Assembly (NCBI RefSeq): GCF_024158915.1
Contig: NZ_JAMZGF010000001.1
Coordinates: forward strand, 124,001-188,000
Direction of reading: 5' to 3'
DNA from: Chryseobacterium sp. S0630
GTDB lineage: Bacteria; Bacteroidota; Bacteroidia; Flavobacteriales; Weeksellaceae
Length of the DNA: 64,000 nucleotides
Shown: one piece after another, positions 1 to 64,000 of the stretch
Layout: each line of letters starts with the position of its first letter
How positions within the stretch are numbered: position 1 is the stretch's first letter
Translations under genes and position numbers: made by a program
Notes under the pieces: generated by a model
Told to the model about the DNA's origin: nothing
The model's database searches: none
Seen by the model: the letters and a program-made list of their open reading frames with translations, nothing else

Positions 1-123
1 TTCGAAAAATCCAAAACTAGCGGTAGTAATAGGATGAAAAAAGAATACAGTCCTTATTATCAATGAAATAATAAGATAGAAAATTCCTAAATACAGGAAG
101 GGTTTTATTTTTTTTAAAAACAT
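1..123 (-). CDS. N-terminus of a membrane protein, possibly an LTA-synthase/sulfatase-type enzyme (partial)
   Basis: The frame opens with ATG at 123 and runs 41 codons to the window edge without a stop. The visible part has a basic start (MFLKKIKPF), one hydrophobic helix at about residues 10-28 (YLGIFYLIISLIIR) and then FFFHPITT. A first helix followed by an R-x-x-F-x-FHP segment recalls the N-terminus of Bacteroidota LTA-synthase-like phosphoglycerol transferases, but no catalytic part is visible, so that name is a guess. A TATCTTTG -7 element lies about 27 bases upstream. It is transcribed away from ribH's terminator, in the same direction, as a separate unit. Confidence 0.5.
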   Translation of the reverse strand, partial: MFLKKIKPFLYLGIFYLIISLIIRTVFFFHPITTASFGFFE

Positions 124-149
124 GTATTGTCTGTCTTTATTAATTTTCA

Positions 150-157
150 CAAAGATA
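150..157 (-). promoter_or_regulatory. Bacteroidota -7 element for the partial gene at 1-123
   Basis: TATCTTTG on the minus strand matches TAnnTTTG exactly. The predicted transcription start near 143 would leave a leader of about 20 bases. No clear -33 TTG is seen. Confidence 0.45.
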
Positions 158-239
158 GTTTTTGTAGGGAACTTTTGACAGAAAAAAAGAAAAACATCCT
201 TTTTATTAATAAGATTTAAGAATTATTTATATACTAATA

Positions 240-266
240 AAAAAGGACTATTAAAAAATAGTCCCA
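240..266 (-). terminator. Rho-independent terminator after ribH
   Basis: On the minus strand GGACTAT and ATAGTCC pair across a T/A-rich loop and are followed by TTTTTTA. It lies about 25 bases after the ribH stop. Confidence 0.7.
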
Positions 267-291
267 TTATATTGTCGAAGTCAATTATTGG

Positions 292-810
292 TTAAGAGTG
301 TCCGAAACCGATATTTCCTTTTTTGTCAGATAATTTCTTTTTGAAATCAATCATTCTAAGAGCTGTAACGGCTGCTTCTACTCCTTTATTTCCAAGATCT
401 CCACCGCTTCTCGCAATAGATTGTTCTTTGTTATCATCCGTTAATACACAGAAAATTGTTGGAGTATCTGTCATGATGTTACAGTCTTTAATTCCTTGCG
501 CTACTGCAGAACATACATAATCAAAATGAGGAGTTTCCCCACGGATCACACATCCGATAGAAATTACTGCGTCATATTTTCTCTCTTTGCAAAGCTGCAT
601 GCTTGCATAGCTTAATTCGAAAGCTCCTGGTACAGGGAAAAGTTTGATATTTTCAGGTTTTACCCCTTCTTTTTCAAGGATTTCCAAAGCTGCATCACGA
701 AGATTGTAAGTTACAAAATCATTCCACTCAGAAAAAACAATGCCGATAGAAAAATCTTCGGCATTAGTTATATGAAGTGGCTTGTAATCGGATAGATTAA
801 CTGTTGCCAT
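292..810 (-). CDS. ribH: 6,7-dimethyl-8-ribityllumazine synthase
   Basis: Riboflavin pathway enzyme that condenses 5-amino-6-ribitylaminouracil with dihydroxybutanone phosphate to lumazine; the family forms icosahedral or pentameric cytoplasmic shells. The 172 residues cover the whole domain: the substrate-binding stretch with FSEWN, the central PGAFEL loop, the conserved CVIRGETPHFDYVC segment carrying the catalytic-type His, and a C-terminal GNKGVEAA helix. An N-terminal extension of about 15 residues is normal for flavobacterial forms. It begins 3 bases after the TPR gene stop, so the two are probably co-transcribed; no other rib gene is in view. Confidence 0.96.
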   Translation of the reverse strand: MATVNLSDYKPLHITNAEDFSIGIVFSEWNDFVTYNLRDAALEILEKEGVKPENIKLFPVPGAFELSYASMQLCKERKYDAVISIGCVIRGETPHFDYVCSAVAQGIKDCNIMTDTPTIFCVLTDDNKEQSIARSGGDLGNKGVEAAVTALRMIDFKKKLSDKKGNIGFGHS

Positions 811-813
811 TTT

Positions 814-1521
814 TTAATAATATTTAGTCATTTCAATATAAGAATCAGACATTCCGTTGTCGTAGTCCTGATATTTTTCATCAATTGCAGAGAAGTATTT
901 TTTAGCTTCTGCATTTTTCTTTAATCCTAATGCAACGATACCTGCTTTTCTTGTGAAATAATATGTTGTGTAAGGATCATCAGATGCTGATGCAGCCTGA
1001 TCTAGCAGACCTAAAGCCTCATCATTTTTGTTAAGACCTGATTTTGCATCTGCCATAGCACCATATTTCATTGCCATTAAAGTCTTGTTTTTGGAAGAAA
1101 ATTTATCTAAAAGATCATAAGCTTCCTGGAACTTTCCTTCTTTGAATTTTAATAAACCGGCATTGTAAGAAGAAAGCTTACCGATTTCAGTAGAAGCATA
1201 TTCATTTGCTGTCCCTATAAAACCAGGATTAGCAGCAGATTTTCCACCCAAAGCATCTTTATCTTTACCTTCAGCAAGGTTTTTCTGAGCAGCAAGGAAA
1301 CTTTTTACAGCTTCAGTGTTCTTTGGAGCAATTACAAATTGCTTATAAGCAAAGAATCCTAAAACTCCTAAAATCAAAGCTCCAAATACAAAACCAAGTG
1401 GCTTTGAATATTTTTCAACAAATCTTTCAGTGTTTAAAGCTTCTCTATCAAGGTCTTTAAAGAACTCAACTGTTTCTTTACCTTCTTGCTCGTTCTGAGC
1501 ACTCTTTCCCAATTTTGCCAT
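814..1521 (-). CDS. TPR-containing single-pass membrane protein (YfgM-like)
   Basis: 235 residues: a charged cytoplasmic N-terminus (1-40), one transmembrane helix (about 43-62, LGFVFGALILGVLGFFAYKQF), then an alpha-helical tail with TPR-like units (KFKEGKFQEAYDLLDKF, GLNKNDEALGLLDQA). This architecture resembles YfgM/ancillary SecYEG-translocon proteins, which bind periplasmic chaperones, but the Bacteroidota homologues next to ribH are uncharacterised and I infer only a scaffold or chaperone-like role. It is first gene of a two-gene unit with ribH. A full -33/-7 promoter precedes it, which supports ATG 1521. Confidence 0.8.
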   Translation of the reverse strand: MAKLGKSAQNEQEGKETVEFFKDLDREALNTERFVEKYSKPLGFVFGALILGVLGFFAYKQFVIAPKNTEAVKSFLAAQKNLAEGKDKDALGGKSAANPGFIGTANEYASTEIGKLSSYNAGLLKFKEGKFQEAYDLLDKFSSKNKTLMAMKYGAMADAKSGLNKNDEALGLLDQAASASDDPYTTYYFTRKAGIVALGLKKNAEAKKYFSAIDEKYQDYDNGMSDSYIEMTKYY

Positions 1522-1542
1522 AAGTTTTTAAAAATTGAAATG

Positions 1543-1573
1543 CAAATTTAATTGTTTCTGAGAGATTTACAAA
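1543..1573 (-). promoter_or_regulatory. Promoter of the TPR-ribH unit
   Basis: Minus strand: TTTG (1573-1570), 19-base spacer, TAAATTTG (1550-1543). Both boxes and the spacing fit the Bacteroidota sigma-A consensus; the start site would be near 1536, 15 bases before the ATG. This is one of the two complete promoters in the window. Confidence 0.65.
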
Positions 1574-1641
1574 ATACTTTGTGAGTATTATTGATGAAAT
1601 CTTGTGAATTGTTAATCTTGGATGATGAATTTATTAAAAAA

Positions 1642-1726
1642 AGATGCTTCGACAGGCTCAGCATGACACTTCTAATCTTACAGTAAATTATTAGCCATTG
1701 TCATGCTGAGCGGAGTCGAAGCATCT
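1642..1726. repeat. Long imperfect inverted repeat (REP-like hairpin)
   Basis: Left arm 1642-1667 (agatgcttcgacaggctcag plus catgac) pairs with right arm 1700-1726 (gtcatgctgagcggagtcga plus agcatct), with a one-base bulge/mismatch zone at the middle and a loop of about 32 bases. It lies between apt and the TPR gene, both minus strand. Palindromes with the core CTTCGAC...GCTCAGCATGAC are, to my knowledge, dispersed intergenic repeats in Bacteroidota genomes. It may also end transcription from apt. Confidence 0.75.
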
Positions 1727-1750
1727 ATCTTTATCTTGTTAGGATCAATC

Positions 1751-2287
1751 TTAATAGCTTAAGATGTGGTAGATCTCTGCACCAAATTTTTTCAGTTTTT
1801 CATCACCATTCAAGCCTTGTAAGCCGATAAGAAAACTAAACTGTGAAACAATTGCTCCTTGTTTTTCTACCAACTTGGCAGCGGCTTCAGTAGTTCCTCC
1901 TGTTGCTAAAAGGTCATCGTGGATTAAAACTCTTTGTCCAGGTTTTATCTGTCCTTCACGGGTTTCAATAACGGCACTTCCATATTCCAGATCATACTTT
2001 TCTGAAATGATTGGCGGTGGAAGTTTTCCTGCTTTCCTGATTAAGATGAATGGAACTTCCAATGCCACAGCAATTGCGATTCCAAAAAGATAACCACGGC
2101 TTTCAATTCCGCAGACTGCGTCTATCTTTCCTTTACTGAAGGCTACAAGATCTGCAATAACGTCTTCGTAAAGTTTTGGGTCTAAAAAGATGGGTGAAAT
2201 ATCCTTAAACTGTATTCCCGGAATCGGAAAATCTGGGATATTTTCAATTGTTTCTTCTAATCTTTTGATCAGTTCTGCTGAAGCCAT
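1751..2287 (-). CDS. apt: Adenine phosphoribosyltransferase
   Basis: Purine salvage: adenine + PRPP to AMP + PPi, cytoplasmic. 178 residues, the usual size. The type I phosphoribosyltransferase fold is visible: N-terminal hood with IENIPDFPIPGIQFKDI, flexible-loop region with ESRGYLFG and KAGKLPPP, and the PRPP-binding motif VLIHDDLLATGGT (about residues 120-132). ATG 2287 follows the stop of the upstream lipoprotein gene by 3 bases, so the two are likely one transcript. Confidence 0.96.
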   Translation of the reverse strand: MASAELIKRLEETIENIPDFPIPGIQFKDISPIFLDPKLYEDVIADLVAFSKGKIDAVCGIESRGYLFGIAIAVALEVPFILIRKAGKLPPPIISEKYDLEYGSAVIETREGQIKPGQRVLIHDDLLATGGTTEAAAKLVEKQGAIVSQFSFLIGLQGLNGDEKLKKFGAEIYHILSY

Positions 2288-2290
2288 TTA

Positions 2291-3490
2291 TTAATTGATT
2301 TTATAGCTGGAAATTTTCCAGTCTCCATTTACATTTTTAAGCCCGAAAGTTACTTTTAAAGAAGTTGTCTTCCCGCTTTTATCCGTTACATCATAAGTGG
2401 CATTTACGCTGGCACTGTTAGCTGATGTCCCATTAGTCGTAATATTTTTTACGCTTACATTTTTCACAGATCCAAAACCTGAAGTAGGATTTGAGAAAGA
2501 TTCATAGCTTCCCCAGCTTGGATTGCTGGCTGTTTCGTATGCTGCTTTTAAATTCTGAGAACTCACGCTGTTCAAAAACTTAGTGACTGTATTTTTTGGG
2601 TCTGCAGTGGGTTGCTTTGGAGCAGCAGGTGTTGCAGGAGTAGCTGTCGCAGGATCCGTAGTTGCTCCAGGAGTAGCTGTTGGATTGTTTGGATCTACCA
2701 CTGCGCTTGGTTGTTCTGTCACTGCTGTTGAATCAGTTTTTGGGATGGCAGGAACTTTTAAAGCTGCTGCATTTACATCAAGACCGATTTTAGACATTTT
2801 GAAAGTCTTGGCTGTTGTTTTTACTGAAACCGTGATGTCGATTTTATTATCTACTACTTTTGCAGCAGGGATAGATGAGAACTTTAAATTGAATCCTTTA
2901 AAGTTATTATCCTGCATCAGGTTTTTAGCAGTCGCCAATCTTACACCGTTACTGAAGACTTCAAGAGTTGCTTCAAGGCCAGCTCCTGTGAAAGATACAG
3001 GGTTTCCGGCTGCATCTACAAGTCTTGGAACAATCTGAATTGCTGTAGGCGCTCCGGTTCCGTCATCTCCTGTAGGTCTTGTCACAAGGCTTAATGATCC
3101 TGCTTTTACATCATTAGGATCACTTTCTTTAGCTTTATCATCCCCGAAGATATTCATTTCTCCAAGTGATGGTGGGGCAGTACTTGCCCATTCTATTCCG
3201 TTTTTCTGTGCAATTTCGTCAGCCAATGACATGATTTCAGGAACTTTCTTCCCGTTAATCAGTTTTCCAAGGGCTTTTAGCTCATTGATATCACCGTCTG
3301 CCTCTACTCCAAATGTCTTAAGGATATAAAGAGCTTCATTAAACTTAATCTGCTTAATGGTAGGTAAACTGGAAGTCATATCATTGATACTTGACTGCAG
3401 TGTTTTAGTATTCGTAGCATCTACATGATCTTTCTTACATGCTGTAAAAAGCAACAGACTGAAAACAAGTAGAAAAGAAAACTTTTTCAT
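2291..3490 (-). CDS. Lipoprotein with Pro/Thr/Ala linker and an NTF2/DUF4878-like C-terminal domain
   Basis: I start at ATG 3490 (MKKFSFLLVF...), giving 399 residues with a lipobox LLFTAC and acylated Cys near residue 18. A longer frame to 3550 exists, but it would place a TAAATTTG promoter element inside the coding region. Residues about 30-240 form a domain I cannot name. About 250-295 is a low-complexity linker rich in T, P and A. The last ~105 residues (NTVTKFLNSVSSQNLKAAYE ... NGDWKISSYKIN) look like the small alpha+beta, NTF2-like DUF4878 fold. Cell-envelope function unknown; it shares a transcript with apt. Confidence 0.7.
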   Translation of the reverse strand: MKKFSFLLVFSLLLFTACKKDHVDATNTKTLQSSINDMTSSLPTIKQIKFNEALYILKTFGVEADGDINELKALGKLINGKKVPEIMSLADEIAQKNGIEWASTAPPSLGEMNIFGDDKAKESDPNDVKAGSLSLVTRPTGDDGTGAPTAIQIVPRLVDAAGNPVSFTGAGLEATLEVFSNGVRLATAKNLMQDNNFKGFNLKFSSIPAAKVVDNKIDITVSVKTTAKTFKMSKIGLDVNAAALKVPAIPKTDSTAVTEQPSAVVDPNNPTATPGATTDPATATPATPAAPKQPTADPKNTVTKFLNSVSSQNLKAAYETASNPSWGSYESFSNPTSGFGSVKNVSVKNITTNGTSANSASVNATYDVTDKSGKTTSLKVTFGLKNVNGDWKISSYKIN

Positions 3491-3507
3491 TTTTATTTGG
3501 TTTGTTG

Positions 3508-3515
3508 CAAATTTA
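3508..3515 (-). promoter_or_regulatory. -7 element for the lipoprotein-apt unit
   Basis: TAAATTTG on the minus strand, 18 bases before ATG 3490. It argues for the shorter lipoprotein start. No convincing -33 box. Confidence 0.5.
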
Positions 3516-3592
3516 ATAAAACCTTTATTAATACTGGATTTTATTTTCACTTTATGTTTCTGCCTATTTCAGATAGCCATAATCCTATATTT

Positions 3593-4609
3593 TTAATTTT
3601 TATTAGGTTGCTCTTTCAGGTCTCCTTTAAAAAAGTTACTGAAAATAGTTTGCATATTCGGGAATGATGGGTTCTGCCAGTAGGGTGTTTTGTAATTGCT
3701 TTTGTCTTTGTTAAACTTTACTTTTTCTACGTCCTTTTCATTACTAAAAGAGAATTCAGTAGGGTAGAAGTTGGTATATAATATCAATTGATTATAATCT
3801 GGTTCACTTTTGTGTTTTACTTTAAGAAAATGAATTTCATTAAATTCTAAAAAATCCTGCAATATTTTTTTTGTCTCTTTTTCGTAAGAGATATTTAAGA
3901 TACTTTTCAAATCAAAAAAGCGATATCCAAGAAATGAAAATTCTTTTTTTTGTAATGCTTCTCCCGTAATTTCGATTTGATCTTTTTGCTCTCCCTTTAA
4001 TTCTTTAATAACAGAGTTTTTCTTTTTATAATCTGAAATATTTCCAACATCTTTAATGTCCGGAATTTCCAAAGAGTTTGTAAAATCAAGTGTGATAGTC
4101 CGTTTTTTTTCAGGTTGAACATTTTCTAATTTGAACATTCTATACTGCTCAACATTTTTACTCTTAAGCTTTTTAGTTTCATTATCGAAGATATAGGTTA
4201 CAATTCCATCGGTATAACTATTCAATTTGTTGTTTACGGTTAGGTATGAGTTAAAATTACCTTTTATAATAATATATTTTGCAGGCTTATTGTTTTTAAT
4301 AACAATAGTTTCAATAGCATTTACCTTATCATTAATCCTTATCATTTCATTATCAAAATCTGAGTATTTTAATGATGCAACTGTGAAATTATTATAGACT
4401 ATTTGAAATTTTTCTTTGGATGGATCTAAAGACTTTTTATCTATTTTTCCATCAATATCAGAGTATGCTAAAATATTTCCATCGTTCCCGAGAACTGAAA
4501 CCTTGGGAAGAGGTTTATTATTATTTTCAGAAATGAAGGTAATAGATTGTGCATTGAAAAATTGGAACACTAATAAAAAAAGGATGGGGAACAGAGAATT
4601 TTTTTTCAT
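3593..4609 (-). CDS. Exported protein of unknown function with a carboxypeptidase-like N-terminal domain
   Basis: 338 residues with a signal peptide (about 1-20, ending FFNAQ). The mature N-terminus (about 21-100) reads like the CarboxypepD_reg-like beta-sandwich found at the start of SusC/TonB-dependent proteins: NNKPLPKVSVLG, then GKIDKKSL, then VNAIETIVIK. The remainder, rich in Lys and Asn, matches nothing I recognise and is far too short for an outer-membrane receptor. Periplasmic or surface location is inferred. It stands alone, downstream of the act operon terminator. Confidence 0.6.
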   Translation of the reverse strand: MKKNSLFPILFLLVFQFFNAQSITFISENNNKPLPKVSVLGNDGNILAYSDIDGKIDKKSLDPSKEKFQIVYNNFTVASLKYSDFDNEMIRINDKVNAIETIVIKNNKPAKYIIIKGNFNSYLTVNNKLNSYTDGIVTYIFDNETKKLKSKNVEQYRMFKLENVQPEKKRTITLDFTNSLEIPDIKDVGNISDYKKKNSVIKELKGEQKDQIEITGEALQKKEFSFLGYRFFDLKSILNISYEKETKKILQDFLEFNEIHFLKVKHKSEPDYNQLILYTNFYPTEFSFSNEKDVEKVKFNKDKSNYKTPYWQNPSFPNMQTIFSNFFKGDLKEQPNKN

Positions 4610-4700
4610 AATAAAATGTTTTATAGTTATAAATTAAATGCCCATAGATAAGATACATGGGGTTGGGACGATTGTGTTAAAAATATAGGTAAACCCATAA

Positions 4701-4733
4701 AAAAAGACTGATTGTTTAACAATCAGTCTTTTA
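4701..4733 (-). terminator. Terminator of the act operon
   Basis: AAGACTGATTGTT and AACAATCAGTCTT form a perfect stem; on the minus strand a T run follows. It lies 24 bases after the actF stop and separates the operon from the exported protein gene. Confidence 0.8.
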
Positions 4734-4756
4734 TAATTTTATTTTGTTACAAGTCC

Positions 4757-6088
4757 TTAGAAAGGATACTCATAAATTTCAGATTCGTGTAAGAATGGGT
4801 TTCCTGTAGGAATCAACTTCAGTTTAGATAAAGCTGAAAGTACAGTAAACATAAATAATCCAGCTACGAATAGGATTGCTCCAAGGATTAACAAGAATAC
4901 TTCAGGAGTGTTCCAGTATGGTCCTACTGTTCCCGGCATTACCATGTTGAAGTAATCTAAGATGTGTCCTAAGATCACCACTACTGCCATTGTAGTAACT
5001 ACTTTATAGTTTCTCTTGATGCTGCTACTTACTAATACCAATAGCGGTAATAAGAAGTTGATGATCAACATCGGTAAGAAAGTAGGAGAGTAGTGTTGGA
5101 ATCTACCGAAGAAGTAGTTAACCTCTTCCGGAACGTTTGCATACCAGTAAAGCATGAACTGAGCGAACCATGTATATGTCCAAAGCATACTTGTAGCGAA
5201 AAGGAAAACTCCTAAATCGTGTAAGTGGTTGTCATTGAACTGTGGTAAGAAACCATTTTTCTTAAGATAAACACTTAATAGAATGATTACAGCGATACCA
5301 CTTGAAAGGCAGCTAACCATTGAATACCAGATATACATTGTAGAATACCAGTGAGGGTCAATAGACATCAACCAGTCCCAAGCCCAAGCTGCAGAAGCAA
5401 ATCCGAAGAATGCGATATATCCTACTGCCCATCTGTAAAGCATTTGGTACTCTACTTTAGACTTAGTTTCATCTACTTTCTTAGACTGAGCTTTTAATTT
5501 CCAAGCGAAGAAAGAAGCACCAATCACATAGATTAAAGTTCTTACTGCGTAGAAAGGAATATTTAAGAATTTTTTCTTTTCGAATAAGATCACATCAAAA
5601 TGCGGAGAATCCGGGTTTGTCAATTCAGGGTCCATCCAGTGGAATAAGTGACCATTATGAGTGATGTTTAAGATCATCAGGATTACTAAGATTGCACCAC
5701 CGTAAGGGATATAAGAAGCAATAGCTTCCATTACTCTTGTAATGATGATTGGCCATCCTGCGTGTGCAGCGTGCTGAATAGAATAGAAGAATAATACGCA
5801 GCAGCTCACTCCAAAGAAAAATACAGCTACAAAATGTATTGCTGCTAAAGGCTGGTTGTGTACCTGTAATGTAGCGTGCTCAAGGTGAGCAGCGTGATCC
5901 TGAGGTCCAACCATTTCACTTGAGTGTGTAGGAGCAGTATGACCTGAAGCATGAACAGCTTCCATCATTTGTTCTATTTTCTCAGTAGAAATTCCTTTGT
6001 TCAAAAAGAAACCAATACCGAAAAGAACTAAACCTACAACAAGAAGTATTATAGAAGTTGATTTTAATTTTGGTGAAAAACTATACAT
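4757..6088 (-). CDS. actF: Alternative complex III subunit F (quinol:cytochrome c oxidoreductase, NrfD-like membrane subunit)
   Basis: Integral membrane subunit of alternative complex III, which oxidises menaquinol and reduces cytochrome c or a cytochrome oxidase. 443 residues with about ten hydrophobic helices; after helix 1 there is a His-rich periplasmic or cytoplasmic stretch (about 45-72, repeated H, e.g. HASGHTAPTHS). The NrfD/PsrC-like core includes the WAWDWLMSIDPHWYSTMY segment typical of ActF. It is the last gene of the operon, 8 bases after actE. In many relatives cox genes follow; here a terminator does. Confidence 0.92.
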   Translation of the reverse strand: MYSFSPKLKSTSIILLVVGLVLFGIGFFLNKGISTEKIEQMMEAVHASGHTAPTHSSEMVGPQDHAAHLEHATLQVHNQPLAAIHFVAVFFFGVSCCVLFFYSIQHAAHAGWPIIITRVMEAIASYIPYGGAILVILMILNITHNGHLFHWMDPELTNPDSPHFDVILFEKKKFLNIPFYAVRTLIYVIGASFFAWKLKAQSKKVDETKSKVEYQMLYRWAVGYIAFFGFASAAWAWDWLMSIDPHWYSTMYIWYSMVSCLSSGIAVIILLSVYLKKNGFLPQFNDNHLHDLGVFLFATSMLWTYTWFAQFMLYWYANVPEEVNYFFGRFQHYSPTFLPMLIINFLLPLLVLVSSSIKRNYKVVTTMAVVVILGHILDYFNMVMPGTVGPYWNTPEVFLLILGAILFVAGLFMFTVLSALSKLKLIPTGNPFLHESEIYEYPF

Positions 6089-6096
6089 TTCTTTTC

Positions 6097-6786
6097 TTAT
6101 TTTTTAGTTTCGGTAGTCGTTTCAGTTGTTGCTGGTGCCGCCGCTGTAGCTGCTGCCGGTGCTGCTGCTCCTTTTTTGAAAGCACTCATCACATACATTG
6201 CTACTCTCCATCTGTCTCCTGCGTTCAATTGTCCCGCATAAGATCCCATGGCATTTCTACCGTTTGTTAATACATAATGAACAGATCCTACAGTAATTTC
6301 TCTGTCAGCATAGTTTGGTACTCCAGAGAATGCTCCACTTTGAACGATAGGTCCTTGTCCATCACCTCCTGTACCGTGACATGCAGCACAAGTGTGATCA
6401 AACAATATTTTACCTCTTTCAAGATCCTTAGCTGCATTAGCTGGGTTCAAAGGAGATGCTGTAAGTTTTTTGGAAGCTTCATACCCTGCGTTGTACTCGT
6501 CAACATTCTTAGGTAATAAGCTTTCTTCAAAAACTCCGTCTTTATTCTGAGGAACTGATCCTTCTACTGGAGAAAGACCTGTTGCACCATTATTTTTAAC
6601 AAAAGCAGGAATTTCATTTTCATGATCTGAATAAGCGTCCTGAGCTTTCATCAATGGATCATAAGCTACCGGAAAATACATGTCCGGGAAATATACCAAC
6701 GGAGTGTTCTCCTTTGGTCCGCAAGAGTTAAGTAAAACTGTTGTTAAACCTAAAACCGCTGTAATTTTTAATACATTCTTTTTCAT
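6097..6786 (-). CDS. actE: Alternative complex III subunit E, mono-haem cytochrome c lipoprotein
   Basis: 229 residues. Lipobox LLNSC with acyl Cys22, then an ActE-type segment (YFPDMYFPVAYDP) and a class I cytochrome c domain: CAACH at 133-137 and a candidate axial Met in the NAMGSYAG segment. It shuttles electrons from the complex at the periplasmic face. The last ~25 residues are an Ala/Pro/Thr-rich tail (AAAPAAATAAAPA...) that looks like a flexible tether and may vary between strains. Sits between actD (1-base gap) and actF. Confidence 0.93.
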   Translation of the reverse strand: MKKNVLKITAVLGLTTVLLNSCGPKENTPLVYFPDMYFPVAYDPLMKAQDAYSDHENEIPAFVKNNGATGLSPVEGSVPQNKDGVFEESLLPKNVDEYNAGYEASKKLTASPLNPANAAKDLERGKILFDHTCAACHGTGGDGQGPIVQSGAFSGVPNYADREITVGSVHYVLTNGRNAMGSYAGQLNAGDRWRVAMYVMSAFKKGAAAPAAATAAAPATTETTTETKK

Positions 6787-6787
6787 T

Positions 6788-7309
6788 TTAAGCGTCTTTA
6801 ACAGTTATTTCTTCAACTCCAGTTTCAATAAGCAACTGTTTTACAGATTCTACATCTTCAGTTACAAATTCCATCATGAATTTATCATCAGTAGTTCTTG
6901 GATCCGGGTTCTGAGCTGGAGCTCCTGGATACATTTTGTTTCTAACTAAGAAAGTTAAAGACATCATGTGAGCAGCACAGAATACCATTAATTCGAACAT
7001 TGGAACTACGAATGCCGGCATGTTGTGTCCCCAGTCAAAAGCTGGTTTACCACCGATATTCTGCGGCCAGTCGTGGTTCATTACATACCAGGTTAAAGTA
7101 GCACCGATAGTAACCCCATAAAGAGCATATAAGAATGCGGCATCAGAAATTCTAGTTTTCTTTAAACCTAAAGCTTTGTCTAGTCCGTGAACCGGAAACG
7201 GAGTATAAACTTCGTTAATTGCGATTCCTTTATCGTTGAATGCTTTAACGCCGTTCATTAAATCGTCGTCGTCAGCATAAAGTCCGTATACAATTTTAGT
7301 GGTGCTCAT
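6788..7309 (-). CDS. actD: Alternative complex III subunit D (DUF3341)
   Basis: 173 residues from ATG 7309 (MSTTKIVYGLYAD). A longer frame starting at GTG 7336 would lie deep inside actC and adds no conserved sequence. The N-terminal cytoplasmic part is followed by two hydrophobic hairpin helices (about 60-80 and 105-128) and a short C-terminal domain, as in DUF3341/ActD. The start overlaps the actC stop by 14 bases, implying translational coupling. Structural role in anchoring the complex. Confidence 0.92.
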   Translation of the reverse strand: MSTTKIVYGLYADDDDLMNGVKAFNDKGIAINEVYTPFPVHGLDKALGLKKTRISDAAFLYALYGVTIGATLTWYVMNHDWPQNIGGKPAFDWGHNMPAFVVPMFELMVFCAAHMMSLTFLVRNKMYPGAPAQNPDPRTTDDKFMMEFVTEDVESVKQLLIETGVEEITVKDA

Positions 7310-8693
7310 CTCCTTCTTTTGCTTTATAAGTTTCACCTGAGATTTTCAAAATCGATTTTAATTCAGCCTGTGCAATTACAGGGAACGTTCTTGCATATAA
7401 TAAGAATAATACAGAGAAGAATCCGATAGTTCCTAAGTATACACCCACATCAATGATCGTTGGCTTAAACATTGTCCATGATCCTGGTAAGTAGTCTCTT
7501 GAAAGGTTGATAACGATGATATCAAAACGCTCGAACCACATACCGATGTTGATGATTAATGCAACAATGAATGTCCAGATAATGTTCGTTCTTAGTCTCT
7601 TGAACCAGAAAGAAGCAGGAATAACAAGGTTACAGATGATCAATGACCAGAATGCCCACCAGTAAGGTCCTACAGCAGCACCTGGAGAAAGATATGTGAA
7701 ATCTTCAAATCTAGATCCTGAGTACCATCCGATGAAATATTCAGTTGCGTAAGCTACAGTTACCATACCACCAGTTAAGATGATTACGATGTTCATAATT
7801 TCGATATGATACATTGTAATATACTCTTCTAAGTGACACACTTTTCTTGCAACCAACAATAGGGTCTGTACCATTGCAAATCCTGAGAAGATTGCACCAG
7901 CAACGAAGTAAGGAGGATAGATTGTTGAGTGCCATCCTTTAATTACTGAAGTCGCGAAGTCAAATGATACGGTAGTGTGTACTGAGAATACAAGTGGAGT
8001 TGCCAAACCTGCAAGAACCAAAGAAAGTTCTTCGAATCTTTGCCAGTGTTTTGCTTTACCACCCCAACCGAATGCAAGGAATGTATAAATTTTCTTAGTC
8101 CAAGGAGTTTTAGCTCTATCTCTGATCATTGCAAAGTCAGGGATTAGTCCCATGAACCAGAATACAGTTGATACTGAGAAATACGTAGAGATCGCAAATA
8201 CGTCCCAAAGTAGAGGAGAGTTGAAGTTCCCCCAAAGAGAACCGAATTGGTTTGGTAAAGGGAATACCCAGTATCCAACCCAAACTCTACCCATGTGGAT
8301 TACAGGGAAGATTGCTGCCTGTACAACCGCAAAGATCGTCATCGCCTCTGCAGATCTGTTTACAGACATTCTCCATCTCTGTCTAAATAATAATAATACT
8401 GCTGAGATTAGGGTCCCGGCGTGACCGATACCTACCCACCATACGAAGTTGGTAATATCCCAACCCCAGTTAATAGTTCTGTTAAGCCCCCATGCTCCAA
8501 TACCTGTCCCGATAGTGTAAGCGATACAGCCGAATCCATAGAGGAATAGAACTAGTGCAGCATATAATGAGATCCACCATAATTTACCTGCTCTTTCTTC
8601 GATAGGTCGTGCGATATCTTCTGTAATATCGTGATAAGTTTTGTGACCAATAATTAGAGGTTCCCTTATCGGAGCTTCGTAATGTCCTGACAT
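7296..8693 (-). CDS. actC: Alternative complex III subunit C (NrfD/PsrC-like, quinol-site subunit)
   Basis: 465 residues, about ten transmembrane helices, NrfD family. It begins MSGHYEAPIREPLIIG, a start typical of ActC, and keeps the NWGWDITNFVWWVGIGHAG segment and the later WHSTIYPPYFVAGAI segment. ActC and ActF are paralogous membrane subunits; ActC is thought to hold the quinol site next to the ActB iron-sulfur chain. It follows actB by 25 bases. Confidence 0.94.
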   Translation of the reverse strand: MSGHYEAPIREPLIIGHKTYHDITEDIARPIEERAGKLWWISLYAALVLFLYGFGCIAYTIGTGIGAWGLNRTINWGWDITNFVWWVGIGHAGTLISAVLLLFRQRWRMSVNRSAEAMTIFAVVQAAIFPVIHMGRVWVGYWVFPLPNQFGSLWGNFNSPLLWDVFAISTYFSVSTVFWFMGLIPDFAMIRDRAKTPWTKKIYTFLAFGWGGKAKHWQRFEELSLVLAGLATPLVFSVHTTVSFDFATSVIKGWHSTIYPPYFVAGAIFSGFAMVQTLLLVARKVCHLEEYITMYHIEIMNIVIILTGGMVTVAYATEYFIGWYSGSRFEDFTYLSPGAAVGPYWWAFWSLIICNLVIPASFWFKRLRTNIIWTFIVALIINIGMWFERFDIIVINLSRDYLPGSWTMFKPTIIDVGVYLGTIGFFSVLFLLYARTFPVIAQAELKSILKISGETYKAKEGDEHH

Positions 8694-8718
8694 TTTTTAC
8701 CTATTTATTATTTAAACT

Positions 8719-11700
8719 TTATTTTTCTACTCTGTTTCTTACTTTAGTGTGATAGAACACGTTTGGTTTTGTTCCGATCTCCTCTAGTAAATAATATCTT
8801 CTGTTAGATGCATATTGCTCTCTAATTGAAGAATCTTTATCATTCATGTCTCCAAATGTCATTGCTCCAGTAGAACAAGCTTTAGAACAAGCAGTCTGGA
8901 ATTCTCCATCCTTCACTCTTCTTCCTTCTTTCTTAGCCTCAAGAATAGTATTCTGAGTCATTTGGATACACATTGAACATTTCTCCATTACCCCTCTAGT
9001 TCTTACAACTACATCCGGGTTAAGTACCATTCTTCCTAAATCGTTGTTCATGTTGAAATCGAACTTGTCATTTAGGTTATAAGTAAACCAGTTGAAACGT
9101 CTTACTTTGTACGGACAGTTGTTTGCACAATATCTGGTACCGATACATCTGTTGTAAGCCATATGGTTTTGACCTTGCTTACCGTGTGAAGTAGCCGCTA
9201 CCGGACATACAGTTTCACATGGAGCGTGGTTACAGTGCTGACACATTACTGGTTGGAAAATTACATCCGGGTTGTCTGCAGGGTGGTTTAATGCACCTCC
9301 GTCTCCGAAAGCAGTACCGTACAATTCTGGTACAGCCATTCCTTCTTTCAATCCTTCGTAAACTTCTACTTTTTGTCTTGAAGAGTAGTAACGGTCAATT
9401 CTTAACCAGTACATATCTCTAGACATTCTTACTTCTTCTTTACCTACTACAGGAACGTTGTTTTCTGCCTGACAAGCAATGATACATGCTCCACAACCAG
9501 TACAAGAGTTCAAGTCAATAGATAAGTTAAAGTGAGGACCATCAGTATCATCAAAAGCATCCCAAAGGTCGATTTTTCTCGCTGGAAGTGCTCCGCTGAT
9601 CGTGTGGTATTCCAAAGGCTTGTTCCATCCTTTGTGCTCATCATCAAAAGCAACGTTAATGAATTCAGCTAAAGGAACTTCCTTCGCGATTTCATAACGA
9701 CCCATTAATGTATTTTGAAGCTGGATACCTGCGAATTCGTGATCTTCTCCTGTTTTTTCAATTTTAACACCTGAAAGAACAAGGTTAGAACCGTCAAATA
9801 AAGGATAAGCATTTACACCAGTATCAGCAGTTGCTCCTGAGTTTTTCTTACCATAACCAAGTGCAAGACCTACAGATCCTTCAGCTTGTCCTGGTTGTAC
9901 GAATACAGGAACGTTTTCTATTTTAACTCCGTTTACAGTAAGGTTTACAATAGAACCATCTAGCTGCATTCTCGCGTTAAGATCGTTGTCAATTGCAAAT
10001 TTCTCTGCATCTTTAGGAGAAATTGTAAGGTAGTTATCCCAAGACATTCTTGTGATTGGGTCTGGTAACTCTTGTAACCAAGGGTTGTTTGCCTGAGTAC
10101 CATCTCCCATTGAAGTCTTAGTGTATAATACTAATTCTAATTCAGAAGCTTTAAAGTTTCCTAGTTCAGCAACAGCCTGAGCAGCATTTCCACCTGCATA
10201 AGCAAGAGAAGTTGCATTCGTAGAAGCGTTGATACCGTTATACAATGCTTTGTTGAAAGAAGTACCACCTAAAAGAGAAGCAGAGCTTGCTTTTAAATAA
10301 TCGTAGTAGTTGTTTGCTGCATTGTTTTTACCATTCTTCCAAACCAATAGAGACTCTTCAATCTGTCTTGATTTGTAGATTTTCTGGATTGTAGGCTGCA
10401 TTAATGAATATACTCCAGTCTGTGGTTCGATATCTCCCCAAGACTCTAACCAGTTAGCTACCGGAATTACAGCTTTCGCTGCTTTGTACATTTCATTTTT
10501 CTTATCTGCTACAGCAACTACGTAAGGAACTTTTGATAAAGATTTTTTGAAATCTTCTCCTTTTGGATGAGAGTAGATAGGGTCTACGTTGTTTGTAATT
10601 AATACACCAACTTGTCCACCGTTTACCCATCCTAAGAATTCCTGGTATTTAGCACCGTTGAATTCTTTAAGGAAGTTTGCCTTACCTGTGAAAGCTACTG
10701 AACCTAATTTTTGGTTGATTAAGTGTGCTAAAACCTGTGCTCCTTTAGAACCGTCAGCGAAAACAACAGCTTTGCTTCCTTTTGCTTTCAATTCGTTAGC
10801 AATTTCAGTTGCAGTCTTATCAGTAGTACCGCCACCTACGATTGCATTGTAAACTTCCACTAACGTTTTGTTTACAGCACTTGGTTTTAATCTGTATCTT
10901 GAGTCAGCGTTAGCTCCAGTTAAAGACATGTTAGACTCCACCTGAATGTGTCTCAACATGCTTGCTCCTGGTTTTCTAGCTGCTGCATAAGAAGTCTCTA
11001 AGCTTGAAGCATTATAATCTCCTAAGAAATCAGCCTGGAAAGAAACTACCAATTCAGAACCGTTAAGGTCATAAACAGGTAATGCTCTTTGTCCGAATAC
11101 TTCCTGTGCTGCATCTAATCCTGCAGAGTAAGGGAAAGCATCATAAGTTACTAATTCAGCTGTAGGATATTTAGCTTTGAATTCAGCGAATAACTTTTTG
11201 AAAGTTGGTGAAGCAAAAGAGTGTGATAAAACCACAATCTTTTTGCCTGACGCTTTAGCTTCTTCCAAACCTTTGATAACGAAACTGTCTACTTTATCGA
11301 AAGTTTCATCTTTGCCGTCTAGTTTAGGCTGCTTTACTTTATCGTTATCATAAAGAGAAAGTACACTTGCCTGAGCTCTTGCGTTAGTTTTACCTAAATC
11401 ACCACCAGCCGGGTTTGGTTCAATTTTGATAGGTCTACCTTCACGGGTTTTTACTAAAACACTAGCAAAGTCGAAACCGTCAAAATAGGTTGAAGCGTAA
11501 TAATTAGGGATTCCTGGAATAATGTCATGCGGCTTTACCACATAAGGAATCGTTTTGATTACTGGAGCTTCGCAGGCAGCTAAAGTAACTGCTGCTGTAG
11601 AGAATCCTAGTAATTTAAGGAAATCTCTTCTTGAAGTACTTGATCCGTTTTTCTCAGCATCTCCAAGGAAATCTTCTACCGGAATTTCTTCCTGAAACTC

Positions 11701-11778
11701 TTTCTGAGCCAGCTTATTATTCAAAGCTGGATCTTTAAGTTCATGAATACTTCTGAATTGTATTTTGTTTGAAGCCAT
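8719..11778 (-). CDS. actB: Alternative complex III subunit B (Tat-exported molybdopterin-like plus iron-sulfur protein)
   Basis: 1019 residues. A Tat-type motif SRRDFLK at 49-55 is followed by a hydrophobic stretch and LAAC (Cys69), set back from the N-terminus as usual for this family. The middle (about 100-740) is the molybdopterin-oxidoreductase-like fold, which in ACIII carries no Mo cofactor. The C-terminal ferredoxin part has four Cys sets: CTGCGAC from 759, CQHCNHAPC-ETVC from 846, CIGTRYCANNC from 878, and CSMC/CSKAC from 934 to 968. It links quinol oxidation in ActC to the haems of ActA/ActE. Confidence 0.95.
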   Translation of the reverse strand: MASNKIQFRSIHELKDPALNNKLAQKEFQEEIPVEDFLGDAEKNGSSTSRRDFLKLLGFSTAAVTLAACEAPVIKTIPYVVKPHDIIPGIPNYYASTYFDGFDFASVLVKTREGRPIKIEPNPAGGDLGKTNARAQASVLSLYDNDKVKQPKLDGKDETFDKVDSFVIKGLEEAKASGKKIVVLSHSFASPTFKKLFAEFKAKYPTAELVTYDAFPYSAGLDAAQEVFGQRALPVYDLNGSELVVSFQADFLGDYNASSLETSYAAARKPGASMLRHIQVESNMSLTGANADSRYRLKPSAVNKTLVEVYNAIVGGGTTDKTATEIANELKAKGSKAVVFADGSKGAQVLAHLINQKLGSVAFTGKANFLKEFNGAKYQEFLGWVNGGQVGVLITNNVDPIYSHPKGEDFKKSLSKVPYVVAVADKKNEMYKAAKAVIPVANWLESWGDIEPQTGVYSLMQPTIQKIYKSRQIEESLLVWKNGKNNAANNYYDYLKASSASLLGGTSFNKALYNGINASTNATSLAYAGGNAAQAVAELGNFKASELELVLYTKTSMGDGTQANNPWLQELPDPITRMSWDNYLTISPKDAEKFAIDNDLNARMQLDGSIVNLTVNGVKIENVPVFVQPGQAEGSVGLALGYGKKNSGATADTGVNAYPLFDGSNLVLSGVKIEKTGEDHEFAGIQLQNTLMGRYEIAKEVPLAEFINVAFDDEHKGWNKPLEYHTISGALPARKIDLWDAFDDTDGPHFNLSIDLNSCTGCGACIIACQAENNVPVVGKEEVRMSRDMYWLRIDRYYSSRQKVEVYEGLKEGMAVPELYGTAFGDGGALNHPADNPDVIFQPVMCQHCNHAPCETVCPVAATSHGKQGQNHMAYNRCIGTRYCANNCPYKVRRFNWFTYNLNDKFDFNMNNDLGRMVLNPDVVVRTRGVMEKCSMCIQMTQNTILEAKKEGRRVKDGEFQTACSKACSTGAMTFGDMNDKDSSIREQYASNRRYYLLEEIGTKPNVFYHTKVRNRVEK

Positions 11779-11801
11779 TTATACTTCTAATTTTTTAGTT
11801 A

Positions 11802-13160
11802 TTAATAATGACATTTACCACACTCAAGACCTCCAATTGCATCTACAGTGATCTTACCTCCATCTTGTGGATATTGTTTTTTCAACTTGTCATGTAGATT
11901 TTTGAAGTACTCTTTATTATAACCGTTGTTCATATCAACTTCAGTCGTTCTGTGGCACTCGATACACCATCCCATAGTAAAGTCGTTTGCCATCTGAACA
12001 ACATTCATTGTATCAATTTTACCGTGACAAGCTTTACATACTACATCAATTTTGTTGTTAGGATTCTTTTTGTTGAAAGAATTGATGATCGCTTGTTCTC
12101 CAGCAATTACGTGCTGAGAGTGGTTGAAGTAAACGAAGTCTGGCATGTTGTGGATTCTTGTCCATTCAACCGGCTGTGTTTTTCCTGTGTACTGTTGTTT
12201 TGCAGGATCCCAACCTGTTGCAGCATAGATCTTCTGGATTTCTCCGTCATAGAATGCCTTGTCTTTTCCTGGCTCCATGTAGTGATCTGCGTTGTATTCA
12301 GAAATTGTTCTGTGACAGTTCATACAAACGTTCATAGAAGGAATCTCAGATACTTTTCCGTATTTAGCACTAGAGTGACATAACTGACAGTCAATTTTTT
12401 GTTCTCCAGCGTGGATTTTGTGAGAGAAGTAGATAGGTTGCTCAGGTTTGTACCCTTTGTAAACCCCAATCCACATTAACCAGTTCCATACTCCGTAAGC
12501 GGCTAAAATAGCAAGGATTGCTAATAAACCTTTACCAATGAAGTGGAACTTCTCATACATTTCACTGAAAGAACGAACTCTTGTTTCATTAAGTCCCGCT
12601 AAATCTTCAGACTGACCCAGTTTTACCAATTGTCTTAGTTTTACCAAGATCCAAACCAGTAAACCTGCGATCGCTAAAAGTGAAATGATTACAACGTTTG
12701 TAGTAGTTTTGTCTGCAGGAGCTGTCGCAGTAGCGTCAGTTGCAGGAGTTGCTTCCGGTTTTTTCTCCTCCGGAGCAGGAGGGTTAGTTGTGAAAGCTAA
12801 AATGTCGTCAATATCCTTATCTGTAAGATTTGGAAAGACCTGCATTTCAGTCTTGTTAAACTTTTCAAAAATCTCATTGGCGTATTTATCCCCAGAAGCT
12901 CTTAGAGCTTTGTTGTCTTTGATCCACTTGTGAAGCCAATCTTTGTCTACACCACCTTCTGTCTTTACACGTTCTACAACCCCTTTTAATGGTGGTCCTA
13001 CAACTTGTTTGTCCAGCGCGTGACATGCAGTACAATTCGCTTTGAAAAGTTTCTCTCCGTTTTTAGGATCGCCGTCTTGCCCGTAAAATGAAGCACTGGT
13101 TGATAGCAATAAGCCTATTGCGATCAACGTTTTTTTATAATGCTTTCTCCAACTAATCAT
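11802..13160 (-). CDS. actA: Alternative complex III subunit A, multihaem cytochrome c with an extra N-terminal haem domain
   Basis: 452 residues with six CXXCH motifs: CTACH 43-47, CQLCH 258-262, CMNCH 279-283, CKACH 375-379, CIECH 399-403 and CGKCH 447-451. The last five match the pentahaem ActA known from Rhodothermus. The first lies in a separate class I cytochrome c domain (about 30-125) behind a signal sequence, joined by a Pro/Ala/Thr linker (128-152). Two hydrophobic helices follow (about 155-174 and 208-230). Electrons leave here toward terminal oxidase. First gene of the act operon. Confidence 0.94.
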   Translation of the reverse strand: MISWRKHYKKTLIAIGLLLSTSASFYGQDGDPKNGEKLFKANCTACHALDKQVVGPPLKGVVERVKTEGGVDKDWLHKWIKDNKALRASGDKYANEIFEKFNKTEMQVFPNLTDKDIDDILAFTTNPPAPEEKKPEATPATDATATAPADKTTTNVVIISLLAIAGLLVWILVKLRQLVKLGQSEDLAGLNETRVRSFSEMYEKFHFIGKGLLAILAILAAYGVWNWLMWIGVYKGYKPEQPIYFSHKIHAGEQKIDCQLCHSSAKYGKVSEIPSMNVCMNCHRTISEYNADHYMEPGKDKAFYDGEIQKIYAATGWDPAKQQYTGKTQPVEWTRIHNMPDFVYFNHSQHVIAGEQAIINSFNKKNPNNKIDVVCKACHGKIDTMNVVQMANDFTMGWCIECHRTTEVDMNNGYNKEYFKNLHDKLKKQYPQDGGKITVDAIGGLECGKCHY

Positions 13161-13207
13161 TTAAATTATCTTATGTTAGTAAATTATTGAACATTCAATC
13201 AATTCCG

Positions 13208-13215
13208 CAAAAATA
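13208..13215 (-). promoter_or_regulatory. -7 element of the act operon
   Basis: TATTTTTG on the minus strand fits TAnnTTTG; start near 13201 gives a leader of about 40 bases before actA. The -33 region is not convincing. Confidence 0.4.
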
Positions 13216-13297
13216 ATATTTTTAACAGGAATTTAACGGTATATCGAAAAGGGAAAATATCATTTACGTTTAATTTGTATTGATTCTAAATAACCAG

Positions 13298-13329
13298 TTT
13301 GGTATAGTTTTTTAATTTGTATAAATTTG
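13298..13329 (+). promoter_or_regulatory. Promoter of the SPOR-domain gene
   Basis: TTTG (13298-13301), 20-base spacer, TAAATTTG (13322-13329). Both boxes fit the Bacteroidota consensus; the ATG is 15 bases after the -7 box, so the leader would be very short. Confidence 0.6.
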
Positions 13330-13344
13330 CGGAAACAAGTTTAA

Positions 13345-13902
13345 ATGAGAAATCTAATCAAAATATTTTCGATATTATCATTATTTGGATTTTATAATAT
13401 TGAAGCACAGCAAGTTGTTAAAAAGGATACCCTGTCGGGAACAGAACTGGTCATGACAATGGATTCCAAAATAAATGCTGCTTTGGAAGGAATTGAAGGA
13501 AAGTGTGCGAAAGTTGCTCCAACAAATTCTCCTAAAGATTTCAGTAATAATGATAGTGGAATTTCTACAGGAATCAATACAAAACCCCCTAAGATCTTTG
13601 TGCCGAGCAGAGAACTTACCAATGCAGAAATCTGTAAGAAAAATCCTAGAATTTTAGGGTTCAAAATCCAGATTACAACGGTAAAAAGTAATGAGGAGGC
13701 TAATGAGGTGAAATCTTATTTCAGAAAAAGATTCCCGAATCTGAAAGTGGAGACAGATGCTTCTTTAAGACCTAATTATAAAATTTTAGCTGGAAGTTAT
13801 TTCACAAAACAAAGTGCTGCCAGTGATCTTTCCAAAATCAGAGAATACTTTAAATCTGCAGTAGCAGTACAGTATAGAATTTTCTGTGCAGAAGCAAAAT
13901 AA
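13345..13902 (+). CDS. Exported SPOR-domain protein
   Basis: 185 residues: signal peptide (about 1-22, ending IEAQ), a linker with two Cys-containing stretches, and a C-terminal SPOR-type domain (about 105-180; FKIQITTVKSNEEANEVKSY... YKILAGSYFTKQSAASDL). SPOR domains bind denuded glycan strands of peptidoglycan, often at division sites. It is divergent from actA and ends at a terminator shared with the convergent membrane protein gene. Its precise role cannot be read from the sequence. Confidence 0.8.
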   Translation: MRNLIKIFSILSLFGFYNIEAQQVVKKDTLSGTELVMTMDSKINAALEGIEGKCAKVAPTNSPKDFSNNDSGISTGINTKPPKIFVPSRELTNAEICKKNPRILGFKIQITTVKSNEEANEVKSYFRKRFPNLKVETDASLRPNYKILAGSYFTKQSAASDLSKIREYFKSAVAVQYRIFCAEAK

Positions 13903-13930
13903 GAAGTATTTATTTCAACATAAAAACAAA

Positions 13931-13958
13931 AAGCTGAGAAATTTTCTCAGCTTTTTTT
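13931..13958. terminator. Bidirectional terminator between convergent genes
   Basis: AAGCTGAGAA / TTCTCAGCTT stem with a T run on the plus side and A/T run (AAAAACAAAAA) on the other. It serves the SPOR gene and overlaps the stop of the convergent gene at 13957. Confidence 0.8.
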
Positions 13959-15234
13959 ATTGATAATAATTTTCCATAAACCAGAAAAATTCTGTCATTC
14001 TGAAGATGTTATTGATGATCAGATAGATAAACAATATAACCATTGTGAATGTTAAAAACGACATCATTTTTGGTGAAGATCTGTAGGCAAAAAAGAGCCA
14101 TCCTAAAAGAAGAGGATATACAAAGACAAAATGTCCTCCATAGATATAGGAGGTGTGAAGGCCAAACCTCATCACACAATGGATAATGATGTCAACTAAA
14201 AATGAAATGACAATTATCTGAACCCACTTGTTTTTAAAGTTTTTAAAATAACTCCAACTTATCAGGATTAATAATATTGCAATAAAAAAGTAGGGAAGAG
14301 GCGATGAGTAAAGATCCATGTAAAGCCCTTTGAAATTAAATCCTTTCATATTATGCTTGTCAGACATAATAAATCCGGGGAAAAGAATATTGCCTCCGAA
14401 AAAGAAGGAGAGAATCATATCCCATGTTGGCATTGATTCTACATTCGAGAATTTTTCATACTGTTGATTTGTTTTTGAAAAGATATTCTGATATTTAAAA
14501 TCAATTCTGTTTAGATAAAGCAGTACAAAACAGATAATAGCTATTGCCACTCTTAGAACTGCATTTCCGAATTTTTTCAAGTTTGTAAAAATGCCCTTCT
14601 CAAAAATAAGAGGAATGAAAACCTTTACAATATTTGTAATGGTAAGTCCTCCGATAGTAATCCCAGCCAGTGATAAAGCAGTAGCAGGTATTTTTTCTTC
14701 TTTCCTTAGTTTTATTGCCGCATAGTAATTGTATAACGAGAGTAAAAATAAGGTGTAGGTAAAGTTCTCCGGAGTAAAAGACAAGATAATATTAGTGGAA
14801 AAAGCTCCAAAGAACAGAATGATTAAAAGGCTTAGCCATAAAGGAAGGTGAATGATGTTTTTTAAATATTTAAATACCTGAATAATATTTAATGTAATGA
14901 TAATATTACTGAGCCATGCCAACGTAAGTCTGAAGTTGGCATCCATTTTTCCTCCTGAAATAAATAACGAGAATTCTCTTATCCAGTTAAAAAAATAGTA
15001 GGATAGAGGATGTCTTTCAAAACTACCTCCTGTCATAAGGATTGATTTGTTGTCGAAACTGAAGTAAGCATCCCACGGAATCCTGCTGTCAAAAATAATC
15101 CTGTAATGAAGGGCAATATAAGATCCTAAAATTCCATAACAGACTATGAAAAACAGAAATACTGCCAACTCGGTATAAGTGGAAGGGAAAACCAGTTTAA
15201 GAAAATTGATAATTTTTGTTTTGATAAAAGACAC
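13957..15234 (-). CDS. Polytopic membrane protein, DUF6080/GT-C glycosyltransferase-like
   Basis: 425 residues with about ten to eleven hydrophobic helices spread over the full length. The first periplasmic loop carries DSRIPWDAYFSFDN and, further on, GGSFERHPLSYYFFNW; an acidic pair in the first loop followed by an H-P-L motif recalls GT-C (polyprenol-sugar-dependent) glycosyltransferases. I recall similar proteins being labelled DUF6080 in Bacteroidota, so enzymatic activity is an inference. The start codon is GTG (15234), since the codon two positions upstream is a stop. Monocistronic. Confidence 0.65.
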   Translation of the reverse strand: MSFIKTKIINFLKLVFPSTYTELAVFLFFIVCYGILGSYIALHYRIIFDSRIPWDAYFSFDNKSILMTGGSFERHPLSYYFFNWIREFSLFISGGKMDANFRLTLAWLSNIIITLNIIQVFKYLKNIIHLPLWLSLLIILFFGAFSTNIILSFTPENFTYTLFLLSLYNYYAAIKLRKEEKIPATALSLAGITIGGLTITNIVKVFIPLIFEKGIFTNLKKFGNAVLRVAIAIICFVLLYLNRIDFKYQNIFSKTNQQYEKFSNVESMPTWDMILSFFFGGNILFPGFIMSDKHNMKGFNFKGLYMDLYSSPLPYFFIAILLILISWSYFKNFKNKWVQIIVISFLVDIIIHCVMRFGLHTSYIYGGHFVFVYPLLLGWLFFAYRSSPKMMSFLTFTMVILFIYLIINNIFRMTEFFWFMENYYQ

Positions 15235-15249
15235 GGGTCAAATTTTTTG

Positions 15250-15257
15250 CAAAAGTA
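15250..15257 (-). promoter_or_regulatory. -7 element of the polytopic membrane protein gene
   Basis: TACTTTTG on the minus strand, 15 bases before the GTG start; it abuts the upstream terminator. Confidence 0.4.
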
Positions 15258-15289
15258 AAATAAAAAAACCACCAAAATTGGTGGTTATA
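15258..15289 (-). terminator. Terminator after the T9SS protein gene at 15309
   Basis: AACCACCAATTTTGGTGGTT forms a perfect stem and is followed on the minus strand by TTTTTATTTT. Confidence 0.8.
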
Positions 15290-15308
15290 AAAGTTTGTAT
15301 AAACGTTG

Positions 15309-16124
15309 TTATTGTTTGATTACTTTCTCGGTTTTGGAGGTTCCGTCAGAGAAATCTACTTTTAATAGATAAACTCCTTTTGGAAGTGAAGAAATATCCA
15401 ATCTTTCTGAAGTATTGTTGAGCAGAGATTTTCCGCTTGCATCAATTACTGTAGCAGATTTGATTTTTTTATCTGTTTTAATATTGATTTCTCCTTTTGT
15501 AGGGTTTGGATAAATGTTTGTAAAGTCTTTTACTTTAGCATTGGCTTCCTGAGTAGCTAATGTAGCACTTGCTAAAACCTGTACATCATCTATCGAAAGG
15601 CTATCTGCATCATTGGCTACATAATGGAATCTGAATTTAACATTGGCCTGCCCTGCATATGAGGCTAAGCTCACGGTAATCGCTAGTGTTTCATAATCAG
15701 TATATACTCCATAGTTTTCTTCAACCCATACCTGATTCCAGGTAGTTCCTCCATCTGTGGATACCTCTACTTTTAAATCTCCGTTAGGATTTGGATCAAC
15801 CATGTATTCGTATCCAATTTTAGCATTGAACTTTAGGACTGGACTCGTTGTCCCTACTAAACTGAAAGAAGGACTTGTTAAATGAGCATCCTGCGCTTCT
15901 GCAATCCATCCTATAGCGGCAGATTTTCCACCATTGATATTAAATGTTGCTTGTCCGGATGCATTAAATATGATAGTGGTAAATCCCCAAGGTCTTGAAG
16001 CCACATTTGTTCCGGTTGTCCATCCTGTTGGAGGAAATATCGTACCCTGAAAAGTCTCTGTGAGAATCTGTGCATTTCCAAATACAAAAGAAATAAGGAA
16101 AATGAATAGTAATTTTGTTTTCAT
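15309..16124 (-). CDS. T9SS-secreted protein with a choice-of-anchor-J-type domain
   Basis: 271 residues: signal peptide (1-18, ending FGNAQ); a jelly-roll domain at about 20-190 with the family opening ILTETFQGTIFPPTGWT and the DSLSIDDVQV ending typical of the cleaved-adhesin/choice-of-anchor J group; and a type A T9SS sorting domain at about 200-271 (NIYPNPTKGEINI ... LDISSLPKGVYLLKV ... KTEKVIKQ). It is therefore expected on the cell surface or in the medium; the ligand is unknown. A second protein of the same design lies at 28890, though the two are not close copies. Confidence 0.88.
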   Translation of the reverse strand: MKTKLLFIFLISFVFGNAQILTETFQGTIFPPTGWTTGTNVASRPWGFTTIIFNASGQATFNINGGKSAAIGWIAEAQDAHLTSPSFSLVGTTSPVLKFNAKIGYEYMVDPNPNGDLKVEVSTDGGTTWNQVWVEENYGVYTDYETLAITVSLASYAGQANVKFRFHYVANDADSLSIDDVQVLASATLATQEANAKVKDFTNIYPNPTKGEINIKTDKKIKSATVIDASGKSLLNNTSERLDISSLPKGVYLLKVDFSDGTSKTEKVIKQ

Positions 16125-16210
16125 TTGGTTTACGTTTAAAGTTGTTAGTAAATGTAATAAAAAAATGAAAATAATTACCTGTTTTTTGATTTTTTATGAA
16201 TATTTGTTAA

Positions 16211-17752
16211 TCACGAACTGCATGAAAGTGTGGAACATCCGGCTGTGTCATCGTATCCAGACGGTCTTTTGGCGGAGAACTCAGGATATATTTCCTGATA
16301 TGGATTTTCGAGGGCTTTAATGAGTTTTTCCAGCATCTCTTTTTTGCCATTGCTGATCTCTTCAATACATTCATAGAGAAGATAATTTCGGAGTATAAAT
16401 GTTGGATTTGCTTTTTCCATCATGGCTAAAGAGTCTTCTTTCGAAATAGAGTTTAAAGCTTTTCTTGCTTCATAACTTTTGATAAAACTATTTAGCTTTT
16501 CCAGCTTTACTTCATCCAGAATAATATAAGAGACATCTTTAAAATGTTCTGATATGTTTGTGCTTTGGGTTATTTTTTTCAGTTGATTGAAAAACAAGGT
16601 GTAATCCAACTGAAGTTCCTGCATTAATCCCTGCCAGTTGGTGAAAAATTCTTCATCATCTTTTTGAAGCTGATCAAAACCGAACTTTTTACAGAGCATC
16701 TGGTCATGAGCTTTCCAAAAATAAGTTCCGAAATTATTTAAAGTATCTTCTAAAAACTTTTCATCCTTGATTAATGGATGAAGAGCATTAGCAAGCTGCC
16801 AAAGATTCCATTGGGCAATTTGTCCCTGTTTTCCGAACGCATATCTTCTTCCCGGAAGGTCTGTTGTATTGGGTGTGAAATTCAAATCATATTCGTCCAT
16901 CATGGAATAGGGGCCGTAGTCAATAGTTAACCCCAAAATGGACATATTATCTGTGTTCATCACTCCATGTACAAAGCCTACTCTGAACCATTCAACCATT
17001 AAGTTAGCCGTTCGGGTGCAGATGTTTTCAAAAAAGTCTCTGTATTTCTTATTGTCAGTTGATGTAATTTCCGGGTAATAGTTTTCAATGGTAAAGTCGG
17101 CAAGCTCCTGAAGATTGTTATATTCTCTTTGGGCAGACATAAGTTCAAAATGTCCGAAACGTAAAAAACTTTCAGCAGTTCTGATGACCACTGCACCTTT
17201 TTCAAGCTGTGGATTTCCGCTGTACATGATATCACGCATCACATCTTCGCCTGTAAAAGCCAGACTAAGCGCTCTTGTTGTAGGAATGCCTAAGTGATAC
17301 ATAGCTTCACTCATAAGATATTCACGTACAGAAGACCTCAATACGGCTCTTCCATCAGCATGTCTAGAATATGGAGTTGCTCCGGCTCCTTTCCATTGGA
17401 TTTCGGTCTTTTTTCCTGCCTCATTGGTAATTTCACCTGCAAGGATGGCTCTTCCATCTCCAAGCTGTCCTGCCCAGTTTCCGAACTGATGTCCTGCATA
17501 AGCTGTGGCATAGGTTCGAACGTTGTCCGGAAGGTTATTTCCTACCAGAAAGTTCAGATCTTTATCTTCGTATTTTCCTAAGCCAATTTCCTCTGATAAA
17601 GCTTCGTTAAAAGCAATCAGTTCAGGTTTATCAAAACCTGCGGGTTTAATGGTAGCAAATAAAACCTTTGGAGTGTTTCTCTGCATAGTGTTGTTTGAAA
17701 AATCACCGGGAAAATTTTCAATAAATGGCTGTCTGATACGTTCGATATTCAT
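16211..17752 (-). CDS. selO: Protein adenylyltransferase SelO (YdiU family)
   Basis: 513 residues, the full family length. SelO is a pseudokinase-fold enzyme that transfers AMP from ATP to Ser/Thr/Tyr residues and takes part in redox homeostasis. Family signatures: AYAGHQFGNWAGQLGDGRA, GAGATPYSRHADGRAVLRSS, and HGVMNTDNMSILGLTIDYGP. The C-terminus ends CSTLSCSS, the bacterial Cys equivalent of the eukaryotic selenocysteine-Ser-Ser end. ATG 17752 is only 4 bases from a TACCTTTG element, so the transcript may be leaderless. Confidence 0.95.
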   Translation of the reverse strand: MNIERIRQPFIENFPGDFSNNTMQRNTPKVLFATIKPAGFDKPELIAFNEALSEEIGLGKYEDKDLNFLVGNNLPDNVRTYATAYAGHQFGNWAGQLGDGRAILAGEITNEAGKKTEIQWKGAGATPYSRHADGRAVLRSSVREYLMSEAMYHLGIPTTRALSLAFTGEDVMRDIMYSGNPQLEKGAVVIRTAESFLRFGHFELMSAQREYNNLQELADFTIENYYPEITSTDNKKYRDFFENICTRTANLMVEWFRVGFVHGVMNTDNMSILGLTIDYGPYSMMDEYDLNFTPNTTDLPGRRYAFGKQGQIAQWNLWQLANALHPLIKDEKFLEDTLNNFGTYFWKAHDQMLCKKFGFDQLQKDDEEFFTNWQGLMQELQLDYTLFFNQLKKITQSTNISEHFKDVSYIILDEVKLEKLNSFIKSYEARKALNSISKEDSLAMMEKANPTFILRNYLLYECIEEISNGKKEMLEKLIKALENPYQEIYPEFSAKRPSGYDDTAGCSTLSCSS

Positions 17753-17756
17753 CCTT

Positions 17757-17764
17757 CAAAGGTA
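17757..17764 (-). promoter_or_regulatory. -7 element immediately before selO
   Basis: TACCTTTG on the minus strand ends 4 bases before the selO ATG, which would put the start site at or beside the A of the start codon. Confidence 0.4.
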
Positions 17765-17774
17765 TTAATTATAA

Positions 17775-17807
17775 AAGAAAAGACCTTTCAAATTATTGAA
17801 AGGTCTT
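17775..17807 (-). terminator. Terminator of the ricT-gldH-PBP1A operon
   Basis: AAGACCTTTCAA and TTGAAAGGTCTT pair around a short loop; TTTTCTTTT follows on the minus strand. It sits between the PBP1A stop and selO. Confidence 0.8.
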
Positions 17808-17827
17808 GTGTATTTCTAAAAGAGAAT

Positions 17828-20206
17828 TTATTTATTGAAATCTACTTCATCATTAGAATGAAGGTTTTCATTGATGTTGTCCTCTTTCTTTTCTGTTGGT
17901 TTTTTAGGAGTTGGATCTGCTGGTCTTGGATTTTTGATCTCATCGATCGTCTGAAGACTTCCGTCATCTCCATATCCTCCGCTTAATCCTTTAAGGTTAG
18001 AACATCCGTCTTTCCAGTCTGAAGGCTTGACAAACTTGTCATCAGGAGTTACTCCTAAGCTCTTATCAGCCCATACTTTCTTCATGAAAATTGCCCAGAT
18101 CGGTAGTGCCATTCTCGCACCCTGACCTTCACCTGTTCCAAAGAAGTGGGTTGCTCTGTCTTCCCATCCAACCCATGCTCCGGTTGCCAGTTTTGGTGTG
18201 ATTCCCATAAACCATCCATCGGAGTTATTCTGAGTTGTTCCTGTTTTAGCAGCAATTTCCACAGCTTTTGAAATTCCTCTTCTTCCTAATTCTCCGGAAG
18301 CAGTTCCGTATTGTGCAACACCTTTCATAAGTTCAATCATGGTGTAGGCATACATTGGGTTCATTACTTCTTTTGGCTCTACGTTTACTTCTTTGATTAC
18401 TCTACCATTGGCATCTTCAATTCTCCAGATCATCTCTGGTTTGTTATAGTTACCATAGTTGGCGAAAGTACTGTATGCACCTAGCATTTCGTAAATAGTG
18501 ATGTCTGATGAACCTAAAGCGATAGTATTGTTTCTTGGAATATCTTCTGTTACTCCCAGATCTCTTGCTGTCTGGATTACAGCATCTACTCCTGTCATTT
18601 CAATAAGTCTTGCAGCAACAGGGTTTTGAGAGTGTGCCAATGCATCTTTTAAAGTAAGCATTCCGCCTCTTCCCGGTACATGCCATCCGTTATGATCGTA
18701 AGTTCCGTTAGAAACAGCCGAACAAGGTGTCATTCCCAGTTTCATAATAGCAGTAGCATATACGAAAGGCTTGAATGTAGATCCTACCTGTCTCTTACCT
18801 TGTTTGATATGGTCATATTGGAAGTGCTGCCAGTCTATACCACCTACCCAAGCTTTGATTTCTCCGGTTCCTGGAACCATAGACATTAAACCTGCCTGTG
18901 CAATTTGTTTGTGGTATCTGATAGAATCCCATGGAGACATTTCCACCTCTTCTTCTCCGGCCCATGTGAATCGTGAAGTTTTGATAGGTTTTTTGAACTC
19001 CATCATAATAGAATCCTCAGGCATTCCGTCAGCTTTCAGCAATTTATAACGGCCGGTTCTTTTCATCGCCTGAACCATTACATCTTTGATTTGTTTATCA
19101 TTAAGATAGTAGAAAGGTCTGTTCTTTCTTCCTCTCTGTTCTGCATCAAATCTCTTCTGAAGATCTGTTAAGTGCTCTTTGATTGATTCTTCAGCATATT
19201 TCTGCATTTTAGAATCAAGAGTAACATATATTTTTAAACCGTCCTTGTAAAGGTTAAGTTTTTTACCGGTTTCTTTTTCATGAGCTTCAAGATATTTGTC
19301 AATCTCTTTTCTCAGATAGAACTTGTAATAAGCAGAATATCCATCAGTAATACTCTTGATAGGGTGGAAGTCTACTTCAATCGGAGTACTGGCTGCTTTT
19401 TCGTACGTTGCAGCATCAATATATCCGGTTTTCTGCATTTGATCTAATACGACATTCCTTCTTTCTTTAGCCTTTTCAGGATATCTGTAAGGATTGTTTT
19501 TTCTTGGGTTTTCAAGCATTGCTACAAATGTTGCAGCTTCTGGTAATGTAAGTTCAGATGTTTTCTTGTTAAAGTAAACTCTGGAAGCCATTTCAATACC
19601 ATTAGCGTTGAAAAGGAAGTCAAATTTGTTGAAATAAAGAGTGATAATCTCTTCTTTGGTGTATCTTTTCTCAAGACTTACTGCTACTACCCATTCTTTC
19701 AGTTTCTGGAATGCTCTCTGAACTTTATTCTGAGAAGCATTTCCTGTGAAAAGAAGTTTGGCAAGCTGTTGGGTAATGGTAGAACCTCCACCACGTCCAC
19801 CACCATATGCAACGGCTCTGGCAACAGAGTATAAATCGATTCCTGAGTGTTCTTTAAAACGCTCATCTTCTTTAGCCTGTAGAGCATAAATAAGATAAGG
19901 AGGAAGGTCTTTATAAACGATTGGCTGAGTCTTTTCTTTTTCGAATTTACCCAAAGTTACTCCGTCTGAAGAAATGATTTCAGAAGCAACAAAGATATCC
20001 GGGTTTTCAAGTTCTTTTACATCAGGCATTTCCCCAAGGAATCCTTGAGAAACCGAAAAGAAAAGCCCTGAAATTCCCAGAACTACCGCAATGAGTCCGA
20101 TCCAAATAAACGAAACCCATTTTCTCCAGGAGGTATCTTTCTTTTTCTTGGGAGGCAGAGGAAATGTTTTCCCCTTATTTCCTGCATTTTTTTTGTTTTC
20201 TTCCAT
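17828..20206 (-). CDS. mrcA: Bifunctional class A penicillin-binding protein (PBP1A-type)
   Basis: 792 residues; polymerises and crosslinks peptidoglycan from lipid II. A basic cytoplasmic start and one membrane helix (about 33-53) precede the GT51 glycosyltransferase with the catalytic EDERFKEHSG (Glu113) and GGSTITQQLAK (140-150). The transpeptidase has STFK (Ser476, Lys479), SQN (526-528) and KTGT (654-657). The C-terminus ends in a Lys/Pro/Glu-rich tail. Third gene of the unit, 6 bases after gldH; the coupling of a gliding gene to wall synthesis is common in flavobacteria. Confidence 0.95.
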   Translation of the reverse strand: MEENKKNAGNKGKTFPLPPKKKKDTSWRKWVSFIWIGLIAVVLGISGLFFSVSQGFLGEMPDVKELENPDIFVASEIISSDGVTLGKFEKEKTQPIVYKDLPPYLIYALQAKEDERFKEHSGIDLYSVARAVAYGGGRGGGSTITQQLAKLLFTGNASQNKVQRAFQKLKEWVVAVSLEKRYTKEEIITLYFNKFDFLFNANGIEMASRVYFNKKTSELTLPEAATFVAMLENPRKNNPYRYPEKAKERRNVVLDQMQKTGYIDAATYEKAASTPIEVDFHPIKSITDGYSAYYKFYLRKEIDKYLEAHEKETGKKLNLYKDGLKIYVTLDSKMQKYAEESIKEHLTDLQKRFDAEQRGRKNRPFYYLNDKQIKDVMVQAMKRTGRYKLLKADGMPEDSIMMEFKKPIKTSRFTWAGEEEVEMSPWDSIRYHKQIAQAGLMSMVPGTGEIKAWVGGIDWQHFQYDHIKQGKRQVGSTFKPFVYATAIMKLGMTPCSAVSNGTYDHNGWHVPGRGGMLTLKDALAHSQNPVAARLIEMTGVDAVIQTARDLGVTEDIPRNNTIALGSSDITIYEMLGAYSTFANYGNYNKPEMIWRIEDANGRVIKEVNVEPKEVMNPMYAYTMIELMKGVAQYGTASGELGRRGISKAVEIAAKTGTTQNNSDGWFMGITPKLATGAWVGWEDRATHFFGTGEGQGARMALPIWAIFMKKVWADKSLGVTPDDKFVKPSDWKDGCSNLKGLSGGYGDDGSLQTIDEIKNPRPADPTPKKPTEKKEDNINENLHSNDEVDFNK

Positions 20207-20212
20207 TTATGG

Positions 20213-20677
20213 TTACGGTTTAGCCGTTTCTATTTTTACCCCAATATCCTCAATTCCCTGAAGGTTGTCATTTCTCATCGCCTGAGTAAGACTGATTTCA
20301 TATTTCCCTTGTCCCGGAAACTGGTAATTTACTTTATACTGAAACAAAGTTTCCTTCGTATCACCAAACCCTGTACCAAGCCATTCTCCGTTTGGTTTAG
20401 CCAGAACATAATTCAAGGTGTCTGTTTCCTTTTTTTTGTTCTGGAGATTGGTGAAATTCACTATAAACCTTATATTGCTGTAAGGATAAGCGTTGTTATT
20501 TCTTACGACAAATATAATATTTTTAGGATTCTGCGGATCTGAAACTTCAAGATTAAATTTTTGTTCACTTTTCTTATTCCATTTGTTATCAACGGAATTC
20601 ATGATGACATCTCCTCCTGAGGAAGAGTTGCAGCTAAAGAAAAGGATAAGTGAAAGTAATCCTAAAATTTTATGCAT
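20213..20677 (-). CDS. gldH: Gliding motility lipoprotein GldH
   Basis: 154 residues with lipobox LFFSC (Cys16). The mature domain has the GldH pattern: NKWNKKSEQKFNLEV, NNAYPYSNIRFIVNF, NGEWLGTGFGDTKE and QAMRNDNLQGIEDIG. In Flavobacterium johnsoniae gldH is required for gliding and T9SS-linked functions; its molecular role is not defined. Its start overlaps the ricT stop by 8 bases, and PBP1A follows directly. Confidence 0.93.
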   Translation of the reverse strand: MHKILGLLSLILFFSCNSSSGGDVIMNSVDNKWNKKSEQKFNLEVSDPQNPKNIIFVVRNNNAYPYSNIRFIVNFTNLQNKKKETDTLNYVLAKPNGEWLGTGFGDTKETLFQYKVNYQFPGQGKYEISLTQAMRNDNLQGIEDIGVKIETAKP

Positions 20678-22079
20678 TGTTATCTTTTTTTGGAGGATAT
20701 TTCTTTTTGAATTTTTTCTTGTTCGGATTGTTGCTCTGTGGCTTTTTATCAGCGTCAGAATTATTCACTGCTTTTTCCACAGGGGCTTTTTGCTGTGGGT
20801 GCTGCTTTTGAGGTTTTGGCTGATTTGCAGATTGAGCATTCGGGTTTTCGGTTTTTTCAGATCTTTCCGGCCTCTCTTGCCTTTCCGGTCTGTTTCTTTT
20901 TTGTCCTTGGCCCTGACCCTGATTTTGCTGGTTGTTATTTTGCTTATTCTGGTTGCTCTGGTTGTTTCTGTTTCGGTTGTTTCCTCTGTTTTTCTTTTCG
21001 AAACGATCCACATTGTTTTCCTGAATCAAATCGATCGTGTGAGTAGAGGCTTCCGGTTGTTTCAGGTCTTCAAGAGGAAGTGTTTTTTCTCCTCTTTTAT
21101 TCTTTGAAATCAATTTTTTAACAAGGTCAATGTCAAAATCATACCATGCAATTGAACTGTCTACATAAGCAAACCACATTTTCTTTTTGAAAACGTCGAT
21201 TTTAATACAGAATGCTTTTCCTTTCTCAGTTTCCAAAGTAGTTGAAGAAGAAGGGAAGTTGCTTAATGCATCCAGATAACTGTCAAGCTCATAGTTAAGA
21301 CAACATTTAAGCTTACCGCATTGCCCTGCCAGTTTCTGAGGATTGATACTCAGCTGTTGATATCTTGCAACATTGGTGTTTACAGATCTGAAGTCTGTAA
21401 GCCATGTAGAGCAGCAAAGTTCACGTCCGCAAGATCCGATTCCACCTACTTTGGCAGCTTCCTGTCTGAAACCGATTTGTTTCATGTCGATTTTAGTACG
21501 GAAAGCTCCAGCGTAATCTTTGATTAGTTGTCTGAAATCCACTCGGTTCTCAGCAGTGTAATAAAAGGTGATTTTTGAGGAGTCACCCTGATATTCCACG
21601 TCTGTAACTTTCATTTCAAGGCCTAATCTCTGGGCAATTTTTCTTGCTTCAAGCTTTACGCCATCTTCTTTTTTTCTTGCTTCCTGCCATACCTCAAGAT
21701 CTTTTTGGTTGGCTTGTCTGTATATTTTGAGTGCCGATTCTTCAGAAAACTTTTTCTTTTTCATCTGAATCTTTACTAATTCTCCCGTAAGGCTTACTAC
21801 GCCTACATCGTGTCCCGGACTTGATTCTACTGTAATTACGCTACCTATATGTAAAGGGATATTATTTACATTCTTATAAAACGATTTTCTGTCATTTTTA
21901 AATCTAACTTCAACAAAATCACACCTGTTTGGTGCCGGATTGTTGATGTTAGAAAGCCAGTCAAAAACACTTAATTTATAACTATTCCCGCAGGTATTTA
22001 CATTTTCACAGCCATTTGCGGTTTTTTTAGGGCCGCAAGAATGTGCAGAATCGCCGGATGTTTTACATCCACAACTCAT
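20670..22079 (-). CDS. ricT: PSP1-domain protein, RicT (YaaT)-like
   Basis: 469 residues. A Cys-rich start (C3, C5, C15, C23, C29) precedes the PSP1 domain. Two CxxxxCC-type clusters, CGRELCC and CGKLKCC, are the iron-sulfur ligands expected for the RicA-RicF-RicT complex, which in Bacillus acts on RNase Y-dependent processing. Residues about 350-469 are a low-complexity tail of N, Q, G, R and K (e.g. NNNQQNQGQGQGQ), perhaps RNA-binding. Neighbouring gldH on one transcript is a conserved flavobacterial arrangement. Whether the Ric partners exist here cannot be told from the window. Confidence 0.88.
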   Translation of the reverse strand: MSCGCKTSGDSAHSCGPKKTANGCENVNTCGNSYKLSVFDWLSNINNPAPNRCDFVEVRFKNDRKSFYKNVNNIPLHIGSVITVESSPGHDVGVVSLTGELVKIQMKKKKFSEESALKIYRQANQKDLEVWQEARKKEDGVKLEARKIAQRLGLEMKVTDVEYQGDSSKITFYYTAENRVDFRQLIKDYAGAFRTKIDMKQIGFRQEAAKVGGIGSCGRELCCSTWLTDFRSVNTNVARYQQLSINPQKLAGQCGKLKCCLNYELDSYLDALSNFPSSSTTLETEKGKAFCIKIDVFKKKMWFAYVDSSIAWYDFDIDLVKKLISKNKRGEKTLPLEDLKQPEASTHTIDLIQENNVDRFEKKNRGNNRNRNNQSNQNKQNNNQQNQGQGQGQKRNRPERQERPERSEKTENPNAQSANQPKPQKQHPQQKAPVEKAVNNSDADKKPQSNNPNKKKFKKKYPPKKDNNA

Positions 22080-22535
22080 ATTTTCTATTATTTATAATCT
22101 GCAAATTTATGTATTTTTATCTTTATGCGATTCTAAAATACTTAAATAACCTGAATTGGAGATAAAACATTTTCCTGTTTTGAGTCAGAATGATCGTTAA
22201 GAGCTGCTATTAAGGATGTAAAGGGCATAGATTTTTTTAATTTAATCTTTTTATTCCAACTCTGTTTAATTTAACATTTATTATCATTTTACTTTCCTGT
22301 TTGTGTTCTTTGAGGTTGTTATGACTTAATGTTAAACATTTGTTTAAAATTAAACAATAGATGGTTTTTGGTTTTTTAATCTCTTTAAATATTTCATAAT
22401 GATTATTTTGTGGTTTATTTCCTTTGAGTTATTATTTTAAACATAGTTTTCTTTTAGGATATTGTTTAAAATATTAGCAAATATTAACAGATGTATTCAA
22501 AATAATTTTATATTTGGCTTATATAATAATAGTCT
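22080..22535. promoter_or_regulatory. 456-base divergent intergenic region between ricT and the FadL-type porin
   Basis: Very AT-rich. It holds a TAAATTTG -7 element for ricT on the minus strand at 22102-22109 and a TATATTTG -7 element for the porin at 22509-22516, 20 bases before its ATG. I found no credible gene, hairpin or repeat in the middle. Confidence 0.5.
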
Positions 22536-23774
22536 ATGAAAAAAATATTAGTATCAACTGCTTTATTGGCGGGAGTTCTATCTTACGCAGGTGGCTTTAG
22601 AGTTTCCCTGCAAGGGGTAAAACAATTGGCAATGGCGCATACTAGTGCTCATGCCGAAGACGCGAGTGTGACATTCTTTAACCCGGCGGGTATGTCATTT
22701 ATCCCTTCCAAACTGAGTGTAGTGGCAGGAGGGTTTGCAGCAAGTAACAAGGTTACTTTTCAAAACTTCAATACTTTACAAAGTACAGAAACAGATAACC
22801 CTGTAGGAACTCCTTTCTATGCCGCAATTACTTATAGACCGATAGAAAAGCTTACCGTAGGTCTAAGTGTAACAACGCCTTTTGGAAGTACAATTAAGTG
22901 GCCGAATGACTGGGAAGGCAAAGAAATGGTTCAGAAATTAGAACTTAAAAGTTTCTACTTCCAGCCAATGGTTTCTGTAAAACTAGCTCCATGGGTATCT
23001 TTTGGTGCCAGCTATATCTATGCAAAAGGAGTTGTAGACTGGGATAAAGCAGTTACGCAATTTGGAGGACAAGTAAATATCAATGATAAAAAAGCAAGCG
23101 GACACGGATATGGTTTCGGTTTCTACTTCAGACCTGATCCGAAATTAGATGTGAGTATTGCCTACCGTTCAGCAATAGATATGAAAGCTAAGAATGGTAC
23201 AGCTACATTCCAGTTCCCTTCTCAATCTATTTATAATCAACTTAAGCTGAATGCTGCCGGACAAGATGGTTTCTCAGCAACATTACCATTGGTTGAAGAA
23301 TATACCATTGGTTTAACTTATAAGGTGACACCAAAATGGCAGGTTTCTGCTGACTTTAACTATCACGGATGGGAAAGGTACAGTAAGCTTACCCTGGATT
23401 TCGAAAATGCTCCTATTGGAAACAACCCATCAGATCCAACAGTTCTTACAAGTCCTAAAAACTTCAGGAATTCCAAAACATTCAGATTGGGAACTCAGTA
23501 CGCATTCACCAATATGATTTACGGACGTTTGGGAGCTTATTATGATGAAGCACCTTATACAACAGATAATTTTATTCCGGAAACACCTTCATATGATACG
23601 TATGTTGTTACAGGAGGGATAGGCTTTAAGCTGAAACAATTCGGAATTGATATTGCTGGAGGATATGCAATGCCTCAATACAGAAATGTAAATAATGCTA
23701 ATCTAGGTTTCTACGGACAGTCGAAAGCAACAGCATTTTACTTAGGTCTAGGTTTATCTTATAATCCATTTTAA
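22536..23774 (+). CDS. FadL/OmpP1/TodX-family outer membrane transporter
   Basis: 412 residues. Signal peptide (about 1-19), then the FadL-type N-terminal plug: GGFRVSLQGVKQLAMAHTSAHAEDASVTFFNPAGMSFIP contains the family's NPAG motif. The rest alternates amphipathic strands for a 14-stranded barrel and ends in an aromatic strand (GLGLSYNPF). Members take up hydrophobic compounds such as long-chain fatty acids. The GDSL-type lipoprotein follows after 12 bases, which suggests a paired role in taking up and hydrolysing lipid-like substrates (inference). Confidence 0.9.
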   Translation: MKKILVSTALLAGVLSYAGGFRVSLQGVKQLAMAHTSAHAEDASVTFFNPAGMSFIPSKLSVVAGGFAASNKVTFQNFNTLQSTETDNPVGTPFYAAITYRPIEKLTVGLSVTTPFGSTIKWPNDWEGKEMVQKLELKSFYFQPMVSVKLAPWVSFGASYIYAKGVVDWDKAVTQFGGQVNINDKKASGHGYGFGFYFRPDPKLDVSIAYRSAIDMKAKNGTATFQFPSQSIYNQLKLNAAGQDGFSATLPLVEEYTIGLTYKVTPKWQVSADFNYHGWERYSKLTLDFENAPIGNNPSDPTVLTSPKNFRNSKTFRLGTQYAFTNMIYGRLGAYYDEAPYTTDNFIPETPSYDTYVVTGGIGFKLKQFGIDIAGGYAMPQYRNVNNANLGFYGQSKATAFYLGLGLSYNPF

Positions 23775-23786
23775 TTTTAGAAGACT

Positions 23787-25346
23787 ATGAAAAAAATTAT
23801 AATATCGACAATTGCAGTTTCTGCACTTCTTTTTACAGTAAGCTGTAATACAGATTTCGATACGGACGTGAAAGATATCCCGGTAACAAAAGGAGAGGCG
23901 GACTTTTCAAAATATATCTCATTAGGAAACTCTCTTACTTCAGGATATCGTGATGGTGCGCTTTACAGCAGTGGCCAGAATGAATCTTATCCAAGTATGA
24001 TCGCTGCACAGATGAAATTGGCAGGTGGAGGAGACTTTAAACAACCTTTAATGCCTAATGACGTAGGTGGGTTCAACAATCTTCCGGGTTTCCCAGGAAA
24101 ATTAACTCTTCAGGTTGTTAATGGATCTTTAGCTCCTGTGCCAAGTGGGGCAGCAGCTGCGTTGGATGTATTATCTGGCGGAGGTACTTATAATAACATG
24201 GGGGTTCCTGGTGCCAAGTCATTCCACCTGGTAGCGCCTGGATATGGTAGCCAGGCCGGGCTTGCAATGGGTACAGCTAATCCTTATTTTGTAAGGTTTG
24301 CTTCTTCTGCTACTACAAGTGTATTGGCTGATGCTATGGCTCAGAAAGCAACATTTTTCTCTCTTTGGATTGGTAATAATGATGTGTTATCTTATGCTAC
24401 GAACGGAGGAACAAACTCACAGACCGTAGCTGGTGTTACCACTTATACAGCAGCAACAGTTCAGACAGGAAATACCAATCCTACAACGTATAAATCTAAT
24501 GATATCTCTGATCCTGCATTAGTAGCTGGATCTATTAAGGCAGTTTTAGATGGTCTTAAAAGTGTAGGGACAACAAAAGGGGTTATTGCTAATATTCCTT
24601 CTGTTACTTCAGTTCCTTTCTTTACTACGGTACCTTATAACCCTTTGACGCCTGCTCTTTTAGGTTCAAACCTGACAACTCTTAATACGAGTTTATATGG
24701 TCCTTTGAAGCAAGCTCTTACTGCTTTTGGAGCTGGGGATAGAATTAATTTACTTTCTGCTACAGGTCCAAACCCTGTTTTAATTAAAGATGTTGCTTTG
24801 ACAGATTTATCTGCTCAGCTTACCGCTGCTTTAACTCCTTCTTTGGGAGCGCCGACAGCTGCTGCTTTTGGTCAGATCTTTGGCCAGGCAAGACAGGCGA
24901 CTGCAGATGATTATATTTTGCTTACAACAAGCTCTGTAATTGGAAGTACTGCGGCTGGAGTTCCGCCTCCGGTAAATATTTATGGAATTTCTTATCCATT
25001 ACAAAACCAGCATGTATTAACAAAAACAGAAGCCGGCTATGTGAAAACAGCAACAACTGCATATAATACCTCTATCAAATCGCTTGCTGATTCTTATGGG
25101 TTAGCATTTGTAGATGCTGGTACTAAAATGTTGGAACTGAATGGACAATCCGGGATTTCTTATGACGGAGTAAAATATACTGCGAAATTTGTAACAGGAG
25201 GAGCTTTCTCTCTGGATGGAGTTCACCTTACAGGACGTGGATACGGTATTGTTGCTAATGAATTTATCAAGTCTATCAATGCTAAATATAAGTCTACACT
25301 TCCACAGGTAGATCCGAACAAATATTCAGGAGTTAAATTCCCTTAA
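23787..25346 (+). CDS. SGNH/GDSL-type hydrolase lipoprotein
   Basis: 519 residues. Lipobox FTVSC (Cys20). SGNH blocks are present: block I YISLGNSLTSGY (nucleophile Ser49), block III-like WIGNNDV, and block V LDGVHLTGRG (Asp477, His480). It should be a lipid-anchored esterase or lipase with a long, Gly/Ala/Thr-rich middle. Co-transcribed with the FadL-type porin and ended by a strong terminator. Confidence 0.88.
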   Translation: MKKIIISTIAVSALLFTVSCNTDFDTDVKDIPVTKGEADFSKYISLGNSLTSGYRDGALYSSGQNESYPSMIAAQMKLAGGGDFKQPLMPNDVGGFNNLPGFPGKLTLQVVNGSLAPVPSGAAAALDVLSGGGTYNNMGVPGAKSFHLVAPGYGSQAGLAMGTANPYFVRFASSATTSVLADAMAQKATFFSLWIGNNDVLSYATNGGTNSQTVAGVTTYTAATVQTGNTNPTTYKSNDISDPALVAGSIKAVLDGLKSVGTTKGVIANIPSVTSVPFFTTVPYNPLTPALLGSNLTTLNTSLYGPLKQALTAFGAGDRINLLSATGPNPVLIKDVALTDLSAQLTAALTPSLGAPTAAAFGQIFGQARQATADDYILLTTSSVIGSTAAGVPPPVNIYGISYPLQNQHVLTKTEAGYVKTATTAYNTSIKSLADSYGLAFVDAGTKMLELNGQSGISYDGVKYTAKFVTGGAFSLDGVHLTGRGYGIVANEFIKSINAKYKSTLPQVDPNKYSGVKFP

Positions 25347-25370
25347 TAATTGATAAAATAAAAACTTAGA

Positions 25371-25402
25371 AACCACAAGAGTAAATCTTGTGGTTTTTTT
25401 TT
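25371..25402 (+). terminator. Terminator after the GDSL lipoprotein gene
   Basis: AACCACAAGA / TCTTGTGGTT stem followed by eight or more T. Confidence 0.85.
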
Positions 25403-25409
25403 AAATTTG
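25402..25409 (+). promoter_or_regulatory. -7 element of prs
   Basis: TAAATTTG directly after the preceding terminator, 22 bases before the prs ATG. Confidence 0.5.
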
Positions 25410-25431
25410 CAAAATCTTTTAAAAAGTAAAA

Positions 25432-26370
25432 ATGGCCGATCAGTTAAGTTATCTATTTTGTACAAGAACCAGCAGGGACTTGGCAGAGAAAATTGCCCAG
25501 AATTATGGGAAAGAATTAGGAAAAATCAACTTTCAGGAGTTCAGCGACGGGGAATTTGAGCCTGTTTTGGACGAATCTGTAAGAGGAGGAAGAGTTTTCC
25601 TGATTGGATCTACATTCCCTCCTGCAGACAATCTTTTAGAGCTTCTTCTAATGATTGATGCAGCAAAAAGAGCTTCTGCAAAGAGCATTACCGTAGTAAT
25701 TCCTTACTTCGGACTTGCCAGACAGGACAGAAAAGACAAACCAAGAGCGCCGATCGGTGCTAAACTAGTTGCTAACCTTCTTACAGCAGCGGGAGCAACA
25801 AGAGTGATGACTATGGATCTTCACGCAGATCAGATTCAAGGATTCTTCGAAATTCCGGTAGATCATCTGTATGCTTCCAGTATTTTTGTAGATTATATCA
25901 GATCTTTAGAGCTTGATAATCTTACTATTGCTTCTCCGGATATGGGAGGTGCAAAAAGAGCGAAAAACTATGCCGGTCACTTAGGGGCTGAAGTAGTAAT
26001 TGCCTACAAGGAAAGAAAAAAAGCAAACGTTGTAGAAGAAATGTTCCTTATCGGGGATGTAACAGGTAAAAACGTAATCCTTATTGATGATATGATTGAT
26101 ACTGCAGGTACACTTTGTAAAGCAGCTGATATCTTAATTGAAAAAGGAGCAAAAACAGTAAGGGCTATGGCAACTCACGGAGTGCTTTCAGGTAAGGCTT
26201 ACGAGAATATTGAGAACTCAAAACTCTTGGAAGTTATTGTAACTGACTCAATTCCTGTTAAAAATAATTTGTCATCTAAAATAAAAGTGCTATCTTGCGC
26301 CCCATTATTTGCAGATGTTATGACAATGGTTCACGAGCACAAATCAATTAGCAGCAAGTTTGTTATTTAA
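25432..26370 (+). CDS. prs: Ribose-phosphate pyrophosphokinase
   Basis: 312 residues, standard length. Makes PRPP from ribose 5-phosphate and ATP for purine, pyrimidine, His, Trp and NAD synthesis. It contains the PRPP synthetase signature (DLHADQIQGFF), the PRPP-binding loop VILIDDMIDTAGT, and the FSDGEFEP start region. It is followed 56 bases later by rplY, a usual pairing in bacteria. Confidence 0.97.
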   Translation: MADQLSYLFCTRTSRDLAEKIAQNYGKELGKINFQEFSDGEFEPVLDESVRGGRVFLIGSTFPPADNLLELLLMIDAAKRASAKSITVVIPYFGLARQDRKDKPRAPIGAKLVANLLTAAGATRVMTMDLHADQIQGFFEIPVDHLYASSIFVDYIRSLELDNLTIASPDMGGAKRAKNYAGHLGAEVVIAYKERKKANVVEEMFLIGDVTGKNVILIDDMIDTAGTLCKAADILIEKGAKTVRAMATHGVLSGKAYENIENSKLLEVIVTDSIPVKNNLSSKIKVLSCAPLFADVMTMVHEHKSISSKFVI

Positions 26371-26426
26371 TTGATTTAAAGCATATTGCAAATTAAAATT
26401 AGAACAATTTTTTAAATTTTTTATAA

Positions 26427-27074
26427 ATGAAATCTATTACAATTCAAGGTACAAAAAGAGAAAGCGTGGGCAAAAAGTCTACAAAAGCTTTACGTGATGC
26501 TGAATTAGTTCCTTGTGTTGTTTATGGAGGTGAAGCACCTTTGAACTTCTCTGCTGAAGAGAGCGCTTTCAAAGGATTAGTATACACTCCTGAAGCACAC
26601 ACGGTATCTATTGAAGTTGACGGAAAAACAATTCCAGCAGTTCTTCAAGATATTCAGTTTCACCCAATTACTGACAAAATTCTTCACATCGACTTCTATC
26701 AGTTATCTGACGATAAGCCAGTTATCATGGAGGTTCCTGTAAGAATTACTGGACGTTCTAAAGGTGTTGTTGCTGGTGGTGTTTTACGTCAGTCTTTCAG
26801 AAAACTAAAAGTAAAAGCTATCCCTGCTAACCTACCTGACGAAATCGTTGTAGATGTTACTCCATTAAGAATTGGTAACAAACTTTACATCGGTAGCATC
26901 AAAACAGAAGGTTACTCTTTCGTACACCCAGACAACGCAGTAGTAGTTGCTGTTAAGATGTCTAGAAATGCAATGAAAGGTGGTGCAGCAATGCAAGATG
27001 ATGAGGATGAAGAAGAAGTTGCAACTGAAGAAGGTGCAGCTCCTGAAGCAGCAGCTGAAACTGCAGCAGAATAA
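26427..27074 (+). CDS. rplY: 50S ribosomal protein L25, Ctc form
   Basis: 215 residues. The N-terminal L25 domain (about 1-95, [19 protein letters not shown]) binds 5S rRNA. The longer TL5/Ctc C-terminal domain is present (about 96-185, [18 protein letters not shown]), and the end is a Glu/Ala-rich acidic tail. Downstream of prs and closed by a terminator. Confidence 0.96.
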
Positions 27075-27099
27075 GAATTGCTTATTTAAACAATATAAG

Positions 27100-27126
27100 A
27101 ACCCGTCATTTTGGCGGGTTTTTTAT
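27100..27126 (+). terminator. Terminator after rplY
   Basis: AACCCG / CGGGTT stem with a nine-base loop and a T run. Confidence 0.75.
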
Positions 27127-27287
27127 TTGATAATGAGTCTCAGTAAAATCGACAAAACAGCTTAATGCATTACTTTTAATTTTGTCTTTTTGCTTTATTG
27201 TCTTTCTCCACCTTAAACTATCGAATATTTCTATCAACTGACAATGATCAGTACCCGACCACATGCTTCCTTTCGGAAAAAAAGCCG

Positions 27288-27295
27288 TAAATTTG
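27288..27295 (+). promoter_or_regulatory. -7 element of sufS
   Basis: TAAATTTG 42 bases before the sufS ATG. The rest of the 27127-27337 gap shows no gene I can support. Confidence 0.45.
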
Positions 27296-27337
27296 AAGAG
27301 TTCTAAATAAGACCGTTTTAATTTAAAAAATAAATAA

Positions 27338-28558
27338 ATGTTTGACATTCAGGAAATAAGAAGCCAGTTTTCTATATTGGACAGAGAAGTGAACGGTAAG
27401 CCTTTGGTTTATCTGGATAATGCAGCTACATCCCAAAAACCAAATTCAGTTTTGGAGGTCTGTCACGCATATTATACAGAACTTAATGCCAATGTTCATA
27501 GAGGAATTCATACATTGAGCCAGCTGGCAACAGAAGAAATGGAGCTTTCAAGAAGAAAGATTCAGAAATTCATCAATGCTGAACATGATTTTGAAGTCAT
27601 TTTTACAAAAGGTACAACAGAAGGGTTGAACCTCATTGCTTATATATTAACACAAAAGCTACAGAAAGATGATGAAATCATTATTTCATATCTGGAGCAC
27701 CATTCTAATATTGTTCCCTGGCAGATGCTTTGTGAAAGAACCGGAGCAAAACTTCGTGTGATTCCGATTGATGAGAACGGAATCCTTCAGATGGATCATT
27801 TTGATCAGCTTTTAAGTGAAAAAACGAAGGTCGTTTCTGTAAATCAGGTTTCTAATGCGCTAGGTATTGTGAATCCTATTGAAGAGATTATTGCGAAAAC
27901 AAGAAAAAATACGGATGCTTATGTTGTTATTGACGGTGCTCAGTCTGCTCCGCATTTCAATATTGATGTTCAGAAAATGGATTGTGATTTCTTTGTATTT
28001 TCCGGTCATAAGATGTACGCTCCTATGGGAACAGGTATTTTATACGGAAAACGTGAAATACTAGAAGCTTTGCCACCATTCCATGGAGGAGGAGAGATGA
28101 TTGCAACATGTTCTTTCGAAGGAACTACCTATGCAGGTCTTCCATTCAAATATGAAGCAGGAACGCCCAATGTAGGAGGAAATATTGCTTTAGGTGCAGC
28201 TGTTGATTTCATGCATAAAATAGGGCATACCCATATTCAGAATCATGAAAATGCTCTATTGGAATATGCGCAAAGACAGCTTTTAGAAATAGATGGTATT
28301 AAGATCTATGGTGAAAAAGCAAATAGAACGGGGGTTGTATCCTTTAATCTGGAAGGAGTGGGAATTGCCTCCGATGTAGGGATGATCCTTGATAAAATGG
28401 GAATTGCTGTAAGAACAGGACACCACTGTACACAGCCTATTATGAACTTCTTTAATATTGCAGGAACAGTGAGAGCAAGTTTCGCTGTTTATAATACTTT
28501 CGAAGAAATTGATGCCTTGGTAGAAGGTGTTAAAAAAGCACAGAGAATGTTGAGCTAA
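27338..28558 (+). CDS. sufS: Cysteine desulfurase, SufS type
   Basis: 406 residues, class V aminotransferase fold. It removes sulfur from L-cysteine as enzyme persulfide for Fe-S cluster assembly. The PLP Lys is in SGHKMYAP (Lys225), and the sulfur-carrying Cys is in RTGHHCTQP (Cys364), the SufS/type II pattern. Here it stands alone between terminators; no sufB, C, D or E is adjacent. Confidence 0.95.
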   Translation: MFDIQEIRSQFSILDREVNGKPLVYLDNAATSQKPNSVLEVCHAYYTELNANVHRGIHTLSQLATEEMELSRRKIQKFINAEHDFEVIFTKGTTEGLNLIAYILTQKLQKDDEIIISYLEHHSNIVPWQMLCERTGAKLRVIPIDENGILQMDHFDQLLSEKTKVVSVNQVSNALGIVNPIEEIIAKTRKNTDAYVVIDGAQSAPHFNIDVQKMDCDFFVFSGHKMYAPMGTGILYGKREILEALPPFHGGGEMIATCSFEGTTYAGLPFKYEAGTPNVGGNIALGAAVDFMHKIGHTHIQNHENALLEYAQRQLLEIDGIKIYGEKANRTGVVSFNLEGVGIASDVGMILDKMGIAVRTGHHCTQPIMNFFNIAGTVRASFAVYNTFEEIDALVEGVKKAQRMLS

Positions 28559-28586
28559 TCAATATAGAATCTCTATCATATAAAAT

Positions 28587-28613
28587 AAAAGCAGCTGTTG
28601 AGCTGCTTTTTTT
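28587..28613. terminator. Bidirectional terminator between sufS and the small peptide gene
   Basis: AAAAGCAGCT / AGCTGCTTTT stem with a GTTG loop, T run on the plus side and A-rich flank on the other. The small minus-strand gene stops 2 bases away. Confidence 0.8.
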
Positions 28614-28614
28614 A

Positions 28615-28740
28615 TTAGTCGATGGGAATGCAGTAGCATTTTCCATCAATAATCACCTGATAATACCCGATAGCACACTCAAGGCAGATTTCTCCTCCTG
28701 CCATAATGCTTTTCATTTTTTGTTTGTTCAGCTTTTTCAT
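28615..28740 (-). CDS. Bacteriocin-like double-glycine leader peptide, 41 residues
   Basis: A short frame from ATG 28740 to TAA 28615. The start MKKLNKQKMKSIMAGG has the shape of the Bacteroidota leader MKxLxKLxxxxLKxIxGG, with Gly15-Gly16 as cleavage site. The 25-residue remainder carries four Cys (19, 22, 35, 37) and ends CYCIPID. In Chryseobacterium many such small genes are annotated as bacteriocin-like. No processing peptidase or transporter is next to it. A variant -7 element (TACCTTTA) lies about 25 bases upstream. The peptide is too short for routine ORF calling. Confidence 0.6.
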   Translation of the reverse strand: MKKLNKQKMKSIMAGGEICLECAIGYYQVIIDGKCYCIPID

Positions 28741-28889
28741 ATGAAATGATTTTGGTTAGATATAAAGGTATAAATTATAGATAAAAATTCTCATTCTTTT
28801 TAGAATTAATGTAATGTATTGATTTTATGTATAATTGTGTTTTGTGGAAAATAATTCATTAATTTTATATAAACATCAAATATTTTATT

Positions 28890-29711
28890 ATGAAAAAACT
28901 ATTTATTATTTTTTTATCAATTTGCGGGATATGTAATGCGCAAGTTTTTTCTGAAAACTTCAATGGTAATACTCTGCCGACTGGGTGGACGGTAGAAAAC
29001 CCTGATAACTCTTATAACTGGAATGTGGGTGCGCAGAATGGTTTCGCAGGCTTTCCCGATGGGGCGGCTTTTTTTGATGATGATGATGCCGGTCCAACCG
29101 GAGTTGTTACAAATGCCAGGCTGATTTCTCCTGTGATTAATCTTACCGGAGTGGTGAACCCAAAGCTGTCATTCAATTATGCCAATATGATTTATGATCT
29201 TGATTCTACTTTAAAAGTTGAAGTCTTCAATGGAACTTCCTGGATTCAGGTTTTTACCTTTTCAGGGGAAGCAGGGGTATGGGATCTTGATTTTAATACC
29301 TTTTCATATGTAGTAACGAGTTATGCTGCCGCAGCAAATATAGATTTGACACCTTATGCCAATGCTGCTTTTAAACTAAGATTTGTTTATGATGATGCCG
29401 GAGACTATTCTTACGGTGTGGTAGTAGATAATGTGATGATTACAAGTGGTGTTTTGGCAACTTCAGAGGTTTCATACGCTGATCATATAAATGTATATCC
29501 GAATCCGGTGAAAGGGAATCTTTATATTAAGCAAAGCGCTCAAAATAAATTTGAAAAGATTTCTGTGATTGATCAGTCAGGGAAGCTTGTGAAAACATTT
29601 AACAAAGCATCTGATTCCTATGACTTATCAGATCTGCCAAAAGGAATCTATATTATAATGATTATTAATCATGATGGAGAAGTTGTTAAGAAGAAAGTGA
29701 TGAAGGAATAA
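28890..29711 (+). CDS. T9SS-secreted protein with a jelly-roll (choice-of-anchor J-like) domain
   Basis: 273 residues. Signal peptide (1-18, ending CNAQ). The central domain opens VFSENFNGNTLPTGWTVENPD and ends YGVVVDNVMITSG, with an acidic run of five Asp (about 63-67) that could bind calcium. The type A sorting domain covers about 200-273 (HINVYPNPVKGNLYI ... YDLSDLPKGIYIIMI ... VKKKVMKE). Secreted and probably surface attached; target unknown. Ends at a bidirectional terminator facing hemE. Confidence 0.87.
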   Translation: MKKLFIIFLSICGICNAQVFSENFNGNTLPTGWTVENPDNSYNWNVGAQNGFAGFPDGAAFFDDDDAGPTGVVTNARLISPVINLTGVVNPKLSFNYANMIYDLDSTLKVEVFNGTSWIQVFTFSGEAGVWDLDFNTFSYVVTSYAAAANIDLTPYANAAFKLRFVYDDAGDYSYGVVVDNVMITSGVLATSEVSYADHINVYPNPVKGNLYIKQSAQNKFEKISVIDQSGKLVKTFNKASDSYDLSDLPKGIYIIMIINHDGEVVKKKVMKE

Positions 29712-29736
29712 TCACTGAAAAAAATAATTCTAACAA

Positions 29737-29768
29737 AAAACCCTTATAGAATGCCTATAAGGGTTTTG
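29737..29768. terminator. Bidirectional terminator between convergent T9SS gene and hemE
   Basis: AAAACCCTTATAG / CTATAAGGGTTTT stem with T or A runs on both sides. Confidence 0.85.
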
Positions 29769-29790
29769 TATATTTTCAAAAGAATTAATC

Positions 29791-30822
29791 TTATACATTC
29801 GGTTTCCAGTCAACCACTGCTCTGATGAATGCTTCAGCATTTTCAACAGGAACATTCGGTAGAATTCCGTGTCCTAAATTAGCAATGTATCTGTCTTTTC
29901 CAAAACGGTTGATCATTTCATTCACCATTTTCTTGATGGTTTCAGGTGTTGAATGAAGTCTTGCAGGATCAAAATTTCCCTGTAGCGTCATCGTATGGTT
30001 TGTCAAAGTTCTTGCGAATTCAGGTTTAATAGTCCAGTCTACACCAAGAGCAGAAGCTTTAGACATAGTCATATCTTCTAACGCAAACCAGCATCCTTTT
30101 CCAAATACTACAACATGAGTAAGCGGGCTTAATGCTTCAACAATCTGGTTGATGTACTGCCATGAGAATTCCTGATAATCTGTAGGAGAAAGCATTCCTC
30201 CCCAAGAATCGAAAACCTGTACTGCAGAAACTCCTTTTTCTACTTTTCTCTTCAGATAAGCGATTGTAGTATCTGTAATTTTTTGTAATAATAAATGTGC
30301 TGCTTCAGGCTGTTGGAAACAGAAAGATTTTGCAATATCAAAAGCTTTACTTCCTTTTCCTTCTACACAGTAGCAAAGAATAGTCCATGGAGAACCGGCA
30401 AAACCGATCAATGGAATATCATTGTCCAGCTTCTGAAGCGTAAGTTCAATAGCATCAAAAACATAACCTAAAGTGTCATTCACATCCGGAGTTTCAATAT
30501 TCTGAACCTGTTCCATTGTTCTGATAGGAGTATCTAACCATGGGCCTACAGATTCTTTCATTTTGAAATCAATTCCCATTGCCTGTGGAACTACCAGGAT
30601 ATCAGAAAACAGAATCGCGGCATCCAAAGGAAATCTGCGGATAGGCTGCAGAGTGATCTCAGCTGCAAGCTCCGGGGTCTGGCATCTTGTAAAGAAATCA
30701 TACTGATCTCTTAAAGCAATGAATTCCGGCAGATATCTTCCAGCCTGCCTCATCATCCAGACAGGAGGTCTTTCAACGGTTTCTCCGCGAAGTGCTTTTA
30801 AATATAGGTCGTTTTTTATCAT
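29791..30822 (-). CDS. hemE: Uroporphyrinogen decarboxylase
   Basis: 343 residues. Decarboxylates four acetate side chains of uroporphyrinogen III to give coproporphyrinogen III. Conserved signatures: [17 protein letters not shown] near the start (substrate-binding Arg residues), FSDILV and the [13 protein letters not shown] segment. Last gene of the hemA-hemC-hemD-hemE operon, 47 bases after hemD. Confidence 0.97.
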
Positions 30823-30869
30823 AATCTATTGTAACTAATATTACCGGCAATATTTCGGTAACAGATATT

Positions 30870-31553
30870 CTAAATTCTACTTCCGATTTCTTTTCTGATC
30901 AATGCAAAGATAGATGTCAATGTATTTTCTTCAGAAGTAAAAATTTTTTCCTGCGTATAATTTCTCAGCTCACCGGAAGTGGTTTCGCCAATTGAAAAAA
31001 GCTTCATGCCTTCCAGAGAATTTCGCCTTGCAAAACTACGAACTCCGCTCGGACTAAAAAATACTGCGGCATGATATTTTTCAGTTATTACCGGATTGAT
31101 TTCCTCAGTATTATAAATGGTAACTTTTTTGTACTTAATGTTTTGTAACGGAAGGTCTTTGTCCAGAACATTGATGGCAAGATTACCACAGAAGTGCAGG
31201 AACTGTTCGTGCTGGCATTTTCCGATAATGAATCTGGAAAGGGTTTCAGCATTTTTCAGGACCTTAAATGTCCCAAAGCCATTTTTCCTCAGCTCTCTTT
31301 TGGTCTTTTCTCCTACACAGTAGATCTTGTTATAATTTTTGGCTGTAAAATTCTCATTGGGTTTGAATCTGTTTTTAAAAAAAGAAGCAACTCCATTCAC
31401 ACTGGTGAAAATCAGAGAATAGTTTTTCAGCTCAAAAGGACTGATCATGATGGGTTTGGTCTTAATTACCTCCACACAGTCAACCGAAATATCCTCTCCT
31501 AATTCTTTGGATATAATTGTCTGGTCTATATTTTTGGTAAATAAGATTTTCAT
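30870..31553 (-). CDS. hemD: Uroporphyrinogen-III synthase
   Basis: 227 residues; this family is poorly conserved in sequence. It cyclises hydroxymethylbilane with D-ring inversion. Two alternating alpha/beta lobes are visible, with LIFTSVNGVASFF, KIYCVGEKTKRELRKNGF, AVFFSPSGVRSF and LFSIGETTSGELR, the last two being the usual HemD patterns. Its place between hemC and hemE makes the call firm. Confidence 0.9.
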   Translation of the reverse strand: MKILFTKNIDQTIISKELGEDISVDCVEVIKTKPIMISPFELKNYSLIFTSVNGVASFFKNRFKPNENFTAKNYNKIYCVGEKTKRELRKNGFGTFKVLKNAETLSRFIIGKCQHEQFLHFCGNLAINVLDKDLPLQNIKYKKVTIYNTEEINPVITEKYHAAVFFSPSGVRSFARRNSLEGMKLFSIGETTSGELRNYTQEKIFTSEENTLTSIFALIRKEIGSRI

Positions 31554-31570
31554 GTTTTGAGGTTTGAAGC

Positions 31571-31594
31571 TGGAAGCTGGATGATGGAGGTTTT
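31571..31594. repeat. Dispersed 24-base intergenic repeat, copy 1
   Basis: tggaagctggatgatggagg (then tttt) in the hemC-hemD gap; a near-identical copy (one clear mismatch, G for A) lies at 39857-39880. Confidence 0.5.
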
Positions 31595-32503
31595 TTAAAT
31601 CTGGCTTTTGATTTCTGCCATTAATTCTTTTCCTCCGTTTTCAAGAACAACTTTTGCAAACTTTTCTCCAAAATTCTCGGTTGGAGTATATACAAAGTTT
31701 TCATCTACAGCAATGCAGTTTTTCCCATCCAAAGAGCAAAGTGCTGCTTTAAAACGGATCTGATCGCCGATGATTTCTGCAAATGCTCCGATAGGTGCAG
31801 TACAGCCTCCTTCTAAAGTACTCAGGAAGTTTCTTTCAATCTCTACACAGATCTGAGTCTGTTGATGATTGATCTGACTTACAATTTCGTTAATTTCCGG
31901 TTTGTCAGTATGTCCGGCTACAGAGATTACACCTTGTGAAGGCGCACAGATCATTAATGGAAGCATTTCGTAATCAATTTCCATTTTCATTCTTTTGATG
32001 CCTGCCAAAGATAAAATCGTAGCATCGAAATCTCCGTCTTCAAGTTTTTGAAGTCTGGTTTGAATATTTCCACGGATATCCGAGAAATCAGTCGTCGGAT
32101 AATTTCTCAGCCAGAAAGCTCTTCTTCTCAAACTGCTGGTAGCAAGTTTAAGCTCATGGAATTCTTTATTCCTTGCAGATTCTTTTCTGATCAGGATGTC
32201 CTGTGGATAATCTCTTTCCAGGTAAGCGATCATCTCAATATTTTGAGGCAATTGAGTAGGAACATCTTTTAAAGAATGTACGGCAATATCAATCTCATCA
32301 TTCAATAAGGCGATATCAAGGTCTCTTGTGAAAACCCCGGTAATTCCTAAAGAATAAAGTGGCTGATTAAGGTTCTTATCGCCAGAAGAAACGATAGGAA
32401 CAATTTCCGTTAAATAATTGTTGTTCTGAAGGTGCCTCGCAACCTCTCTAGCCTGCCAAAGTGCAAGTGCGGAATTTCTCGTTCCGATTCTAATGCTTTT
32501 CAT
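31595..32503 (-). CDS. hemC: Hydroxymethylbilane synthase (porphobilinogen deaminase)
   Basis: 302 residues from ATG 32503 (MKSIRIGTRNSALALWQA), the canonical family start; an 8-residue upstream extension exists but is not conserved. It polymerises four porphobilinogens. SSGDKNL, HSLKDVPT, SLRRRAFWLRN and ILSLAGIKRM match substrate and cofactor binding, and the dipyrromethane-linked Cys is in EGGCTAPIGA. The start overlaps the hemA stop by 14 bases. Confidence 0.97.
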   Translation of the reverse strand: MKSIRIGTRNSALALWQAREVARHLQNNNYLTEIVPIVSSGDKNLNQPLYSLGITGVFTRDLDIALLNDEIDIAVHSLKDVPTQLPQNIEMIAYLERDYPQDILIRKESARNKEFHELKLATSSLRRRAFWLRNYPTTDFSDIRGNIQTRLQKLEDGDFDATILSLAGIKRMKMEIDYEMLPLMICAPSQGVISVAGHTDKPEINEIVSQINHQQTQICVEIERNFLSTLEGGCTAPIGAFAEIIGDQIRFKAALCSLDGKNCIAVDENFVYTPTENFGEKFAKVVLENGGKELMAEIKSQI

Positions 32504-33764
32504 TGAATTCGTTGTTTGGTTGTTCAACTAATATTTCGTGCATTAATTTACTAATTTCTTCGGCTTTTAAAGGGTTATCGATGATATATTTTGCAAAACG
32601 GTTGGTTATTTTCTGGATCATTTTATCAGAAAGTTCCATGTCCGTGATGTTTATGTATTTATTTTTTTTGTAAAAATTATGCATTTCATTGCGTTCCATG
32701 TTCTTTAGAACTGCTTTGAAATGATGAATATTAGGTGCCAGTTTTCTCTTTTTCTCCCATTCAATAAAATCTTTCATCAGTTCCTTAATGATTTTTTCAG
32801 CTTTCGGGATTTCTCTTTCTCGCTGTTGAATCGTTTCCTGAATCTGTTTTGAAAGTTCATCTACGTCAATCAGCGTTACGTTTTTATTTTCGGTAACATT
32901 CTTTTCAACGTTATGAGGAATAGAAAGATCAATGATCAGTGTTTCTTTTCCATTAGGGAAATGAGACTGGTTGACAATAGGATGCTTTGCCCCTGTTGCC
33001 ACAATAAGAATATCTGTATTTTTTAATTCCTGGTCAAAATCAGAATAATCAACGTGAGGAATATTATATTTCTGGGAAATCTTTTCAGCTTTCTCCTGAG
33101 TTCTGTTGGCGATTTTAATTTTTGGCTGATAAACATGCTTTACCAGATTTTCAACGGTATTCTGTCCTATCTCACCTACACCCAAAAGAAGAATGTTTTT
33201 TTCAGTAATTCTTTTCTGGCTGTTTAAAATATAATGAACTGCAGCATAGGAAACAGAAGCTGCTCCATTGGAAATGCCGGTTTCATTTTTTATTCTTTTC
33301 GAAATCTGAATAGCCGCATTGATGGCTCTCTCCAGATAAGGATTTGAATTTTGTCTTTCTTTTTTGAAACGGCTGTATGCTTTTTTAATTTGTCCGATAA
33401 TTTCAAAGTCTCCGATAATCTGACTTTCAAGGCCAGCTGCCACTCTGAAAAGATGAATCAAAGCTTCCTCTTTGGTAAGAATATTGGCAAACTGAAGAAA
33501 ATCTGTAAGTTGTACTCCAATGGTTTTGCAATACTCTTCAGCAACTAAAAGATAATTGGGAGATGTGGTATAAATTTCGGTCCTGTTACAAGTGGAAACA
33601 ACAAATGCATCACCCAGGTCTTCCTGATGGACCCTGGAAACAAAGTTTTTGATGTTCTCATCAAAGAATGCAAACTTTCCTCTCGTTTCTACGTCGGCTT
33701 TCTCGTAGCTTATTGAAAGCACGGCAAAATTTGACGTTCGATGAATGTTGGAATACTGTAACAT
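32490..33764 (-). CDS. hemA: Glutamyl-tRNA reductase
   Basis: 424 residues from ATG 33764 (MLQYSNIHRTSNFAVLSISY). A longer frame would start at TTG 33776, inside the -7 element. First committed step of the C5 haem pathway: NADPH reduction of Glu-tRNA to glutamate-1-semialdehyde. The catalytic Cys lies in VVSTCNRTEIY, the NADPH fold in LLLGVGEIGQNTVENL, and a C-terminal helical dimerisation domain follows. hemL and hemB are not in the window. Confidence 0.96.
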   Translation of the reverse strand: MLQYSNIHRTSNFAVLSISYEKADVETRGKFAFFDENIKNFVSRVHQEDLGDAFVVSTCNRTEIYTTSPNYLLVAEEYCKTIGVQLTDFLQFANILTKEEALIHLFRVAAGLESQIIGDFEIIGQIKKAYSRFKKERQNSNPYLERAINAAIQISKRIKNETGISNGAASVSYAAVHYILNSQKRITEKNILLLGVGEIGQNTVENLVKHVYQPKIKIANRTQEKAEKISQKYNIPHVDYSDFDQELKNTDILIVATGAKHPIVNQSHFPNGKETLIIDLSIPHNVEKNVTENKNVTLIDVDELSKQIQETIQQREREIPKAEKIIKELMKDFIEWEKKRKLAPNIHHFKAVLKNMERNEMHNFYKKNKYINITDMELSDKMIQKITNRFAKYIIDNPLKAEEISKLMHEILVEQPNNEFNEKH

Positions 33765-33773
33765 AAGCAGTCG

Positions 33774-33781
33774 CAAATTTA
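33774..33781 (-). promoter_or_regulatory. -7 element of the hem operon
   Basis: TAAATTTG on the minus strand ends 10 bases before the hemA ATG, implying a leader of only a few bases. Confidence 0.5.
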
Positions 33782-34169
33782 CGATTTTTTTAATTAACCT
33801 CTCTCAGATAGTGTATATGATAATTATCGTAAAAAACTATAAAAGGCAAGAAAAAGGCGTTTCTGGCGGAAAGACAAAACAGTAAAATAATAAAATTCCG
33901 TGTTGGAAAAGAATTGTTGGTGTTTTAAAGTTTTTATTTTGGTCTTCAATGCTGTGTTTTCGTAGTCTTTTTACCCTTTTGTAATTTCCCTTTTTTGCCC
34001 ATTTAACATCCCATTAATTTTAGTTGAAATCAAACTCTGTAAATATCTAAATTGAAAGTTAATAAAGAATTATAAATTTTAATAAAATTTTAACCAAATT
34101 AAGTTGGTGGGAAATTTCTTTAGTACTGTTAAATTTATATCTTTGTAAACTTAAAATCAGAAGAAAAAT
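33782..34169. promoter_or_regulatory. Divergent intergenic region between hemA and mreB (about 390 bases)
   Basis: AT-rich. A TATCTTTG -7 element lies at 34138-34145, 25 bases before the mreB ATG, without a clear -33 box. I see no gene, strong hairpin or repeat in the remainder. Confidence 0.45.
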
Positions 34170-35195
34170 ATGAGTTTATTTGATATGTTTACGCAAGAAA
34201 TTGCGATAGACCTTGGAACTGCTAATACCCTAATCATCCATAATAATAAAATTGTTATAGATCAACCTTCAATTGTTGCAATTGAACGTTCATCGGGTAA
34301 GCCGATTGCCGTCGGAGAGCAAGCCAAGCATATGCAGGGTAAAACTCACGAGGATATCAAAACCATCCGTCCTTTGAAAGACGGGGTTATTGCTGATTTC
34401 CACGCTTCTGAACATATGATCAAGGAATTCATCAAGAAAATTCCTGGAATCAAAGGTAAATTCATTCAACCAGCATTACGAATTGTAATCTGTATCCCTT
34501 CTGGTATTACTGAAGTTGAAAAAAGAGCGGTAAGAGACTCTGCTCAGAAAGTAAATGCAAAAGAAGTAAGGTTGATCTACGAACCAATGGCAGCGGCAAT
34601 TGGGGTTGGGATTGATGTTCAAAAGCCTGAAGGAAATATGATCATCGACATAGGTGGTGGTACTACGGAAATTGCTGTTGTAGCTTTAGGAGGTATCGTT
34701 TGTGATAAATCTGTGAAGATTGCAGGAGACGTATTTACCAATGATATTGCTTATTACTTAAGAACTCACCATAACCTTTATATCGGAGAAAGAACTGCTG
34801 AAAGAATCAAAATTGAAGTAGGTTCTGCAGTAGAAGATCTTGATGTAGATATCGAAGACATCCCGGTACAGGGTAGAGACCTTATTACAGGTAAGCCTAA
34901 AGAAATTATGGTTGGATACAAAGAGATCGCCCGTGCATTAGATAAATCAATCATCAGAATTGAAGATGCCGTAATGGAAACATTATCTCTTACACCACCG
35001 GAATTGGCTGCTGATATTTACAAAACAGGTATTTATCTAGCCGGAGGAGGAGCGTTATTAAGAGGTCTTGCGGACAGAATTCACAAGAAAACAGGTCTTC
35101 CTGTATTTGTAGCTGAAGATCCGTTGAGAGCTGTAGTTCGCGGAACAGGTATTGCCCTTAAGAATATGGATAAGTTCAATTTCTTAATTAAATAA
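34170..35195 (+). CDS. mreB: Rod shape-determining actin MreB
   Basis: 341 residues, full length. ATP-dependent actin-like filament that guides side-wall synthesis at the inner membrane. Nucleotide motifs: IAIDLGTANTL (phosphate 1), IDIGGGTTEIAVV (phosphate 2), YLAGGGALLRGL (adenosine). First gene of mreBCD-mrdA-rodA, an intact elongasome operon. Confidence 0.97.
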   Translation: MSLFDMFTQEIAIDLGTANTLIIHNNKIVIDQPSIVAIERSSGKPIAVGEQAKHMQGKTHEDIKTIRPLKDGVIADFHASEHMIKEFIKKIPGIKGKFIQPALRIVICIPSGITEVEKRAVRDSAQKVNAKEVRLIYEPMAAAIGVGIDVQKPEGNMIIDIGGGTTEIAVVALGGIVCDKSVKIAGDVFTNDIAYYLRTHHNLYIGERTAERIKIEVGSAVEDLDVDIEDIPVQGRDLITGKPKEIMVGYKEIARALDKSIIRIEDAVMETLSLTPPELAADIYKTGIYLAGGGALLRGLADRIHKKTGLPVFVAEDPLRAVVRGTGIALKNMDKFNFLIK

Positions 35196-35223
35196 TTTTA
35201 ACTTTTTACGACTTTATATCTGA

Positions 35224-36078
35224 ATGGGATTTTTGCTGAGATTATTTTCGAAGAATACTCTTTTCGTCTTCTTTATATTCCTGCAAATTATTGCTCTGGT
35301 TTTGATATTCTCAAGAAATGCCATGCAGAAATCCTGGATTGCAGGCCAAACGGCTGCGTTCAATTCTTGGGTTTCCGGATATATTGATGAAGGAGTTTCT
35401 TATCTGAAGCTAAAACAGATCAATGAAGATCTTGTGGTTCAGAATAAAGCCCTTATGACTGAACTCTATGGAAAAGACGGAGAAAAAAATCCTGTTTTCA
35501 AAAGAGTTCATGATACCATTGGTGGAGGGCAAATCTATACTTTTGTTGATGGAGAAATTGTTTTCAACAGTATCAACAGAAGAAATAACTATTTTACAAT
35601 CAACCGTGGCCGTAGAGATGGAGTCTTTCCTCAAATGGGAGTAATGGCGCCAAGAGGTATTGCGGGAATTGTAATCAATTCTACAGATAGTTATGCATTA
35701 GTTCAATCCGTGTTAAGTGTTAACAAGATCAGAATTAATGCAGCACTTAAAAACTCAGGGTATTTTGGTACTTTAACATGGAATGGAGATAACTCAAGGG
35801 TGATGCACCTGGCGGATATTCCAAAATATGTTGCTCTGAAAGTAGGAGATACCGTTGTTACTGATGGTAAATCTGCTATTTTCCCTAAAGGTGTTACTAT
35901 CGGTACTATCGCAGGATATTCTGTAGACAATAAAACCGGCTTCTGGGATATTTCCGTAGAGCTGAGTGAAAAAATGGGAGCGTTGAATAAAGTGTATGTA
36001 GTGAAGAATCTTAAGAAAGCAGAAGTGCAGAAGATTCAGGACACTATGCAGGCTGTAATAAAAAAAGAAAATGATTAG
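35224..36078 (+). CDS. mreC: Rod shape-determining protein MreC
   Basis: 284 residues: one N-terminal membrane helix (about 10-30), a coiled-coil stretch (about 55-85), then the periplasmic beta-barrel domain with RNNYFTINRGRRDGVFPQMGV, GIVINSTDSYALVQSV and the GDTVVTDGKSAIFPKG turn. Links MreB filaments to PBP2. Its stop overlaps the mreD start by 8 bases. Confidence 0.94.
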   Translation: MGFLLRLFSKNTLFVFFIFLQIIALVLIFSRNAMQKSWIAGQTAAFNSWVSGYIDEGVSYLKLKQINEDLVVQNKALMTELYGKDGEKNPVFKRVHDTIGGGQIYTFVDGEIVFNSINRRNNYFTINRGRRDGVFPQMGVMAPRGIAGIVINSTDSYALVQSVLSVNKIRINAALKNSGYFGTLTWNGDNSRVMHLADIPKYVALKVGDTVVTDGKSAIFPKGVTIGTIAGYSVDNKTGFWDISVELSEKMGALNKVYVVKNLKKAEVQKIQDTMQAVIKKEND

Positions 36079-36577
36079 CAGGACTTTATTTACCGATATA
36101 TTGATCATGATCTTTCTGGTTGCATTACAAATATTTGTATTGAACAGGATTACCCTTTTCGGGAAATATACTCCGGTATTATATCCTGTGTTTGTCATGT
36201 TCTATCCATTTTTCAGAAATAAATTTCAGTTCCTGGCATTGAGCTTTTTAATCGGGCTGTCTATTGACGGTTTCCTCTATTCATGGGGGATCAATGCATT
36301 TGCAACAACGTTAATCGCTTATTTCAGAACGTTGATCTTCAGGACTTCCACAGATACGTCTACGGACTTTTTCTCATTCCAGTCCCTTCAATGGGCGCAG
36401 TTTTTGCTGTTTTTATTTTCAAGTATTTTCCTGCATCAGCTTTTAGTACAGTATATCGAGTTCTTTAAGTTTAGCAGGTTTTTTGAAATATTATTTAATG
36501 TGTTGGTGACAAGTGTAATTTCATTTATCTTTATAGTCATCTACGCATTAATATTTAAAATCAAACAAAAAGTTTGA
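36071..36577 (+). CDS. mreD: Rod shape-determining membrane protein MreD
   Basis: 168 residues with about five hydrophobic helices and the short loops usual for MreD (PFFRNKFQFLALSFLIGLSIDGF). Overlaps mreC at its start, and its TGA shares bases with the TTG start of the PBP2 gene. Confidence 0.9.
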   Translation: MISRTLFTDILIMIFLVALQIFVLNRITLFGKYTPVLYPVFVMFYPFFRNKFQFLALSFLIGLSIDGFLYSWGINAFATTLIAYFRTLIFRTSTDTSTDFFSFQSLQWAQFLLFLFSSIFLHQLLVQYIEFFKFSRFFEILFNVLVTSVISFIFIVIYALIFKIKQKV

Positions 36578-38619
36578 ACACACGTTATTTAAAAATTTTT
36601 TCCATCCTCGTTATCATCGCCCTTATTTTTGTGGCGAGGCTTGCTTATTTGCAGTTGTTTACAGACCGTTATGCGTTGAACGCTGCCAATACATCCATTA
36701 AAACTGAATATGTTATCCCTCAGCGTGGGGTGATTTTTGATAGAAATGGTAAAATCATGGTGGGTAACCAGCCTGCTTATGAAATTTCTTTTACTCAGGC
36801 TTTGATGAAACCTGACTTTGATACACTGGCTTTTTGTAGTTTAATGAAAATTACAAAACAGGATTTTATCAATAGAATCAATGTAATCAAAAAGGAGAAG
36901 TATTATTCTAAGCTTACCCCGATGACTTTCATTAAAGACCTCAGCAGAGAAGACATTGCAAGGGTTCAGGAAATTATTTTTAAGTATCCCGCATTTAATA
37001 TTGTATCAAGACCTCAGCGCCAGTACGAAGTTTCCACATCCGGAAACCTTTTGGGGTACACCAGTGAGGTGAACGAAAGAGATATCAAAAAAGATTCTAT
37101 CTACTATTTACCTGGAGACTTTATTGGAAAAACAGGTGTTGAAAAATCCTACGAAAAAGAACTCCGCGGAGTAAAAGGAGTGAAATATATCCAAAAAGAT
37201 ATCAGACTTCGTAATATTGGTTCTTATAAAAACGGATCTCTGGATAAAGATGTAATTACGGGTAAAGATATTACCTTAACCATTGATTACGACCTTCAGA
37301 GAACGGCAGAAGAAATGCTGGTCAACAAACACGGTGCAATTGTAGCTTTAGATCCTAATAATGGCGAAGTTTTAGTGGCTGCAACCGGACCGGATATTGA
37401 TCCAAACCTTTTCACCGGACCTTATAAATCAAAAAACTTATACGCTCTTTCAAAAGATACGCTTTACGAAAATAAACCTACTTTTGATCGTGCTCTACAG
37501 GCAGGATATCCTCCTGGATCCACGTTCAAACTATTGACTGCTCTAGCGGCAATGCAGATGGGTGTGATGGATGAGAAAACTATTTTCCCGTGTGGAGGAG
37601 GATTCTTCTATAAAGGAAAAAGAATTAAAGGTCATGGTGGAGCAGATCCGCTTATTCCTTCTATTCAGGTTTCCAGTAACTGTTTTTTCACCTATGCCTT
37701 TATTGCCATCATCAAAAAATATCCGGGAAACCCTTCAAAAGGGGTTGATGAATGGAAAAAAATCATGAGCAGCTTCGGAGTTGGAGAATTTTTAAATAAT
37801 GACTTTGCCGTTGGTGCAAGGGGTAGAATACCTTCAGGAGATTTTTACGAAAAAAGATTTAAAGCGATCATGAAGGCAAGCGGTTCTCAGAGAACTGATT
37901 TTAAAAACTGGGATGAAATGTCCACCGGTGCTATTTATAATGGAATGGGGCAGGGAGATGTTTTGGTAACTCCTATTCAGCTGGCCAATTATGTAGCTGC
38001 TATTGCTAATAAAGGATGGTATTATACGCCTCATATTGTAAAAGGAATTGATGGGAAACCCAATCCTGATCCGAGATTTAAAGTTAAACATCAGACTTTA
38101 GTAGATCCAAAACATTTCGAACCGGTACTTAAAGGTATGGAGGCTGTAGTGTTGAGAGGAACGGCAAGAGGACTGAAATCGAATGATTTTACACAATTAG
38201 CAAAGACAGGTACAGCACAGGTTCCTCAAGGAAAGGATAACTCTATCTTTGTATTGATTGCTCCTGCTGATAAGCCAAAAATTGTTGTAGTAGCCGTAAT
38301 GGAGCATGCCGGATTTGGAGCTACATGGGCAGGACCAGCCTGTACAGTGATTGCTGAAAAATATATTACAGGTGATTTGAAAAGAGAAAATCTTTACAAA
38401 AAAATGATTACCTCGAGTTTCATGCCTGAATATAAAAGACAATGGATTGCAGATTTGAAACGAAAAGGATTATATGTTGATCCCAAACCTGATTCCATCA
38501 AACAAAAGAGAATAAAGGACAGTCTGGAGTTGGTAAAACAGCAAAAGGCTAAGCTACAAAAGAAAATAGAAGAGGAAACTAAAAAGAATAACACTGCTAA
38601 AAAACCTGTAAAGCAATGA
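36574..38619 (+). CDS. mrdA: Penicillin-binding protein 2, elongasome transpeptidase
   Basis: 681 residues. Starts at TTG 36574, which overlaps the mreD stop as TTGA; the next in-frame Met falls after the membrane helix (about 5-24), so the TTG start is needed for topology. PBP-dimer domain with RGVIFDRNGKIM, then transpeptidase motifs STFK (Ser315, Lys318), SSN (367-369) and KTGT (544-547). The C-terminus is a Lys-rich, coiled tail. RodA overlaps it by 4 bases (ATGA), matching their work as a polymerase-transpeptidase pair. Confidence 0.95.
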   Translation: MNTRYLKIFSILVIIALIFVARLAYLQLFTDRYALNAANTSIKTEYVIPQRGVIFDRNGKIMVGNQPAYEISFTQALMKPDFDTLAFCSLMKITKQDFINRINVIKKEKYYSKLTPMTFIKDLSREDIARVQEIIFKYPAFNIVSRPQRQYEVSTSGNLLGYTSEVNERDIKKDSIYYLPGDFIGKTGVEKSYEKELRGVKGVKYIQKDIRLRNIGSYKNGSLDKDVITGKDITLTIDYDLQRTAEEMLVNKHGAIVALDPNNGEVLVAATGPDIDPNLFTGPYKSKNLYALSKDTLYENKPTFDRALQAGYPPGSTFKLLTALAAMQMGVMDEKTIFPCGGGFFYKGKRIKGHGGADPLIPSIQVSSNCFFTYAFIAIIKKYPGNPSKGVDEWKKIMSSFGVGEFLNNDFAVGARGRIPSGDFYEKRFKAIMKASGSQRTDFKNWDEMSTGAIYNGMGQGDVLVTPIQLANYVAAIANKGWYYTPHIVKGIDGKPNPDPRFKVKHQTLVDPKHFEPVLKGMEAVVLRGTARGLKSNDFTQLAKTGTAQVPQGKDNSIFVLIAPADKPKIVVVAVMEHAGFGATWAGPACTVIAEKYITGDLKRENLYKKMITSSFMPEYKRQWIADLKRKGLYVDPKPDSIKQKRIKDSLELVKQQKAKLQKKIEEETKKNNTAKKPVKQ

Positions 38620-39845
38620 AATGGACAGAAGGAATAGATAAACTGGGCCTTGGGCTGTATTTCCTGCTTTGCATTTTTGCCATTGCAAATATTTACAGTG
38701 TTGACCAGAAACTAGGAGAGAAGCAATTGGTTTTTTTCTGTATTTCTGTATTTGTAGGGCTTGTTATATTCGTAGGAAGAAGCAAATTCTTTGAGAATAT
38801 GGCTGGTATTATTTATATAGGTGGTGTTCTGTTATTAGTAGGCCTTTTCCCGTTTGGTAAAGAGATTCTGGGACAAAAGAACTGGTATAAGTTTGGAAGT
38901 TTTACCATGCAGCCCGTTGAGTTTGCAAAAATAGGTACAGCTTTGATGCTGGCCAATTTTGTTTCTAGCCCGGATTTTAATATTAAAAATAAAAAATCTA
39001 TCTGGACTGCCCTTGCTATTATAGGGATTCCTGCAGCAGTCGTTCTGGCTATTCCGGATGTAGGTTCTATGCTAGTGTTCATTGCATTTTTCATTGCATT
39101 ATATAGAGAAGGATTGAGTGGTCTTCTATTCGGTATAGGATTTATTTTCGCCGGAGTTTTTCTGATCTCGCTGGCTATTCCTCCCATTTATGTTGCCGTA
39201 GCAGTTTTAGTGATTGCCGGTGTTTTAATTGCTATGAATTACCATAGAATGTCATGGGATGTCATTTCTATTTCAGGAATTTCAGGTTCAATTCTTATAT
39301 TGTGCGGACTGGCTTTTGGGTCTCCTTATATTTTAGAAAAACTGCCAAAACACCAGAGAGAAAGAATTGAGGTTCTTTACAAAGGTGAAAAGGCGTTCAG
39401 AGATACTTCCGGATACAACTTATTATATTCCAAAACAGCCATCGGATCAGGTGGAATCTGGGGGAAAGGATACCGTGAAGGATCAGTTACCCAGGGGAAA
39501 TTTGTTCCGGAACAGGAAACAGATTATATCTTTTGTACCGTAGGAGAAGAATGGGGCTTTGTAGGAAGTGCAGTTCTTATCCTGTGTTATATGGTTTATA
39601 TCGGAAGAATCTACTATCTGGCAGAACAGCAAAAGTCTACTTTTAACCGGGTATTTGGCTATTGCTTCGCCTCAATCCTGCTGATGCACTTTTCAATCAA
39701 TTTAGGAATGGTTATGGGGCTTTTCCCTACTGTTGGGATTCCGCTTCCGTATTTCAGTTACGGAGGAAGTTCTTTATTGGCTTTCTCGATGATGACTTTT
39801 ATCTTCTTTAAGCTTAATTATTCGGATAAGAATAGTTTGGTGTAA
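38616..39845 (+). CDS. rodA: Peptidoglycan glycosyltransferase RodA (SEDS)
   Basis: 409 residues, ten hydrophobic helices. SEDS signatures: QPVEFAKIGTALMLANF, the catalytic-site region with IPDVGSMLVF (the conserved Asp), and the final PTVGIPLPYFSYGGSS. Translationally coupled to PBP2 through ATGA. Last gene of the operon. Confidence 0.96.
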   Translation: MKWTEGIDKLGLGLYFLLCIFAIANIYSVDQKLGEKQLVFFCISVFVGLVIFVGRSKFFENMAGIIYIGGVLLLVGLFPFGKEILGQKNWYKFGSFTMQPVEFAKIGTALMLANFVSSPDFNIKNKKSIWTALAIIGIPAAVVLAIPDVGSMLVFIAFFIALYREGLSGLLFGIGFIFAGVFLISLAIPPIYVAVAVLVIAGVLIAMNYHRMSWDVISISGISGSILILCGLAFGSPYILEKLPKHQRERIEVLYKGEKAFRDTSGYNLLYSKTAIGSGGIWGKGYREGSVTQGKFVPEQETDYIFCTVGEEWGFVGSAVLILCYMVYIGRIYYLAEQQKSTFNRVFGYCFASILLMHFSINLGMVMGLFPTVGIPLPYFSYGGSSLLAFSMMTFIFFKLNYSDKNSLV

Positions 39846-39856
39846 AAGAGTGAGGG

Positions 39857-39880
39857 TGGAAGCTGGATGATGGAAGTTTA
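39857..39880. repeat. Dispersed 24-base intergenic repeat, copy 2
   Basis: tggaagctggatgatggaag (then ttta), near-identical to 31571-31594. It covers the start of the longest frame of the next gene, arguing against that start. Confidence 0.5.
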
Positions 39881-39935
39881 TCATTGTTCTGCTGACCATT
39901 CGTTTTCAAAATCAAAACTTCATCAACACAATTTT

Positions 39936-40517
39936 ATGAAACAATCCTATTTCTCAGACGAAGATTTCGAGAGCAAAGATTTCACGCAACTTCCTTTAGA
40001 AAAAAGTGAGTACGAAAACTGCACATTCCGAAACTGTAATTTTGAGTATGGAAACCTATCTGGTTTCAGCTTTACAGATTGTGAGTTTATCGAGTGCAAC
40101 CTCAGCATGGCAAAATTGGTAAAAACAGCATTCCATAACGTGATCTTCAAAGAATGTAAAATGTTCGGGCTTCAGTTCAATGAATGTAATGCATTCGGAT
40201 TATCTTTTAGGTTTGAGGGAAGCGCTTTACATAATTCAGTTTTTTATCAGACATCCATTAAGAAAACAGTTTTCAAAAATTCCAAATTAATTGAGGTCGA
40301 TTTTAGTGAATGTGATTTGTCCAATTCAGTCTTTAGTAACTGTGATCTTTCAGGCGCTGTTTTTGACGCTACAAACCTCGAAAAGGCAGATTTCCGGACA
40401 TCGGTTAACTATTCGATAGATCCGGCTTTAAATAAGCTTAAAAAGGCTAAATTTTCCCTTTCTGAAATCTATGGACTGTTGTATAAATTAGATATTGAAA
40501 TTGATAAAAACAGTTGA
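39936..40517 (+). CDS. Pentapeptide-repeat protein (McbG/Qnr-like)
   Basis: 193 residues from ATG 39936 (MKQSYFSDEDFESKDF); an upstream extension from 39867 runs through a dispersed repeat and is not pentapeptide-like. From about residue 10 to 165 it follows the A(D/N)LXX pattern of a right-handed quadrilateral beta-helix (YENCTFRNCNFEYGNLSGF; FSECDLSNSVFSNCDLSGA). It ends SIDPALNKLKKAKFSLSEI. Qnr and McbG relatives mimic DNA and protect gyrase; this member may or may not do so. It lies 90 bases downstream of rodA. Confidence 0.8.
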   Translation: MKQSYFSDEDFESKDFTQLPLEKSEYENCTFRNCNFEYGNLSGFSFTDCEFIECNLSMAKLVKTAFHNVIFKECKMFGLQFNECNAFGLSFRFEGSALHNSVFYQTSIKKTVFKNSKLIEVDFSECDLSNSVFSNCDLSGAVFDATNLEKADFRTSVNYSIDPALNKLKKAKFSLSEIYGLLYKLDIEIDKNS

Positions 40518-40582
40518 TCTTTGAAAGCTGTTCGTTGAGCATATTAATTTAGGAATATAAAATATAATATTCATTCAATAGG

Positions 40583-40603
40583 AGCGGGTTTTAACCCGCT
40601 TTT
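40583..40603. terminator. Palindrome after the pentapeptide gene, possible terminator or REP-like unit
   Basis: AGCGGGTTTTAACCCGCT is a perfect palindrome followed by TTTCTC. A second small palindrome, TTGGCTTTAGCCAA, follows about 25 bases on. The pair resembles composite intergenic repeats known from Chryseobacterium-type genomes (from memory). Confidence 0.5.
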
Positions 40604-40661
40604 CTCTTTAACAGCTATTTCCATTGGCTTTAGCCAAAACCTACCAAAGATGAGTACATAA

Positions 40662-40688
40662 AAAAGCCATCAGATTTCTGATGGCTTC
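40662..40688 (-). terminator. Terminator of the NlpC/P60 gene
   Basis: GCCATCAG / CTGATGGC stem with an ATTT loop; TTTTTTATG follows on the minus strand. Confidence 0.75.
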
Positions 40689-40714
40689 ATTATTTTAATC
40701 AATTATTTATAAAA

Positions 40715-41425
40715 TTAAAAATTTGCGGGTGTAGTAAGAGTAGTAGCTGCTAAGTTATTGTAAGCTTCTCCTTCTTCGTTGATCACTCTTTTTGCGAATC
40801 TGAATTTAGGTCCCCAATAAGAATCATTCAGTGAAGAAATCATTACTCCTTTTGATGTTGCTGCGTGGATAAATTTAATCTCACCCTCTTCAGTAACACT
40901 TTCTACAATACCTACGTGAGAAATTCTTCTTCCGTGAGAAAAGAAGATTAAGTCTCCTTTCTGTAGCTCTCCTTTTTCAATTCTTTCCCCTTCCTGAGCC
41001 TGAGAAGCTGCTACTCTAGGTAAGCTAAGACCTGCTGCTGCTCCGAATACAGAAAGAACGAAAGCTGAACAATCGATACCGTTTCTGGTTGTTCCTCCAT
41101 ATCTGTAAGGAGTTCCAAGGTATGTTTCAGCTTCTTCAAGGATACCGTCAATGGTTTTATTATGTTTGATTGCTTTTGCAATCTCAGAATTCTTAACTGC
41201 TTTTTTAGCACTAGCGATAGATGCAGCCTTTTCAGCAAGGAATGAGTCGATAAGTTTTTGCTTATCCTGCTCCATTTTTTTGTTATCTATAGAAGCTAGT
41301 TTGGCATCTGTTTTGTATTCTTTTGTGTAAGTTGCTGGTTTTGAAACCACATAATTTGTAGCACACGATTGCAAAGAAACTGTAGTAACTAAAGCAACTA
41401 AATAAAACAAAACTCTTTTCTTCAT
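40715..41425 (-). CDS. NlpC/P60 (C40) peptidase lipoprotein
   Basis: 236 residues. Lipobox SLQSC (Cys21), a charged helical stretch (about 40-100), then the C40 domain: GTPYRYGGTTRNGIDCSAF (nucleophile Cys119), SHVGIV (His170) and HAAT (His187). It should cut peptide stems of peptidoglycan between D-Glu and the third residue. It is monocistronic with a TACTTTTG -7 element 52 bases upstream. Confidence 0.92.
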   Translation of the reverse strand: MKKRVLFYLVALVTTVSLQSCATNYVVSKPATYTKEYKTDAKLASIDNKKMEQDKQKLIDSFLAEKAASIASAKKAVKNSEIAKAIKHNKTIDGILEEAETYLGTPYRYGGTTRNGIDCSAFVLSVFGAAAGLSLPRVAASQAQEGERIEKGELQKGDLIFFSHGRRISHVGIVESVTEEGEIKFIHAATSKGVMISSLNDSYWGPKFRFAKRVINEEGEAYNNLAATTLTTPANF

Positions 41426-41764
41426 ATATATTTGATTATCCGTGTTAAAAAGGAATATTTATTTTCAAAAGCATTACAAAAGTAGAGATTCCGAGCAAAA
41501 GACCCCTGATATGATAATTGTCAGGATCTTATTTTAACACATTTTAACATATAATTTACATATGTTAAAGAAAAATAAACCGCAACAGCCTGTTTTTGGT
41601 AAGTGTGCGGTTTTTTTTATTAAGATTCTTTAACAAACTCAATCGATTTTCTTCTAGATATCAGGTTTCGTGATATAAAACTCTAATTTTCAGGGCTGTT
41701 AATAAAACAAAAAAATTCCCCGGAAAACCGAGGAATTTAAACTAATATGGAACTTTACAGGACG
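41426..41764. promoter_or_regulatory. 339-base region between glnN and the NlpC/P60 gene
   Basis: Contains the TACTTTTG -7 element of the NlpC gene (minus, 41477-41484); a hairpin with AACCGC/GCGGTT arms at 41578-41618 followed by T runs on either strand; and the glnN terminator at 41713-41738. No gene seen. Confidence 0.55.
41713..41738 (-). terminator. Terminator of glnN
   Basis: AAATTCCTCGG / CCGGGGAATTT stem with one mismatch and a TTTT loop; TTTTTGTTTTATT follows on the minus strand. Confidence 0.8.
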
Positions 41765-43960
41765 TTATTTTGTAAACAACATTTCTCTGTATTTTGTCAT
41801 CGGCCAAAGCTCATCGTCCACCATCATTTCCAATGCGTCAGAAGCTTCTCTGATCGGATCAAATAATGGTTTTACTTTGTTACAATAGCTTTCTGCCTGT
41901 TTTTGGCTGTCTGAAATACCTTTGGCTGTTTCTCTGGCTTTTAGAAGCTCTTCAACACCAAGTTTAATTTTTGAAACATTTTCAGAAATGCTTGTAATTA
42001 AACTCATTTGTTCTTTTGCTAAAGATTTGAATTCTTTATCACCAAAGATTTCTTTAAGACCTTTTACATTTTCAATTAATCTGTTCTGATAATTTAATGC
42101 AGAAGGAATGATGTGGTTTCTTGCGATGTCACCTAATACTCTTGATTCGATATCAATTACTGTAGAATATTTCTCTAATTTGATTTCGTTTCTTGCCTCA
42201 ACTTCTCTGTGGTTGAAAATTCCCATTTCTTCATATAGATCTAAGAATTTCTTATCCATTTCCTGTTTTAAAGCTTCAGGAGTTGTTTTAAGGTTGTTCA
42301 ATCCTCTTTTCTTAGCTTCTTTCGCCCAGTCATCAGAATATCCGTCTCCTTCAAACATAATGTTTTTACACTGCTTGATGTATTCTCTCAATACATTGAA
42401 GATCGCTTCGTCTTTCTTAAGACCTGTTTCAATTAAAGCATCCACTTCTTTCTTGAAATCATTAAGCTGTTTTGCAGCAATAGTGTTCATTACTGTCATA
42501 GACTCTGCACAGTTTGCAGAAGAACCTACCGCTCTGATTTCAAATTTATTTCCTGTAAATGCAAATGGAGAAGTTCTGTTTCTGTCAGTATTATCTAACA
42601 AGATTTCAGGAATCTTTCCAACTACATTTAATTTTAATTCTGTTTTCTCTTCCGGAGATAGTTTTCCGTTGGTTACTTTTTCAAGTTCTTCCAATACACT
42701 GAACAACTGACTTCCGATAAATACGGAGATGATTGCAGGAGGAGCTTCGTTAGCACCAAGTCTGTGGTCATTGCTTGCAGAAGCGATACTTGCTCTTAAA
42801 AGGTCTGCATATTCGTGAACCGCTTTAATTGTGTTAACAAAGAATGTTAAGAACTGTAAGTTTTTCTTTGGATTTCTTCCCGGGCTTAAAAGGTTTTCAC
42901 CAGTATCTGTAGCTAAAGACCAGTTGTTGTGTTTTCCGCTTCCGTTTACTCCAGCGAATGGTTTTTCGTGGAAAAGAATGTGGAAGTGGTGTTTGTGGGC
43001 TACTCTTGCCATGATGTCCATCAACAAAGAGTTGTGGTCTACAGCAACGTTTACTTCTTCAAACATTGGTGCAAGCTCGAACTGGTTAGGGGCAACCTCG
43101 TTGTGTCTTGTTGTTGCAGGGATACCCAATTTCATACATTCGATTTCCAGCTCTTTCATGAAGTTCATTACTCTTGTAGGAATAGAACCGAAATAGTGGT
43201 CATCAAGCTGCTGTCCTTTTGCAGGAGAATGTCCTAATAATGTCTTACCTGTTAATACAAGATCCGGACGAGATTGGTATAATGCTGAATCAACAAGGAA
43301 ATATTCCTGCTCCCAACCCAAAGTAGGCGTTACCTTCGTTACGTTTTTGTCAAAATACTGCATTACGTTAGTCGCAGCCTCATCTACAGCGTTCAAAGCT
43401 CTCAAAAGAGGTGCTTTGTAATCTAATGTTTCTCCTGTATAAGAGATAAAGATAGAAGGAATACATAATGTAGTTCCCATAATGAATGCCGGAGATGTAG
43501 GATCCCAAGCTGTATAACCTCTTGCTTCAAAAGTATTTCTGATACCTCCGTTAGGGAAAGACGATGCGTCTGGCTCCTGCTGGATAAGCATGTTTCCACT
43601 GAATCTTTCGATTGCTCTACCTCCTTCAATTGGAGTGAAGAAAGAATCGTGCTTTTCTGCAGTAGTACCTGTTAAAGGCTGGAACCAGTGCGTGTAGTGG
43701 GTTACACCTTTGCTCATTGCCCAGTCTTTCATTGCTACAGCTACCTGATCTGCAATATGTCTCTGGATTTTAGTTCCTTTTTTAATAGCGTCGATAATAG
43801 AACCGAATGCTTCTTTCGTTAAATATTCTCTCATGGTTTCTTCTGAGAAAACATTTTTGCAGAATAGCTCTGATAATTTCGCAGGGATCTCAACAGAGTT
43901 GTCTTTTCTGAAATCCTTAAATGGAAGGGTTTCTAATGCTTTGAATCTTAAGGTTGACAT
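41765..43960 (-). CDS. glnN: Glutamine synthetase type III
   Basis: 731 residues, the size of GSIII, which is unlike GSI/GSII in sequence but makes glutamine from glutamate, ammonia and ATP as a dodecamer. Signatures: HYTHWFQPLTG near residue 90, ATRHNEVAPNQFELAPMFEE, HNNWSLATDTGENLL (nucleotide region) and SPFAFTGNKFEIRAVGSSA. It is the main GS type in Bacteroidota. A TAAATTTG -7 element lies at 43984-43991 on the minus strand, 24 bases before the ATG. Confidence 0.97.
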   Translation of the reverse strand: MSTLRFKALETLPFKDFRKDNSVEIPAKLSELFCKNVFSEETMREYLTKEAFGSIIDAIKKGTKIQRHIADQVAVAMKDWAMSKGVTHYTHWFQPLTGTTAEKHDSFFTPIEGGRAIERFSGNMLIQQEPDASSFPNGGIRNTFEARGYTAWDPTSPAFIMGTTLCIPSIFISYTGETLDYKAPLLRALNAVDEAATNVMQYFDKNVTKVTPTLGWEQEYFLVDSALYQSRPDLVLTGKTLLGHSPAKGQQLDDHYFGSIPTRVMNFMKELEIECMKLGIPATTRHNEVAPNQFELAPMFEEVNVAVDHNSLLMDIMARVAHKHHFHILFHEKPFAGVNGSGKHNNWSLATDTGENLLSPGRNPKKNLQFLTFFVNTIKAVHEYADLLRASIASASNDHRLGANEAPPAIISVFIGSQLFSVLEELEKVTNGKLSPEEKTELKLNVVGKIPEILLDNTDRNRTSPFAFTGNKFEIRAVGSSANCAESMTVMNTIAAKQLNDFKKEVDALIETGLKKDEAIFNVLREYIKQCKNIMFEGDGYSDDWAKEAKKRGLNNLKTTPEALKQEMDKKFLDLYEEMGIFNHREVEARNEIKLEKYSTVIDIESRVLGDIARNHIIPSALNYQNRLIENVKGLKEIFGDKEFKSLAKEQMSLITSISENVSKIKLGVEELLKARETAKGISDSQKQAESYCNKVKPLFDPIREASDALEMMVDDELWPMTKYREMLFTK

Positions 43961-44265
43961 AATTGGGTTGATTTTTTACAGGGCAAATTTACGAAAAAAA
44001 TGAATCGAAAACATTTTGACCCTAAAAAAATTAGGGGTGTTTTGAAAATTTATATAATTTAAACAGATGTTTGGTGTTTTTTTAACGGGGTGTTTTTTGA
44101 TTTATTGCTTAAAACATGAGATTCTGAGCCCGTTTTCTAAGGTAGAAATATAAATGTGTTATATGGAGTACAATTTACAATAATTCTACGAGATTAAGCT
44201 ACTTATTAAAAGACAGTTAAAATAAAGTGGGCAAAGATTTTGTATATTTGTGTGAAATTTATTTT
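43961..44265. promoter_or_regulatory. Divergent promoter region between glnN and the DUF6909-like gene
   Basis: About 305 bases, AT-rich. TAAATTTG at 43984-43991 (minus) serves glnN; TATATTTG at 44243-44250 (plus) serves the DUF6909-like gene, with its ATG 16 bases later. The plus-strand element lies inside a longer GTG-started frame (44227), which is therefore rejected. Confidence 0.5.
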
Positions 44266-45957
44266 ATGACAAATTCTAGAGCAAGAGAAACCACAGAGGC
44301 TATTGAAAGACTATACATCTCTATGAGACACTTATTTTATAGAGGATTTTTCAAGCCGGGCGGAGTTTCAGGAGAGAGTATCAGAAGTTTGTTAAAGACC
44401 ATCAATCCGGAAATTTACGGAACCATGAATATTCCAAGTAAATTGGAACTTGACGGTTTGATGTATGTACTAGACAGGCTTCCGGAAGGAATTGAAGAAT
44501 GCGCTTTTATTCATCTTACATCTGATGAAGGGTTTGATAAAGGAAGTTTCGAACCTATTGTTCCCAAGAAAAGAAGAAGAAACTGTTATAGAATAGACGA
44601 ACACCAGATGAATATTGAGGTTCTTTTGGGCCGTTCCGAAATTTATGACATTCTTACCCACCTTACTTTCCTTTTTATAGAAGCTGACAAAATCCGTAAT
44701 CTGGCATTCATTCAGGACGAGAACTGGAAGCCGACACGTGCCTTCAAAATTATTGAAGAAGTAGTAAAGGGTGAAAAGAAATACAGCAGAAAAGAAAAAG
44801 AAGTAGCACTTATTCATCTTTCTTCTTTAATAGGAAGATCTTTTGATGAGACTTTAAGAGCTTATAATACTTTTGGTGATGATCACAATCCGGATCGTCT
44901 GTTTAAAATCATTTACAACTTAGCAAAAGTAAGTCTTGATGATGCGAAAGGAAGCAGAGAAAGAGAAATTCATTTCAGTTCTATATTAAAAGAAAGAGTA
45001 GGTCACCACTATTTTGGAGAAAAATGGGCGAACAAAGTGAAAGAGGTTTTATTTGAAAACAATCTCCACATGCGTCCGCTTCATATTATTTCAGCCAATA
45101 TGCACTCGGTGAAAAATATGCTGTATGCCAATAATGCCCTTAAAAAGAAGCAACACCACGAGGTGGATTATAAACTATACGAAGAGATTTCAAACAAGAA
45201 AGAACTTCGTGATAAAGTTTCAAAATATGCTTTGGAGGAAGGAATGATCCATATTGCAGACAAGAGTGGAAGTAATATTGATGTTCAAATCATAGACCTC
45301 AGCAAAACAGACCTGAAGAATACACCATTTGCAGACTGCAAGTTCGGAGGAGATGATGTAGTAATGGTTTTTGACTATGCTTTCGGAGAACAGGCTTTTG
45401 AAGTAATGGATGAATTACTTAGACCTTTTGAACATAAAGGAGAAGTATATATGATGCATGTAAAATCTGTTTCCATTATGGGGAAAGCAGGTATTCTTAC
45501 GGGAGAAAAAGGAGATATCATGATTCCTACTTCTCATATCTTTGAAGGAACTGCAGATAACTATCCTTTTGAAAATGCTTTAAAACTTGAAGATTTTAAA
45601 GATGATGAATTAAAAGCTTTTGAAGGGCCAATGATTACTGTTTTGGGAACTTCTCTTCAGAATAAAGATATTCTATTGTACTTTATGAATACTTCATGGA
45701 AAGCAATTGGTCTTGAAATGGAAGGAGCACACTACCAGAAAGCCATTCAGGTAGCATCCAAGATCAGACACCATATTTCACCGGATCTGTTTGTAATGTA
45801 TGCTTATTATGCATCTGATAATCCATTGGAAACAGGAAGTACATTATCTTCAGGAGGATTAGGTCTTACAGGAGTAAAACCAACGTACCTGATCACTTTA
45901 AGAATCCTTGAAAAGATTTTAAGAAGTGGTAAGAAAGAAGCTTCTGCTAAAAAATAA
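44266..45957 (+). CDS. DUF6909-like protein with a nucleoside-phosphorylase-like C-terminal part
   Basis: 563 residues from ATG 44266 (MTNSRARETTEAIERLY), no signal peptide and no membrane helices. The N-terminal ~300 residues are helical and contain no motif I know. The C-terminal half (about 330-555) resembles the PNP/UDP phosphorylase fold: VMVFDYAFGEQAF, KSVSIMGKAGILTGEKGDIMIPT, and GLEMEGAHYQKAI, the last matching the MExA ribose/base-binding signature. A nucleotide-related role is an inference. The gene is monocistronic and divergent from glnN. I recall the family name DUF6909 for flavobacterial members. Confidence 0.75.
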   Translation: MTNSRARETTEAIERLYISMRHLFYRGFFKPGGVSGESIRSLLKTINPEIYGTMNIPSKLELDGLMYVLDRLPEGIEECAFIHLTSDEGFDKGSFEPIVPKKRRRNCYRIDEHQMNIEVLLGRSEIYDILTHLTFLFIEADKIRNLAFIQDENWKPTRAFKIIEEVVKGEKKYSRKEKEVALIHLSSLIGRSFDETLRAYNTFGDDHNPDRLFKIIYNLAKVSLDDAKGSREREIHFSSILKERVGHHYFGEKWANKVKEVLFENNLHMRPLHIISANMHSVKNMLYANNALKKKQHHEVDYKLYEEISNKKELRDKVSKYALEEGMIHIADKSGSNIDVQIIDLSKTDLKNTPFADCKFGGDDVVMVFDYAFGEQAFEVMDELLRPFEHKGEVYMMHVKSVSIMGKAGILTGEKGDIMIPTSHIFEGTADNYPFENALKLEDFKDDELKAFEGPMITVLGTSLQNKDILLYFMNTSWKAIGLEMEGAHYQKAIQVASKIRHHISPDLFVMYAYYASDNPLETGSTLSSGGLGLTGVKPTYLITLRILEKILRSGKKEASAKK

Positions 45958-45980
45958 TTGTAATTCAATATTATAATATC

Positions 45981-46014
45981 AACCTCAGATACTTTTTGTA
46001 TTTGAGGTTTTTTT
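45981..46014 (+). terminator. Terminator after the DUF6909-like gene
   Basis: AACCTCAGATAC / GTATTTGAGGTT stem (one mismatch) and T run. Confidence 0.8.
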
Positions 46015-46151
46015 GTAATTAGTTAAACACGAATATCACAATTTTTTTTGCACAAATTGCACTATGTTATTGTGTTTAAAATAGTGGTTTTCATTGGTGA
46101 AATTTGTGTTTAAATAAAAACCTATCTTTAGGAAACATAAATAAAATATCC

Positions 46152-46628
46152 ATGAGCTCAGTTTCACAACTTGTCAAAAGATTCAGAGAGGTTCTGCTGG
46201 ATGGTCTCTGGATCGCTAATACGAATTTTAAAGATCAGCTTTCAGAGGTGAGCTGGGAACAGGCGGTAACAAAAGTAGATGCTTTAAATACCATTGCTAT
46301 GCTCACTTTTCATATTGATTATTATATTGCAGGAATTGTCAATGTCTTTGAAGGAGGAGATCTTGAGATTAAAGATAAATTCAGTTTTGATCTTCCTCCC
46401 ATAGAATCTCAACAACAATGGGAAGATTTGTTGAATAAGCTCTGGACGGATTCTGAAAAATTTGCCACATTATTAGAACAAATGCCGGATTCCAAACTTG
46501 ATGAGGTTTTCGTAGATGAAAAATATGGAACTTACCGAAGAAATATCGACGGAATGATTGAGCATAGCTACTATCATCTGGGGCAGATTACTTTAATTAA
46601 AAAACTGTTGAAAAGCAGATCAAACTAA
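46152..46628 (+). CDS. DinB/YfiT-fold protein
   Basis: 158 residues from ATG 46152 (MSSVSQLVKRFREVL). The longest frame would begin at TTG 46104, overlapping a promoter-like stretch with a TATCTTTA element, and adds 16 unlike residues. Four-helix-bundle DinB pattern with three metal-binding His candidates: one in LTFHIDYY and the HxxxH pair in IEHSYYHLGQI. Members act as metal-dependent thiol transferases or hydrolases; the substrate is unknown. Confidence 0.82.
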   Translation: MSSVSQLVKRFREVLLDGLWIANTNFKDQLSEVSWEQAVTKVDALNTIAMLTFHIDYYIAGIVNVFEGGDLEIKDKFSFDLPPIESQQQWEDLLNKLWTDSEKFATLLEQMPDSKLDEVFVDEKYGTYRRNIDGMIEHSYYHLGQITLIKKLLKSRSN

Positions 46629-46701
46629 CCATTTATATTTTCCAAAAAAGAATTTAACAATACAGATTAAAATCCATCTAAAACCATAACAAACAGAATA
46701 A

Positions 46702-46735
46702 AACCTCAGAATAACTCCTATTTGAGGGTCTTATT
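46702..46735 (+). terminator. Weak hairpin after the DinB-like gene
   Basis: CCTCA / TGAGG arms about 14 bases apart followed by GTCTTATTT. Short stem, so low confidence. Confidence 0.3.
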
Positions 46736-46770
46736 TAAATTAACTACCTTTAGAAAAAATAAAATTTTAA

Positions 46771-48609
46771 ATGAGAAAATCGGCTGCAATCATTTTTGCG
46801 TTTATCATTTCACAATTTCAGGCTCAGCAAGGAGCTTATTATCAGCAGACTGCGAAGTACAAGATGGATATTGATGTCAATGCTGAAAAATTTACCTATC
46901 AGGGAAAACAAACTTTAGAATACACCAACAATTCTCCGGACGAGCTGAATGTGGTTTATTTCCACTTATACTGGAATGCTTTCAAACCTAATTCTATGAT
47001 GGATCAGAGAGTGGCTTCCCAAGGAAAAAATGGTGATGGGAGACTGCAGAAAGATGGTATTTCAAGACTCGCTTCCATTCCTAAAGATCAGGAAGGCGCT
47101 CAGAATATTCACTGGATTAAGCAAAATGGGAAAGATCTGAAATTTGAAGTTCAGGAAACCATTATGAAAGTATATCTGGCAGAACCTATCAAGCCAAATT
47201 CTACCACTACATTTACAATGGATTGGGATTCTGTAATACCTCAGCAGATCAGAAGAAGCGGAAGAAACAACAGAGAAGGAGTGGATATGACCATGACGCA
47301 ATGGTATCCGAAAATTGCTGAGTACGATTATGACGGCTGGGCAACTTTCGATTATTTGGGAAGAGAATTCCATGCGCCATTCTCCGATTTTGATGTTACT
47401 ATTAAAATCAACAAAGATTATGTTGTAGGAGCAGGAGGAATTCTGGAGAATCCAACAGAGGTAAAAGGTTATGATGCCAATGCAAAAATAAAAACAGAAA
47501 AAGATAAAAAGGCAATCTGGAAATGGACCGCAAAAAACATTCTTGATTTTGCATGGAGTGCAGACAGAGATTATTCTGTAGAAAGCTTCAATGTTCCTGA
47601 AGGGCCAAAAGTATATCTGGTTTATCAGAAAAATGATAAAACAAAGGCATGGGGAGAATCACAGCCTTATATCACGAAGTATTTCCAGATCATGAATGCT
47701 CACTTTGGAAAATATGTATATCCAACCTACGCATTTATCCAGGGAGGAGATGGAGGAATGGAATACGGAATGTGTACCATGATTTTAGGAGAAGCTAAAA
47801 ACGTTAAAGATTTAATGGGCCTAATGGCTCACGAAGGATCTCACTCATGGTATCAGCAGATGCTGGCTACGAATGAATCTGTACGCCCATGGATGGATGA
47901 AGGTTTTACAAGCTATGCAGAAGGCTATACTATGTATCAATTATTTCCTGAAGATCTGCCAAATCCTTTTGTGGAAAGACTCGATGCTTACAGAAAATTT
48001 GTTAAAAAAGGAATCGAAGAACCAGCTGTTTGGTTAGGAGATCACCATGATAACGGAACGTCTTACACGTATGCATCTTATGTAAAAGGAGAGTTGTATT
48101 TGGTGCAGCTTGGATACATTATGGGTGAACAAAATTTTGCAGAAACCTTAAAGCAATATTATGACCAGTGGAGTATGAAGCATCCTTCGGACAGAGATTT
48201 CCTTCACATTGCGCAGAAAGTATCAGGAATGGATCTGAAATGGTTCCATAACTATTGGATCAACACAACCAAGACAATCGATTACGGAATTAAGGATGTA
48301 AAATACGATGCCAAGTCAACCACCATTACCTTAGTCAATAATGGTCAGGTTCCGATGCCTGTTGATTTTGGAGTGATGACAACGGATAAGAAAGTAATCA
48401 CTTATCAGATTCCAATGAATATGACTCATACATGGAAAGAAAAAGATATCTACGGAGAGTTGAAAACAATGCCTTACTGGCCATGGACTCAGAAAGAATA
48501 TACGCTTACCATTCCTTACACAAAATCTCAGTTATCTGTCTTGGGGATTGATTTCAGTCAGAGAATTGCAGATGTGAATATGGAAAATAATTTTGTTGAA
48601 ATAAAATAA
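46771..48609 (+). CDS. M1-family zinc metallopeptidase, exported
   Basis: 612 residues. Signal peptide (about 1-19, SQFQAQQ). N-terminal beta domain, then the gluzincin core: GGMEYGMC (the GAMEN-equivalent exopeptidase loop), HEGSH (His354, Glu355, His358) and Glu377 in MDEGFTSYAEGY, 19 residues on as in M1 enzymes. The C-terminal all-beta part ends VNMENNFVEIK, without a T9SS domain. Probable periplasmic aminopeptidase. Closed by a GC-rich terminator. Confidence 0.92.
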   Translation: MRKSAAIIFAFIISQFQAQQGAYYQQTAKYKMDIDVNAEKFTYQGKQTLEYTNNSPDELNVVYFHLYWNAFKPNSMMDQRVASQGKNGDGRLQKDGISRLASIPKDQEGAQNIHWIKQNGKDLKFEVQETIMKVYLAEPIKPNSTTTFTMDWDSVIPQQIRRSGRNNREGVDMTMTQWYPKIAEYDYDGWATFDYLGREFHAPFSDFDVTIKINKDYVVGAGGILENPTEVKGYDANAKIKTEKDKKAIWKWTAKNILDFAWSADRDYSVESFNVPEGPKVYLVYQKNDKTKAWGESQPYITKYFQIMNAHFGKYVYPTYAFIQGGDGGMEYGMCTMILGEAKNVKDLMGLMAHEGSHSWYQQMLATNESVRPWMDEGFTSYAEGYTMYQLFPEDLPNPFVERLDAYRKFVKKGIEEPAVWLGDHHDNGTSYTYASYVKGELYLVQLGYIMGEQNFAETLKQYYDQWSMKHPSDRDFLHIAQKVSGMDLKWFHNYWINTTKTIDYGIKDVKYDAKSTTITLVNNGQVPMPVDFGVMTTDKKVITYQIPMNMTHTWKEKDIYGELKTMPYWPWTQKEYTLTIPYTKSQLSVLGIDFSQRIADVNMENNFVEIK

Positions 48610-48615
48610 TAGTAC

Positions 48616-48650
48616 AAACGGCGCGGAAATAGAATTTCCGCGCCGTTTAT
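48616..48650. terminator. GC-rich bidirectional terminator
   Basis: AAACGGCGCGGAAAT / ATTTCCGCGCCGTTT, a perfect 15-base stem with a 3-base loop. It separates the M1 peptidase gene from the minus-strand toxin-immunity island. Confidence 0.85.
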
Positions 48651-48713
48651 TTTAAACCCTAATTAATTGTGAGGGAAAATATATTGTTACATATTTTTCT
48701 GTCGTAGGTCATA

Positions 48714-48821
48714 CTATTTCCTTTTTTGGTATATTCTATAAACAATGTAAATTATCAACAGGAATGATAGAAACACCATACATTGTATTGTGAATAGGGT
48801 AAAGCTAAATTCTTCTATCAT
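48714..48821 (-). CDS. 35-residue single-helix membrane protein
   Basis: ATG 48821 to TAG 48714. Layout: acidic MIEEFSFTLF start, one hydrophobic helix (about 12-27), and a basic YRIYQKRK end, implying N-out/C-in topology. Its ATG overlaps the TGA of the preceding lipoprotein as ATGA, which implies translational coupling. The same layout and spaced identities (EEFS-x-x-LF, Q, Y-x-VY-x-IY, K) appear in the 38-residue frame at 49334-49450, so the two are paralogues. Function unknown. Confidence 0.6.
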   Translation of the reverse strand: MIEEFSFTLFTIQCMVFLSFLLIIYIVYRIYQKRK

Positions 48822-49285
48822 TTTAAGCTATCTTTAGGTATTGGAAATAATTTCCAGTTCATATAATTCGGATATTTTCTTTTTAGAATTTCATAATAAA
48901 TGTAATATGGTTTGGAGGGTTGTAGCTTTGTTTCAATAATAGCTTTTGAAACAAACCTTCCTCTCTTATCGTATTTACAGGATAAACTCTTTCCTGATTT
49001 ATAACTAAGAATATTGATGCTTATATAGTCTTTTTGTTGCAATATATTTAGACTATAAAATGTTTCGTCTTTCTTATACAAGAGCTCTTGTGCCTCTAAA
49101 AAAGTATAATTTGGGGTATTTTTAATGTCTAAATTGTTTTTCTCTCTGTAAAATGTTATTTTTTTAGGGAGTTCATTTTTAAATGCTTCAATAGTATTAT
49201 TTAAAAGTATAGTTCTACTTGTTTTTTCTTTTTGGCATCCGGCTAATAAACTTAATACTAATAAAAATATGCTTATAATTTTCAT
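48818..49285 (-). CDS. Small lipoprotein of unknown function
   Basis: 155 residues with lipobox LLAGC (Cys17). The mature protein is Lys-rich, with KYDKRGRFVSKAIIE near residue 105. No family recognised. It lies between two paralogous micro-membrane-proteins and downstream of a probable toxin-immunity pair, so a role as an extra immunity or membrane-associated protein is possible but unproven. Confidence 0.65.
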   Translation of the reverse strand: MKIISIFLLVLSLLAGCQKEKTSRTILLNNTIEAFKNELPKKITFYREKNNLDIKNTPNYTFLEAQELLYKKDETFYSLNILQQKDYISINILSYKSGKSLSCKYDKRGRFVSKAIIETKLQPSKPYYIYYEILKRKYPNYMNWKLFPIPKDSLK

Positions 49286-49333
49286 ATGTGTACTTGTTTT
49301 AATTGATTAGAGTGACTTTTGCGGATCAAAAGA

Positions 49334-49450
49334 TTACTTTATTTTCTTGTAAATTTTATACACAAAATAACCTAATACAATTAAGAAAATTAAAGCTAAA
49401 ATTTGTAATCCAAATAAGCCTAAACTAAACTCTTCTGTTATTTGTTCCAT
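49334..49450 (-). CDS. 38-residue single-helix membrane protein, paralogue of 48714-48821
   Basis: ATG 49450 to TAA 49334. MEQITEEFSLGLFGLQ, a hydrophobic helix (about 14-30), then VYKIYKKIK. Alignment by eye with the 35-residue frame shows shared EEFS, LF, Q, Y-x-VY-x-IY and Lys-rich end. It lies 48 bases upstream of the lipoprotein gene on the same strand. Confidence 0.55.
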   Translation of the reverse strand: MEQITEEFSLGLFGLQILALIFLIVLGYFVYKIYKKIK

Positions 49451-49493
49451 GGTTTTATAATTTTTCTATGTGCTAATTTTAAAAAAAATAGTT

Positions 49494-49655
49494 TTATTTT
49501 TTTAAAATTATTTTTTCTTTACCATTCTTATCATATTCAGCGATGAAAATAATTTCAAAAAAAACATTTTTCTTTTGCCTATAAATACGTTTTACAGGTC
49601 TGGTTCATTTTCGAACCCACTATATTTTATAAATATGTCCTCAGTAATGGAAATT
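49494..49655 (-). pseudogene. Decayed gene fragment with a frameshift
   Basis: Two open stretches in different frames abut. The first reads SITEDIFIKYSGFENEPDL and stops at TAA. Moving frame there, the next 33 codons read VKRIYRQKKNVFFEI, then AEYDKNGKEKIILKK, and stop at 49494. Neither has a start codon. The composition looks like coding sequence, and the YDKNGKEK part recalls the YDKRGR stretch of the nearby lipoprotein. I read it as the 3-prime end of a lost lipoprotein or immunity gene. Confidence 0.35.
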
Positions 49656-49658
49656 AAT

Positions 49659-50108
49659 TTATTTTTTACAAGCTAATACTTTACATATATCATTTTCTTT
49701 TTCAATAAATTGGATTAATCCTCCAATTTCTTCTTCAGTGTATAAAGGAAGGTTATTGTCGGCCCGATATTTTATAATATTTTGAATAAAAACATTTATG
49801 ATTTTTTTATCTGTTTCAGAAATATGCTTATTGTTAAACCCTTTTATACCTAGGAGATTTACATCGGTGTATTCCTGCTTTCTTGAAAATAAAGATGGTA
49901 TTTTCAGATGAATCTTCATAAAAGTTTCAGTGTCTGTAATTAATATTAATAGAGGCCTTGAATAACTATAGCTAGAATTTATGTAAGTATATGTGGAATA
50001 TTCCTTTTCATCCAATTTCTTTACATAATCAGTAGTTTCACATTTTATATTTTGTGAAAAACAATGTATAAATACTACATTGAAAAATAAAATAAATAGA
50101 TTTTTCAT
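49659..50108 (-). CDS. Exported protein, probable immunity partner of the Tae4-like toxin
   Basis: 149 residues with a cleavable signal peptide (about 1-19, VVFIHCFSQ) and a small mature domain with two Cys near the C-terminus (ENDICKVLACKK). It starts 16 bases after the stop of the amidase toxin frame, on the same strand. Periplasmic location and this adjacency are what is expected for immunity to a peptidoglycan amidase. I cannot match it to the Tai4 family by eye. Confidence 0.55.
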   Translation of the reverse strand: MKNLFILFFNVVFIHCFSQNIKCETTDYVKKLDEKEYSTYTYINSSYSYSRPLLILITDTETFMKIHLKIPSLFSRKQEYTDVNLLGIKGFNNKHISETDKKIINVFIQNIIKYRADNNLPLYTEEEIGGLIQFIEKENDICKVLACKK

Positions 50109-50124
50109 ATCTGTAATTATGATT

Positions 50125-51789
50125 TTAATTTAATTCCCAAATATCAATATATTCTATATCTCCATCAAAAAAATGACAGTTATTTACGCAAGTTCCACTT
50201 GATTGCAAACAATCTGCATGTCCAGAAGCCCATAAGCTATTTTTCGGAGAAACCATTGAAAAGATACCTTTGATCCCAGATACTAAGCCGGGTAAATTCT
50301 GGCCATTTATACCTCCTTGAGCTTTTGTGAAATGACGGTGTTTAGAATTTGCAGGTGATATCCCAAATGTTTTTCTCATCCATATATTTAAAGCCTTGGC
50401 TGCAAGAAAATAATTCTTACCATCTTTTCCTTTCATAGTACCTGCTACAGATGGAATAATTATACCAGAATAATTTAGTGCTCTTGAGACTCTTAATGCA
50501 CAAGCATTTTGGTAATATTTACTAATATTTGCATTTGTAGAAAGATGCCTTTGATTAATTTCACCTCCCACTAATTCATAGACTTCATCAGCTGTCATTC
50601 CAGAACCATTTGGATGATGAGGAAATGCATTATAGTAATTCTGCCAACTTGGAAGGTTTTGAACTGGAAATGTCAGATTTGGATTGTCCCAATATGAAGA
50701 ATCATAGTCTTCTCCATCTTTTCCTTCTGAAGTACCCATAAACCAATTTTGAAATTGAGGCCAAGTGGTATTAGGGTTTTCTATAAAGAAATTAATAGCC
50801 CAATTACTAAATTGTAAATTATTATTATTTGTGTAATGATCAAGTAAAGGCAAGGCAATATTCAAATTGTTCTTTAACCAATCCTGTTGGCTTAATGTAA
50901 AGCTTTTGATAAAATCACTAAGTCTATAATAAATAACATCAGGATTTTGTGTATTGGGATGTGTGTAAAAGAAATCAATAATAGCGCTTACCAAATCGTT
51001 GGCCAGATAATCATTGTAAAAACAGCTTATAACCCCTTGTTGAAGATTGTAAGATAGAGATGAAAACTTTTGATAAGTTTCTGCACTTACATTATTTTTA
51101 ATGGCATTTTTTACATCTTCCATTGTAATAGGATTACTTGATCCACCTCCATAATTAATGTCGAATTCTTCCGATGCAGATTGGTCACAACTGTTTACCC
51201 AATATGAAACAGCCATAGAATGATGGCATCCTGCACAACATGCCCCGCCATTTTTTGAACAATCAGGGCCATGCCCTGCAGAGCATTGAAACCAGTCTAT
51301 ATTTCCAAATTGATATGAAGAGTTGCATCCTTTTGATGCTTTATTATCCTGTCACTTATATAATGATGTTTTTTTCCAGCCATATAATTTGTTAGGATTG
51401 GGAGTGTGTTCTACCTTTATGATAAAATACTTCCATTCTCCTAATTTTGTTCTGTAATATAACATATTATAAACTATGTGTTTATTCGTCTCATTTTTTT
51501 TCTTCAAAAGCAGTGAGAATTTTGTAATATTGGCTTCTTCTGTTCTTTTTAAAATATAGGAGGTATCAATATCAAATTCATTCAATGAACTATTCTTCCC
51601 ATTTTTTGAATTGAGTAGATCATCTTCATTGTTTTGTGTGATTTTGAGAAATTCTCTAAAAGTAATTTTGTTGTTTTGGCTGTGAAAAGCAGATGCTTCA
51701 TCTGTTTTTTCTTCATTAGCAAGTTCTGTTCTGCAGTTAAATAGCAGAAATACAGATGCTAAAAGCATAAGTAGATTAAATTTTTTCAT
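50125..51789 (-). pseudogene. Tae4-like peptidoglycan amidase lipoprotein toxin, split by one in-frame TGA
   Basis: One continuous frame of 555 codons (including both stops) interrupted only by TGA at 51354-51352. Before it are 145 residues with lipobox LLFNC (Cys19). After it come 45 open codons of Cys-rich sequence (WFQCSAGHGPDC, then CCAGCHH), then the ATG at 51216 and 362 further residues. The C-terminal domain has the Tae4 pattern: nucleophile Cys in NACALRVSRALNYSG, and SGHADC with the catalytic His/Asp; such enzymes cut peptidoglycan peptides. The two parts could still be expressed separately, but only the first has a signal. Could also be a sequencing error or a readthrough stop. Confidence 0.75.
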
Positions 51790-51822
51790 CTTGTGTTTAA
51801 ATAAATATTTTTACAAGTATAG

Positions 51823-51862
51823 AATTTTTCCGTTGATCAATAATACACTTTTTCGGAAAAAT
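51823..51862. promoter_or_regulatory. Inverted repeat in the divergent promoter region, candidate operator
   Basis: Arms AATTTTTCCG (51823-51832) and CGGAAAAATT (51853-51862) are perfect, 20 bases apart, between the toxin gene (minus) and the HTH gene (plus). A TACTTTTA variant -7 element at 51865-51872 lies just after. Confidence 0.4.
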
Positions 51863-51893
51863 TATTACTTTTACGAAAAATTAGTTTACTATT

Positions 51894-52259
51894 ATGGAAA
51901 AGATTATCAAAAAGATAGCAGAAATCCGTTCCAGGAAAGGCTTTTCTTATGAGAATATGGCTCATGATCTTGACTTGAGCACTTCAGCTTACAGAAAAAT
52001 AGAAACGGGAGAAACTAAACTTACAGTGGAAAGATTGGTTGACATTTCTAAGATTCTTGAAACACCCCTCAATGATTTTTTAGAGACCGAATCCCAAAAA
52101 AATTTTAACCAAGAAAATAAGGATAATGCTCATGGGTTTCAAGGATTCAATGATAATATTTTTAATGATTATTCAGAGGTTTCCAAAAAGCTTATTGCTA
52201 GTTACGAACAACAAATTAAAGAGTTGAAAGCAGAAATTGAACAACTGAAAAGCAAATAA
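51894..52259 (+). CDS. HTH (XRE/Cro-CI type) transcriptional regulator
   Basis: 121 residues. Residues about 4-62 form an HTH_3 domain (IRSRKGFSYENMAHDLDLSTSAYRKIETGETKL). The C-terminal ~30 residues are a coiled coil (SYEQQIKELKAEIEQLKSK), probably for dimerisation. Its stop is followed at once by the coaX ATG, so they are co-transcribed. It is divergent from the toxin gene and could control either; the inverted repeat upstream is a candidate site. Confidence 0.85.
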   Translation: MEKIIKKIAEIRSRKGFSYENMAHDLDLSTSAYRKIETGETKLTVERLVDISKILETPLNDFLETESQKNFNQENKDNAHGFQGFNDNIFNDYSEVSKKLIASYEQQIKELKAEIEQLKSK

Positions 52260-53018
52260 ATGAATTCAATCGTAATAAATGTAGGAAACAGCAATATCAG
52301 ATTTGGTCTTTTCAATGGGGATAATTGTGATATTTCATGGGTAATCAATACAAAGCCTTACAGAACGGCAGATGAACTTTATGTACAGATGCTGATGCTA
52401 TATCAGACCTATAAAATTGATCCAAAAGAGATTGATAAGGTGATTATAGGATCCGTAGTACCTCAGCTTACCAAAGTAATGAGCTCAGGAATCAAAAAAA
52501 TTCACGGAACGACTCCTGTAATTGTTGATAGGTCAACGCCTTCCGGAGTACAGGCAAAATCCAAGCAGATGGGAACCGATATCTATGCAAACCTGGTAGC
52601 TGCACACAATTTGTACCCGAATAGAAAGAAGATTGTCATAGATTTCGGAACAGCACTTACTGCAAGCTGTGTGGCAGAAACAGGGGAGACCTTAGGGGTA
52701 ATTATCGCTCCAGGAATTGTGACTTCTCTGAATTCACTGATCAACCAGACGGCGCAGCTTCCGGATATCGAACTGAAGAAACCAAAATCTGTTTTGGGAC
52801 TGGATACGGTAACCTGTATGCAGAGTGGTATGGTATATGGCTTTCTCGGCATGGTAGAAGGTTTTGTAACCCGTATCAATGAGGAAGTGAACGACGATTG
52901 TTTTGTAGTAGCAACAGGAGGTGTTTCCCATGTCTACAAACCTCTGACAGATAAGATACATGTGATGGACAGGCTTCACACTTTGAAAGGTCTTTATTTC
53001 CTGGGGAAAGATTTATAA
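52260..53018 (+). CDS. coaX: Type III pantothenate kinase
   Basis: 252 residues. First step of coenzyme A synthesis. ASKHA-fold motifs: INVGNSNIRFGLF (phosphate 1; the family's D is N here), IDFGTALTASCV (phosphate 2) and VATGGVSHVYKPL (adenosine). GTDIYANLVAAH is the pantothenate-side segment. Directly follows the HTH gene without spacing. Confidence 0.95.
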   Translation: MNSIVINVGNSNIRFGLFNGDNCDISWVINTKPYRTADELYVQMLMLYQTYKIDPKEIDKVIIGSVVPQLTKVMSSGIKKIHGTTPVIVDRSTPSGVQAKSKQMGTDIYANLVAAHNLYPNRKKIVIDFGTALTASCVAETGETLGVIIAPGIVTSLNSLINQTAQLPDIELKKPKSVLGLDTVTCMQSGMVYGFLGMVEGFVTRINEEVNDDCFVVATGGVSHVYKPLTDKIHVMDRLHTLKGLYFLGKDL

Positions 53019-53077
53019 ATTAAAGAGTAGAGCGAATCTAATATCTTACTCCTTACCTCAACCTTAATTTTAATATA

Positions 53078-53608
53078 ATGAATAAGTTTCCTATAATAGA
53101 AACAGAAAGACTTATTCTTTCACAGCTGGAAGAAAGAGATGTCCCTTTTATTGTTGGATATCTTCAGCATAGAATTTTTTCTGATCTTACCTCCAATATT
53201 CCTTATCCGTATGTGGAAAATGATGCCAGATCTTGGTTGAAAATGTCAAAAGAGGCTTTTGATACCAATACCGGATATACTTTTGCAATCCGGAATAAGG
53301 AAGGTCAAATCATAGGAGCTATCGGGCTGCATGACAGGGATGATGATAAAGCTGAACTTGGGTATTGGATAGGAATTCCTTATTGGAATAAAGGATACGT
53401 TACTGAAGCTGCAAAAGCAATTGTAGATTTTGGTCTTAATGAAATGAAGTTTAACAAAATTTTTGCTACTCATTTCTTTCACAACCCAGCTTCAGGAAGA
53501 ATAATGGAAAAAATAGGAATGGAACAGGAAGCTGTGTTAAAGCAGGAAATGAAGAAAGACGGAGAATATTTTGATATTGTGAGGTATTGTATTTTGAAAA
53601 CGGATTAG
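53078..53608 (+). CDS. GNAT acetyltransferase, RimJ/RimL type
   Basis: 176 residues. N-terminal IETERLILSQLEERD is the common RimJ-like start; the acetyl-CoA site region is GYWIGIPYWNKGYVTEAAKAI, and the C-terminal ATHFFHNPASGRIMEKIGM segment is typical. Substrate (protein N-terminus or small amine) unknown. 59 bases after coaX. Confidence 0.88.
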   Translation: MNKFPIIETERLILSQLEERDVPFIVGYLQHRIFSDLTSNIPYPYVENDARSWLKMSKEAFDTNTGYTFAIRNKEGQIIGAIGLHDRDDDKAELGYWIGIPYWNKGYVTEAAKAIVDFGLNEMKFNKIFATHFFHNPASGRIMEKIGMEQEAVLKQEMKKDGEYFDIVRYCILKTD

Positions 53609-53633
53609 AAAAAATAGTAACATTTATAAAAAC

Positions 53634-53666
53634 AAAAGCCAGAGAAAATTATCCTCTGGCTTTTTA
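53634..53666 (+). terminator. Terminator after the GNAT gene
   Basis: AAAAGCCAGAG / CTCTGGCTTTT stem with an 8-base loop; may also serve the convergent tadA. Confidence 0.8.
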
Positions 53667-53716
53667 TATATTATTATTTCAGCCCAAATACACTTGATTT
53701 TTTGGATGGGTCAGGA

Positions 53717-54148
53717 TTATCTTTTACTTTTAAAAAAGTCCTTAACGATAGAAGAGCATTCGGCTTCCATTATTCCTGTGACAATTTCTGTTTTAGGATG
53801 TAGAGAAAGATGTTTATTGATAAAACCTCTTTGCTCATCCCGTGCTCCAATCACTACTTTTGAGATTTGAGACCATGAAAGTGCACCTGAGCACATCACA
53901 CAAGGTTCCATCGTTACATAAAGTGTACAGTCTTTTAAGTATTTTCCTCCAAGGAAATTAGCTGCTGAGGTGATGGCCTGCATTTCTGCATGGGCGGTCA
54001 CATCATTTAATGTTTCAGTGAGGTTGTGGGCTCTTGCAATAATTCTGTTGTTGGAAACTACAACACACCCGATAGGAACCTCATCTTTTTCTAAAGCGGT
54101 TTCTGCTTCCTGCAGCGCCATTTTCATGTAATATTCGTCGGTAAACAT
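53717..54148 (-). CDS. tadA: Nucleoside deaminase, tRNA adenosine(34) deaminase type
   Basis: 143 residues. Zinc deaminase motifs HAE (His53, Glu55) and PCVMC (Cys83, Cys86), with VPIGCVVVSNNRIIARAHN ahead as in TadA. Converts A34 to I in tRNA-Arg. Five bases after the TonB-like gene, so probably co-transcribed. Guanine deaminase relatives share the motifs, but length and N-terminus favour TadA. Confidence 0.88.
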   Translation of the reverse strand: MFTDEYYMKMALQEAETALEKDEVPIGCVVVSNNRIIARAHNLTETLNDVTAHAEMQAITSAANFLGGKYLKDCTLYVTMEPCVMCSGALSWSQISKVVIGARDEQRGFINKHLSLHPKTEIVTGIMEAECSSIVKDFFKSKR

Positions 54149-54153
54149 TTTGT

Positions 54154-54753
54154 TTATTCAAAGTTTAATGTGAAAGGAACTCTCAAACGGGCTCTTTGAG
54201 GAATTCCATCTTTTGTAGCAGGCTGCCATTTCTTTTTAGTAAGTAAAACAGCGATCTCAGCATGTCTGTTAAACGTTGGATTTTCACCAAAACCTTTTGC
54301 AGTAAGGATACTTCCGTCTTTTTCTATAATGAATATCACAATACTCTGAAGAGTCCCTTTTTCTTGAGTAACTTCTGATCCTGCATTGAAATTATTGGCA
54401 ATTTCTTTTTTGAAAGCATCTATGCCATCGGGATATTCAGGCATAACAAACCTTTCATCTTTGGGTGCTGTTAAATTACTGTCAGAAATGTGATAAACAG
54501 ACTGAATTTTTTCCAGTTCTTTCTCATATTCCAGATTTCTTTTAAGTTTCAGAGCACTTATCTCGCTGTTTTTTTTTAAGCCTATTTTGGTACGTTTTCT
54601 TAAAGAAGCTTTTGTAAGCGCGTCTGCATAACTATTTTCTATATTCTGAATCTGAATATCGTATTTTGCCTTAATAATTCTGAGGCTTTCTGTCTGCTGT
54701 GAAAAATAAAAATTAAGTGCAAAAAACAGAAATAAGCTGAAATGCTTTTTCAT
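54154..54753 (-). CDS. Exported TonB-C-terminal-domain-like protein, copy 2
   Basis: 199 residues. Signal peptide (about 1-19, LNFYFSQQ), a charged helical middle (about 40-90), and a TonB_C-like domain (about 105-199: MPEYPDGIDAFKKEIANNF, IEKDGSIL, RVPFTLNFE). True TonB proteins keep an uncleaved inner-membrane anchor; here the signal looks cleavable. Shares the TAATG junction with its paralogue upstream. Confidence 0.7.
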   Translation of the reverse strand: MKKHFSLFLFFALNFYFSQQTESLRIIKAKYDIQIQNIENSYADALTKASLRKRTKIGLKKNSEISALKLKRNLEYEKELEKIQSVYHISDSNLTAPKDERFVMPEYPDGIDAFKKEIANNFNAGSEVTQEKGTLQSIVIFIIEKDGSILTAKGFGENPTFNRHAEIAVLLTKKKWQPATKDGIPQRARLRVPFTLNFE

Positions 54754-55370
54754 TATTCGGTTATCGTTAAAGTTAAAGGAAGTCTGAAATGATAAATGGT
54801 AGGGTCGCCTTTCAGTATTGCAGGAGAAAACTTTTCTGCCAGAGAATATAATGCAATTTCTGCCTGTCTGTTGAAGGTGAAATTATTTCCTTGTGCATGA
54901 ACATTGCTGACAGTTCCATCTTTCTCAACAATAAAAGCAACATCGGTTTTTATCATTTTTTCTTCAGAATAGACCCCGTCAACATACAAAAGATTGGCAA
55001 CTTCCTGTCTCAAAGAATTAATTCCACCGGGATAATCTGCAATTTTTTCTGCCTCTGAAAATTTTTCAGATGAGGTAAATCTGGGATTTTTGATGGTCTG
55101 CAGATCTTCAAGGTTTCTGACTTTTAATAAAGCTCCAATCAGAGCATTATTTTCAATGCTGTCCATTTTTTTCATAAAAAAAAGAAAATCGCCTTTTATA
55201 GCAGCTTTTTTAACTGTATTGGATTCTGCATCAAATTTCTTTTTGAACTCTTTATTCAGCATATTTCTGTGCTGGTTATAGTAGCTCTTCACAAGTCTGA
55301 ACTCTTCTTTCTGCTGTGCAAGAAAAAAGCAAGAGATAAAGCAGCTGATGCCAATGAATAAAGTTTTCAA
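54753..55370 (-). CDS. Exported TonB-C-terminal-domain-like protein, copy 1
   Basis: 205 residues. Signal peptide (about 1-19, FISCFFLAQQ), Lys-rich helical middle, then a TonB_C-like domain with IADYPGGINSLRQEVANL, FIVEKDGTVSNVHAQG, NFTFNRQAEIAL and FRLPLTLTITE. Same order and shared residues (NxTFNRxAEIAL, EKDGxxxxAxG) as the next gene, so this is a diverged tandem duplication. Function unknown. Confidence 0.7.
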   Translation of the reverse strand: MKTLFIGISCFISCFFLAQQKEEFRLVKSYYNQHRNMLNKEFKKKFDAESNTVKKAAIKGDFLFFMKKMDSIENNALIGALLKVRNLEDLQTIKNPRFTSSEKFSEAEKIADYPGGINSLRQEVANLLYVDGVYSEEKMIKTDVAFIVEKDGTVSNVHAQGNNFTFNRQAEIALYSLAEKFSPAILKGDPTIYHFRLPLTLTITE

Positions 55371-55423
55371 TAAGGGTTTATTTATGTAAATATAACAAAA
55401 AATATGAAATACTTTCTTTATGA

Positions 55424-56344
55424 TCAGCTTTCCAGATAACGGTTTAAAGATTCCTGCAAATGATTGCGGATGTCATCAACTAAACCTTTCGGTTCCAGAA
55501 CAGTTACTTCTTTTCCGAATGAAAGAATTTCCTGCATGAAATCATAAGTAGGGTGGAGGAAGAACTCAAAATAGATTTCTTCCGGCGTTTCTTTGGTTTC
55601 TTTCTGAGATTGATGAAGAGGGAAACTTCTGATATATTCTCCCTGATGGCGGCTGCATTTCAATACAATGTTCTGTGGTTTCTGTTCCGCAAGGTTCATC
55701 ACTCCGAATGCATTTTTGAAATGCTCTCTGAAGTTGTATTTGTACTTCTCCCTGAACTGATTTTTGGCTACATCCAGATAGTTGATTCTGTCTAACCCAA
55801 ATGATTTTAAAACTTTATCTTTTGTATCAATGGCAATAAGATACCATCGGTCTTTAGATTCTTTTAAAGCTAAAGGATGAACTTTTCTTGAGGTCATCAG
55901 CTTGTTCTTATAATTGTAGTGTTCAAAACTTACAACTCTTTTATTTCTGATAGCGAAGAACAGATCATAAAAATGTTCTACACCAGTGGGTTTTCGACTT
56001 TCAAAAAAGATAAAATCTGAAAAATCCGGGTGGGTATTCATGGCGTTACTTACCTGAAAGGATTCGAGTAGTTTTTGGTTGTATTCATCCACTTCCATAA
56101 TGGGACGACTCTCAATATAATATCGGTTGTCACCCTTTTTTTTGTTGTGAATAGAGAGGTTAAAAAGATCGGAAATCTCCCGGATATCCCTCTGCAGGGT
56201 ACGGATAGAGTAGCTCTTGATTCCTGCATCCTGGAATTCAAAAGAGTTTAAAAGATAGTCCTCCAGCTGAGAATACGTAGCCGGAGAACTTTCTAGTCTT
56301 TTAATAATTAAGGCATATCTTGTCAGATAAAAATCTTTCTTCAT
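55424..56344 (-). CDS. WYL-domain transcriptional regulator
   Basis: 306 residues from ATG 56344 (MKKDFYLTRYALIIKRLES); a TTG start at 56368 is less likely. N-terminal DeoR-type winged helix (about 1-65, SIRTLQRDIREISDLF), then a WYL domain (about 130-200, HPLALKESKDRWYLIAID) and the WCX C-terminal part. WYL domains sense nucleic acid or nucleotide ligands in phage-defence and DNA-damage regulators. A palindrome overlaps its promoter, suggesting autoregulation. Confidence 0.88.
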   Translation of the reverse strand: MKKDFYLTRYALIIKRLESSPATYSQLEDYLLNSFEFQDAGIKSYSIRTLQRDIREISDLFNLSIHNKKKGDNRYYIESRPIMEVDEYNQKLLESFQVSNAMNTHPDFSDFIFFESRKPTGVEHFYDLFFAIRNKRVVSFEHYNYKNKLMTSRKVHPLALKESKDRWYLIAIDTKDKVLKSFGLDRINYLDVAKNQFREKYKYNFREHFKNAFGVMNLAEQKPQNIVLKCSRHQGEYIRSFPLHQSQKETKETPEEIYFEFFLHPTYDFMQEILSFGKEVTVLEPKGLVDDIRNHLQESLNRYLES

Positions 56345-56398
56345 TTCTCTATTTTTAGGGTGCAGCAACGCTGCGTTTCATGGTAAAGTTTTATAAGA

Positions 56399-56432
56399 CA
56401 AATATATGCGGTTAATGCGACAAAACGTGTCG
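56399..56432 (-). promoter_or_regulatory. Promoter and candidate operator of the WYL regulator gene
   Basis: TATATTTG -7 element on the minus strand (56406-56399). Upstream, CGACAAAACGTGTCG (56418-56432) is a 5+5 palindrome around AAACG and sits where the -33 box is expected. Confidence 0.45.
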
Positions 56433-56461
56433 TGTTTTATTTTTTATCTATTATATTCTTA

Positions 56462-56752
56462 TTAGAAAGATGCCGTCAAATTACCATTTTCATCCCATTT
56501 TTTATAAGTCCCATCGTATTCTACGTTGTTATGGGCTTTGTATTCTGTATATTTTTTGCCGTTTTTATGGTAAGATCTAAACCATCCTTCCTGATATCCG
56601 TCTTTATATTCCTCTTCGCAAAAAAGCTCGCCAGTGTCATAGTATCGTAAAACAATACCTGTAAAAGGGCTGCCATTGTGATAATATATAGGAACTCCTC
56701 CGCCATCTAAACGGTTACATGTTAACTCGCTTTCTTTTATTTTTAATGCCAT
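56462..56752 (-). CDS. MORN-repeat protein, YwqK-family antitoxin/immunity
   Basis: 96 residues with three MORN-like units (NGSPFTGIVLRYYDTGEL, DGYQEGWFRSYHKNGKK, VEYDGTYKKWDENGNL). YwqK-family proteins of this type are the usual partners of YwqJ-type deaminase toxins, and this gene lies 31 bases after such a toxin on the same strand. No signal peptide, so cytoplasmic as needed against a nucleic-acid-modifying toxin. It has its own -7 element just after the toxin stop. Confidence 0.8.
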   Translation of the reverse strand: MALKIKESELTCNRLDGGGVPIYYHNGSPFTGIVLRYYDTGELFCEEEYKDGYQEGWFRSYHKNGKKYTEYKAHNNVEYDGTYKKWDENGNLTASF

Positions 56753-56775
56753 GATTCTTCGATTAATGTATTAAA

Positions 56776-56783
56776 CAAATTTA
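56776..56783 (-). promoter_or_regulatory. -7 element of the immunity gene
   Basis: TAAATTTG on the minus strand lies immediately past the toxin stop codon and 23 bases before the immunity ATG. No -33 box is evident. Confidence 0.45.
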
Positions 56784-59360
56784 TTAAAATCCCATGAATC
56801 TAATTCCTGAGGTTAAATAATAACAATGGACACATGGAGGTTGTAATTTATCGGGAATTCTTAAATATCTGTTGTATCCGATAATATCATGAAAGACTGC
56901 TTCTCCCAGCTTTCCTTCAGGATCAATAGTAGTTAACAGCCTATCTAATGCTCTGATCTCTCCATGAGACCCCATTGCACCAGCCCTTAATATGTCAATT
57001 TCTTCAGCAGGAACCCCTTTCATTTTTAAACGCGCAATGTGCTTTTCCAACCTTATTTTAAGAGTAGGGTGGATATTATCAATGAAGTTTTTATATACTT
57101 CACCTTTTCCTTTTCCTATTTCTGCTTTCAAGAAATTGGTTTCAGTTGAAATATACCTTATTCCATTTTTTACATAAATGAAACCACTTATCATTGTTTT
57201 TTCGAAAATAACACCAGCATCGAAAGTAGAAAGAATTTTGGCAGCATCTATATTCACCTTTTCTACGAGGCTTCTACCCCAATCTCCATATTTATTATAA
57301 GCTTCTGCTTCAGTAAGTAAATCTTTTAAATTACTTGTAGGATATATTTTACCATATGTAAGAAGTTCTTCAGCTGCTTTAATAAATTCCTTTGGGTTAT
57401 TAAGATGCTTCAATAGCTTGTTGGCCTCTTTATAAAACTCTGATTTTTGAGCCCTTGTAATTATTTCACCTTTATATACTATAGCAATCTCGTTATTAAC
57501 TTCTTCTACAACCTTATTTTTTACAATTCTTTGAGTTTTGAACTGTCCTTCTATAAGGAACATGCCATATTTATTTAGCATTTTTGATTTAGCTTCGTTT
57601 ACAAGACCTCTTGTTGCATCTATTAATTCCTTGTTTGTCAGGAGTACCTTAAATGTATTTTTGGTAAAGTTAGAAATTTCTCTTTCAAGCATTACTTTTA
57701 CCATGCAGCTCATTACAAAATTCTTTACTTCTGCTCTGGTTTCTTCGGCTAATATCTTTCCCCCTATTTTGTATAATTGTTGTACTACGGCTGTTGTAGC
57801 TGTTGCATAACCTGCTGTTTTATAAATTTTCTCCCATATATCCAGAAATTCTTTCGTTAGGTTATCTTTGGCTAATTGAATTCCCAAATCTCCTAAAGCG
57901 ATAGCTCCGTCTACAGCTACTAACATTCCCCAAAATGTAATGGAGCTGGCTCCTTCAGCAGCTAATAAACTTGTTCCAAGAGTTTCTACAGCTAATGCAA
58001 TCGCCAACATGTTTATTCCAATTCTGATTGCACTGGCCAGTCCTTCCATATTTTTCTGATGCTGTTTATCATAGAGAAACAATGCAGGTACAAATAAGAG
58101 ACTTTGAGTTTCTTCTTCTATCACAATAATAATATCTAGTGGATTTAGTTTTATTGCTCTTGTTGTAATGGTATTACTACCAATATCCATGATAACACTT
58201 CCGGTATCTATTAACTGTTCGTCTGTAATATATTTTTGTTGAACATAGTATTTGTTTTTGTCCTCTTTTAGATTGGACTCTATTTTTTCCAGACTTACAA
58301 AAGATTTTTTCCCAACTGAAAAAAGATGATTAGTAAAAGTGAAGCTATCTTTTGCGATATGAGAGAATGAATTAATGATACTTATAAAGGCCATTTTACA
58401 AGGAACCTCCTGTCCCATAAAAGCTATCTCATCATCCAAAGCATGATAGAGGTTAACTACAAAACTTTGGTTTTTATTGAACTGTTGCATCAAAAATGAG
58501 ATTCGTTGAGGAGTGTTAAATGCAAATAATGCTTTCATTAACGCAGGACTGGCATCTCTTACAAAACTGAAAAAACCGTTTACATCATAGCTATAAAAAG
58601 AACAAATGTTTTTCCATAAAACTTCAGGTTTTAAGCTGGATAATGTGAAATCAGGGGCGTTTTCATATAACCAAATAAGTTGTTTAATATCTGTACACCT
58701 TTCAATTAATGGAATATATTTGTTGTTAATTAATTGTTGGAACCATTCAGGGGTATCTCCTTGGATTTCTTTGATTAAGTAATATATATCCGTAATGTTT
58801 TCACTGAAAAGCATGATGCCAACATATTTATCATTAATGCTAAATGCATTTTCTGAAGTTGTTGATTGTACGGAATTCCGATACTGTTCTGTATTTTTAT
58901 AAAAGTATGCTGCCTTACACTTTATTTGTTCCTGGTTGCTGTCAATTTGAAAAGATATTGATATTGTATTATCAATATTATCTATTTTTCTATTGATACC
59001 ACAGCTAATCGATGTTGTAATTTTCTGTTTATAAGAGTTGATATAAGAAAAAGGAATTGTCTCATTAACTTTTCTCTTTACATCAACCACACCATCTGTA
59101 CCAATTACAACACTTTCATTAATTATTTTTGTTGGGGCAATAAAGGTATTCCAGTCTAAAGGTTCTTCTATACCTGTCTTCAAGTATTTAACTATCCTGG
59201 AAAAATCAATTTTTTCATTTCTTTCTAATCCATAAAAATCTTCTGAATATTTACCAGATTTTTTTTTGGGTAGCCCTAGCGGAGGAATAGCTTTTATGAC
59301 TTGAGATGGAGAGGAAATATCCTGTATTTTTGGAACTTTTAATGCTTTTATTGTGCTCAT
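56784..59360 (-). CDS. Large polymorphic toxin with a C-terminal YwqJ-like nucleic-acid deaminase domain
   Basis: 858 residues, no signal peptide. The N-terminal ~410 residues match no family I know. Residues 441-492 are strongly hydrophobic (GINMLAIALAVETLG, WGMLVAVDGAIALG) and may insert in membranes. The C-terminal ~100 residues carry deaminase zinc motifs: HGE at 799-801 (in GSHGEIRALDRLL) and PCVHC at 842-846, with the usual toxin C-terminal position. It should deaminate C or A in nucleic acid or nucleotides; activity is inferred. Immunity follows. A hairpin separates it from the 1270-residue gene upstream. Confidence 0.75.
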   Translation of the reverse strand: MSTIKALKVPKIQDISSPSQVIKAIPPLGLPKKKSGKYSEDFYGLERNEKIDFSRIVKYLKTGIEEPLDWNTFIAPTKIINESVVIGTDGVVDVKRKVNETIPFSYINSYKQKITTSISCGINRKIDNIDNTISISFQIDSNQEQIKCKAAYFYKNTEQYRNSVQSTTSENAFSINDKYVGIMLFSENITDIYYLIKEIQGDTPEWFQQLINNKYIPLIERCTDIKQLIWLYENAPDFTLSSLKPEVLWKNICSFYSYDVNGFFSFVRDASPALMKALFAFNTPQRISFLMQQFNKNQSFVVNLYHALDDEIAFMGQEVPCKMAFISIINSFSHIAKDSFTFTNHLFSVGKKSFVSLEKIESNLKEDKNKYYVQQKYITDEQLIDTGSVIMDIGSNTITTRAIKLNPLDIIIVIEEETQSLLFVPALFLYDKQHQKNMEGLASAIRIGINMLAIALAVETLGTSLLAAEGASSITFWGMLVAVDGAIALGDLGIQLAKDNLTKEFLDIWEKIYKTAGYATATTAVVQQLYKIGGKILAEETRAEVKNFVMSCMVKVMLEREISNFTKNTFKVLLTNKELIDATRGLVNEAKSKMLNKYGMFLIEGQFKTQRIVKNKVVEEVNNEIAIVYKGEIITRAQKSEFYKEANKLLKHLNNPKEFIKAAEELLTYGKIYPTSNLKDLLTEAEAYNKYGDWGRSLVEKVNIDAAKILSTFDAGVIFEKTMISGFIYVKNGIRYISTETNFLKAEIGKGKGEVYKNFIDNIHPTLKIRLEKHIARLKMKGVPAEEIDILRAGAMGSHGEIRALDRLLTTIDPEGKLGEAVFHDIIGYNRYLRIPDKLQPPCVHCYYLTSGIRFMGF

Positions 59361-59389
59361 CTTTTTAGTTTTTAATGTTATGAGAAATA

Positions 59390-59414
59390 AAATGGCGGAT
59401 TAACCGCCATTTTA
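59390..59414 (-). terminator. Hairpin between the 1270-residue gene and the toxin gene
   Basis: AAAATGGCGG / CCGCCATTTT perfect stem, loop of 5, followed by ATTTCT on the minus strand. Only a weak T run, so it may attenuate rather than end transcription into the toxin gene. Confidence 0.55.
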
Positions 59415-59425
59415 TTGAATAAATA

Positions 59426-62400
59426 TTAACCTAAAGTACTGGTGTCTTTTTCTCCATGCTGTAATTGTGCTTGTTCATCTAATCTGAAACTTGTTTCAAA
59501 TTCCAACTCTGATGGGTTTTCACAATTCTTAGGATCATTTTCCGGGAAAATCGGTAATGGCTGATTTACTGGAAGTCCTGTAGATTTATCCTGAAGGATC
59601 GTTAATGTAGTAGGGATTCTGGTAATCCAGTATTTACCTTGAGGTTCTCCGGTTGGCTGTCTCATTTCATCCACGATACTCATATACATTGGATCTCCGA
59701 TTACCGGAACAGAACCGCCATTCCAGATTATTCCTGTTTCAAGGAAGAACTGAACGGCTGCTTCGAAACCCGGTTTTACGGTAACGATAATTCTTGCCAT
59801 ACCTGCCTGAAGGAAGCTTCTGAATAAAGGATCCATACTTTCACTTATGTAGAATTCCTGCCAGCTCTTACGGTTAGCCCAATAATATGGGTAGAAGGTG
59901 TAATCCATGATTTCCCATTCGAATGCCTGTTCCATAAACTTGGCAAGAGCTGTATATCTGTCTAGATTTTCATTCAGATATACCTGGAAATTATCCATGG
60001 TTGTTTTCTCGTCAGCACCATTTGTTGTTTCCTGACCTAATGTATAAAGGTAGTCCTGTAGCAAATAAGCAATACAGTTGTGCTTTAATACATCATGCTC
60101 CATATAACGATAGAAAGTATCCTGTCTTTCTTTAAGCTGTGCTTCTTTTTCTTTTTGCTCTGCGTCTAATCTTGCCTGATCTTCCTGGAATTTGGCATAA
60201 GCAGCTTCATAAGCTTTAATAATTTCGTTAAAACTATCTGTTTTCCACTTATTGATAAAAGCATCACTTAATTCGCAATTTACGACTACTTTGATGGTAT
60301 AACTTCTTACATTGTGTCCTTTCACCTGGAAAGTTACATTACCTGTGATATTGAAACCGGATGATCCTTCGCTAAAAACAAGGTCTCCACCACGTTCAGA
60401 ACGGCCAATCATATCTCCTTTTAAGTTAGAGAAGAGTACTTCAGAATAACGTGATCCTGACCATCCGCCACCTCTGTTTCTTGTTGATACGCAGTTGAAA
60501 CTTGCATTTTTTCCGGCATAGTTATCCGGGATGGTAAATTGGGTATGATCAATTCCAAAATCGTCATTTGTCTGAGGAACGCTAGACGCAGTATGAATAA
60601 CTTGTTTGGTTGCTTCCGGGAAAGCTTCTAAAGTTACTCCATATTCCTGAGCCCAATGCTGGATCTGTACAATAGTTGCGGATTTTGGATCTGCCATTAA
60701 CCACGGCTCCGGTGCTTTTCTAGGATCTACAGGAGCTTTAAGTACCTGAGCTTTGGCAACAGTAAGAGCTAAGCGATGTAATCTTGAAGGTTCAGGAACC
60801 ATAAATTCAAACATAGTACGCTTACCATAGTTGTAGATCTGGTTTTTCATTTTCTTGTCGATCCATCTGTAAACTCCGGTAATGTGCTTAGGCTGTGCTG
60901 CTTCAGCGTTATCAGTGTTGGTTACTTTTCCTCTGTTATCATATTCATGAACATTGGTTTCCGTATATTCTTTGATGATTTTCTGAACTCTTTCTTCTGA
61001 AATTTTAGTAAGAACTCTTTCCATTGCTCTTTCCGTGATTTCCTGAGATTTCATTACAGCCTGTCTTGTACTGTCGTGCTGTGCCGTATTATTGGCATAG
61101 TCTGCTCCAATTTCAAACTTCATTGCACTGTCATTTCCATAGCTGAATCTTGTGTAGGCAGAAATACTTTGTTGCTTTTCAATTTCTTTGGCAACTTCAG
61201 TTTGCATATCCGTTCTGGAAGTTTTGGAAGTGTCTGACATCTTTTCTGTTTCCTGAGATTTGGAAGTTGTATCTGTAACTTCAGAATATTCTCTGGAAAC
61301 GGAAGATTTGTGTCTCAGTTCACTTGCCATAACGTTCTCAATATTGGAAACCTCTCCAGGAACGTAAGCATGAACACTTTGCACTACTTTCATATAATCG
61401 GCTACTCCAAGTCTTTTGATCCCGAAATTTTTACGTTTTTGGATGGTGCCTGGCTCAGGCGTACCTGGGTTTTCAACGGCTGCACGCTTCAATGTAAGCA
61501 TTCCTGTAAGGTTCAGGTCTTCTTTTGGATATTGTGTAGCAATCTCTCCATAGGCTAAGCTTCCGTTATCAAAAATGATTTCTATTTTGAAATTAAAACT
61601 GCCTCTGAATCTATCTACCAAAGCTGCAGGTAAAGTAATCTTATTATCTACCACAGGAATATTGCTGTAGTTTTCCTCAAAGGTTCCGGCAGCATCTGTT
61701 GTGGCTGTAATTTTAGCATTAGCAACACTCCAAGAAACATCTTCGACTTCGAAAGAAAAATTAACAAATCCTCTGCTCCCTGACACCCTGTAAGAGCTGT
61801 GTGCATATAAGCTGTATGCCATTGGTGTTCTGGCTGTATTTTGAATAAGAGGGATTGAGGCTCCACCGATATTTGCATACTGTTGTTCCGGAAGCGGGCT
61901 GTTTTGAAGAGCCGTTTCCATGGAAGAAGAAATATTATTTTTTACAACAAGTAAAGCATCTGCATAGCTTTCTATCTCATCATCAAGAATAATAGTTTGT
62001 GCACCTATTCTCAAAGTGTTATCTGAAAGAATCTGAAGATTTTCTGTTTCTTCTGCCAGAGAAGCTAATCCGGTTGTGGACTCTCCGAAAAGTTCAACAA
62101 AAAGGTCGAAAGATTCCGGAGAAAGCTTTGCCTGCAAATCTTCTAGATTGATTTCATTTTTGTACGTAAATACAAATGGAGCAACTTCATATTCTTTTAA
62201 AGTGCTATAAAGACGTTCTTTTTCTTCCTCAGACATGTCCGGAGTGATTTTGCTGTCTACTTCAGCCAATTTTCTGTCATAGAGTTCTAATCGTTCTTTG
62301 TTTTCTTCCATATATCGTGAATACGCATCCTGGTATGCCTGATGTCTGGATTTATGAAATTTTTTCTGAAGTTTTTCCAGTTCGGAATTCAGTTTGTTCA

Positions 62401-63238
62401 AAGATTCTTTTCTGTGGATAGCTTTACTGGATACAAAAGAGGCTCTTGCCTCAGATTCTAATCTTTGAATCGTTCTTGCTGCCAAAGCTGGTTCAGAACC
62501 TTCAGCACTTCTTGAAGCCACTGAAGAAACGTTTTCGGTATCTTCTGAAAACAGGATAGTTGGTAATATAATTTTCCCATCCAATGCTTTTTCCAAAGGT
62601 TTTTCTCCATTAATCTTGATAATTTCCTGATCCGTAAGATCCTGATTGCTGGCAAAACCAAGCTGAATAGCCATGAGAATGTGGCTGATTGCTTCTTTAA
62701 TATAGAAATCTCCCTGGGTAACAATTTGATGAATATAATTATTCCAAAGCTGGGAAAATATAGCAATTCCTTCTGTATTTAACTGTCTGTTGGTGTTAAT
62801 AAGACTTTTGTAATAGTCTGTAACGAAAGCCCAGTCGGCACTCTCTAATGTTTCTTTTTTAGAAAGCCTTCTTCCAATCACCAAAAGATCTTTAAATGCT
62901 CCTTCTTCGATTTTCTTTTCACTTTCGAACCCTGCATTGTTAAACTCACCGGCAACCCTTTTCATTGCAGCAAATTTTAACGTTTTGGCAGGTCTTCCTG
63001 CTACTGCTGTATCAAAAATACCCGTTACTCCCTTAGGTCTGTGGATAAATCCTAAGTTTTTATCTTTAGTTTCGGTTAATTGTGGGTTTCTCAGACTTAC
63101 AAATCTGAAAAGTGATTGTGATGCGTTATTGGTTGTATTCATAGGGTTTGTTTCTTTATAATTAATAATTCCTTCTCCTACTAAGGATTTTCCGACGGTA
63201 AATGCGGATTTTGCTATTGATGTATTGTTTGTTGGCAT
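59426..63238 (-). CDS. Large coiled-coil protein of unknown family in the toxin cassette
   Basis: 1270 residues from ATG 63238 (MPTNNTSIAKSAFTVG); the longer frame uses TTG and overlaps the upstream stop. No signal peptide or membrane helix. A coiled coil spans about 256-356 (LNKLNSELEKLQKKFHKS) and another about 1005-1065 (QEDQARLDAEQKEKEAQLKE). In between lies a beta-rich part (about 470-610) and a Ser/Thr/Glu-rich stretch (TSKSQETEKMSDTSKTSRTD). Not Rhs, as no YD repeats occur. Position between a tail-fibre-like protein and a toxin suggests a structural or loading role; I do not recognise the family. Confidence 0.6.
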   Translation of the reverse strand: MPTNNTSIAKSAFTVGKSLVGEGIINYKETNPMNTTNNASQSLFRFVSLRNPQLTETKDKNLGFIHRPKGVTGIFDTAVAGRPAKTLKFAAMKRVAGEFNNAGFESEKKIEEGAFKDLLVIGRRLSKKETLESADWAFVTDYYKSLINTNRQLNTEGIAIFSQLWNNYIHQIVTQGDFYIKEAISHILMAIQLGFASNQDLTDQEIIKINGEKPLEKALDGKIILPTILFSEDTENVSSVASRSAEGSEPALAARTIQRLESEARASFVSSKAIHRKESLNKLNSELEKLQKKFHKSRHQAYQDAYSRYMEENKERLELYDRKLAEVDSKITPDMSEEEKERLYSTLKEYEVAPFVFTYKNEINLEDLQAKLSPESFDLFVELFGESTTGLASLAEETENLQILSDNTLRIGAQTIILDDEIESYADALLVVKNNISSSMETALQNSPLPEQQYANIGGASIPLIQNTARTPMAYSLYAHSSYRVSGSRGFVNFSFEVEDVSWSVANAKITATTDAAGTFEENYSNIPVVDNKITLPAALVDRFRGSFNFKIEIIFDNGSLAYGEIATQYPKEDLNLTGMLTLKRAAVENPGTPEPGTIQKRKNFGIKRLGVADYMKVVQSVHAYVPGEVSNIENVMASELRHKSSVSREYSEVTDTTSKSQETEKMSDTSKTSRTDMQTEVAKEIEKQQSISAYTRFSYGNDSAMKFEIGADYANNTAQHDSTRQAVMKSQEITERAMERVLTKISEERVQKIIKEYTETNVHEYDNRGKVTNTDNAEAAQPKHITGVYRWIDKKMKNQIYNYGKRTMFEFMVPEPSRLHRLALTVAKAQVLKAPVDPRKAPEPWLMADPKSATIVQIQHWAQEYGVTLEAFPEATKQVIHTASSVPQTNDDFGIDHTQFTIPDNYAGKNASFNCVSTRNRGGGWSGSRYSEVLFSNLKGDMIGRSERGGDLVFSEGSSGFNITGNVTFQVKGHNVRSYTIKVVVNCELSDAFINKWKTDSFNEIIKAYEAAYAKFQEDQARLDAEQKEKEAQLKERQDTFYRYMEHDVLKHNCIAYLLQDYLYTLGQETTNGADEKTTMDNFQVYLNENLDRYTALAKFMEQAFEWEIMDYTFYPYYWANRKSWQEFYISESMDPLFRSFLQAGMARIIVTVKPGFEAAVQFFLETGIIWNGGSVPVIGDPMYMSIVDEMRQPTGEPQGKYWITRIPTTLTILQDKSTGLPVNQPLPIFPENDPKNCENPSELEFETSFRLDEQAQLQHGEKDTSTLG

Positions 63239-63245
63239 TTTGTTC

Positions 63246-64000
63246 TTATTTTTTGGTGTATTCAAGTGTTAGAGTAAACGAGTTGATAAGAGAATAATCG
63301 TAATCAGGCGTATTCAACAGTTCAATAATTGCTCTTTCTCTTTCAATAGTGATGTAGACTTTTGTTCGCCACTGATTACCTGCAAATGCGGTTTTAAGAT
63401 CATACCATTCGGTAAACATTTCGTTGGAGATGATAGTTTCAAGATCCGGGAATTCAGCCTTCAGATCAATTTCACCTGTTCTTGGAATCTGATCCAGATA
63501 CAAGGTTTTTTTATAAACAGGCTTACCGTTGATCCATTTTCCACCCGTTAGCTCTTCTTTGGTACTGTAAGAATGCTGCTTATCTGCATATTGTTTCTGG
63601 ATGTAATCATTTTCCTGAGCGTTGTCTCCAAAATAAGTTTTAGAGCTTAATCCTCTGGCATTTGTTGTTTCATGCTCTATAAGCACAGGTTCATCTATAT
63701 TGGGGCTTGCAAAAATTCCTTTTACACCTCCTCCGTTTGTCTGTCTTAACGCAGCACCTACGTCACTTAGCATTAAACGAGAGCCATGTCCATAAGCAAA
63801 AACACCATTTTCTTTACTTACAGAGACACTGGCGGCATTGGTTCCATCCAAATTACCAGAGGATATCATAGCGGATTCAGAAAATAATCCGAGGACATTT
63901 TTTACTCCATCAAGTTCATTCGTTCTATAAATGACTCTCTCTTCTGGATCTTCATCTGTAAATTGAATATTACCTGTCACCAGAGCTCCGGCTCCTGTTC
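63246..64000 (-). CDS. Phage tail-fibre-like protein, C-terminal part (gene continues past the window)
   Basis: The frame is open to the window edge; the codon at 63980 that could serve as a start is GTG inside TGAGALVTGNIQF. The visible ~250 residues include a Gly/Ser-rich region (AMISSGNLDGTNAASVSVS, GHGSRLML) and then YSTKEELTGGKWINGKPVYKKTL, a pattern common at the C-termini of phage tail-fibre or structural proteins. The end (RAIIELLNTPDYDYSLINSFTLTLEYTKK) is a beta-rich tip. It lies 7 bases upstream of the 1270-residue gene. Confidence 0.6.
   Translation of the reverse strand, partial: TGAGALVTGNIQFTDEDPEERVIYRTNELDGVKNVLGLFSESAMISSGNLDGTNAASVSVSKENGVFAYGHGSRLMLSDVGAALRQTNGGGVKGIFASPNIDEPVLIEHETTNARGLSSKTYFGDNAQENDYIQKQYADKQHSYSTKEELTGGKWINGKPVYKKTLYLDQIPRTGEIDLKAEFPDLETIISNEMFTEWYDLKTAFAGNQWRTKVYITIERERAIIELLNTPDYDYSLINSFTLTLEYTKK

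Follow-up and report, generated by a model that had tools for sequence, protein, structure and literature searches.

What does the short open frame at the end of sufS in Chryseobacterium sp. S0630 encode, and is it a gene at all? The frame, 41 codons plus a stop, occupies positions 28615-28740 of the window (the whole stretch of 64,000 nucleotides that was analysed) on the minus strand, and its product is MKKLNKQKMKSIMAGGEICLECAIGYYQVIIDGKCYCIPID. Translation agreed with an initial annotation, which had described a 41-residue frame with Gly-Gly at 15-16 and cysteines at 19, 22, 35 and 37, and from which the strand was missing. The same annotation had placed the stop codon 2 bases from the sufS terminator; the stop codon lies 4 bases past a terminator-like stem (28587-28610, 10 pairs).

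A Conserved Peptide Gene beside sufS

Because the stem at 28587-28610 is called as a terminator in scans of either strand, it is probably common to sufS and the peptide gene, which converge upon it. Upstream of the ATG (28741-28800, minus strand), a TAnnTTTG-like element, which we take to be the Bacteroidota promoter consensus, and a AACaCTTTAAATCA-like block are present in many orthologues, as read by eye without a count; the window's own copies are TACCTTTA and AACCAAAATCA. We infer that these elements are the gene's own promoter and 5' end. No Rfam family matched the peptide locus at gathering scores in a scan of the window. The divergent neighbour at 28890-29711, between hemE and the peptide gene, carries a type of C-terminal sorting domain (Por_Secre_tail) belonging to the T9SS.

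The 736 window frames with an ATG start and at least 25 residues were screened for those that have at most 80 residues, contain GG, GA or GS with 12-21 residues before it, and carry four or more cysteines after it. The peptide frame was the only one to pass, which by itself is weak evidence for a gene because 20 Markov-resampled windows already averaged 0.35 such frames. Its leader-helix score was 22.9 bits, compared with 5.9 bits for the next of the 736 frames and 13.4 bits for the best frame in the 20 resampled windows.

The initial annotation depended on homologous small frames in related genomes, and these were found. In a set of 148 Chryseobacterium genomes (a sample of a larger group, with the genome itself included), 77 contained some match at E <=0.1 and 48 contained an orthologue (E <=7e-14, identity at least 68%), always one per genome. 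Two more genomes (G025 and G107) had fragments in the slot between sufS and hemE, one of them with internal stops, and the remaining weaker matches were counted as other peptides, judged on the sequences of those that were fetched. Met was at the expected start in 46 of the 48 orthologues; in the other two (L029 and L041) the ATG sits in another frame, through a frameshift or a sequence error. A second genome collection, with partly overlapping assemblies, yielded 34 loci whose titles were all Chryseobacterium, save for one metagenome-assembled genome labelled "Weeksellaceae bacterium". There was no copy outside the genus in a sample of 296 family genomes, where Chryseobacterium was the only one of 33 genera to match.

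Position was conserved as well. Just past the end of sufS, and convergent with it, lay 45 of the 48 orthologues, with the ATG 157-188 nt from that end. Within the stretches examined, hemE was present for 43 of the 48, and in 20 the gene for the T9SS-sorted protein separated hemE from the peptide gene, as far as those stretches reach. In 14 genomes the peptide gene was the sole one between hemE (109-194 nt away) and sufS (37-64 nt away). The exceptions were L024, with three genes between the peptide gene and sufS, and L043 and L044, with neither neighbour in the examined stretch. When presence was mapped on a tree of sufS with 78 rows, of which 46 had the peptide, 2 a decayed copy, 5 an alternative peptide and 25 none, it was clustered, yet 11 changes were needed, a pattern that fits repeated loss and may include gains.

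Selection was estimated as uncorrected Nei-Gojobori pN/pS on an ungapped alignment of the 48 sequences anchored at Cys19. Values were 0.19 overall, 0.27 for the leader and 0.15 for the core, and among the 23 closest relatives 0.09, 0.18 and 0.044, respectively. Of 37 columns, 22, 20 and 34 were variable at the first, second and third codon positions, so that variation was concentrated at third positions. A chance open frame in the gap between sufS and hemE would be consistent with the shortness of the sequence and with its escape from Pfam and NCBIfam, neither of which holds a known family for the peptide; however, it was rejected by the conservation in 48 of 148 genomes, the pN/pS of 0.19 and the third-position bias, and we give it almost no credence. 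Conserved in this way, the frame is a gene, and since it is retained at the same position in many related species, the peptide probably does something useful.

The Slot in Genomes That Lack the Peptide

Thirty genomes without the orthologue were checked, 26 of them having no match and four having weak matches to other peptides (G008, G045 and G051 in the set of 148, G005 in the family sample). A sufS match was found in all 30 (partial in G109), and hemE lay in the examined stretch for only some. A functional link between the peptide and sufS was dropped, sufS being matched in every one of these genomes. In 5 of the 30 (L164, L167, L173, L176 and L184) the same slot, in the same orientation, was taken by a different leader peptide of the HTCPxNTYHI type (hereafter A2). 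In the other 25, no leader peptide was seen by eye within 600 nt on that strand.

A Leader Helix Offset from Gly-Gly

The initial annotation had proposed looking for the same leader elsewhere in the genome. The family model NF047798 (leader_Chryseo, "bacteriocin-like protein") gave 33 matches over its cut-off of 23.5 bits in the same genome, and 58 in all at E <=10. The peptide itself had no match to this model at E <=10, and a consensus-like orthologue was likewise without one, whereas all five of the other Chryseobacterium peptides tried exceeded the cut-off. Like the focal peptide, NF047798 leaders have a helix of the form KK[LI].+..[LM]K.I and a Cys-rich core, and come from the same genus; unlike them, the focal peptide is without the first three leader residues and has one extra residue before Gly-Gly.

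A leader profile was constructed from 27 of 30 fetched NF047798 matches of the same genome, namely the ones that open, at the expected base, with an ATG and read M-K. With the helix part ending at Gly15, the 48 orthologues scored a mean of +21.5 bits, versus -22.8 bits when it ended at Gly16, and register 15 was better in all 48; the training leaders, scored in-sample, averaged +26.2 bits. By contrast, the two residues of the site favoured register 16 in 46 of 48 (+5.7 versus -0.3). Judged by the profile, the helix is separated from Gly-Gly by one more residue here than in the 27 leaders of the same genome. At positions 14-15 the pair was AG in 45 orthologues, GG in 1, GA in 1 and VE in 1; at 15-16 it was GG in 39, GT in 4, GR in 2, GD in 1, EG in 1 and AR in 1. 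Thus, in register 15 the -2 residue is Ala in 45 of 48 orthologues, whereas all 27 of the other leaders have Gly there, and a Gly followed by Gly, Ala or Ser at -2/-1 of the helix register occurs only in L042 (GG then R) and L045 (GA then R). To judge by their letters, it is in these two that the site favours register 15 and normal spacing is restored.

According to the accessible part of PMC6363468, the solved complex of a C39 domain with a leader uses leader residues -4, -7 and -12. In register 15 these positions are taken by I12, M9 and L4, so that the register ending at G15 has the hydrophobic residues of C39 substrates. In profile alignments with two other families of Chryseobacterium peptides, the leader aligned ungapped with that of the A3 peptides (VCIQNC...CCIP), and a gap opened at Ala14 with that of the A2 peptides. 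A similar leader ending, I-K-A-G-S, is found in two peptides of the same genome at the locus C93.

Judged from its sequence, the N-terminus of the peptide is a Chryseobacterium peptidase-C39 leader. Whether the cut would follow G15 or G16 is uncertain, because Gly-Gly lies one residue further from the helix than in other leaders. The leader would thus comprise residues 1-15 (M..AG; 28696-28740, minus strand), or 1-16 if the cut follows Gly-Gly, and the core 26 residues (16-41; 28618-28695, minus strand) or 25. Of the earlier reading, a Bacteroidota leader of the double-glycine type followed by a 25-residue core, the leader stands; Gly-Gly 15-16 as the sole cut has become one of two registers, with the helix pointing to G15 and to a core that may be of 26 residues. 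What the gene encodes is a conserved peptide of the C39-leader kind, without a model in the family libraries tried (Pfam and NCBIfam).

Cysteines and Predicted Fold of the Core

All four cysteines (Cys19, 22, 35 and 37, spaced as CxxC plus CxC), Leu20, Ile30 and Gly33 were invariant in the 48 orthologues. Gly15 was present in 46 of 48; Gly16 was present in 40 and so is not conserved. Six cysteines occurred only in L033 and L047, with the extra ones at position 29 and near the C-terminus, the other 46 having four; gained together, the extra two point to a third disulfide in those two peptides. AlphaFold2, with 28 sequences, predicted a leader helix at residues 6-13 and a beta-hairpin with strands 26-31 and 34-39 (mean pLDDT 85.1, pTM 0.52; 69.5 to 85.1 in pLDDT across the five models). 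Foldseek found nothing in the PDB under E 0.001 for this model, and a sequence search of the PDB returned three weak, apparently unrelated matches, the best (E 0.013) to an E3 ligase.

Invariant CxxC and CxC motifs are also compatible with zinc binding inside the cell, and a small cytoplasmic zinc-binding protein, whose N-terminal helix only mimicked a leader, would sit well with Gly16 not being conserved and with a cysteine desulfurase, sufS, encoded next door. However, the leader helix scores far above every other frame of the window and aligns by profile with leader families of the genus, a paired gain of two cysteines fits a disulfide better, and sufS is matched in all 30 of the genomes checked that lack the orthologue (partially in G109). 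We consider a zinc protein improbable.

Processing Machinery Elsewhere in the Genome

As the initial annotation had stated, there are no processing genes near the peptide gene; its neighbours are sufS, the T9SS-sorted protein and hemE. It had also suggested a search for C39-peptidase transporters, and proteins combining C39 and ABC domains were found at two loci of the genome, C128 and C95. At C128 a leader peptide, a C39-ABC transporter (731 aa), an HlyD protein and a VKOR-thioredoxin protein are encoded together. At C95 (L198:5452-11016) a C39-ABC transporter accompanies a radical SAM/SPASM enzyme and three other Gly-Gly peptides with Cys/Trp, and this set is probably a separate RiPP cluster.

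The C128 transporter had a match in 144 of the 148 genus genomes (E <=1e-150) and the VKOR protein in 139 (E <=1e-20). Among the 48 genomes that bear the peptide, the transporter was matched in 47, the exception being G063 (75% complete), and the VKOR protein in all 48, the copy in G063 being broken by stops. Because this machinery is near-universal in the genus, its co-occurrence with the peptide says little, being permissive rather than discriminating. A second VKOR-thioredoxin-like paralogue, 30% identical, adjoins a KAGS-type leader peptide at C93 (L242:7227-10243), with a second such peptide nearby; that contig had no match to a C39 domain.

DUF805b RNA before Other Leader Peptides

The RNA family DUF805b (RF02914) had 22 matches in the same genome (L220-L241), 17 of them over the cut-off, in a scan in which 150 of 4120 first-look candidates were scored. 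Ten of the 22 were followed, 18-24 nt downstream and on their own strand, by a match to a Gly-Gly leader, where 0.018 would be expected, and one of the peptides so preceded is that adjoining the C39 transporter. An eleventh match precedes the KAGS-type peptide at C93. Of the other 11, ten are followed after about 16-26 nt by the ATG of some other frame, the remaining one being at C45; judged by eye, these frames are presumably caspase-like, tail-collar-like and signal-peptide proteins. DUF805b was present at gathering score directly before five of seven peptides (L072, L075, L076, L092 and L099), and the sites at L084 and L098 were below the cut-off. No DUF805b precedes the focal gene in the Rfam scan of the window. 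A literature search on DUF805b found no paper with that word.

Comparison with Known Peptides

Bacteroidetocins, as described in the accessible text of PMC6671954, have a 15-aa leader, four cysteines, a mature peptide of 42 aa and their machinery in the same four-gene region; their target is BamA, according to the part of PMC8546649 that was available. Compared by description rather than by sequence, the focal peptide resembles them in its leader of 15-16 residues and its four cysteines, but has a core of 25-26 aa rather than 42 and distant machinery: genes for a thiol oxidoreductase and a C39 transporter do not adjoin the peptide gene. A linked immunity gene, as in class II bacteriocins, is also missing in the 14 of the 48 genomes whose gaps leave no room for one.

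The A3 peptides (4 sequences) matched the focal family by profile over 40 columns of leader and core, with 91% probability; they differ in having an 18-aa leader with normal spacing and more cysteines, and are not beside sufS. The A2 peptides, which share the slot, matched weakly (78%) and differ in being 63 aa long, with an 18-aa leader and a different core. In a search of open, non-subscription literature on Chryseobacterium double-glycine bacteriocins, leader peptides, RiPP precursors and secreted peptides, none of the matches listed concerned this peptide.

Discussion

The explanation that we favour, and regard as probable from the sequence comparisons, is that the gene encodes an orphan C39 precursor that is exported and oxidised in trans into a peptide of 25-26 residues with two disulfides, acting outside the cell. 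The gene would be transcribed alone, and the leader helix would dock in the C39 domain of the transporter encoded elsewhere, at C128. The leader would be cut after G15 or G16 during export, the VKOR-thioredoxin protein encoded beside that transporter would oxidise the core to give a hairpin with two disulfides, and the mature peptide would then act extracellularly.

What that action might be is a question on which two readings compete. The initial annotation had likened the sequence to the bacteriocin-like leader design of Bacteroidota. The leader with its four-Cys core is indeed there; the bacteriocin function is less clear, with a core that is conserved rather than diversified and 14 of 48 genomes without room for an immunity gene. 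A narrow-spectrum bacteriocin of the bacteroidetocin type, killing related Bacteroidota via an outer-membrane target, is a possibility, though a tentative one. The leader of 15-16 residues and the four cysteines are as in the bacteroidetocins of PMC6671954, as far as its accessible text describes them, the genome encodes a transporter and a probable thiol oxidase, and presence is patchy, with 11 changes on the sufS tree. Against this, the core is too short by comparison (25-26 aa, not 42) and has no four-gene region of its own, an immunity gene in those 14 genomes could only be an unlinked one, and the core pN/pS of 0.044 among 23 close relatives gives no sign of diversification.

That same strong purifying selection, with one orthologue per genome at a fixed locus, would be expected of a secreted pheromone-like signal, constant across Chryseobacterium species since it must fit a receptor. 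Precedents include double-glycine peptides among the secreted controllers of pneumococcal population behaviour (PMC7595303) and small Gly-Gly proteins involved in cyanobacterial biofilm development (PMC4997328), each as given in the accessible portion of the source. However, no receptor gene is linked, and absence or decay of the peptide gene in 100 of the 148 genomes means that it is not essential; we hold a signal, too, to be a tentative proposal. A signal accounts for the conserved core, and for the absence of a linked immunity gene, no less well than a bacteriocin does. On these two grounds, the core being near-frozen, we rate a conserved role (a kin signal or some other extracellular function) as equal to a narrow bacteriocin, or marginally more likely.

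More speculatively, and with some doubt on our part, a single export and oxidation hub in Chryseobacterium (C39 transporter, HlyD and VKOR-thioredoxin proteins) might serve dozens of scattered orphan peptides, partly under DUF805b. The sufS-linked peptide would then be the conserved one among them, transcribed from its own promoter and carrying an offset leader, and would act as a genus-level signal rather than a weapon.

Both Pfam and the NCBI leader model miss this conserved, probably secreted peptide gene, and the number of peptides of this kind counted in Bacteroidota is for that reason probably an underestimate. With the helix and Gly-Gly out of step, and two orthologues in which the spacing is normal, the family poses a specific question about cleavage by C39 peptidases.
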